Of a DNA stretch of 34,231 nucleotides, positions 1 through 34,231 are shown in pieces. Below the pieces are notes generated by a model. That model was not told where the DNA came from. It saw only the letters and a list, made by a program, of their open reading frames with translations, and searched no databases. This DNA is from an uncultured Synergistales bacterium. GTDB lineage: Bacteria; Synergistota; Synergistia; Synergistales; Aminobacteriaceae. Location: positions 1 through 34,231 of the forward strand of contig CAJOEW010000024.1 of assembly GCA_905233525.1 (NCBI GenBank), in the 5' to 3' direction. How positions within the stretch are numbered: the stretch's first letter is position 1; the number at the start of each line of letters is the position of its first letter. A program made the translations under genes and the position numbers.

Positions 1-111
1 TTGAAGTGCTTATTCGGTGTCATATTCGCCAATTATCTGATTTGTGGGTACAAAGGTAGTCATTTTTCAGCACAAATCGTTTCTTTTTGTTATAAGTTGG
101 GCTATTTTTGA

Positions 112-204
112 CTAAATTTGTGTCCATCAGAGGAACAGGAACCACATCTGAAAGATGTAAAGGAATTAATCAAACAAGGTAATTCAATTAGAATAAAGAA
201 ATAG
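112..204 (+). pseudogene. 3' end of an unidentified small ORF, no start visible
   Basis: An open frame enters after a stop at 109-111 and runs to TAG at 202-204. It encodes a short charged C-terminus containing HLKDVKELIKQGN and ending in RIKK. There is no ATG or ribosome-binding site for it. Its stop lies one base before the ATG of the next small frame (206), the spacing expected of a translationally coupled gene pair. Codon choice (CTG, GAG/GAA) looks less AT-biased than the genes further right. I do not recognise the family. It may be the end of a gene that was cut, or part of foreign or mis-joined sequence at the contig edge. Confidence 0.3.
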
Positions 205-205
205 T

Positions 206-389
206 ATGACTATCAACGAAAGAAAAAAAACTAAAGCCTTGGGGACTCACTGTCGAAGATTTGACAGAAGAACTGGCAGAAGCAAAAGAGTGTTTGAAGC
301 CAGGAACCATTGATGGCTTTTTCTCCAGTGAAGTTTTGATTAAAAAATCGCTCTTGAAGAGCATTGAGCACAAAAAAGGAAACACTTAA
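206..389 (+). pseudogene. small ORF broken by a frameshift at an A8 run
   Basis: ATG at 206 reads MTINERKK and then loses the frame at the run of eight A (223-230). The coding-looking frame continues one base later as LKPWGLTVEDLTEELAEAKE and ends at TAA 387-389. Removing one A would give a single protein of about 60 residues, acidic in the middle and lysine-rich at the end, like many small antitoxin-type or plasmid-type proteins. I do not recognise it. It sits directly behind another small frame (stop at 204). A homopolymer sequencing error, real decay and ribosomal slippage on A8 are all possible. Confidence 0.35.
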
Positions 390-401
390 AATAGAATAAA
401 A

Positions 402-429
402 ATAGCAGGCCGTATCAGAGACCTGCTAT
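402..429. repeat. inverted repeat beside the comF truncation
   Basis: ATAGCAGG at 402-409 and CCTGCTAT at 422-429 are perfect 8-bp inverted repeats around a 12-base loop. No T-run follows, so it is a poor intrinsic terminator. It lies exactly where recognisable comF sequence begins (about 430-444), so it may mark the end of an inserted or recombined segment. Confidence 0.45.
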
Positions 430-443
430 GTCCGAGAAGAGTA

Positions 444-629
444 ATGCTTAATGCTGCCGAACGTTTAGCCCTGAGTGACGATGCCTTTAAAATTATTGCA
501 GACGTGAAAAATAAAAACGTTGTCCTAATTGATGACGTAATAACAACAGGAACAACGCTTTTAAAATTAAAACAGGCTCTTGAAAAATCAGGCGCTAATG
601 TTTTATCGGCTTATACGCTGGCATGTTGA
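444..629 (+). pseudogene. comF: ComF-family phosphoribosyltransferase, C-terminal fragment
   Basis: The 61-residue frame contains the PRPP-binding loop VVLIDDVITTGTTL, which is characteristic of ComF/ComFC-type phosphoribosyltransferases (a family linked to DNA uptake and competence). It also has the preceding ERLALSDDAF segment that fits the R-x(n)-AF region just upstream of that loop. A normal ComF is about 200-240 residues with an N-terminal zinc-binding part and the first half of the transferase fold; all of that is missing. The same frame is open back to 390, but that stretch does not resemble ComF, so homology is lost at about 430-444. There is no ribosome-binding site before the ATG. 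The 3' end overlaps the convergent DUF4230 gene by 19 bases. Probably a non-functional remnant or an assembly junction. Confidence 0.6.
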
Positions 630-1276
630 TCGGGTGTGATTGCTTTCAAGTTATTAGCGCTGCTTTCAAGGATATTATTTTGATTTTCAGTGAAGACTAT
701 TTCAGCCTCAAGCCCTGCAGCATTTGCGATCGAACTCAAAATTTTTTTAGCATTCTCATCAGAATGAGCGAGTATACCGTTTTGAATCTCACGCTCGCGC
801 ACGGTCGATAAGTCTGCTTCAACTTCACGGTTTTGATCTTCGAGCTTAATCGATGTGAAAATTCCGGCGCTCTGATCAAATATTTCATAGCTTTGAACAT
901 CGGCGTATATGTCCATTATTTGGCTGTGCGGTATAGTTATCTGGACTTTATTATTTTCGAGCCGTTCAGATACTTGCGCTTTTGATAAGTCGCAGCCGCA
1001 AACTATATTACCGTAATATCTGAGCATAAATTTTTTAGTAGTGCCCGGAATATTACAATCAAGCCAGGGAATTTTTTTAGCGTCCGAAAATGATACGACC
1101 GATTGAAATTTTTGCCTGACTGTAGCTAATTCGATAACGTTTTGGATTCCTGATAATATCGTAGTTCTGACTGAGCGCTGTTTATCGGAATCAGGCTTAA
1201 ATTTTTTTTGAAACAATATAACGTTCAAGATCACTGATAATATTAAGAACAGCAATACTACAATTGATAACGTCAT
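611..1276 (-). CDS. DUF4230 family membrane-anchored protein
   Basis: 221 residues. The N-terminus (about 2-22) is a hydrophobic segment that should act as an uncleaved signal anchor, placing the rest outside the cytoplasmic membrane. The core matches the DUF4230 pattern: an ELATVRQKF start, a central PGTTKKFMLRYYGNIVCG stretch and a following DLSKAQV. The function of this family is unknown. AAAGGAGG lies 13 bases before the ATG. It follows dprA on the same strand with a 44-base gap and is probably co-transcribed with it. Its 3' end overlaps the truncated comF frame on the other strand. Confidence 0.8.
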   Translation of the reverse strand: MTLSIVVLLFLILSVILNVILFQKKFKPDSDKQRSVRTTILSGIQNVIELATVRQKFQSVVSFSDAKKIPWLDCNIPGTTKKFMLRYYGNIVCGCDLSKAQVSERLENNKVQITIPHSQIMDIYADVQSYEIFDQSAGIFTSIKLEDQNREVEADLSTVREREIQNGILAHSDENAKKILSSIANAAGLEAEIVFTENQNNILESSANNLKAITPDQHASV

Positions 1277-1320
1277 TTTAAAAATTCAACCTCCTTTAAA
1301 AATTTCGCAGTGAGATAATT

Positions 1321-2451
1321 TTACACGCACGCGGAATAACGGCCTGCACCTGTCGAAAATACTAAGCCTGACGCGCTTAAAGTTAATAATCCTGTCTGTA
1401 ATATTGCTAAGTCAAGGCCGGTATCATTCAACAATTTATCAAGCGTAATATTATTTTCGCGCTGCAATGCTGTGTAAATAATTTTCTCATTACCTGATAA
1501 TTTCAGAGATAAATTTTGATCATTATATTTATTTTGTTCCTGCTCCTGATTTCCAGTGTAACTAATTTTTAATTGTCCGTATAATCCTGATATATCACGC
1601 ACAAATTCATCTATATCGCTTAAAATTTTTGCGCCGTCATGAATTAGTTTATTAGTGCCTTTACTATTTTCATCTGTTACACGTCCAGGCACGCTCCAAA
1701 TTTCACGGTCAAGTTCTTGCGCTATTTTTGCTGAATGCATTGCGCCGCCGTCTAATTTTGATTCTACGATAACGACTCTTTTTGACAGAGCTACGATAAT
1801 TCTATTACGTTCAGGAAAATGCCAAGCTTCTCCGCCAATTCTAGTGGGATATTCTGAAATTACAGCGCCGTGTTCAATTATGCGGTTAAATAAATCTCTA
1901 TGTTCAGCCGGATAAACTCGATCAATGCCTGTTCCAAATACAGCTATAGTAATTCCGTCAGCTTCCAGGCTTCCTCTATGAGCAGCAGCATCAATTCCGC
2001 GAGCGCCTCCTGAAATTATATTCATGCCGACATTTGATAAAGCTTTTGAAATTCCGGAGGCCATTATTTGACCGTAAGCGCTGGGCTTTCTTGTTCCAAC
2101 GATCGAAGCTGAAGGCATATCTAAATTTGCATGGCCTTTAATATATAAACCGACTGGAGGATTTTTTAAATCAAACAGTCTCGACGGATAATCATGATCG
2201 AACGCTGTAATAAATCTTGCGCCGGTTTTATAAACTCGTTCGATCTCGCTGTCAGGCCAAGAATCATTTAAGAGCTTATATAATTTTTGCTGTTGATTAT
2301 AATTTATTCCAAGCTCATTAAATAAATTTTCATCGCCTTTAAATAAATCGTTAGTATCATAATTTCCGGCGTGTAATTTTTTTAAGACGTTCAAATGAAT
2401 TCGCGCGGCGTTTAATAAAATTGCGGCCTTAGTGATCGAATCTGAATCCAT
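1321..2451 (-). CDS. dprA: DNA processing protein DprA
   Basis: DprA loads RecA onto incoming single-stranded DNA during natural transformation. The Rossmann-like core is clear: SIVGTRKPSAYG, then GGARGIDAAAHRGSLE, then FGTGIDRVYPAEH and ISEYP. A C-terminal winged-helix-like segment follows (about the last 60 residues, after a Gln/Asn-rich linker). The start at 2451 (MDSDSITKAAILLN) is chosen because typical DprA N-terminal helices begin there. The frame is open to an ATG at 2571, adding 40 residues that do not look like DprA and have no ribosome-binding site. An AAAGGAG lies 21 bases before 2451, farther than ideal. Divergent from the RNHCP gene and upstream of the DUF4230 gene. With a comF remnant nearby, competence functions may once have been grouped here. 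Confidence 0.9.
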   Translation of the reverse strand: MDSDSITKAAILLNAARIHLNVLKKLHAGNYDTNDLFKGDENLFNELGINYNQQQKLYKLLNDSWPDSEIERVYKTGARFITAFDHDYPSRLFDLKNPPVGLYIKGHANLDMPSASIVGTRKPSAYGQIMASGISKALSNVGMNIISGGARGIDAAAHRGSLEADGITIAVFGTGIDRVYPAEHRDLFNRIIEHGAVISEYPTRIGGEAWHFPERNRIIVALSKRVVIVESKLDGGAMHSAKIAQELDREIWSVPGRVTDENSKGTNKLIHDGAKILSDIDEFVRDISGLYGQLKISYTGNQEQEQNKYNDQNLSLKLSGNEKIIYTALQRENNITLDKLLNDTGLDLAILQTGLLTLSASGLVFSTGAGRYSACV

Positions 2452-2573
2452 TTCGTAAATTTTTTTCAGCGGCTCCTTTTTAGTTTCAAGTGATTGTGAT
2501 AGAGTAACATAAATTTTTATAAGGAGAATGCTTTTTGAGAGAGCTAAAGATTTTAACGGAGATTGCAGCATAA

Positions 2574-2611
2574 CTCAGGAGGTTTGCTGACGATCTCGTG
2601 AGCCTCCTGAG
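2574..2611. promoter_or_regulatory. 9-bp inverted repeat between divergent dprA and RNHCP gene
   Basis: CTCAGGAGG at 2574-2582 is perfectly complementary to CCTCCTGAG at 2603-2611, around a 20-base loop. It sits between two divergent genes, so it is not in a terminator position for either. It is followed on the plus strand by AT-rich sequence and then the real ribosome-binding site AGGAGG at 2632-2637. It may be an operator, or an RNA hairpin at the 5' end of one of the two transcripts. Confidence 0.4.
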
Positions 2612-2648
2612 AATTTTAATAATTTAATTTTAGGAGGACGAACCCAAA

Positions 2649-3077
2649 TTGAATCGGGAAAATAAACGAAAATTAAAAGATAAAAATTATTTCAAGCACC
2701 ATGCCTGCAGCGACTCTTTTACGTGTAAAGCGTGCGGCCGTTTAGTTGTGTCGAACGGTGCAGGAAGTGAACATCGTAATCATTGTCCGTACTGTTTAGC
2801 GAGCCAGCATCTTGATAATAAACCTGGTGATCGTTCAGCTGAATGCGGCGGCGTAATGGAAGCTATTGCTGTATGGGTACGTAAGAACGGAGAATGGGCT
2901 ATCGTTCATCGCTGTAAGGTCTGCGGCGCGTTAAGTTCAAACCGTATAGCAGCAGATGATAATCCTATGAAATTGATGTCAGTTGCTATGAAGCCGGTTG
3001 CTTTACCGCCATTTCCATTGGAAGAAATCGAAACAATGACAGAACTTATGGGCGGCAGCGGAGAATTAAAACGGTAG
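2649..3077 (+). CDS. RNHCP domain zinc-ribbon protein
   Basis: 142 residues. It shows the signature RNHCP at about 43-47, within paired zinc-ligand knuckles: CKAC at 26-29, CPYC at 46-49 and a third CKVC at about 89-92. The family is small and functionally uncharacterised; a zinc-binding, possibly nucleic-acid-associated role is only a guess. The start is TTG, supported by AGGAGG 11 bases upstream (2632-2637); no in-frame ATG lies nearby. It is a single-gene unit ended by a strong hairpin terminator at 3089-3120, divergent from dprA. Confidence 0.85.
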   Translation: MNRENKRKLKDKNYFKHHACSDSFTCKACGRLVVSNGAGSEHRNHCPYCLASQHLDNKPGDRSAECGGVMEAIAVWVRKNGEWAIVHRCKVCGALSSNRIAADDNPMKLMSVAMKPVALPPFPLEEIETMTELMGGSGELKR

Positions 3078-3088
3078 TGTAAAAAATT

Positions 3089-3120
3089 AAGCTGATGCAT
3101 AAATTTGTGTCAGCTTTTTT
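3089..3120 (+). terminator. intrinsic terminator of the RNHCP gene
   Basis: AAGCTGA (3089-3095) pairs with TCAGCTT (3110-3116). The stem extends inward through two G-T wobbles and a CA/TG pair, and a run of T ends it. The T-run overlaps the 3' end of the convergent nth gene. Confidence 0.8.
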
Positions 3121-3868
3121 ATTTGAGTCCAGCACATAAATTTTTTTGGAGCAGCACGCAGTTTTTACACAACGGATTTCGCGCTTTACATGTATTGCGG
3201 CCATGCTGAATAATATTTACGTGACCGCCTAAGCATTTTTCAAACGGTACAATTTTTTCGAGCATTAAAGATATTTCATCAGCTGATTTATTTTCCGGAG
3301 CGAGTTCTGTTCTATGAATAACGCGCGTAACGTGAGTATCAACAGGAAAAGCTTTTAAGCCCATATCAAATAGTAATACACATGCAGCAGTTTTTAAGCC
3401 AACGCCTTTTAAATTTATCAGGTAATTAAAAATATAATCACGATCGAAATTTTTTAATTGCACTAGTGAAAATTCTTTAAAGTCGTTATAAATTTGCGCG
3501 AGCATGTTAATAATTCTTATTGATTTCGTATGAGCGAGGCCGGCAGGTTTTATAAGCTCTTGTAATTTTTCAGCGCCGGCCTTGTAAACTTGTTCCCACG
3601 TTAAGAATTTCGCTTTAAGATTTTTAAAAGCAGCGTCTCTATTTTTATCATTAGTGTTTTGAGATAACACAGTCAAAATTAAACCGTCTAAAGGCTCATC
3701 ATGTTTCAGGATCGGCGGAAATTCTTCACTATGATAAATATTTTCAAGCTCGTTAAGAATCGCGAATAACTTTTTAATTTTAATCGGCCTTATCCTCTTG
3801 ATTATCCTGTTGAATTTTTTCAGGCTTTTTCTTTTTTGAGCGTGAAGCTTTACCGAATTTATTTTCAA
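3119..3868 (-). CDS. nth: endonuclease III-type DNA glycosylase/AP lyase
   Basis: A helix-hairpin-helix DNA glycosylase that removes oxidised pyrimidines and cleaves AP sites. The HhH motif LKGVGLKTAACVLL carries the catalytic Lys (about K159), and the catalytic Asp is in FPVDTHVTR (about D177). C-terminal cysteines at about 227, 234, 237 and 245 form the 4Fe-4S motif; the last spacing is seven residues, not the usual five. The coordinates give the longest frame, which starts with TTG at 3868, lacks a ribosome-binding site and overlaps the Lon-like gene by 89 bases. The first 28 residues are lysine-rich and do not look like Nth. Family alignment favours a start at residue 29, where an ATT codon (3784-3782) overlaps the upstream TAA stop and sits 9 bases after AGAGG. 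Confidence 0.88.
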   Translation of the reverse strand: MKINSVKLHAQKRKSLKKFNRIIKRIRPIKIKKLFAILNELENIYHSEEFPPILKHDEPLDGLILTVLSQNTNDKNRDAAFKNLKAKFLTWEQVYKAGAEKLQELIKPAGLAHTKSIRIINMLAQIYNDFKEFSLVQLKNFDRDYIFNYLINLKGVGLKTAACVLLFDMGLKAFPVDTHVTRVIHRTELAPENKSADEISLMLEKIVPFEKCLGGHVNIIQHGRNTCKARNPLCKNCVLLQKNLCAGLK

Positions 3869-6284
3869 GCCGTATACTGTCAGTCAGCATTTTTTTAAGT
3901 CTGGCTTTTACGCGGCCATGTACGGAATTTTCATTATATGATCCGTCTTTACGTTCTTTACCTGCACTTACGCCCGTTAATATTTCGATTCCTTCGTCGA
4001 TAGAATTTACAGCCCATATAGAAAATTTTTCATCTTGGACGGCTTTAATAACCTCTGAATTTAACATCAAGTGCTTAACATTTGATTGAGGTATCATAAC
4101 GCCCTGACGACCTGTTAAACCTGACGGAGATAGCTTGCAATATTCAAAGAAGCCTTCGATTTTTTCATTAACGCCTCCGATCGGCTGGACTGTTCCAAAT
4201 TGATCGACTGAACCTGTTACAGCGATATCCTGACGTAACGGCAAACCTGATAACGCTGATAATAAACAATATAATTCAGTTGAGGACGCGCTGTCACCTT
4301 CGATACCTGAATAATTTTGTTCGAATGTTATATGAGCTGATAATGTCAACGGCATGTCTTGAGCGTATTTACGTCCGAGATAACTTGATAAAATCATTAA
4401 GCCTTTATTATGTATTGGGCCTGTCATTCTGACTTCACGCTCGATATTTACAACGCCTTCCTGTCCCATAAAGACATTAGCTGTAATTCTCGACGGATGG
4501 CCAAATCTATAATCATTCATATCAATTACTGAAAGGCCGTTAATTTGTCCGACAGCCTGGCCTGTTGTATCGATATAAATAATTCCGTCTTTAAATGCGC
4601 GCGCGAGCTTATCTTTATATAAACCTGAACGGTAATTTTTATGCTCAATAGCTTTTATAACATCCGGTCTTGTAACGTTATCGGCATTCTTAGAATTTAA
4701 TGATGCCCAAGCGTTCGATTCAGCTAATAATTCGCGTAACGGCCCTACTTCAACTGATAAAAGGTCTTGATCTTCTGCTTCACGGCTTGACCATTCTATT
4801 ATTTCAGATAAAGCGCCGGCATCGAATGGTTTTAAATGTTCCTGTTTAATCACGCCTGCAATATATTCAGCGAGCCAGCGTTCATTTTTAGCATCGCGTT
4901 TCATATCGTAATCAAAGCATGATTTTATTTTGAATAATTTTTGAAATTCAGGATCATAATATTGCAGCAATTCATAAATATACGGCGAACCTGTCATAAT
5001 TATTTTCAGATTCATTTTAACTGGTGAAGGTCTCAACGAAGCTACAGGAATCGCGCCGTATTGTTCTCCTAAATTTTCTATAGCGGCTTCTCCAGTGCGT
5101 AATAATCTTTTTATTGCTTCCCATGACATGAAATTCATCAAGACTTTTTCAGCGTCAAGGACTAAAAATCCTCCGTTAGCTTTATGAAATGCGCCAGGCA
5201 GAATTTTTTTAAAGTCCGTGTATAAATATCCTTGGTGGCTTTCATATTCGACGCGGCCGGCCAAATTATAATAAGTCGGATTCGTCTCCCAAATTACAGG
5301 CGCGCCTTTATCAGGATCATTGCTTACGAATACATTTGCATGATAGCGCGTAAAATCTATTTCAGCATTTTCATCACGTGCAGCCGTAACGAATGCGCCG
5401 GAATTTTCGATAACATCATTTGACATTTTATCGAGCCACGTTAAAAAATCCTGATTATCTTTATATTTTTCGCGCAGGTCATCAATACACGGAGTTATAG
5501 CCAGTTTACAAATATCAGCTTCCAATTTGCTCAGGACATCTTTTAAATTTTTCTCCATGTCTCTGATTTCGCGCATACCTGTTAAAGTTCGTTGAGAAAC
5601 TTTTTCCGAGAGTTCCTGATATTTTTTTTGTTTTTTCTCGTCAAGCTCGTCAAATTCTTCAGGTTTTAATTCGCGCTTAATTTTTTTGCCGTTCTCGTCT
5701 TTGTCATCAATTAACGGAATATTTATAAAACCTTGCGGAGTACGTTTTAACGAAAAATGATCCTTAGCAGCTTTCGCCCGTAATTTATCCATGATGGCGC
5801 TTGCTTTTTCCTGAAAGACTTTTATATGCGAAGCTCGTTCTTCTTCGTATTGGCTTTGTTCAAAGGCTTTGCTGATCGTAGTTTTTAAGTCGTTTAATAA
5901 TTCTTCAAGTTCGCCTGATAATTTTTTACCTTGGCCGGCTGGAACACAAATAGCTACAGGTTCACCAGGCTTATCAAAATTATATAAATATAAAATATCA
6001 TTTGGAGCAGGTAAATTTTTTGCTCTGGCCTGTAATCTTTCAAGAGCGTAGCTTGTTCTGCCGTTACCTGGATTGCCGACGATGAATATATTATATCCGC
6101 GTCCTGACACGTTTAAGCCGAATTCCATAGCCTCCGCTGCACGCTGTTGACCTGGTAAAGCTTCGTACGTGCCGTATTTTTTCGTATCAATTTTTATATC
6201 GCTGGTGTTATTTAATTTCCAGCTTTTAGGATCTTTTAATCTCCTTAATTTTTTTATTTCAAGCTTGTATTTTTTATTATCCAC
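3780..6284 (-). CDS. Lon-like ATP-dependent AAA protease (LonB/AAA_32 type)
   Basis: 834 residues, cytoplasmic. An N-terminal AAA domain of the AAA_32 kind has a Walker A at about 70-77 (GNPGNGRTS). A long coiled helical insertion follows (about 120-290). The C-terminal Lon protease domain carries the Ser-Lys dyad: Ser in GDSASS (about S665) and Lys in VNEKIEGF (about K708). A Lys-rich tail follows from about 770. This family lacks the Lon N-terminal substrate domain and is distinct from classical LonA; it probably degrades damaged or regulatory proteins. The start is GTG at 6284, with AGGAG 15 bases upstream, a long spacing. The 3' end overlaps the nth frame, which is likely translationally coupled. 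Confidence 0.92.
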   Translation of the reverse strand: MDNKKYKLEIKKLRRLKDPKSWKLNNTSDIKIDTKKYGTYEALPGQQRAAEAMEFGLNVSGRGYNIFIVGNPGNGRTSYALERLQARAKNLPAPNDILYLYNFDKPGEPVAICVPAGQGKKLSGELEELLNDLKTTISKAFEQSQYEEERASHIKVFQEKASAIMDKLRAKAAKDHFSLKRTPQGFINIPLIDDKDENGKKIKRELKPEEFDELDEKKQKKYQELSEKVSQRTLTGMREIRDMEKNLKDVLSKLEADICKLAITPCIDDLREKYKDNQDFLTWLDKMSNDVIENSGAFVTAARDENAEIDFTRYHANVFVSNDPDKGAPVIWETNPTYYNLAGRVEYESHQGYLYTDFKKILPGAFHKANGGFLVLDAEKVLMNFMSWEAIKRLLRTGEAAIENLGEQYGAIPVASLRPSPVKMNLKIIMTGSPYIYELLQYYDPEFQKLFKIKSCFDYDMKRDAKNERWLAEYIAGVIKQEHLKPFDAGALSEIIEWSSREAEDQDLLSVEVGPLRELLAESNAWASLNSKNADNVTRPDVIKAIEHKNYRSGLYKDKLARAFKDGIIYIDTTGQAVGQINGLSVIDMNDYRFGHPSRITANVFMGQEGVVNIEREVRMTGPIHNKGLMILSSYLGRKYAQDMPLTLSAHITFEQNYSGIEGDSASSTELYCLLSALSGLPLRQDIAVTGSVDQFGTVQPIGGVNEKIEGFFEYCKLSPSGLTGRQGVMIPQSNVKHLMLNSEVIKAVQDEKFSIWAVNSIDEGIEILTGVSAGKERKDGSYNENSVHGRVKARLKKMLTDSIRLENKFGKASRSKKKKPEKIQQDNQEDKAD

Positions 6285-6319
6285 GTTATGAATTTAATTC
6301 TCCTGTTACAAATTTTTGA

Positions 6320-7213
6320 TTATTTCGACAAGCATTTATGAGCTGCCAGCATTTCTATTATTGCTCTGTCATCGCATTCAAGTATTATTTTACTCATGGC
6401 CTCATATTCTTCAAAACCGCCGAGCGATTTTAATACATTTATCATGGCCTCGAAGTCATCTACTACACGATTTGACAATAAACCGAATAATAAAGCTCCT
6501 CGCGAATACCAACGGAAAAACTGTACAGAAATTTGCAGCGTGTCGAAAAACATTAAAGAAAAATCAAATTGTCTCTCTAAACTCATTGGCGCGTCGTAGT
6601 CAGGTTCTTCTTTATAACCGAGCATGTAAAAAGGGACATCAGTACCTAAAACCAAAGTGTCCCAAAACATTCTTGCACACACACTGCGGTCACCGTCCTG
6701 CGATAACATGAAAGTAGCCATCATTTTTGAATAAGCTTTTGCGAGAGTATTGTCAGGATCTTTCATGGCAGTGCTTAAAATTTCACGCCATTTTTGAAAA
6801 TGAATCAAGAGCCTGTAATTTAAATCCGCCACATCTGTTGAATCTTCATAGAACTCTGCTACGTACGGATCAATAACGCCATTAACGACTGAATCCGTTA
6901 TTTTATAAGCTTCTTCATATCTTTTGAGCGTGAAAAGAGTATAGGCTGTACGCTGTTTTAAAGCATAGATCATCAATTTGCGCTCGTTAATATTTTTTTT
7001 GTTATCAGCGACGTTTAAAGCGTGTTGCAAATGTTCTAAACGTTCTTCCGCGTTTTCAGTGTGATCGGCTTTTATCATAAGAGCTTCAGGCACATCGGGA
7101 TCTATATCCAAAACTTGAACGGCATAACTCAAAGCTAATTCACTTTTACGCGCTCCAAATGCCATTGATAATAATCTTTGAATACGTTCTTCTTTGTAGC
7201 TGTTATCCTTCAA
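6320..7213 (-). CDS. helical-repeat (TPR-like) cytoplasmic protein, function unknown
   Basis: 297 residues, no signal peptide or membrane segment. The N-terminal half (about 10-130) reads like degenerate tetratricopeptide helices (SYAVQVLDIDPDVPEALMIK is typical of a TPR pair), and the C-terminal half is rich in Phe, Met and acidic residues. I cannot assign a family. The start is TTG with a perfect AGGAGG 7 bases upstream. It lies between a secreted protein gene (15-base gap) and the Lon-like protease gene (35-base gap), all on one strand, so the three may be one transcript. Confidence 0.65.
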   Translation of the reverse strand: MKDNSYKEERIQRLLSMAFGARKSELALSYAVQVLDIDPDVPEALMIKADHTENAEERLEHLQHALNVADNKKNINERKLMIYALKQRTAYTLFTLKRYEEAYKITDSVVNGVIDPYVAEFYEDSTDVADLNYRLLIHFQKWREILSTAMKDPDNTLAKAYSKMMATFMLSQDGDRSVCARMFWDTLVLGTDVPFYMLGYKEEPDYDAPMSLERQFDFSLMFFDTLQISVQFFRWYSRGALLFGLLSNRVVDDFEAMINVLKSLGGFEEYEAMSKIILECDDRAIIEMLAAHKCLSK

Positions 7214-7228
7214 AATTAAACCTCCTGC

Positions 7229-8083
7229 TTAATCTACATCCCAATGAGGACCAGTATTATTATTGCTGCTTCCGCCTCCATTTCTGCTGCTGTCTGATAA
7301 TGATGTTGTGCTTGAACTTGATTCGCTTGAACTGCTTGAAAGTTCTGTACCGCCGTCATTGCCTGAATTAAATGTCCCTAAATGTCTTTCAAGAACGACT
7401 CGGCCTGCCCAAAGCATTCCCCATTGGCGCGCTAGGTCTGCTAATTCCAAAGGCTCGCCTCCATAAAACCAGACATCATTTTTATAAAGCTCCTTAGCTA
7501 ATTGCGGACGTAATCTTTTAAGCGTCTGCCATGTATATTCGCCTGAATTTGGAGTGATAAGCCGCCATCTTTTGCCCATCCATAAATAAACGCCAGGTTT
7601 ATAAATATTCCAGGCTATGATCGTGTTAATACCGCCGTCGTAAAACCAGCCAATACGATTACACATGTAACTGCGGACTTTTAAAAACTGTTTGCTATTG
7701 AAATTTACTCCATAGCCATAAAACGACGACATACGGGCAAGAGCGGGAACATCTGAAGGAATTACAGAGCCTACAAGAATATCTGTCGGATAAATTTTCC
7801 CAGCGCTGTCAGTTCTGCCGTATACCCATTTATTTTCATCTATTTGGGCAACAGGATAACCATCAAATGTAGCGTACCAACCTGCAGGCAAATCCGAAGG
7901 CTTCCATATTTCAAAATTCATCGCGTAAGATTTTTGATAAGCAGCCATGACCGGCGTATTATGATATTCAGGAACGTTGCCGGTATATCTTCCTGCCGCG
8001 TCAGCTGAATTGTAAGGCACTGGTAAAAAAATTATCGCTGCTGAAATTATAGCCATACTTGAAAATTTTATAACACGACTCAT
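7229..8083 (-). CDS. secreted protein with Ser-rich C-terminal tail, function unknown
   Basis: A signal peptide is clear: basic start, hydrophobic core and a probable cleavage after ADAA. The exported part (about 245 residues) is rich in Trp, Tyr and Gly (for example WKPSDLPAGWYATFDGYP, and WMGKRWRL), suggesting a beta-rich fold. It ends in a low-complexity Ser/Thr/Asn/Gly tail of about 40 residues and a final HWDVD. I do not recognise a family. The frame is open to a GTG at 8098 (MMKKKM...). I prefer the ATG at 8083 because AGGTGA then lies about 11 bases upstream; the ATG at 8095 would have almost no spacer. Followed by the TPR-like gene after 15 bases. Confidence 0.7.
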   Translation of the reverse strand: MSRVIKFSSMAIISAAIIFLPVPYNSADAAGRYTGNVPEYHNTPVMAAYQKSYAMNFEIWKPSDLPAGWYATFDGYPVAQIDENKWVYGRTDSAGKIYPTDILVGSVIPSDVPALARMSSFYGYGVNFNSKQFLKVRSYMCNRIGWFYDGGINTIIAWNIYKPGVYLWMGKRWRLITPNSGEYTWQTLKRLRPQLAKELYKNDVWFYGGEPLELADLARQWGMLWAGRVVLERHLGTFNSGNDGGTELSSSSSESSSSTTSLSDSSRNGGGSSNNNTGPHWDVD

Positions 8084-8140
8084 TTTTTTCTTCATCACCT
8101 GTAAAATATCCTGTAAAATTTTTAAAGATTATAGCTTATT

Positions 8141-8980
8141 TCAAGAACACATACGCGAACATGCTGTCAATAAATTTTTTGCAAGTACAGACGTAGTAAC
8201 AGCACCAACTCCGCCAGGTACAGGAGTTAAAGCCTTTACGATTCCTGAAACGTCATCAAAATCAACATCGCCGCATAATTTTTTATTCTCGTCAGTGTTT
8301 ATGCCAACGTCAATAATAATGCTGTCCTCGTTCACGTAATCGCGGTTTAAAAATTTCGCTTTACCTGTAGCTGTAATAATTATGTCGCTGGCTTTGCAAA
8401 TGTCCTTTAAATTTTGAGTGTGTGAATTACATACTGTTACAGTAGCGTCGCGCGATATTAACATGCTTGCAACAGGACGGCCTATAACCATGCTGCGGCC
8501 TATGACTGTAATATTTTTACCTGCGAGATCGATTTTATAATGATCCAGAATTTTAATCGCGCTTTCAGCTGTACACGGTGCGTAACAGTCAGGCTCATTT
8601 GAAAATAATTTCGCCACGTTTATATATCCCATGCAGTCAATATCTTTAACAGGATTTATATTTGCACGAACATAAGAATCATCAAGACCTTCAGGTAATG
8701 GCCTAAACATCAAAATTCCATGCACCGCAGGATTATTATTTATATAATCAAATTCTTTATCGAAATCGTTTTGAGCCATATTTTCGGAGAAACTAAATAC
8801 TTTCAAACTGAAATTTATAGAGCTGAATTTTTTTAATATGCCTCGTTCGTAAGCGAGATCATTATTTTTTGCGCCTATTCTTATTATAGCGAGCGTAGGA
8901 CTTATAATTAAATTGGCGCGTTCTTTTGCGAGATCATTTAATATTTCAGCAGCAACATCAGAACCGTTAAGCGTTAACAT
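8141..8980 (-). CDS. folD: methylenetetrahydrofolate dehydrogenase/cyclohydrolase FolD
   Basis: 279 residues, the usual length. This bifunctional enzyme interconverts 5,10-methylene-THF, methenyl-THF and 10-formyl-THF with NADP. The signature GRSMVIGRPVASML lies in the nucleotide-binding half, PGGVGAVTTSVL near the end, and the substrate-side segment DLAYERGILKKF with the active-site Lys near residue 48. ATG at 8980 with GAGGAGG about 11 bases upstream. It supplies the one-carbon unit used by the MetF gene at 13630. A methyltransferase remnant lies divergently upstream. Confidence 0.95.
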   Translation of the reverse strand: MLTLNGSDVAAEILNDLAKERANLIISPTLAIIRIGAKNNDLAYERGILKKFSSINFSLKVFSFSENMAQNDFDKEFDYINNNPAVHGILMFRPLPEGLDDSYVRANINPVKDIDCMGYINVAKLFSNEPDCYAPCTAESAIKILDHYKIDLAGKNITVIGRSMVIGRPVASMLISRDATVTVCNSHTQNLKDICKASDIIITATGKAKFLNRDYVNEDSIIIDVGINTDENKKLCGDVDFDDVSGIVKALTPVPGGVGAVTTSVLAKNLLTACSRMCS

Positions 8981-9077
8981 GATTTGCGGGACCTCCTCAA
9001 ATTTTAGTGTCTGAGAACGACAAATTATAATTCATTCGGATATTATACAAACTCAAATTCAAAAAGGAGTCCCGGCC

Positions 9078-9245
9078 ATGCAAGATAATATAATTATTAA
9101 CGGCGAGGCTATCAAAGAATTAAAAAAATTTCCTGCGACTCAAAAGCCGTTAAAATTATTAGAATGAGTTATAGCAATATCATCGAAATTAAATGATCTT
9201 GTGCTTGATCGTTTTTCTGGAACTATGACAACTAATACTAACGTG
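9078..9245 (+). pseudogene. DNA (adenine/cytosine-N4) methyltransferase C-terminal remnant
   Basis: ATG at 9078, preceded by AAGGAG at the right distance, reads 29 codons and stops at TGA 9165-9167. Read through, the frame gives TQKPLKLLE-stop-VIAISSKLNDLVLDRFSG followed by TMTTNT. This matches the conserved end of N6/N4 DNA methyltransferases, whose usual form is tqKPlkLLeWlI..SS...DlVLDpFsGsGTT. The stop stands where Trp is usual (TGG to TGA), and the SAM-binding FxGxGTT motif is degraded (Gly to Met). Upstream and downstream parts of the enzyme are absent. The remnant ends just before the ferredoxin ATG at 9259. It shows that a restriction-modification-type gene was once here. Confidence 0.65.
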
Positions 9246-9258
9246 GGGATTTTTACAA

Positions 9259-9945
9259 ATGATACGCAAAATTATTCGCATTGACCAAAATAAATGCAAC
9301 GGCTGCGGATTATGTGCCAAGGCTTGTCACGAAGGAGCGATCGAAATGATTGACGGTAAAGCAAAATTAACGCGCGAAAATTTTTGTGACGGATTTGGCG
9401 ATTGTTTACCTGAATGTCCCATGAATGCAATTTCATTTGAAGAACGGGAAGCGCCTGCATATGATGAAGCCGCCGTGAAAAAAGCTAAGGGCGCATGTCC
9501 AGGAATGATGAATATGTTTTTTAAACGCGCAGAAGAAATTTCAGATTCAGAATCAGAATTACAAACGCAGGAAATTAAATCACAGCTTCGTCAATGGCCT
9601 GTACAATTAAAATTATTACCGGTGCAGGCTGATTTTTATAACGGCGCTGATATTTTAATAGCTGCTGATTGTACGGCTTATGCTTACGGAAATTTTCACG
9701 ATGAATTTATCAGAGGCCGAATTGTTATAATCGCGTGTCCAAAACTTGATATGATTGACTATTCTGAGAAGCTCGCAGAAATTATCAAGAATAATAATAT
9801 TAAAAGCCTTACGCTCGTTCGAATGGAGGTTCCATGCTGCGGAGGACTTCAAAGAATGCTTGAAAAGGCTGTTTTGATTTCAGGAAAGAATTTAAAAATT
9901 CATACGATCATAATTACGCGCGACGGTAATAAAATTGAAGCATAA
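9259..9945 (+). CDS. 4Fe-4S dicluster-type ferredoxin protein
   Basis: 228 residues. The N-terminal ferredoxin domain has a full first motif CNGCGLCAKAC (Cys 13, 16, 19, 23) and a modified second motif CDGFGDCLPECP (Cys 43, 49, 53), in which Phe 46 replaces a cluster-ligand Cys. The rest (about 75-228) has further cysteines in ACPG, IACPK and PCCGG, suggesting an additional metal or redox site. This layout is common in a family of anaerobe ferredoxins of unknown partner. Spacing to the ATG from GGGGA is about 9 bases. It is ended by a terminator and is monocistronic. Confidence 0.8.
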   Translation: MIRKIIRIDQNKCNGCGLCAKACHEGAIEMIDGKAKLTRENFCDGFGDCLPECPMNAISFEEREAPAYDEAAVKKAKGACPGMMNMFFKRAEEISDSESELQTQEIKSQLRQWPVQLKLLPVQADFYNGADILIAADCTAYAYGNFHDEFIRGRIVIIACPKLDMIDYSEKLAEIIKNNNIKSLTLVRMEVPCCGGLQRMLEKAVLISGKNLKIHTIIITRDGNKIEA

Positions 9946-9957
9946 AATATTTTTCGC

Positions 9958-9990
9958 GAGAGCTTGATAAAAATTTCAGGCTCTTATTTT
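9958..9990 (+). terminator. intrinsic terminator after the ferredoxin gene
   Basis: AGAGC and GCTCT pair around a loop containing an inner TGA/TCA pair, followed by TATTTTTTT. It lies a few bases after the stop codon. Confidence 0.65.
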
Positions 9991-10107
9991 TTTAGCGCAA
10001 TCAAAATAAAGTGTTTAGCTCATAAAAAATAATTTCACTGAGAATATAATTACGCCTGACTAGTTTTCAACAATACTTGCAAATTCTAAGGGAAGGTGTT
10101 TTTTCAG

Positions 10108-12198
10108 ATGGGTGTACGTAAACCCGAAGACATCAGAAGTTTCGCGTTATGTGCTCATGGCGGCGCAGGTAAAACATCATTAGCTGAGGCCATGCTTTTT
10201 TGTAATAATCAAATTTCCCGTATGGGTTCCGTACAAAATGGCAATACTGTCAGCGATTTCCAGTCAGAAGAACAAAAAAGACAGATTTCAATCAGCACAT
10301 CACTTTTAACTCTTGAGCGTGCAGGCAAATTATTTTATGTTCTTGATGCTCCAGGTTATGCTGATTTTACGGGTGAGATGAGCGCGGCGATTCGTGTTGC
10401 TGATTCTGCTGTAGTTCTTGTAAGTGCAGTCGGCGGCATCGAAGTTCAAACGAGCAGAGCTTGGGAATATGCAAGCCATCATAACGCGCCTGTTATATTC
10501 GTAATTTCAAAAATGGATCGCGAAAATGCAGACTTTGAAAAAGTTTTAGACGATATAAAATCTCAATTCAGTCAAAATGCTTTACCGGTGTTCTTACCGA
10601 TTGGCTCAGCTGAAAAATTTAAAGGCGTTGCTGATGTAATAAAAGGTAAGGCTTATATTTATAATAATGACGGTTCAGGAAAATTCACAGAAGAAAATAT
10701 ACCAGCTGAATTAACAGATGAAGCAGCTTCAGCGCGTGAAGCCATTGTTGAAGCAGCCGTAGAGATGGACGATCAGTTAATGGAGAAATATTTAGAGGGC
10801 GAGTCCATTTCAGACGAAGACTTATCACGCACATTAAAACAGGCCATTGCAAAACGCAGAATAATGCCCGTATTTGCTTTATCATCAGTTCTGAATATCG
10901 GCGTTAATAAATTTTTGGACTTTGCCGCAGAATATTTCCCGTCGCCTGTTGATGTCGGAGCTGTTGAAGCTATGGACGGCGATAAAAAAATTACTGTCGA
11001 ACCAAAACTTGACGCGCCGTTTTCATCATTGTGCTTTAAAGTTCTGGCAGATCCTTACGTTGGTAAATTGTCATTCATACGCGTTTATTCAGGCACGTTA
11101 TCATCAGAGGGCAACAGCATTTACAATATTAACAAGTCTGAAGACGAGCGCATAAGCTCATTTAAACAAATGACAGGTAAAGACGGTAAAGACATAAAGG
11201 AAATTATTGCCGGCGATATTATTGCAATACCGAAATTACAAAGCACAAAAGTTGGACATACGTTAGCAGTAAAAGGCGGTTTCAACGGCAGATTTGCGCA
11301 TATAGAATTCCCTAAACCTGTTTACAGCGTAGCAATCGTTGCAAAAACAAGAGCCGATGAAGATAAATTAGGCAACGCAATATCGAGAATCCTTGAAGAA
11401 GATCGCGGCCTTACGTTTGAAAAGAATGCAGAGACTCGCGACAATGTTTTATCAGGAATGGGCGATATGCATATAGCGATCGTGCTTGCAAAAATGAAAG
11501 AACGTTACGGCGTTGAGCTTGATGTTAAAGTTCCTCAAGTGCCTTATCGTGAAACAATTCGCAAGACAGCCGAAGCCCAGGGTAAACACAAAAAACAATC
11601 CGGCGGCCATGGACAATACGGCGATGTTTATATTCGTTACAGTCCTTTGGAACGCGGAGCCGGTTTTGAATTTGTTGACAGCGTTGTCGGCGGAGCTGTA
11701 CCTCGTAATTTTATTCCTGCTGTTGAAAAAGGATTACGCGAATATATGACAGCCGGACCTCTTGCTGGATTCCCTGTTGTTGATTTCAAGGCTGATTTAT
11801 ATTACGGCTCATATCATGATGTTGACAGCTCCGAAATGTCATTTAAATTAGCAACTCGTTTGTCATTTCGTAAAGGAATTATGGACGCTAATCCGGTTTT
11901 GCTTGAGCCTATAATGGACGTTGAAGTCACTGTACCTGATCAGTTAATGGGAACGATTATGGGCGACTTCAATTCAAGACGCGGCCGTATTATGGGAATG
12001 GAAGGCCATGGAAAATTACAGGTTGTTAAAGCTCAAGTTCCGTTGTCTGAAATGTTCAGATATGCGATCGATTTAAGATCAATGACATCAGGCGAAGGAT
12101 CTTTCTCGATGGAATATTCGCATTATGAAGAAGTGCCTGGCGATATCGCTAAAAAAGTTATTGCCGCTCACAAAAAAGAAGAGGAAGACGAAGAGTAA
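10108..12198 (+). CDS. elongation factor G-like GTPase (FusA2 type)
   Basis: About 696 residues with the full EF-G domain order: G domain, domain II, and domains III-V ending in the GQYGDVYIR and GSFSMEYSHYEEVP regions. The GTPase motifs differ from canonical EF-G: G1 is AHGGAGKTS (not AHVDAGKTT), G3 is DAPGYADF (not DTPGHVDF) and G4 is SKMDREN. The catalytic His of G3 is thus Tyr, typical of the EF-G-like paralogue group, so this is not the main translocase. Its cellular job is not established. ATG at 10108 has GGAAGGTG 9 bases upstream; the GTG at 10096 is part of that ribosome-binding site. Stand-alone transcript ended by the hairpin at 12237. Confidence 0.9.
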   Translation: MGVRKPEDIRSFALCAHGGAGKTSLAEAMLFCNNQISRMGSVQNGNTVSDFQSEEQKRQISISTSLLTLERAGKLFYVLDAPGYADFTGEMSAAIRVADSAVVLVSAVGGIEVQTSRAWEYASHHNAPVIFVISKMDRENADFEKVLDDIKSQFSQNALPVFLPIGSAEKFKGVADVIKGKAYIYNNDGSGKFTEENIPAELTDEAASAREAIVEAAVEMDDQLMEKYLEGESISDEDLSRTLKQAIAKRRIMPVFALSSVLNIGVNKFLDFAAEYFPSPVDVGAVEAMDGDKKITVEPKLDAPFSSLCFKVLADPYVGKLSFIRVYSGTLSSEGNSIYNINKSEDERISSFKQMTGKDGKDIKEIIAGDIIAIPKLQSTKVGHTLAVKGGFNGRFAHIEFPKPVYSVAIVAKTRADEDKLGNAISRILEEDRGLTFEKNAETRDNVLSGMGDMHIAIVLAKMKERYGVELDVKVPQVPYRETIRKTAEAQGKHKKQSGGHGQYGDVYIRYSPLERGAGFEFVDSVVGGAVPRNFIPAVEKGLREYMTAGPLAGFPVVDFKADLYYGSYHDVDSSEMSFKLATRLSFRKGIMDANPVLLEPIMDVEVTVPDQLMGTIMGDFNSRRGRIMGMEGHGKLQVVKAQVPLSEMFRYAIDLRSMTSGEGSFSMEYSHYEEVPGDIAKKVIAAHKKEEEDEE

Positions 12199-12236
12199 AT
12201 CACTCGCTCAAAATTATAAATCACGATGTAAAAATT

Positions 12237-12275
12237 CCCTCTCGTGCATACATACGGGAGGGCTTTGTTTTTTTC
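12237..12275 (+). terminator. intrinsic terminator after the EF-G-like gene
   Basis: CCCTCTCGT (12237-12245) pairs with ACGGGAGGG (12254-12262) with one T-G wobble, followed by CTTTGTTTTTTT. It lies between convergent genes and could also slow transcripts of waaA from the other side. Confidence 0.85.
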
Positions 12276-12282
12276 AAGCTTG

Positions 12283-13563
12283 TTAAATTTCAAGGGCGTT
12301 TAAATTTTCTTCGACAGCCTGCCAGGTTTTTTTAGCAGCTCCTCCGAGAGTATTAAAATATTTTTTGCAAGCCGTTTGAGCTTTTTTACGTTCTTCAGCG
12401 CTTAAAGATTCTCCCCACGCGCGAGCCAATTCAAAATCACTGTGAACACATTGAGCGGCTTTCATTGTGTCCATTCGATCTGTATCAGGAAAATCTGTCA
12501 TGTAAGGTCCGTGAATTGTTTTCAATCCGAATAACGCAGGCTCAAAAGGATTCTGGCCTCCTTTGTCTACCAGGCTTCCACCAACAAAAACAGCGTCAGC
12601 CGCAGCATATAAACTAAATAACATTCCGATTTTATCGATTACAAGGACATCAAAATTTTTAGAGTCGCGTTCGTTTTCATCAGGAAGCTTTGAAAATAAT
12701 TCGGCCTGCAAATCTGAATAAGGTAACACCGAAGCTATAGACATTAAAGATCTTTCAGGATGTCTAGGAACTATAACGAGCTTTGATTTTTGAAATTTCT
12801 TACGCACCATCCTGAACGCTGATATTATTATTTCGTCTTCACCTTGATGAGTGCTGCCGGCTACAAATAATTTTCCGCCTTCTGTTTTCAGCCAGTCCCA
12901 TTCATTGCCTGAAGTCTCATCGCGGCGGTTTAATAACGTATCAACTTTACAATCGCCCGTAATTATAATTTTCTCGTCAGGTACTCCGAGTGTTAAAAAT
13001 TTTTCACGGTCTTCTTCAAATCTGACCATGAGTTTATTAAAACAAGATAATATATTTTTCCAGAACCAAGCAGTTTTTTTCAAGCGCTTGAAACTTTTTT
13101 CGGATATACGCCCGTTAGCAAGATATACCGGAATATTTTTGGAATGTAACTGCGTTAATAATTCCGGCCATAATTCCGTCTCCATTGTGATATAAATTTT
13201 AGGCTGTATATTTTCGATTGCGAGCTTAACAAATTTTTTATAATCCCATACACTGTAAATTATTTTATCAACAATGCCTGACAATAATTTTACGGCTGTG
13301 TCGCGTCCTGTTGGTGTTACTGTTGAAATTATGCACGGAAGATCGGAATTATTTTTTATTTCGCGAATCAATGAGCTTGCTGACTGGACTTCACCGACTG
13401 AAACGGCATGAACCCAAATACAATCAGACGGAACATTTTTTATAATGCCCATGCGTTCGAGAACATCATTTTTGTATTTGCGCTTTAAGATTTTCAAGCC
13501 TCCGAGATTAAAAAATGCGCCTGCCAAAAATCTGTATAACATCATCGTAAATTTAAATATCAT
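12283..13563 (-). CDS. waaA: 3-deoxy-D-manno-octulosonic acid (Kdo) transferase
   Basis: 426 residues. WaaA adds Kdo to the lipid A precursor at the cytoplasmic face of the inner membrane, a marker of an LPS-bearing outer membrane. A short hydrophobic N-terminal anchor (about 5-25) is followed by the signatures WVHAVSVGEVQS, METELWPELL, FVAGSTHQGEDE and VGGSLVDKGGQNPFEPA, in the expected order for this GT30 family. ATG at 13563 with GGAGG about 13 bases upstream. Divergent from metF, with a palindromic -10 element between them (13595-13602). Confidence 0.95.
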   Translation of the reverse strand: MIFKFTMMLYRFLAGAFFNLGGLKILKRKYKNDVLERMGIIKNVPSDCIWVHAVSVGEVQSASSLIREIKNNSDLPCIISTVTPTGRDTAVKLLSGIVDKIIYSVWDYKKFVKLAIENIQPKIYITMETELWPELLTQLHSKNIPVYLANGRISEKSFKRLKKTAWFWKNILSCFNKLMVRFEEDREKFLTLGVPDEKIIITGDCKVDTLLNRRDETSGNEWDWLKTEGGKLFVAGSTHQGEDEIIISAFRMVRKKFQKSKLVIVPRHPERSLMSIASVLPYSDLQAELFSKLPDENERDSKNFDVLVIDKIGMLFSLYAAADAVFVGGSLVDKGGQNPFEPALFGLKTIHGPYMTDFPDTDRMDTMKAAQCVHSDFELARAWGESLSAEERKKAQTACKKYFNTLGGAAKKTWQAVEENLNALEI

Positions 13564-13594
13564 GTTTATATTTAAACCTCCATAATAAATATAG

Positions 13595-13602
13595 ATTATA
13601 AT
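13595..13602. promoter_or_regulatory. palindromic -10 element shared by waaA and metF
   Basis: ATTATAAT at 13595-13602 is self-complementary, so TATAAT is read on both strands (13597-13602 plus, 13600-13595 minus) in the 66-base gap between divergent waaA and metF. The distances to both start codons suit promoters with short leaders. No good -35 box is seen on either side, so this is tentative. Confidence 0.4.
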
Positions 13603-13629
13603 TATCTCGCAAAATAAATTTTAAAAAGT

Positions 13630-14502
13630 GTGCGTGATCAATTTATGAGTTTCTCTTACACGTTTGAAATTTTCCCGCCTAAAGGCAATAACAGTACTGA
13701 AGGCACTTATGCTGTACTTGATAGTCTCGTAAGCTTTTATCCTGATTTGATAAGCGTTACATACGGTGCAGGAGGTTCAAGCCGTGATAACACTGTTGAA
13801 ATTTCAGCAGGCATTAAAAAACGTTATAACATTCCGGGCGTAGCTCATTTAACCTGCGTCGGAAGCACTAAAGATCACATCAGAGAGATCTTAAACGAAT
13901 TAAAATCAAACGGCGTTAGAAATATATTAGCTTTAAGAGGAGATCTTAACGAAAAATCACAGCTCGGAGATTTTCATTATGCTTCGGAATTGATTAAATT
14001 CATCAAAGAAGAACATGGCGATGACTTTGATATTTACGCTGCGTGTTATCCTGAAAAACACCCTGAAGCCGCAAACATTGACGAAGATTTAAAACACTTA
14101 AAAGCAAAATGCGATCTTGGTGTCAAAGCTTTAATCTCGCAATTATTTTTTGATAACGATATATTTTGCGCGTGGCGTGATAAGGCTCGTTCATACGGTA
14201 TAGATACGCCGATTATAGCTGGAATAATGCCCGTTACATCAGCCGCTCAAATTTCTAAAGTCGTCGAGATGTGCGGAGCCAGCGTGCCTGAAAGAGTTAG
14301 ACGTTTTGTAACATCGTACGATAAAAATTCAGGAGCCTTAAAAGAAGCCGGAATAATTTACACGACAGAACAATTGATTGATTTAATGGCTCGCGGCGTT
14401 GATGGAATACATTTATACACTATGAACCAGGCTGACACGGTGCGCAGAATTGATAATAATATACGCGCTGTATTATATTCAAAGCGGCATGGACATAAAT
14501 AA
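13630..14502 (+). CDS. metF: methylenetetrahydrofolate reductase
   Basis: About 285-290 residues, the normal bacterial length. It reduces 5,10-methylene-THF to 5-methyl-THF using FAD. Family motifs: FEIFPPKG at the start, SVTYGAGGSS, HLTCVG, ILALRGD and FFDNDIF, then the end region GVDGIHLYTMN. The frame starts at GTG 13630; an ATG at 13645 (MSFSYTFEIF) fits the family start better. Neither has a good ribosome-binding site, so the mRNA may be leaderless or weakly translated. The end overlaps the MetH-activation gene by 14 bases, linking the two steps of methionine methyl supply. Confidence 0.94.
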   Translation: MRDQFMSFSYTFEIFPPKGNNSTEGTYAVLDSLVSFYPDLISVTYGAGGSSRDNTVEISAGIKKRYNIPGVAHLTCVGSTKDHIREILNELKSNGVRNILALRGDLNEKSQLGDFHYASELIKFIKEEHGDDFDIYAACYPEKHPEAANIDEDLKHLKAKCDLGVKALISQLFFDNDIFCAWRDKARSYGIDTPIIAGIMPVTSAAQISKVVEMCGASVPERVRRFVTSYDKNSGALKEAGIIYTTEQLIDLMARGVDGIHLYTMNQADTVRRIDNNIRAVLYSKRHGHK

Positions 14503-15100
14503 AAAAGCTGTTACGGACGCGTTAAGATATATGAGAGTTCCGCCTGACGCTCATACGCCTGAATTGATCCGCACGGTTGAAAAAGCCTTTGAAAAATTAG
14601 AGACGTATATAACTCCTCGTGTAATATGGGGAGAATTTTCGATCGTGCATTTTGACGGCGGAATCAAGCTCGCTTACACAGACATTTACAGCCGTGATAT
14701 AGAGCGCTTGACATCTAGATCAAGTGCTTGTGTTTTAATGGCAGCAACTTTAGGAGCAGAAGTCGATCGTCAAATTGCCCTGGCTCAAAAAAGAGATATG
14801 CTTGACGGAATTGCTTTAGACGCTTGCGCATCAGTGAGAATAGATTTATATTGCGACGAAGTCATGAATCTTGAGATGAGCCAAATTTTGAAGCCTAATG
14901 AATTTTTAACATCGCGCTTCAGTCCCGGATATGGCGATTTTAATTTAAGCTTCGTTGAAGATATTTTGACAATATTAAACGCTGCTAAACGTATCGGACT
15001 TTCAATAACAAGTACTTACATGATGACACCTGTAAAATCTGTAACGGCATTATCAGGAATAGCACAGCGCCCGAATTATTTTAATAACAATGCTGAATAA
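14489..15100 (+). CDS. vitamin B12-dependent methionine synthase activation-domain protein
   Basis: 203 residues from the ATG at 14489, which lies inside the end of metF (14-base overlap). The frame is open upstream to 14450, but those residues are encoded within metF and lack a ribosome-binding site. The body matches the MetH reactivation domain: SRFSPGYGDFNLSF, then LNAAKRIGLSIT and MMTPVKSVTALSG. In this role the protein binds SAM and helps reductively remethylate the corrinoid of a split methionine synthase; the MetH core is elsewhere in the genome. Directly coupled to metF upstream and to the PilO-like gene downstream (11-base overlap). Confidence 0.88.
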   Translation: MDINKKAVTDALRYMRVPPDAHTPELIRTVEKAFEKLETYITPRVIWGEFSIVHFDGGIKLAYTDIYSRDIERLTSRSSACVLMAATLGAEVDRQIALAQKRDMLDGIALDACASVRIDLYCDEVMNLEMSQILKPNEFLTSRFSPGYGDFNLSFVEDILTILNAAKRIGLSITSTYMMTPVKSVTALSGIAQRPNYFNNNAE

Positions 15101-15584
15101 TATAGACAAGCGGATAATTTATATAAGCCTGATTTTTATAATAACATGTGTAATAATATGCGCAGTTATAATTTATCCGATCAGGCTTGTTAATTCTGTA
15201 CGTGTTGAAAATATCGAACTTGAGCGCGAAAATTCAGCCATTCAAAACGAGATCGACGAGCTTAAAAATCAAAATGAGGCTCTCACGAAATTAAATAACA
15301 TAGACATTCCGATCGAGCGAGTCAGCTTAATAGAATTATTTACGAGCGTTCAAAATATATTTAAAATCAACAGCATCAATATAATTTCATCAGAACAGGA
15401 TCAAGAATATCAGACTATCAAATTAAAGCTTGAAGGCGATTATTATATTTTTGCTGCCAGTCTTGCTGAACTGAGGCTGTTAAAAAATCCTTTCAAGATA
15501 ACCGCGCTCAATATCAGGAAAAGTACAAAAGATCCTGTAAATCTTATTGAAGCTGATTTAACATTAACGGCGCTTGTAAAATAA
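15090..15584 (+). CDS. PilO-like type IV pilus/secretion inner-membrane protein
   Basis: 164 residues with the architecture of PilO/GspM: a short cytoplasmic start, one membrane helix (about 8-32), a coiled-coil stretch rich in Glu/Asn/Leu (about 38-68) and a C-terminal ferredoxin-like fold (about 75-164, YQTIKLKLEGDYYIFAASL...). Sequence identity to PilO is not obvious, so the call rests on layout and neighbour. It overlaps the MetH-activation gene by 11 bases and is followed after 3 bases by a PilP-like gene. A prepilin peptidase gene at 29252 supports the presence of pili. Confidence 0.55.
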   Translation: MLNNIDKRIIYISLIFIITCVIICAVIIYPIRLVNSVRVENIELERENSAIQNEIDELKNQNEALTKLNNIDIPIERVSLIELFTSVQNIFKINSINIISSEQDQEYQTIKLKLEGDYYIFAASLAELRLLKNPFKITALNIRKSTKDPVNLIEADLTLTALVK

Positions 15585-15587
15585 TTC

Positions 15588-16148
15588 ATGTTCGAGAGCT
15601 TAAAATATTTTTATGAAATTTTCACAGGCATTGAGAGCGGCGAACAGGAAAATTTATTGAGGCGTATATTGATTTTTGTATTAACAGCCTGTGAGATATT
15701 GCTTGTGTATAATTTTTATGAGCTTGAATTTTATGAACCTGATTATGATTTTTCAGTGCCTGTCATAAAACATAAAGCCGTTCAGAAAATAAAAATGCTT
15801 CATGACGCTGCGAAGCGATTATCAGTAAAAAATCATTCAGCGATGAATTTGGCCGTATCGATTAGGAATATGAATCTAAGATTATTTAATGATGCTGAAC
15901 CTGAAATCAAAGCAGAGATCACGCCCGCGGCTCCTGATAAGATAAAATTTTTTCAGCCTCCTCACATGGAGATTAAAGCAATAATGATCGCCGGCAAACA
16001 ACAAAGAGCGATCGTTAACACTGATTATAAAAACAATATCACGATCAGGACAGGCCAGAAATTTTTAAACGGGCGTGTTGTGAAAATAAATACAGCCGGT
16101 GTAATAATTGATTTTGGCGGCGTGCGAGTTATTTATAATGCAAAATAG
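15588..16148 (+). CDS. PilP/GspC-like pilus assembly protein
   Basis: 186 residues: a cytoplasmic N-terminus, one membrane helix (about 25-45), a linker, and a C-terminal small beta domain (about 125-186) with IKAIMIAGKQQRAIV, GQKFLNGRVVKI and GVIIDFGGVRVIY. This domain resembles the HR/PilP fold of GspC and PilP, which connects inner-membrane pilus parts to the secretin. It follows the PilO-like gene by 3 bases. Assignment is by architecture; other pil genes (M, N, Q) are not in this window. Its end overlaps the convergent F420-hydrogenase-beta-like gene by 20 bases. Confidence 0.55.
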   Translation: MFESLKYFYEIFTGIESGEQENLLRRILIFVLTACEILLVYNFYELEFYEPDYDFSVPVIKHKAVQKIKMLHDAAKRLSVKNHSAMNLAVSIRNMNLRLFNDAEPEIKAEITPAAPDKIKFFQPPHMEIKAIMIAGKQQRAIVNTDYKNNITIRTGQKFLNGRVVKINTAGVIIDFGGVRVIYNAK

Positions 16149-17352
16149 CTTTAACAAAATCGTACAGACCGAAAATTTTTAACAGCTTCCGCAATATTCT
16201 TTTAGGCAGTCTTAATACAAACATAATTGCACGTTTCGGAAGAGTATAAATTTTATGTTTAATCACGGCTTTGTGAAGTCCTTGATTTTTCAGCGCGTCA
16301 ATAAAAAGATCATAGCCTTTAATTTTTTCTCTAATCGAAAAATACGCGCCGTTATGTTCTACAGCAAATTCAGGATCGGCATCACTAAGAATAAAATCAT
16401 CGCGGTTAATCAAATTTACAAGCTCTTCACCTTTTTGCGAGCGCGTTAATAAAATTGATACGCCGTTTGAATTCCAGCCTGGCATATTTTGATTTAATCC
16501 CCAATAATCCGCGATAGTAATATTTGCCTGATGATTATTTCCTCTAGCGTTACACGAGAAACATTTTTGTTGAGCGAAATATGCAAACGCGTAACCGTAA
16601 TCAGATTTATAAAAATCAGTCGTAAAAATTTGTCCGTCCTGAAATTCCGCGCGTATAAAAAATGGTGTCCAGCCGTGTTTTTTGAATCTTACCGTGAAAT
16701 TTACGACGTGCGAATTAAATTTTGCTTCTAACTCGTTGATATAACTTGTATGAACTTCTTTAAGCGTGGCTCCGTAACAGATTAAATCAGCCGTGAATAA
16801 TTTTTCAGTATTTATTTTATTATGTTCAAGATAAGCATTAAGAGCCGCGATATCACAACCGAGTCCGAAAAATAAAACGTGTTTATTTAATTTTAAAATA
16901 TCGCCTGCAAATTTAAAGACTGGCTGATACTGACCGTCAATAAAAATTTTTTTATCAGTCGCAGCGTATTTTGAGCCTTTTAATTTTTGCAAGTCCTGAA
17001 TTTTTTCAACGCAGGCGAATTCAATCGATCTGCAGTCTTGTGAGTAAGCAGCACCAATAATTACGCCGTCACTAAATTTATTTAAAAATCCTTCTGAAAT
17101 TGCTGTAGCTGCTCCGCCTGAAGCTGAAGCCAATAATTTTTGAGTGTCTTTAAAATAACCTGAGTAAGCTTTTAAATTTGAGCAAAAGGATAGCGCGTTC
17201 TGCGTTCTGCGTTCTGCGTTCTGCGTTCTGCGTTCTGCGTTCTGCGTTCTGCGTGCGTTCTGCGTTCTGCGTTCTGCGTTCTGCGTTCTGCGTTCTGCGT
17301 TCTGCGTTCTTTCAGAACTATTATATGGCAAATTCAAAAAAATCAACCTCAA
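16129..17352 (-). CDS. F420 hydrogenase/dehydrogenase beta subunit-like protein with repeat-encoded N-terminus
   Basis: 407 residues. From about residue 60 it matches the FrhB/FdhB-like family often found in polysaccharide gene clusters: ASASGGAATAISEGFL, KGSKYAATD, FFGLGCDIAALNAYL, and a C-terminal CFSCNARGNNHQANITIADYWGL. The usual N-terminal 4Fe-4S domain is missing; in its place the protein begins MRLIFLNLPYNSSE followed by tandem RTQNAER peptides encoded by a 116-base heptamer tract. Starts available are TTG only (17352, 17346 or 17337); GAGG at 17347-17350 would serve the TTG at 17337. A change of one repeat unit would shift the frame, so expression is probably switchable. Its substrate is unknown. 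Confidence 0.7.
   Translation of the reverse strand: MRLIFLNLPYNSSERTQNAERRTQNAERRTQNARRTQNAERRTQNAERRTQNALSFCSNLKAYSGYFKDTQKLLASASGGAATAISEGFLNKFSDGVIIGAAYSQDCRSIEFACVEKIQDLQKLKGSKYAATDKKIFIDGQYQPVFKFAGDILKLNKHVLFFGLGCDIAALNAYLEHNKINTEKLFTADLICYGATLKEVHTSYINELEAKFNSHVVNFTVRFKKHGWTPFFIRAEFQDGQIFTTDFYKSDYGYAFAYFAQQKCFSCNARGNNHQANITIADYWGLNQNMPGWNSNGVSILLTRSQKGEELVNLINRDDFILSDADPEFAVEHNGAYFSIREKIKGYDLFIDALKNQGLHKAVIKHKIYTLPKRAIMFVLRLPKRILRKLLKIFGLYDFVKAILHYK
17195..17310. repeat. heptanucleotide tandem repeat, 8 + 8 copies
   Basis: The unit GCGTTCT (AGAACGC on the coding minus strand) is repeated eight times without error at 17195-17250, interrupted by GCGT at 17251-17254, then repeated eight more times at 17255-17310. 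It lies inside the 5' part of the F420-hydrogenase-beta-like reading frame. Seven is not a multiple of three, so slipped-strand gain or loss of a unit changes the reading frame. Confidence 0.97.
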
Positions 17353-17457
17353 TTCACGTTATTTATTTAATACATAAAATATGAAAAACGATTTGCTAAT
17401 AATAACACAGTCCACGCAGAAATTTTATTAACGCAGAATTCGAAGACACTTAAAATT

Positions 17458-18183
17458 TTATATCATTTCTTCAATATGATAAACATATTCCAACGAGCCT
17501 AAAGCTTCAATAATATCGCGGTGATGTTTATATTTTTCAAAATCGCGTTTGCTTATCGTTATTGATATTGAATAGACGCTCAAGCCTGAATTTACGTAAG
17601 CCGGATTTAATTCTATGTCATCGATTTTTAAATTTAATTTGCGGATCGTCGTAACAAAATCTTGTAAGCTGTCGTTACTTTTTAATTCTAAGTGTATTTC
17701 GAAATGATTGGAGCGGTCTTTTAAAAGCCTTTCAACACGCGGTAACAACGACAGACAAAATAAAAGCGCTATAAAAGCTGTAAATGTAATCGTGTAAAGT
17801 CCTGCGCCAGCCGTTAAACCTACAATGCCGCACGCCCAAAGCCCTGCCGAAGTTGTTAAGCCTTTGATCTGTGATTTTGAGCTGAATAAAATCGAATTGC
17901 CGCTGATCATTGCGATCGACACTACAGCAGCAGCGGATATAACAGAAATTTGAGCGTTTATGCATAAATCTATCATGGCTGAAACAGCAGAAGCTAACGA
18001 GATTAAAATAAATGTCCTTAGTCCGGCTGAATGTCTTTTGCTTGATCTTTCACAACCTACGATCGCCGCAAGAGCTACACTTAAAATAATCCTGAATAAA
18101 ACAGCCTCCCAACCTACGTTAACAGACCAGGAGCCTAAAATTTCCGCAATAGGATCTTTAACAAGATCGTTAATAATTTTCAT
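17458..18183 (-). CDS. MgtC/SapB family membrane protein
   Basis: 241 residues. The N-terminal two-thirds have about five hydrophobic helices and the family motif VGCERSSKRHSAGLRTFILI (family form GxERe..hr.AGLRT). The C-terminal part (about 160-241) is a soluble ACT-like domain. MgtC-type proteins affect Mg2+ homeostasis and, in pathogens, survival in host cells; the molecular role in this organism cannot be told from sequence. AGGAG lies about 15 bases before the ATG. Downstream of the DUF262 gene by 19 bases on the same strand, so probably co-transcribed. Confidence 0.88.
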   Translation of the reverse strand: MKIINDLVKDPIAEILGSWSVNVGWEAVLFRIILSVALAAIVGCERSSKRHSAGLRTFILISLASAVSAMIDLCINAQISVISAAAVVSIAMISGNSILFSSKSQIKGLTTSAGLWACGIVGLTAGAGLYTITFTAFIALLFCLSLLPRVERLLKDRSNHFEIHLELKSNDSLQDFVTTIRKLNLKIDDIELNPAYVNSGLSVYSISITISKRDFEKYKHHRDIIEALGSLEYVYHIEEMI

Positions 18184-18202
18184 GTTCGTTTAAATATACT
18201 CC

Positions 18203-20029
18203 TTAGCTTAATAAATTATTTTCTCCTGCGAATTTTACGAACGCGTTTATAATATTTTCGCTGCGTTCTTTTATATTATCCTCGTTAAAATCATCAAGCT
18301 GATTCGCCAGATAAACCAGCTCAAAATTTCGTGTACCGCGTTTCTTAGCAGCGTTTTTAGATTTTTTATTACCGATATAGCATTTTATTTTATCCTGAAA
18401 TCTATAATCAGACGCGCGGATATTTATATTTTTCTCAAGCAGAGCTTTATTACCGATTGATTCAAGCAATGCCGGATTATTTATTTCACGTCTCTTTGAA
18501 TATATATGCTCGATTTCAAAATTCGTATCAGCCGGTAAAATTTCCTGGCTATAATCATTTGAAGTCCATAGAGCTAAAAATTTTTTTGTTACAGATACGC
18601 TGGCTTTTAATTTAAAATCGTCTTTACTGTCATGATACATCCACCAGGCTAAAATTGATTTCGTGATAGGTTTTCGGTTAGTAAATTCGAATTTCTTCAG
18701 CGTTGATATTAAATCCTGAGACTTAAATAAATGCAATCCGAATGACACATTTTTATTATTTATAATTTCATTCATGGCCGAATTCATACGCGATTTTATT
18801 ATATTTACAGAGCCTTTAACGAAATTTGACACAAGCAAAAACGCGGCAGTCTTGCTCAGAAATTTATAAAATTCGTCATCGTCTAACATGTTATCGGCGT
18901 TTCTTTTGTGCAAAAAATATACTGACACGAGATTAGGCCATGAGGTATTAGGCACGTAATTTAATACCAGCAGCATTTTTAACACGCGTTCAGAAAATCT
19001 ATAACTGTTTTGAATGTCGACATCTTCCCAAAATTTTAACAAGGCCATTATATTTTGAAATGTAATATTATATTTTGGAGCCTTAAATAATTCGTAATCG
19101 TTAATGCTGTAAAAAGCTCTTAAATTTTCGTTAGAACCGCCTGCAATTTTATTTAATGCGCGCTCGTAATACATATATCTTGAAAATATTTCGTCGCGAG
19201 GATTCCTGTTAGTGTTATTAAAAATTTTCCTGCAGGTGTCTTCAAGTGACTTCCATTGAGCAATAAAAAATCCGGCTGCATTATCTGCGAGATATGATTT
19301 ATATAACTGTGTTTTAAAAATATCTGAATCAGAAAGCGGCCGGCCTCTTTGATTTATAGTTGAAAATATTGTGAACGCTGACTCTTGTTTATCAGCTTCG
19401 ATCGGCAATAAAATGCAGTTGTTAATAATTCTTTTAGGCATGTACAAAAAAAATTCAGATTTGATTTTCTCATCGTTATAATAATTTTTAAGCTCGCTTA
19501 TTTTATCCTGGAATAAATTATAATTTCTGGCGTATCTGCTTTTAAAATTTTTATCGAGCTTACCCGTTATAAGTATTCTCGAAAATTCCTCGCGCTCGTC
19601 ATCGGTAGCAACTTCTGAAATAAATCTAGGCTCAAAAAAATTTGGGCTGTTAGCAACGTCATTTTCTCTCGGCTTCCAAATGCATTTACCGGTTTCATAT
19701 TTTATATTACGGGCGTTAGGATCTTCATCATCAAAAGCAGCATAAAACGCACGAAGCAGTAAAGATAACGTTATAATCCTCTGTTGACCGTCAATAATTT
19801 CAGATTTGCGGCCATGCTTGCACGTTACAATAGCACCTAAAAAATAATGCTCGTAAATATTAAAATTCATGCTGTTATTATTTGGAAATGCAAACGCGAA
19901 AATATCATCCCAAAGCTGATTACATTCGTTGTCGTCCCATTCGTATTGCCTTTGATAATCAGGAATAAGGAACTCGCTGTTACTGAATAAGTCGAAAATA
20001 TTTTTGCTGTCAACTTTTAGCTCGGCCAT
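18203..20029 (-). CDS. DUF262/DUF1524 GmrSD-type restriction protein
   Basis: 608 residues in one chain. The N-terminal DUF262 (GmrS-like) domain shows FLIPDYQRQYEW and the nucleotide-linked EIIDGQQRIITLSLL. The C-terminal DUF1524 (GmrD-like) part has FEIEHIYSKRR and SIGNKALLEKNINIRASDY, the His-containing nuclease region. Characterised GmrSD proteins are type IV restriction enzymes that cut phage DNA with modified cytosines, so a phage-defence role is likely by family; the target here is unknown. No methyltransferase gene accompanies it, as expected for type IV. AAGGA lies about 12 bases before the ATG. It heads a unit with the mgtC-family gene. Confidence 0.8.
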   Translation of the reverse strand: MAELKVDSKNIFDLFSNSEFLIPDYQRQYEWDDNECNQLWDDIFAFAFPNNNSMNFNIYEHYFLGAIVTCKHGRKSEIIDGQQRIITLSLLLRAFYAAFDDEDPNARNIKYETGKCIWKPRENDVANSPNFFEPRFISEVATDDEREEFSRILITGKLDKNFKSRYARNYNLFQDKISELKNYYNDEKIKSEFFLYMPKRIINNCILLPIEADKQESAFTIFSTINQRGRPLSDSDIFKTQLYKSYLADNAAGFFIAQWKSLEDTCRKIFNNTNRNPRDEIFSRYMYYERALNKIAGGSNENLRAFYSINDYELFKAPKYNITFQNIMALLKFWEDVDIQNSYRFSERVLKMLLVLNYVPNTSWPNLVSVYFLHKRNADNMLDDDEFYKFLSKTAAFLLVSNFVKGSVNIIKSRMNSAMNEIINNKNVSFGLHLFKSQDLISTLKKFEFTNRKPITKSILAWWMYHDSKDDFKLKASVSVTKKFLALWTSNDYSQEILPADTNFEIEHIYSKRREINNPALLESIGNKALLEKNINIRASDYRFQDKIKCYIGNKKSKNAAKKRGTRNFELVYLANQLDDFNEDNIKERSENIINAFVKFAGENNLLS

Positions 20030-20132
20030 GCTTATAAAAAATCCTTTCGTTAGAAATTTGACGTTTGTTAGGAATTATATTACCTCAAAATTTTCGTGCG
20101 TTATAAATTTTTTTGATACCCTCCATAAAAAT

Positions 20133-20159
20133 TAAAGTTTAAAAAACTAAAACCGATAA
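20133..20159 (+). promoter_or_regulatory. sigma-28 (FliA/SigD) flagellar promoter
   Basis: TAAAGTTT at 20133-20140, an 11-base spacer and ACCGATAA at 20152-20159 match the flagellar sigma factor consensus (TAAAGTTT-N11-GCCGATAA) at all but one base. It points at the flagellin gene and would start transcription near 20167, giving a leader of about 100 bases. Confidence 0.92.
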
Positions 20160-20221
20160 GTAATTTGAGCAGGCACGGAGGCCGGTACGCAGCAAAGGAT
20201 TGTAATATTTAAAAATTTTAG

Positions 20222-20250
20222 ACGGGAAAATTTTTTTTAGGAGAACCCGT
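20222..20250 (+). promoter_or_regulatory. flagellin leader hairpin with GGA motifs (possible CsrA sites)
   Basis: ACGGG (20222-20226) pairs with CCCGT (20246-20250), leaving an AGGAG (20239-20243) in the loop. The leader holds five GGA motifs (20177, 20197, 20225, 20240 and 20256), the last inside the ribosome-binding site AGGAGG at 20255-20260. GGA in a hairpin loop and in the ribosome-binding site is the known binding pattern of CsrA on flagellin mRNAs. This is an inference; no csrA or fliW is in the window. Confidence 0.4.
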
Positions 20251-20267
20251 TTGCAGGAGGCTAAATA

Positions 20268-22817
20268 ATGCGTATATATCATAATATTCCGGCGACAACG
20301 GCTTATAATGCTCTTAACAGCACTAACTCAGCGCTTGAAAGTTCAATTGAAAAATTATCAACAGGCATGAGGATTAACTCAGCTGCAGATGACGCGGCAG
20401 GATTTGCTATAAGTGAAAAAATGCGTTCGCAGATCAGCGGACTCGAAATGGCGATACGTAACGCTGAGGACGGCGTGTCAATGCTTCAAACGGCTGAGGG
20501 CGCTCTTGGAAATACGAACTCAATGTTACAGAGAATGCGTGAACTTGCTGTACAGGCTTCAAACGATACATTAACGAGTCAGGACAGAAGTTATATACAG
20601 CTTGAAATTGACCAGATTAAAGACCAGATAGACAGAATAGCTAACACAACACAGTTCAACAAAAAACGCTTGCTTGACGGAAGTTCAGCCGGTTATGTTT
20701 CTACGAGTAATTTAAGCGTAAAAGCTTTTGTGCGTGGTTCATTACGTGAGATTGATCAATTTGGACAGAAGACATCATTTGAAGGCAACTATAAAATCAG
20801 AATTACAGTAGATCCGAGCCAGACAGGTCAAGGCCAAGTTCAAAAAAGCTCGATCATGACGATCAAACATCCTAACGTAATCACAGACGTTAATATGGAT
20901 TCGGCTGACGGCATTACAAAAGTTGCTGTTGATGATCTTCCTGCTGCGAATTTCCAGGTTACATCAGCTACAGACGCTTTCACAACCGGTGCTTATATTT
21001 CAGCTGCTTACGGTTTCACGAAGGACGGCGCTGGCGAAGTATTTACAGGTGATGGCGACACTGCCACGAATATGCTTGCTGCTGACGTTGAGGATTTATT
21101 CGAGATCACAGCCGATTCAGCTATGAATAACGCGAGCGTATTATTTGAGATCGTTTCAGTTAATGAAGACAGTATCACATTAAAGGCTCAGTCAAATGTT
21201 CTCGGCGTTGACGGTTCAGTGAACAGCTACGTGAAAGAAAATATACGTATTGGCCGTAACTCTGAAGATGAGTCATTAGGCGCGGTTGATCTTACGGATT
21301 TGTTAGGCGAGACAGATTACTTAGAAGAAGACGACGATCCGCATTTCTCGATTGATTTAGGCGATGTTACTGCCAGCACTTATAAAGACGTATTCACAAC
21401 AGGCGCGAAATTTGTTGTAACAGTCGTTGGCGGCGGCGGAGATCTTGATCAGTCTGATGATACTGACGACGTTGAGCCGGATATGGCTGTAACAATTCAG
21501 GCAGATCTTGATCCTGACTGGCCTTACACTTGGAAGAGCGAGAATGTTACAGATGATGACGGCAACACAACATATTACGTCGCTAGAAACGATGATGAAT
21601 ATTCCGGCATAACTTATAACTTGAATGAGAGTGCCGCAAAAAATCAGGAGATCCATTTCAGAAATTATTATCTCAATGGTGAAAACGGCACGGTCTATCA
21701 GGGCGATGTAATCATTACGACGAGCGACTCATTCCAGAAACCAGAGGCTGACGGTGCAGAGCTTGCGAGCTTCACAACGGCTTATATCGGCAAAACAGCG
21801 ACAGGCGACACGAAATTACGCGATCTTAATACATTCTGGAATACGTCAGGCGTGTTTATGCTTGATGATCCTCAGACGATTACGATCAATCAGGGCGACG
21901 GCCAATCCACATCAATAACGCTTTATGCTACAGATACTCTTAACGATGTTCAGTCAAAATTCAACAGCGCGATCGCAAATGATCTCGGCCAGGCTCAATA
22001 TATTAACGCGGCTGAAGCTGATAAATTCTGCACGTTCGTTGAAAAGACTCAAGGTGAAGACATGCCGACGCAAGGACTTGAAACAGTTCCAGGAACATTT
22101 ATTTTCAGATCGTTATTGGCTGGTGAAGCTGGTAAATTAACATTCAGCGGCGACGAAGATTTGATCAATAAGCTTGCGTTTAACGTAGTTCGCGAGAGTT
22201 CAGCAGCAGCTTTTATGGCTTCAATTTATGACGCTCACAACGGAACACCTGTAGCTACGAACGTTAAAGTATCAGACAACCATTTGATCGGCGTTCTTCA
22301 TGAGAATATCGACATTGAGTTTAACGCCATGGCCGGAATTAAAGCAGCATGGAGCGACAGTGAAGACAATTTCGTATTAGAAAGCTCTTCAATGCCTTAC
22401 GAAGCAGTTGTACATATCGTTGACGGCAGCACGATTTATCAGATCGGAGCTAACGAAGGTGAAGACATTGCTATCGATATTGGTAACATGGGTGCAGCGG
22501 CTTTAGGAGTCACCGGTGTAAACGTCACAACACGCGAATCAGCTTCAAAGGCTATCGGACTTATTGACGCGGCTATTAACAAAGTTTCAACACAGCGCGC
22601 TAAGATCGGAGCTTATCAGAACTCGCTTGAATACACGATCAACAACTTGACGACGACCAGCTCCAACTTGACGGCAGCCGAGTCCAGAATCAGAGATGCA
22701 GACATGGCACAGGAAATGATGAACTTCGTAAAATATCAGATCCTCAACCAGTCAGGAACATCAATGCTTGCTCAGGCGAATCAGCTCCCGCAGTCAGTAT
22801 TGAGCTTGTTACAGTAA
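20268..22817 (+). CDS. fliC: flagellin, very large (849 residues)
   Basis: Structural subunit of the flagellar filament, exported through the flagellar tube. The N-terminal D0/D1 region (about 1-145) has LSTGMRINSAADDAAG and the LQRMRELAVQASNDT helix. The C-terminal D1/D0 region (about the last 95 residues) has QRAKIGAYQNSLEYT, SRIRDADMAQEM and the typical end LSLLQ. Between them lie about 600 residues of acidic, Thr/Asp/Gly-rich beta-type sequence, far more than in the common 270-500-residue flagellins; this would form large surface-exposed D2/D3-type domains. AGGAGG sits 7 bases before the ATG. Transcribed from the sigma-28 promoter at 20133 and ended by the hairpin at 22872. Confidence 0.96.
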   Translation: MRIYHNIPATTAYNALNSTNSALESSIEKLSTGMRINSAADDAAGFAISEKMRSQISGLEMAIRNAEDGVSMLQTAEGALGNTNSMLQRMRELAVQASNDTLTSQDRSYIQLEIDQIKDQIDRIANTTQFNKKRLLDGSSAGYVSTSNLSVKAFVRGSLREIDQFGQKTSFEGNYKIRITVDPSQTGQGQVQKSSIMTIKHPNVITDVNMDSADGITKVAVDDLPAANFQVTSATDAFTTGAYISAAYGFTKDGAGEVFTGDGDTATNMLAADVEDLFEITADSAMNNASVLFEIVSVNEDSITLKAQSNVLGVDGSVNSYVKENIRIGRNSEDESLGAVDLTDLLGETDYLEEDDDPHFSIDLGDVTASTYKDVFTTGAKFVVTVVGGGGDLDQSDDTDDVEPDMAVTIQADLDPDWPYTWKSENVTDDDGNTTYYVARNDDEYSGITYNLNESAAKNQEIHFRNYYLNGENGTVYQGDVIITTSDSFQKPEADGAELASFTTAYIGKTATGDTKLRDLNTFWNTSGVFMLDDPQTITINQGDGQSTSITLYATDTLNDVQSKFNSAIANDLGQAQYINAAEADKFCTFVEKTQGEDMPTQGLETVPGTFIFRSLLAGEAGKLTFSGDEDLINKLAFNVVRESSAAAFMASIYDAHNGTPVATNVKVSDNHLIGVLHENIDIEFNAMAGIKAAWSDSEDNFVLESSSMPYEAVVHIVDGSTIYQIGANEGEDIAIDIGNMGAAALGVTGVNVTTRESASKAIGLIDAAINKVSTQRAKIGAYQNSLEYTINNLTTTSSNLTAAESRIRDADMAQEMMNFVKYQILNQSGTSMLAQANQLPQSVLSLLQ

Positions 22818-22871
22818 TATTATTAACGGATTTAGTAATCAAGATTTTTCTTCTGAATAAATCCAACCCAT

Positions 22872-22909
22872 AAGCCTTGAGAATTTATTTCTCTTGGCTT
22901 TTTATTTTT
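22872..22909 (+). terminator. intrinsic terminator after flagellin
   Basis: AAGCC-TT-GAGAA pairs with TTCTC-TT-GGCTT (22872-22900) and is followed by TTTATTTTT. It separates the flagellin transcript from gapA. Confidence 0.8.
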
Positions 22910-22913
22910 GTTG

Positions 22914-22919
22914 TATAAT
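22914..22919 (+). promoter_or_regulatory. putative -10 box for gapA
   Basis: TATAAT at 22914-22919 directly follows the flagellin terminator and lies 54 bases before the gapA ATG. No convincing -35 box is seen at the right distance. Confidence 0.4.
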
Positions 22920-22973
22920 TGAACGGCTTAGAAATTCAAGAAATTTTCAATCATAAACGGAGGTTTTTTTATC

Positions 22974-23987
22974 ATGGCTGTACGTGTTGCTATAAATGGT
23001 TTTGGTCGTATTGGCCGTTTAGCATTCCGCCAGATGTTCAACGCTGAAGGTTACGAGGTTGTAGCTATCAACGATTTAACGAGTCCTAAGATGTTAGCTC
23101 ATTTGCTCAAGTATGACACAACGCATGGACGTTATAAAGGAACTGTTTCAGCAGATGACGAAGCCAGAACGATCACGATCGACGGCAAGACGATTAAAAT
23201 TTATGAAGAGAAAGACGCTGCCAATCTTCCATGGAAAGATTTAAAGGTTGATGTCGTTCTTGAGTGCACAGGTTTTTACACGTCAAAAGCTAAGGCTGAA
23301 GCTCATATCAAAGCCGGTGCCCGTAAGGTTGTAATTTCGGCTCCTGCAGGCAATGATCTTCCTACGATCGTTTACAATGTCAATCACAAAGAACTTAAAG
23401 CCAGCGATACAATTATTTCGGCTGCTTCATGTACTACAAACTGCCTTGCGCCTATGGCAAAAGCCCTTAACGATTTAGCGCCGGTTGTTTCTGGTTTCAT
23501 GACGACAGTACACGCTTACACAGGCGACCAAATGGTACTCGATGGACCTCATCGCAAGGGTGATTTAAGACGTTCAAGAGCTGCTGCTGAAAATATTGTT
23601 CCTGCTTCATCAGGTGCTGCTAAGGCTATCGGTCTTGTTATTCCCGAATTATCAGGCAAACTTAACGGCGCTGCTCAGAGAGTTCCTACAGCTACAGGTT
23701 CAACAACGATTCTTGACGCAGTTGTAAAAGGTTCAGTCACGGTCGATCAGATCAATGCCCAGATGAAGAAGTGCGAGACAGAGTCATTTGAGTATAACGA
23801 GGATCAGATCGTATCATCGGATATCATTGACAGCACAGCCGGATCAATTTTCGATGCTACACAGACGAAAGTTTTAGCCATGCCTGACGGAAATACGTTA
23901 GTACAGGTTGTTTCATGGTACGATAACGAGAATTCATATACGAGCCAAATGGTACGTACGATTAAATATTTCTCGGATCTTAAATAA
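22974..23987 (+). CDS. gapA: glyceraldehyde-3-phosphate dehydrogenase
   Basis: 337 residues, full length. It converts glyceraldehyde 3-phosphate to 1,3-bisphosphoglycerate in glycolysis. The NAD site [14 protein letters not shown] is at 8-21, the adenosine-binding Asp follows at about 34 (typical of NAD preference), and the active-site Cys is in [12 protein letters not shown] (C153). [12 protein letters not shown] lies near the end. GGAGG is 10 bases before the ATG. Codons are smoother and more C-ending than in neighbours, consistent with high expression. Ended by a hairpin at 24013, so a single-gene unit. Confidence 0.98.
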
Positions 23988-24012
23988 TTCGGTCAATAAA
24001 AAAATTTTTATG

Positions 24013-24042
24013 CTCCTGTCTAAATTTGGCAGGAGTTCTTTT
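24013..24042 (+). terminator. intrinsic terminator after gapA
   Basis: CTCCTGTC (24013-24020) pairs with GGCAGGAG (24028-24035) with one T-G wobble, then TTCTTTT. Confidence 0.8.
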
Positions 24043-24094
24043 AATCTATAATCTAAACGGCTTCGGCTCATGAAAATTTTTAGGAGGTTGTTTA

Positions 24095-25029
24095 ATGTTT
24101 AAGAAGCTAAAGAAAAAATTTAACACGTTCGGTAGTTTGTTACGCGATGGCGATTGGTATGGAATTACAAATAGGTTTCTGAAATACGCTCCGGATTTTT
24201 TATTGGGTACAGACAGAGTCGAATTCATGCGCAAAAGATGTTATAACCGTCTCAAAAAGCAATACGGCTCCTTCGTTGATCAGTATAATTACAAATAATT
24301 TGGTGGTTATGGCTGCAAGGTTTTGACAACGCGCCCGAAATTTGTAAAGCTTGTTTCAGGTCGTGGCGCAAATGGTATCCGGATTACAAGATTGTTATAC
24401 TAGACGAAGAAAATATTTCCGATTATATTTCCATTCCAGATTACATAACAAAAAAATTTCACGATAAAAAAATGCTTCCTGCTCATTACAGTGATATATT
24501 GCGTCTGCAATTATTATACAAGTACGGCGGAATATGGGCGGATTCAACTGTTTTTGTTACAGGGCGCAGACCGGAATTTGAAAATTTTTTAAACGTGCCT
24601 TTTTTTATGTTCAATCATGACGGAAATTTTGAAGAAGGTTTATTTAGTGACTGGATGAAATCTTGGTTCAATAGTGCATATTATATCTATGATAATTATT
24701 TTATAGTTTCGGATAAAGACCATCCAATCGTAAAACTTATACTTGATTTACATTATCAATATTGGCGCGATTATAATCGTCCGATTGATTATTTTATATT
24801 TCACATGATGCTAAAGATGGTGTGCGAAAAGTATAAAGATATTTCCGACGCTGTACCGAAATTTCCAAATCACAAGACGCTCATACTCGGAGTACATTTA
24901 ACTGACGAATATTCTGAAAGTTTTGTGAATAAGGCAATAAACATAAGCGATTTTCATAAGCTCAGTTATAAATCAAAAGAAACGCCTTCAGAAAACAGCA
25001 TTTACTCGCACATCATAAGAAGCGTGTGA
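24095..25029 (+). pseudogene. capsular polysaccharide-type glycosyltransferase, frameshifted
   Basis: Two frames make one protein. The first (24095-24298; AGGAGG 7 bases before ATG) gives 66-67 residues of the N-terminus, ending DQYNYK-stop. The second frame, shifted by one base, picks up at about 24297 with IIWWLWLQGFDNAPEICKAC, continues through LDEENISDYISIPDYI and SDILRLQLLYKYGGIWADS, and ends at 25029. Together they would give about 310 residues of the Caps_synth/glycosyltransferase-sugar family (Asp-containing GGIWADSTV motif), which adds sugars to surface polysaccharide. One inserted base near 24296 (in TACAAATAATTTGG) restores the frame. It is either a recent loss or a sequencing error; the rest of the frame is intact, so decay is not old. 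Confidence 0.8.
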
Positions 25030-25034
25030 TTTTG

Positions 25035-25054
25035 AAAAGCTTGTAAACTTTTTT
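25035..25054 (+). terminator. weak possible terminator
   Basis: AAAAG (25035-25039) can pair with CTTTT (25048-25052), followed by two more T, just after the glycosyltransferase stop. The stem is short and AT-rich. Confidence 0.25.
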
Positions 25055-25108
25055 GTGCAATGTTTAAAAATTTTGAGTACGCCGAAAATATTTTGATTAA
25101 GCCTGTTA

Positions 25109-25142
25109 TTGTTCTGTAAGGTATTCGCAACGTAGTATACTA
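25109..25142 (+). promoter_or_regulatory. putative promoter/operator of the two-component genes
   Basis: TTGTTC (25109-25114) and TAGTAT (25133-25138), 18 bases apart, form a plausible sigma-70 promoter. The -10 lies inside a perfect 10-bp palindrome TAGTATACTA (25133-25142), which could be an operator. Confidence 0.35.
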
Positions 25143-25165
25143 TACAACATCCATATCTGAATTTT

Positions 25166-25185
25166 ATAAGACGTGCCGGTCTTAT
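25166..25185 (+). promoter_or_regulatory. 5' leader hairpin of the response regulator gene
   Basis: ATAAGAC (25166-25172) and GTCTTAT (25179-25185) form a perfect 7-bp stem with a 6-base loop GTGCCG, about 45 bases before the start codon. No T-run follows, so it is more likely a leader structure or operator than a terminator. Confidence 0.35.
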
Positions 25186-25228
25186 TATCATGGAGATACG
25201 ATATTTTACAGGAGTTGAAATTTCTTAA

Positions 25229-25900
25229 ATGGCAAATGAAAAATCAAAAGGCACTCGAAAAATTACAATCTTGTTAGCTGATGATCACCCTTTAACACGT
25301 GCGGGCATTGCTGAATTTTTGAAGCGTGAACCGTCGTTTGATTTAATAGCTGAAGCTGAAGACGGCCTATCAGCTTGGGACGTTATACAAAATCAAAATC
25401 CTGATGTCGCGCTGCTTGATATACGTATGCCTGGACTTGACGGAGTCGCTGTCGCTCAAAAGGTCAAGAACGAAAATTTAAACACTGCTACAATCATGCT
25501 GACTTCTTATGACGCTCAACAGTATGTAATTGCATCGTTAAGAGCTGGCGCGCGAGGATTTGTTTTAAAAACAGTAACGCCTAAAGAATTAACAAAAGCT
25601 ATTAACACTGTATCATCAGGCGGTTTATATTTAGATCCTGAAGTTGCTAACGCTATAACTGAAGATGATTTCATACCTGAGCAATTATCTGCAAGAGAGC
25701 GTGAAGTTTTATTGCTCGCTGCTAAAGGATTATCAAGTAAAGAAGTCGCAAGAAGATTATTTATCAGTGAAAGAACAGTACAGACTCATTTGGCTTCAAT
25801 TTATGATAAGCTCGGCTCACGCAATAAAACAGAAGCTCTATTACTTGCTTTAAAATACGGCGTTGTTACTCTTGAAGAACTTTTAGACGACGGCGAATAA
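25229..25900 (+). CDS. LuxR/NarL-type response regulator
   Basis: 223 residues. The receiver domain (about 11-130) has the acidic pair D18-D19, the phospho-acceptor D64 in LLDIRMPG, T/S in MLTSYD and K114 in FVLKTV. A GerE/LuxR helix-turn-helix follows (about 152-212, LSAREREVLLLAAKGLSSKE and ISERTVQTHLASIYDKL). Phosphorylation should promote dimerisation and DNA binding. AGGAG lies about 14 bases before the ATG. It is followed after 9 bases by its likely kinase. Targets are unknown. Confidence 0.95.
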   Translation: MANEKSKGTRKITILLADDHPLTRAGIAEFLKREPSFDLIAEAEDGLSAWDVIQNQNPDVALLDIRMPGLDGVAVAQKVKNENLNTATIMLTSYDAQQYVIASLRAGARGFVLKTVTPKELTKAINTVSSGGLYLDPEVANAITEDDFIPEQLSAREREVLLLAAKGLSSKEVARRLFISERTVQTHLASIYDKLGSRNKTEALLLALKYGVVTLEELLDDGE

Positions 25901-25909
25901 AAAAATTTC

Positions 25910-27295
25910 ATGTTTAAAAAATTATTTCACGGATCAGGATCGCATTTTTTAGCGTTCCTGTTATTTTTGCTTGTATTTCCGTCCGTTGCGGTTGTGTTTG
26001 TAGCTGTAGGAGGCATGTTAAATCAAGAGCGGGCAATGGAAGCGGCTGTAAGTTCATACGTTCAGGATTTAGCCGAAAGTATGTCATTACACATGAGCAC
26101 AGATCCAAATATCTGGTCAACGCCAATGATACAAGATGTTTCGCGTTATCCGTTTTTCTCGTGGGGACCATCGATTCCAGGATGGGTGGCTTTGATTAAC
26201 AGCGGCGGAAATGTAATTATTGCTTCGCCCGGCGCAATGAATATAGCTAATATTTGGCGCGATGATTTACCAATCGGTCAAGCCGTCATGATTGAAGATA
26301 AACAAGGCGCTCAATATACGCTGGCTGTATATCCTCTGAAAAGCTCAAACGGTTATGTTATTGCTGCCGTCTCATGGAATGAATTACTTGGAGGACTCGT
26401 GACAGTCTCCAGAATCTGGCCTATATTGATCGTGATTATAACAATCGGAAGTTTTTTAGCAATCAAATTATTATGGAGCAGTCTTGTCGTTCCGTTGCAA
26501 ATGCTCGTCGCTGAAATTGATGATATGCGCTTAGGTAAAGACCTGCCGAATAAACCTGCTTACGGCGCTGTAAAAGAAATTGACAGTGTTCATAGCGCGC
26601 TGTTAAGATTTTCTCAAGCTGCTGTTGAACGTGATAATTTAAGAAATAAATATGTGCGTGATATTGTTCAGGCTCAAGAAAAAGAACGTATGGACATGGC
26701 CCGCGAAATTCATGACGGACCTTTACAGGAAGTAACAGCACTCGTACAACAAATTCATATGACTCTCGACGACGAAGACGAAAAAAATAAAACCAGCCGC
26801 ATTAAACGTACTGAAATAATCGCTAAAAGTGTCGTGCGTGAATTGCGGGCGTTATGTGATGAGTTAGCGCCGCCGTGGATGGATTTGGGTTTGACTGAAG
26901 CTCTAATGGAAATGGCTGAAAGATTATCGCAGGTCTATGACATTCAAGTCAGTGCAGATTTTAACGAAGAAGCCAGATCGCTCGAAATTGAAAACGAAAT
27001 AATTTTATCGCTCTTAAGAATCGTTCAAGAAGCCGTATCTAATGCTGTTCGTCATGGCGAGGCGGATGAAGTCGGAATTAAATTACGCAAAAAAGATAAC
27101 AGCCTTGTGCTTGAAATTTCTGATAACGGTAAAGGATTCGAAGCCGATAAAATTAACAGCGATACATTAAGACTTGGAGGACATAGAGGACTCGCAAGCA
27201 TGACAGAGCGAATGGCATTATTAAACGGAAAATTTGAAATCACATCAGACACAAACGGCGGTGGCACAAAAATCAAAGCCGTCCTAAATCTGTAA
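25910..27295 (+). CDS. NarL-family partner sensor histidine kinase
   Basis: 461 residues. Membrane helices at about 13-35 and 169-188 flank an extracytoplasmic sensor part (about 40-165) of Cache-like length. A HAMP-like linker follows, then the HisKA_3 domain with phospho-acceptor His (about H268) in REIHDGPLQ. The HATPase part shows RIVQEAVSNAVRHG, DNGKGF and LGGHRGLASMTERM. This is the standard NarX/DesK-type kinase paired with LuxR regulators. There is no ribosome-binding site before the ATG at 25910; translation probably depends on coupling with the regulator gene 9 bases upstream. The signal sensed is unknown. Confidence 0.95.
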   Translation: MFKKLFHGSGSHFLAFLLFLLVFPSVAVVFVAVGGMLNQERAMEAAVSSYVQDLAESMSLHMSTDPNIWSTPMIQDVSRYPFFSWGPSIPGWVALINSGGNVIIASPGAMNIANIWRDDLPIGQAVMIEDKQGAQYTLAVYPLKSSNGYVIAAVSWNELLGGLVTVSRIWPILIVIITIGSFLAIKLLWSSLVVPLQMLVAEIDDMRLGKDLPNKPAYGAVKEIDSVHSALLRFSQAAVERDNLRNKYVRDIVQAQEKERMDMAREIHDGPLQEVTALVQQIHMTLDDEDEKNKTSRIKRTEIIAKSVVRELRALCDELAPPWMDLGLTEALMEMAERLSQVYDIQVSADFNEEARSLEIENEIILSLLRIVQEAVSNAVRHGEADEVGIKLRKKDNSLVLEISDNGKGFEADKINSDTLRLGGHRGLASMTERMALLNGKFEITSDTNGGGTKIKAVLNL

Positions 27296-27318
27296 ATATT
27301 GTTCTGAAATATAACAGA

Positions 27319-27350
27319 GCCGGATTAAAAACGATCCGGCCATTTTTTTT
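27319..27350. terminator. terminator between the kinase gene and cheX
   Basis: GCCGGAT (27319-27325) pairs perfectly with ATCCGGC (27334-27340), followed on the plus strand by T8 at 27343-27350. It is A-rich inside and on the other side, so it can also serve the convergent cheX gene. Confidence 0.88.
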
Positions 27351-27840
27351 AATCGATTTTAAATGATAAGACTAAATATACTCCTCCGGCAGGCTGAAGC
27401 ACAAAAGGTAATGTAAAACTTTTCATGCTGGGATTATCTTTTTTAACTGCTTCAATCTCATCACCTGTCACGAGCTGCGGCGGCGTTACGTCTACCGTTC
27501 CTAATGCACTTCGAACTAATGCACGGCCTCCTATCATGTTTGACAGCTCGCCTATAACACTCATTGAAACGTCTTCGCCTAACTGCGGTTGAATCATTCC
27601 GCCGGACATGGTCAGTATTATGTTACTGAAGGCATCATTATCAAGCATAATCATTATCGTACCGCGTGAACCTGCTCCAACAACTCCGATAATAGACGCT
27701 GTGCAAATATCAGGTACTTTTATGCCAGGCGATACTTTTGATTTATTCAGAGTCACATTCAAGCCTAAATCATGTCCTACAGATAAGACCGCTGAAGCAA
27801 AACTGTTCACTAGCGCAATAAGTTTATCCATGTTAGCCAT
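27349..27840 (-). CDS. cheX: CheX-like chemotaxis phosphatase
   Basis: 163 residues of the CheC/CheX/FliY fold. The helix carrying the phosphatase residues is visible as VIGELSNMIGGRALV (Glu and Asn three apart), present once, as in CheX. CheX removes phosphate from CheY-P to reset the flagellar motor. Start at 27840 (MANMDKL) or at the ATG at 27831; the ribosome-binding site is weak (GGGAG about 16 bases upstream of the first). It fits with the flagellin gene nearby, but no other che gene is in the window. Confidence 0.8.
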   Translation of the reverse strand: MANMDKLIALVNSFASAVLSVGHDLGLNVTLNKSKVSPGIKVPDICTASIIGVVGAGSRGTIMIMLDNDAFSNIILTMSGGMIQPQLGEDVSMSVIGELSNMIGGRALVRSALGTVDVTPPQLVTGDEIEAVKKDNPSMKSFTLPFVLQPAGGVYLVLSFKID

Positions 27841-27889
27841 TTAGTTTTTACTCTCACTCCCTGTCCGTTACGGATTTTCAAATTGAACT

Positions 27890-27900
27890 GGATTATTATA
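27890..27900 (-). promoter_or_regulatory. putative -10 region for cheX
   Basis: On the minus strand the gap between the nuclease gene and cheX holds TATAGTATAATAAT, a good -10 region about 50 bases before the cheX start. The -35 region is not clear. Confidence 0.3.
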
Positions 27901-28398
27901 CTATAATTTGACTTCGTTTAAGCTTATCGCACGCAAAACAATAACGCACGCAGCCAAATCATCAAGAACGCGATCAGGCACTCTTAATTTTTCAGGTAAA
28001 AGCTTTTTAAAAAATCCAGGCTTATGAATTTTCCAGTATAAGGCACGCGCTTCAATCGTTGAATTTTTTTCGTCAACAAGTATTATTTTCTCAGGCTCAA
28101 TATAATTTTTTAACAGCTCATGAAATTTTTTATGATGTGTACCATTTCCGAGCGCTATAAATTTTAAATCAAACCCGCCGCTAAAATTTTCATTCAAGAA
28201 ATTTTCATACTGCCATTTCAAAATTTTATTCATGTCATGATTTGATACGTAACTCATAAATAAATTTAATTCGTTCGTGTTAAATATTCCTGATAAAATC
28301 AAAACGCCCTGCAAATTTACAAACGCAAATCCTGTTTTATCACGGCCAGGATCGATTCCTAATGCTAAAATTTTTTTATTCTCGACGTATATTCCCAT
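27901..28398 (-). CDS. RuvX/YqgF-like RNase H-fold nuclease
   Basis: About 165 residues. The first strand and catalytic Asp are in LALGIDPGRDKTGFAF, the middle motif in FIALGNGTHHKKF, a conserved Glu in LVDEKNSTIEARALYW, and the last Asp pair in RVLDDLAACVIVL. This is the layout of YqgF/RuvX, which matures the 16S rRNA 5' end in E. coli, but the sequence is divergent, so the role is by fold. The start is taken as the ATG at 28398 (MGIYVENKK); the frame is open to 28419. Its 5' end lies within the end of the upstream acyltransferase gene, so the two are translationally coupled. Confidence 0.7.
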   Translation of the reverse strand: MGIYVENKKILALGIDPGRDKTGFAFVNLQGVLILSGIFNTNELNLFMSYVSNHDMNKILKWQYENFLNENFSGGFDLKFIALGNGTHHKKFHELLKNYIEPEKIILVDEKNSTIEARALYWKIHKPGFFKKLLPEKLRVPDRVLDDLAACVIVLRAISLNEVKL

Positions 28399-29231
28399 CT
28401 GTCTAAAAGCCATAACCACTGGTCAGGATATTTTTTTATCCAGCCTGCAATAATTTCATTACATATATCGAGCGAAGCTTTTATATCTTCTCCAAAATTC
28501 GGCCTGTCGCTGATAATTTCTTTTAGTTCAATATGATGACGCGAAGGATCATTTTTATCACGGTAAAACAAAGCAGGGACGATCGGCGAATGAAATTTAT
28601 TATGTAATTTTATGATTCCCTCGTGGACGCTGGCAGGCATGTTCATAAAATTTAAAATAACTCCGTCTTTACGCGCGTCAAGATCTTGTAATATTACTAT
28701 TATGCCGTTATTTTTCAGCGTTGAAAATAATTCGCGTAATGCACGGCCTTGATCTTTTACCATTTTCATGCCGGCAGCTTCTGTTCGTCTTGACATTATA
28801 AAATTTTCAATAAAACTTTTTTGAGGCGTATAAACCGGCGTTAATTTAAAACCTTCTTTTGTGGCACGCGCTCCGGCTAATTCCCAGTTATCAATATGAG
28901 CAACGATTAAAATAACTCCATGGCCGCGAGCTTGAGCATTTCTAAGAACATTTATACTTTCCTGCGGGAAATCTACAAACTTTTCGATGTCGGGCAGCAT
29001 TTTCTCAAGCCTTATAAATTCAACAGCAGCACGGCCAATATTCATAAATGATTTTAAAACAATTTCGCGCGCGATCGTTATACCAACTCCTAGAGCCTTG
29101 ACTGAACGTTTCTCGCATGTGTCAACTTTTTTCCAGCTGAACAGCCACAAAACACGCCCTAAAAAACTTCCGAATGATAACGCAATTTTATGAGGCATAA
29201 AACAAATAAGGCCAATCAAAAATTTAATCAT
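28365..29231 (-). CDS. lipid A biosynthesis acyltransferase (LpxL/HtrB family)
   Basis: About 288 residues. An N-terminal membrane anchor (about 2-35) is followed by the catalytic HX4E motif in IVAHIDNWELAG, then a downstream QDLDARKDGV and the conserved end WIKKYPDQWLWLLDRWEY. It should add a secondary acyl chain to lipid A at the inner membrane. I choose the ATG at 29231; the frame is open to a GTG at 29249, but that codon lies in the promoter-like spacer. There is no ribosome-binding site. The start codon faces the prepilin peptidase ATG only 20 bases away. Confidence 0.9.
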   Translation of the reverse strand: MIKFLIGLICFMPHKIALSFGSFLGRVLWLFSWKKVDTCEKRSVKALGVGITIAREIVLKSFMNIGRAAVEFIRLEKMLPDIEKFVDFPQESINVLRNAQARGHGVILIVAHIDNWELAGARATKEGFKLTPVYTPQKSFIENFIMSRRTEAAGMKMVKDQGRALRELFSTLKNNGIIVILQDLDARKDGVILNFMNMPASVHEGIIKLHNKFHSPIVPALFYRDKNDPSRHHIELKEIISDRPNFGEDIKASLDICNEIIAGWIKKYPDQWLWLLDRWEYTSRIKKF

Positions 29232-29251
29232 AATTAAATATAATATCACGC
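29232..29251. promoter_or_regulatory. 20-bp spacer between divergent start codons, possible bidirectional leaderless promoter
   Basis: The spacer contains TATAAT at 29239-29244 on the plus strand, 7 bases before the prepilin peptidase ATG. On the minus strand TATTAT (29245-29240) lies 8 bases before the acyltransferase ATG. Both ATGs thus sit at the expected transcription start. No ribosome-binding site exists on either side. Confidence 0.5.
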
Positions 29252-30052
29252 ATGTATAACGAGTTAATTATTATTATTTTCGGCGTATTTGGAGCATGTA
29301 TAGGATCGTTTTTGAACGCTGTGGCATTCAGAGCTGTTAACGGCCTCAAATGGTGGGGAAATGAGCGCTCAAGATGTGATCATTGCAAAAAAATTTTAAG
29401 CTGGTATGAATTGATACCGATTATTTCATTTTTGATTCAGTTCGGACGCTGCAGGAACTGCCATAAAAAAATTTCGCCGATGCATTTATATGCCGAACTG
29501 ATTTGCATGGCCGGAAGCATAATAATTTATTACAAGTTCAAATTTTCAACGGCGTTAATTTTCGGCTTGATTATTTTTTTCAGCAGCGTATTAAATTCTT
29601 TGACTGATATTTATTCCGGCGATGTATTTGATTTATTTGCGTATGTGCCTGGGATTTTAGGATTATTATTGCGCGTTTCAGGAGGTTTAAATGCATTTCT
29701 TGACGGCTTAACAGGAATGGCGGTCGGCTTTGTAATATTTGCTTTAATAATTTTATTATCGCGCGGCGGTATGGGATGGGGAGATGCAAATTTTATGGCT
29801 GGAGCTGGAGGAATTTTAGGTGTTAGATTTATTTTGACTGCGTTTTATTTTGGAATTATGACCGGCGGAATATGGGCAATTATTTTAATAATGCTTGGCC
29901 GTGTAAAATTTGGGCGCGGCGATTCTATTGCGTTAGTGCCGTTTTTATCAATTGGAATATTTTTAACACTGATTTACGGCGCTGGATTTTTAAAATATTT
30001 AGGTCTTATATTCATGAATTATAAAATGTTCGCTGTAAATTGGCCGTTTTAA
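29252..30052 (+). CDS. type IV prepilin peptidase (PilD family)
   Basis: 266 residues, an inner-membrane aspartic protease that cleaves and N-methylates type IV prepilins and related pseudopilins. Helix 1 leads to the zinc-knuckle-like cytoplasmic loop with CDHC (42-45) and CRNC (67-70). The catalytic Asp pair is D119 in LTDIYSGD and D178 in GMGWGDANF, separated by membrane helices as expected. The ATG at 29252 has no ribosome-binding site, and a -10 box ends 7 bases upstream, so the mRNA may be leaderless. It works with the PilO/PilP-like genes at 15090-16148. Confidence 0.93.
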   Translation: MYNELIIIIFGVFGACIGSFLNAVAFRAVNGLKWWGNERSRCDHCKKILSWYELIPIISFLIQFGRCRNCHKKISPMHLYAELICMAGSIIIYYKFKFSTALIFGLIIFFSSVLNSLTDIYSGDVFDLFAYVPGILGLLLRVSGGLNAFLDGLTGMAVGFVIFALIILLSRGGMGWGDANFMAGAGGILGVRFILTAFYFGIMTGGIWAIILIMLGRVKFGRGDSIALVPFLSIGIFLTLIYGAGFLKYLGLIFMNYKMFAVNWPF

Positions 30053-30080
30053 TTTATTAGCGTCAAGCTTTTTTTAAGAA

Positions 30081-30794
30081 TCAAATAATATTCGAGAATA
30101 AGCACAAGACCAAAACTAAATACACCAACGACGGCAGCATATCGCATAATTTCAGGCTTGTTATCTTTAAAAAATTGGTGCCTATACCGATTATCATAAG
30201 TCCGCCAAGTCCTGATATATCCGCAAAAATTTCAGGCGTTATAAACGTTTCAGCAAATGAAGCCGCAAATGTAAAACACGCTTGATAAATAAATACCGGT
30301 ATTGCTGAAAAAATTACTCCCGATCCAAATGAACCGGCTAATAAAACCGATGATATACCGTCCATAATGCCTTTAGTTATCAACAACGAAGGATCATGCC
30401 TCAAACCGTCGTTAAATGCTCCTATGATTCCCATTGAGCCGATACAAAATATTAACGTCGCTGTAACAAATCCTTCTGTAAAATTTGAATTTGATGATTT
30501 TAATTTTGCTTTCAGAACGTCGCCGATATTATTTAATTTTGAATCCAGGTTAAAAATTTCGCCTGTAACTGTTCCTATTACGAAGCACAGCAAAACAATA
30601 ACAGGATTTTTCATTGCGAGCGTCATATTTATTCCAACGTACACGATAAAAAGTCCCATACAATTAAAAATTGTCGTCGATAATCTCTCAGGGATAAATT
30701 TACCGATTATTAAGCCGGTGATGCTGCCAATAACTACAGCTAACGCATTAAAAACAGTTCCGCCGGCTGGTATTTGACTAAAAAAATTTAACAT
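30081..30794 (-). CDS. DUF554 family membrane protein
   Basis: 237 residues with about six hydrophobic helices. The DUF554 signatures are present: GGTVFNALAVVIGSITGLII near the start, GLFIVYVGI, FCIGSMGIIGAFNDGL and LGGLMIIGIGTNFL. The function of the family is not established; a transporter-like role has been suggested from its fold only. Start at 30794 with no strong ribosome-binding site, 17 bases downstream of the Rpn-family gene, so likely co-transcribed. Confidence 0.88.
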   Translation of the reverse strand: MLNFFSQIPAGGTVFNALAVVIGSITGLIIGKFIPERLSTTIFNCMGLFIVYVGINMTLAMKNPVIVLLCFVIGTVTGEIFNLDSKLNNIGDVLKAKLKSSNSNFTEGFVTATLIFCIGSMGIIGAFNDGLRHDPSLLITKGIMDGISSVLLAGSFGSGVIFSAIPVFIYQACFTFAASFAETFITPEIFADISGLGGLMIIGIGTNFLKITSLKLCDMLPSLVYLVLVLCLFSNII

Positions 30795-30811
30795 GCTTTC
30801 ATAATAAACAA

Positions 30812-31597
30812 TCAGCTTTTATTTTCGCTAGTATCTGAATTAACTGATTGTGCGAGCTGTTGGATCTTTTCAAGAGATATTCCTACGCATTCAGAAATTA
30901 AATTAAGGCTAATGCTTCCAGCTTTTATTAAGTTAGTTGCAATTTCAAGCTTGCTTCTTTCTGCTATGCTCTCATAAAGATTAGACATTGAATCCGATCC
31001 CTCCTCGGTGTTTTTGATAGAAGAAATTCGCGACTTCAACACAGGATAATTTATTTTTTTAGGATCGCGCTCAAAAAAATCCTGCATCAGTCTACCTAAG
31101 GACGTTGACGGATCGCGTAAAGCTCCATTCACGTAAATTATATGTGTGCCATCGTTTACAGCATCTCCGGTTTCATCGATATGTCTGTGTATCGTGTACA
31201 GCGGAAGATTTAATTTAAATATATCATGTTCAGTTATGAAAATTACGTAACTGTCACTTAATAATTTAAAATCCTCGCGCTTGTTTAACGAATTTACATC
31301 AAGCATAGCGCTATGAAATCTCGCACGCCGTATATCAGCTCCATCGTCAGCACGTTGAATTTCAATATTGTATTGTTTGCCCTCACTGTCGACCGCGTAA
31401 ACGTCCAACCAAATCGCACGTTCCCAACTGGATAATTTTTCTTGAGTGCGCGATGTTTTCACAATTAAATCCGGTTTATCAAGAATCACCCGAAGGACAA
31501 TCTCAGCGCAAGAAATATCCTTCAGGCATTCTGTCATAAATATGTCGTCAATTAAACGAAGACCGGCTAAAAAATCGCGTTCCTTTTGTGTAATCAC
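30812..31597 (-). CDS. Rpn-family PD-(D/E)XK nuclease
   Basis: 261 residues. The N-terminal half is a PD-(D/E)XK nuclease core with WLDVYAVDSEGKQYNIEIQR, carrying the catalytic Asp and Glu-x-Gln. The region that follows (FHSAMLDVNSLNKREDFKLL and the YVIFITEHDIF strand) is typical of Rpn/transposase_31 proteins. Known Rpn proteins are DNA endonucleases that promote RecA-independent recombination and have been linked to phage defence. The C-terminal helices resemble the usual variable tail (LIKAGSISLNLISECVGIS). Start GTG at 31597, weak ribosome-binding site, 12 bases after the aminotransferase. These genes are often multicopy in gut bacteria. Confidence 0.85.
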   Translation of the reverse strand: MITQKERDFLAGLRLIDDIFMTECLKDISCAEIVLRVILDKPDLIVKTSRTQEKLSSWERAIWLDVYAVDSEGKQYNIEIQRADDGADIRRARFHSAMLDVNSLNKREDFKLLSDSYVIFITEHDIFKLNLPLYTIHRHIDETGDAVNDGTHIIYVNGALRDPSTSLGRLMQDFFERDPKKINYPVLKSRISSIKNTEEGSDSMSNLYESIAERSKLEIATNLIKAGSISLNLISECVGISLEKIQQLAQSVNSDTSENKS

Positions 31598-31608
31598 GCT
31601 TCTAAAAT

Positions 31609-32745
31609 TTAAATACGGCCTGGGTAAGCTTCGACAGCATGTTTTAAAATGTTTAAAGCCTTTTCGAGATCTTCCCTCTTTAATATATAGGCCATGCGCA
31701 TTTCATTAACGCCTTGATCGTGATGTGCATAAAAACCGCTTCCAGGTGCAGCCATTGTCGTTTCGCCGTTGATGTCAAAATTCTGCAGCATCCATATTAT
31801 AAATTTCTCAGCATCATCGACGGGCATTTTTACCATTGTATAAAAAGCTCCTTTAGGCTCATGACACACAATGCCGTCAATCGATTTCAATCCGTTATAT
31901 AAAACATCACGGCGTAATTTATATTCTTTATTGACTTCCTGTAAATAACTCTTAGGAGTTTGATACAAACCTACCGCCGCAAATTGTTCAAGAGCTGAAA
32001 CGCATAAACGCCCCTGGCATAATTTCATGACCTGCGCTAAAAATTCTTTATTCTTAATCGCTATACAACCTATACGAGCTCCGCACACACTGTAACGTTT
32101 TGATACAGAGTCAACCATAATTACACGGTCTAAAGCTTCCGTTAAATGGCCAAAGCTCATAAATTCGTCAGCTTCATAAACAAATTCTCTATAAACTTCA
32201 TCGGCGATTATAAAAATATCATGCTTCTTAGCTATACGAGCAAGCATATGAATCTCATCAGGCGTATAAATTGCTCCTGTCGGATTGCATGGGTGTGAGA
32301 TCCAAATTGCACGAGTACGGGAATTTATCAGCGGCTCGATCTCTTGTTCCGACAATGTCGCAAATGTGTTGTAATTAGCATAGAACGGTTCAGGTATTAA
32401 AATTTCGTCGCCAGGATCACAAAGAATATTTACAGCAAAAGATAAAGCTTCACTGCCGCCGGACGTTATGAAAATTTCATCAGGCTCGTAAGGAATATTC
32501 CAGGATTTATAATACTCGCTCATGGCCTCGCGCAATTCCGGAATACCTTGCGATACAGCATAAGCAACTGTGTGAGGATGAAATTTTTTCACCGTGTCAA
32601 AATATTCTTCCGGCGTTTTTATATCTGGCTGTCCAATGTTAAGGCGGTAAACTTTTTTGCCTCTCGCTACAGCCTCATCAGCGTACGGGATTAAACGTCT
32701 GATTGGTGAAATTTTTAACGCCTGTATTCTATCTGAAAAATGCAT
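31609..32745 (-). CDS. PLP-dependent class I/II aminotransferase, internally shortened
   Basis: 378 residues of the aspartate aminotransferase-type fold I family. Clear motifs: NIGQPDIKTP, ITSGGSEALSFAVNIL, ISHPCNPTGAIYT, IIADEVYREF, the PLP-binding Lys in MVDSVSKRYSVCGARIG, and MRMAYILKRED near the end. Relatives are about 395-405 residues. The difference lies at one place: after EPFYANYNTFA the sequence passes at once to EIEPLINSRTRAI, so roughly 20 residues (a strand and loop of the large domain) are missing in frame. The substrate cannot be told (Asp, Ala or aromatic). AGGAGG precedes the ATG. Probably in one unit with gpmA upstream. Confidence 0.85.
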   Translation of the reverse strand: MHFSDRIQALKISPIRRLIPYADEAVARGKKVYRLNIGQPDIKTPEEYFDTVKKFHPHTVAYAVSQGIPELREAMSEYYKSWNIPYEPDEIFITSGGSEALSFAVNILCDPGDEILIPEPFYANYNTFATLSEQEIEPLINSRTRAIWISHPCNPTGAIYTPDEIHMLARIAKKHDIFIIADEVYREFVYEADEFMSFGHLTEALDRVIMVDSVSKRYSVCGARIGCIAIKNKEFLAQVMKLCQGRLCVSALEQFAAVGLYQTPKSYLQEVNKEYKLRRDVLYNGLKSIDGIVCHEPKGAFYTMVKMPVDDAEKFIIWMLQNFDINGETTMAAPGSGFYAHHDQGVNEMRMAYILKREDLEKALNILKHAVEAYPGRI

Positions 32746-32778
32746 TATAAAAAAATTGCCTCCTAAAAATTAAAAAAA

Positions 32779-33525
32779 TTATTTCGCTTTGCCTTGATTC
32801 GCTACGGCTGCTTGAGCTTTTGCAATCGCTTCGGCATCGCCCAAATATTTATGAGATACCGGTTTCAAATTGTCATCAAGTTCATAAACCAGAGGTACAC
32901 CAGTCGGAATATTAAGCTCTACAATTTTGTCGTCAGGCACGTTATCAAGATATTTAACCAACGCTCTTAAACTGTTTCCGTGAGCAGCAATGATTATTTT
33001 TTTACCTGACTTTATCGCCGGCACAATGTTATCAACCCAATAAGGCACAACGCGCGCTACAGTATCTTTTAAGCATTCTGTTAACGGTATGTCTTTTTCA
33101 TTAAGACCTGAATAACGCGGATCATTACCTGCATATCTTTCATCGTTTCTTGTTAATTCCGGCGGCTGTGTGTCATAACTTCTGCGCCAGATTTTTACTT
33201 GAGCATCTCCATATTTTGCAGCAGTGTCAGCTTTATTAAGACCTTGTAACGCTCCGTAATGTCTCTCGTTCAATTTCCATGAGTGCTCAACCGGAATCCA
33301 CATACGATCCATTTCTTCGAGTACAAGCCATAAAGTTTTGATCGCTCTCTTTAAAACTGACGTGAACGCACAATCAAACGCATAACCTTCAGCTTTTAAT
33401 AATTTTCCTGCAGCGCGAGCCTCTTCGATTCCTTTCTCTGATAATGGAACATCTGTCCAGCCTGTAAATCTGTTCTCTTTATTCCATGCGCTTTCACCAT
33501 GACGTATTAAAACGAGTTCGTACAT
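32779..33525 (-). CDS. gpmA: 2,3-bisphosphoglycerate-dependent phosphoglycerate mutase
   Basis: 248 residues. It interconverts 3- and 2-phosphoglycerate in glycolysis. The phospho-His motif [18 protein letters not shown] is at the N-terminus (H9), followed by [20 protein letters not shown] and the second His in [15 protein letters not shown]. The C-terminal Ala-rich tail (about 233-248) is longer than needed for the fold but not unusual. AGGAGG lies at good spacing before the ATG at 33525. It heads the minus-strand unit toward the aminotransferase. Confidence 0.97.
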
Positions 33526-33754
33526 AAAAATTTACCTCCTGTTTAGAATTTTCAGAGTAATTTAACAAGTTGCGGTGAATAATATTAGCATTTGATTATT
33601 TTTTCAAGCTGGTAAGCATGTTTTTATATTCAAACTAAAAATCATACGGACTTAATTTTTTTCGGCGTGTCAATATTAAATACTATAACTTTTTTCAAAT
33701 GAATTAAGCCAAAATAAGATAATATTATAGAAAATTTTTATAAGAGGTATTCAA

Positions 33755-34231
33755 ATGGAATATTTAAATATTGCTGCTTTAGCTTGTGCTTTAATCGGAG
33801 CTGCTTTGAATATTTTTCAGGCGTTTTTCTTGCGTGAGATGTCATTATTAAATATCCTCGCTGCTATTCCGAGAGCTTTGAGATATCTTTTCAGCGATGC
33901 TTTTTCACCGATTTTAGAACAGCTGCCGCCATTAGGTATTGAAGGAATTTTTTTAATCGGCGTGATAATAATTTTTTTAGTTTTGCTTATAGCCGTTCCA
34001 TATGAAGCAGTAACAGCAAGTATTAAAGCTTTTCAACGGCGAGAAGATTCTAATTATGTATCAACGCTCAAATATTGCTGCATAACAATGATAATAATCG
34101 CAATAATATTTTATTTTGTGCCGACGATTTTAAATTATTTAGCCTCTGATAAACTTAAACATATTGATCAATTCAGCAGAGTTTATATAACAGCGTTCTT
34201 TGATGTAATATTGTCGTATGAGCCTCCGTTT
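33755..34231 (+). CDS. membrane protein, partial at window end
   Basis: An open frame starts at ATG 33755, with AGAGGT 6-7 bases before it, and runs to the window edge without a stop (159 codons). It begins MEYLNIAALACALIGAALNI and has at least three hydrophobic segments (about 4-22, 64-85 and 113-131), separated by short charged loops. The C-terminal part is missing. The N-terminal segments suggest an inner-membrane protein; I do not recognise the family. It is divergent from gpmA across a 229-base AT-rich gap in which I see only -10-like TATTAT/GATAAT sequence. Confidence 0.7.
   Translation, partial: MEYLNIAALACALIGAALNIFQAFFLREMSLLNILAAIPRALRYLFSDAFSPILEQLPPLGIEGIFLIGVIIIFLVLLIAVPYEAVTASIKAFQRREDSNYVSTLKYCCITMIIIAIIFYFVPTILNYLASDKLKHIDQFSRVYITAFFDVILSYEPPF

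Follow-up and report, generated by a model that had tools for sequence, protein, structure and literature searches.

The window, by which we mean the whole stretch of 34,231 nucleotides analysed here, comes from an uncultured Synergistales bacterium of the Aminobacteriaceae. On its minus strand lies a gene for an FrhB/FdhB-like protein, matched by PF04432 only (E 1.3e-16), with a tract of 7-bp repeats at the 5´ end (Table 1). Tandem Repeats Finder reports it as the sole heptamer array of the window, with period 7 and consensus GCGTTCT, and reading of the sequence gives eight perfect units at 17195-17250 and eight more at 17255-17310. The earlier note had described just this, two eight-unit runs split by GCGT inside a coding region. 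In 200 Markov-shuffled replicates of the window no array of three or more units arose, therefore the tract is not due to chance. In the 155 kb of the same genome that were examined, every array of at least three perfect heptamers belongs to a locus returned by our repeat or leader searches. The GCGT interruption may make slippage slower in this copy. Two genes upstream of the repeat-bearing gene there is a gene for a GmrSD-type (type IV restriction) endonuclease (18203-20029, minus strand). A short capsular polysaccharide synthesis protein (PF05704) is encoded at 24472-25029 on the plus strand; its profile match runs from position 110 of 278, so that the gene is perhaps 5´-truncated.

Table 1. 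Features of the repeat-bearing gene (window coordinates)
Feature	Position	Strand	Remark
Putative phase-variable gene, FrhB/FdhB-like protein	16129..17337	-	402 aa when ON
FrhB_FdhB_C domain (PF04432)	16393..16884	-	residues 157-320 of the ORF starting at 17352
Heptamer tract	17195..17310	-	116 bp; two runs of 8 units with 4 bp between them; coding-strand unit AGAACGC
GCGT interruption	17251..17254	-	one unit minus 3 bp, between the two eight-unit runs
Conserved leader GGTTGATTTTTTTGAATTTGCCATATAAT	17320..17348	-	also at the arrays of C10, C9 and C5 (contigs of this genome)
Most likely TTG start of the ON protein	17335..17337	-	GAGG spacing as for the starts at other array loci
Putative Shine-Dalgarno sequence GAGG	17347..17350	-	9 nt 5´ of the TTG

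The start codon of the gene is probably this TTG at 17337 and not an ATG. The ON protein, read from it on the minus strand, has the order M-NLPYNSSE-(repeat)-LSFCSNLKAYSGYF... Because a 7-bp repeat gives one heptapeptide whichever frame is used, the tract can be read through in each of the three frames, always as (RTQNAER)n without a stop. Behind the tract just one frame is open. At the present count it runs into the FrhB/FdhB domain and gives 402 aa, while loss of one unit leaves 52 aa and gain of one unit 64 aa; in the assembled genome the gene is ON. Frame arithmetic thus bears out what had been claimed before, namely that the current frame enters the domain, that the second ends after ...TRYPFAQI, that the third closes soon after the tract (about 14 codons past it), and that one repeat state in three is ON. 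A translation start 3´ of the tract had been named as evidence that would speak against a switch. The first in-frame candidate there, a TTG, lies 21 codons in and lacks a Shine-Dalgarno sequence, and no in-frame start of the window gene downstream of the tract has one; to judge from the sequence, translation begins upstream of the repeat. SSR contingency loci are recognized by a perfect repeat, of a unit length not divisible by 3, in the 5´ part of the coding region, and by a full protein in one frame with early stops in the others. The window gene shows both properties.

Close orthologs of the gene are present in 13 members of the genus (45-69% identity), and their alignments begin at query residue 3-8, in most of them right behind the tract. 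Orthologs that have no array at the start open with M..FDCSGLKAYSGYF, preceded by AAAGGAG, therefore the tract of the window has been inserted between the start codon and the native N-terminus. Other orthologs carry arrays of CAACGAG, GGAGTCA, GGACTCA or GGAATCA at the same site. To judge from these sequences, the type of repeat has turned over, yet a frame-shifting repeat has been kept in this gene. Three of them (G034, G022 and G027) have no heptamer array and carry 7-10 G near codon 36, where they are frameshifted; this looks like a second, independent repeat switch.

One could imagine that the array is a feature of the protein, a variable N-terminal extension, basic and rich in Arg and Gln, by which the enzyme is tuned, and that changes of frame are only a by-product. 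All units seen are indeed stop-free, and most of the heptapeptides are rich in Arg, Gln and Ser (RTQNAER, DQRSEIR, GVRSQES, GLRTQDS) and close to RLKTQDS of NeuO. A purely structural repeat should, however, keep to multiples of 21 bp, whereas in the assemblies the majority of copies is out of frame, and the G032 ortholog, which has almost no repeat, is in frame and reads through. We consider such a role very improbable.

The same genome harbors four further heptamer loci at 5´ ends of other genes, on contigs C10, C9, C5 and C22. The one on C10 again has the unit AGAACGC (9.7 units) and belongs to a gene that resembles O-antigen polymerases (Wzy), an assignment that is weak, as it consists of one NCBIfam Wzy match far under the cut-off and of membrane-protein character. 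When the genome was searched with the leader of the window, it was found on C10, on C9 (in front of a GT2 gene) and on C5. The heptamer on both C9 and C5 is GATCAGA, and the C5 contig stops inside its array (C5:49401). A search for GATCAGA added C22, where a GT4 gene has 7 units and an ATG leader of its own. Judged from the best start, the window gene is ON and the genes on C10, C9 and C22 are OFF; C9 has a second TTG in frame, poorly spaced. A sixth array, GGCTCAC x4.4 on C20, precedes a methyltransferase-like gene with its own ribosome site. The searches in this genome went by leader and by repeat unit, and arrays built from further units may have escaped them.

We surveyed 43 genomes of the genus by searches for GGTTGACA-N-TATAAT and for GGANTCA arrays. 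About 50 array loci were found in at least 26 of them, some cut by contig ends. Nearly all share one leader: a Shine-Dalgarno sequence, TTGAC(A), a start codon (ATG, GTG or TTG), two to seven codons, ATAAT and the array, which in a typical locus is followed by a protein with a Pfam domain that begins within few residues. In the GGANTCA set, which was picked without use of the leader, 16 loci could be read on the upstream side, and all of them have ATAAT immediately 5´ of the array. The distance from start to array is 17, 23 or 26 nt, with mostly constant phase. The array-bearing genes encode acyltransferase-3, GT2, GT4, GT8 and GT11 enzymes, methyltransferases and FrhB-like proteins; nearly all assignable ones other than the window gene are of glycosyltransferase, acyltransferase-3, methyltransferase or polymerase-like type. 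These glycan enzymes support the earlier suggestion that switching may alter the cell surface; by analogy, the FrhB-like enzyme, too, may have a role there. Outside the genus a match was obtained in one genome only (G074). A collection of named genomes, scanned once with the leader and once with the protein, gave no match, and no leader-plus-array combination occurs in the contigs of a public viral collection; one contig of that collection has an AGAACGC array at 12624-12651, without the leader, which looks unrelated. At G015:C32 two neighbouring loci, both behind the leader, carry pentamer arrays, AGAAC x12.6 and AGAGC x10.6, the first in front of an acyltransferase-3 gene. Several contigs of the genus, including C5, end at or inside arrays, as expected since repeats break assemblies. 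Short-read assemblies therefore under-count such loci and split their genes.

The leader TTGA...TATAAT resembles a promoter with a short spacer of 15 nt, and a transcriptional effect is possible. If it were a promoter from which the transcript starts at the array, repeat number might set the mRNA level, as in hmwA of Haemophilus, where the hmw1A SSR overlaps the P2 -10 box and lies in the 5´UTR (PMC8262952). In favor of this, TTGA-N15-TATAAT stands directly 5´ of the array in loci of the C10/C9 type, and arrays follow promoter-like sites with 18-nt spacing at C20 of the same genome, at G032:C29 and at G062:C124. The "spacer" of the leader nevertheless varies (12, 13, 15, 19 or 21 nt), its -10-like box is often not TATAAT, and the start codon stays in phase with ATAAT and the array. 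Moreover, a separate TGATATAAT lies 5´ of the leader at C9 and C5, and no ribosome-site-backed start exists behind the tract of the window. Transcriptional tuning is in our opinion an improbable explanation of the window tract. The leader as a sigma-70 promoter, first suspected from TTGA...TATAAT, was likewise down-weighted, given its 12-21 nt spacing and the kept phase of the start codon; array loci found independently of the leader have ATAAT and often no TATAAT.

In most array loci TTGAC(A) is conserved between Shine-Dalgarno sequence and start codon; it might be left over from a promoter, take part in extended anti-SD pairing or serve as some other signal. Arrays differ in unit sequence from locus to locus and between species, while their unit length (mostly 7) and their position are fixed, and some arrays directly follow promoter -10 boxes. 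One may speculate that the leader is a portable phase-variation cassette, and that a process that goes further than ordinary slippage has founded new heptamer arrays again and again directly behind its ATAAT. We regard this as rather unlikely.

Where start and gene frame could be assigned (31 loci of the genus, a few starts being chosen by hand), about 9 are ON. This share is the one third expected if the frame were irrelevant, and alone it is no proof of switching. Since one third ON would follow even without any effect of the leader frame, we tested for selection on the genes behind the arrays. Between the window gene and its closest ortholog (G036) the dN/dS ratio is 0.14; it is 0.19 for G010 (OFF) against G030, 0.12 for G062 against G017 (OFF) and 0.12 for G063 (ON) against G008 (OFF). 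OFF copies are thus intact and under purifying selection (0.12-0.19), so they are switched off and not decayed. Their low ratios further imply that they are still used at other times, as reversible switching predicts, and a gene kept functional though often OFF is a further mark of SSR contingency loci. Two closed frames out of three, and the OFF state of most array loci as assembled, might by themselves suggest a decaying pseudogene in which the array expanded neutrally. Whole domains are nevertheless open behind the arrays, the above ratios apply to the window gene and to pairs that include OFF copies, and orthologs of the window gene keep acquiring frame-shifting repeats of different sequence. 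Decay is already contradicted by these data and we give it next to no credence. Copy numbers of the same unit also differ between orthologs of different species: at least 16.9 against 8.7 units with flanks 88% identical, 11.1 against 4.4 units at 81% identity and, in an acyltransferase pair, 12.0 against 6.4 units at 90-93% identity.

We therefore suggest, with high confidence, that the tract is a contingency locus, a frame-based ON/OFF switch of the FrhB/FdhB-like gene and one of a genus-wide set. The earlier note had read it as such a switch, and frame arithmetic, the native N-terminus behind the tract, repeat turnover in orthologs and selection on OFF copies all speak for it. Translation would begin at the TTG and pass through the heptamers into the enzyme. 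Slipped-strand mispairing at replication would gain or lose 7-bp units, and since 7 is not a multiple of 3, every single-unit step shifts the frame. The enzyme would be made in one state of three, and a peptide of 52-64 residues in the other two. Arrays that follow the leader of ribosome site, start and ATAAT would act likewise on glycan-modifying genes, at whose 5´ ends they lie, in the same genome and in 25 or more further species of the genus. If several of these genes switched independently, one clone could display many combinations of surface glycans.

Switching by frame-shifting repeats is a classical finding in a few pathogens. What we see in this uncultured genus looks like a large set of switches of this kind that extends through the lineage and acts on glycan genes; one leader recurs, the units are heptamers instead of tetramers, and they turn over rapidly. 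Our literature searches found no paper on phase variation together with Synergistetes or Synergistota, and none on a heptamer leader of this type. If the switch is confirmed, long-read metagenomes would show the repeat states directly, and one could thus measure how variable the surface of unculturable bacteria is; many intact genes would then be missed or misnamed in short-read assemblies and annotations of the genus.

Reports of SSRs with units of 6-9 nt were described as rare (PMC4692102). The nearest known case is neuO, the O-acetyltransferase gene of the E. coli K1 prophage CUS-3, in which 19 AAGACTC units directly follow ATG-TTA. There are several similarities. In both systems a 7-bp array lies right behind the start codon, the full protein is read in one frame of three (neuO is ON only at unit counts divisible by three, PMC13001214) and the target is, in the genus presumably, a surface glycan. 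neuO is OFF in 65.6% of 64 genomes (PMC13001214), compared with about 70% of scorable loci in the genus. The repeat peptide RLKTQDS of NeuO resembles GLRTQDS of the genus, and AAGACTC is one base apart from AGGACTC, a common unit type here; until shown otherwise, we take this resemblance as convergence. There are also differences. neuO is a single prophage gene, while in the genus the design recurs on the chromosome, at many genes unrelated to each other, with one leader in common and with units that differ. The product of the window gene is FrhB-like (PF04432 only) and no O-acetyltransferase homologous to NeuO, and the repeat unit is AGAACGC, AGGACTC being used by relatives.

Heptamer SSRs also stand at the hmw1A and hmw2A promoters of Haemophilus influenzae (ATCTTTC), where copy number governs expression of surface features (PMC8262952, PMC2651432). 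The hmwA repeats overlap the P2 -10 box and lie in the 5´UTR (PMC8262952), and their effect is graded and exerted at the level of transcription, whereas the array of the window is coding and frame-based. A few arrays of the genus do resemble transcriptional phase variation of the hmwA type. At C20:11300-13250 of the same genome, at G032:C29 and at G062:C124 they lie in the 5´UTR, directly behind TTGACA...TATAAT with 18-nt spacing, and the methyltransferase- or glycosyltransferase-like genes behind them have their own ribosome site and start; the array of the window lacks this arrangement. The tetranucleotide loci of H. influenzae LPS are similar in that scattered genes for surface glycans have SSRs at or just 3´ of their translation start and are switched independently by frame (PMC2651432). 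They differ in unit length, 4 against 7, and the leader of Shine-Dalgarno sequence, TTGAC, start and ATAAT belongs to the genus described here.
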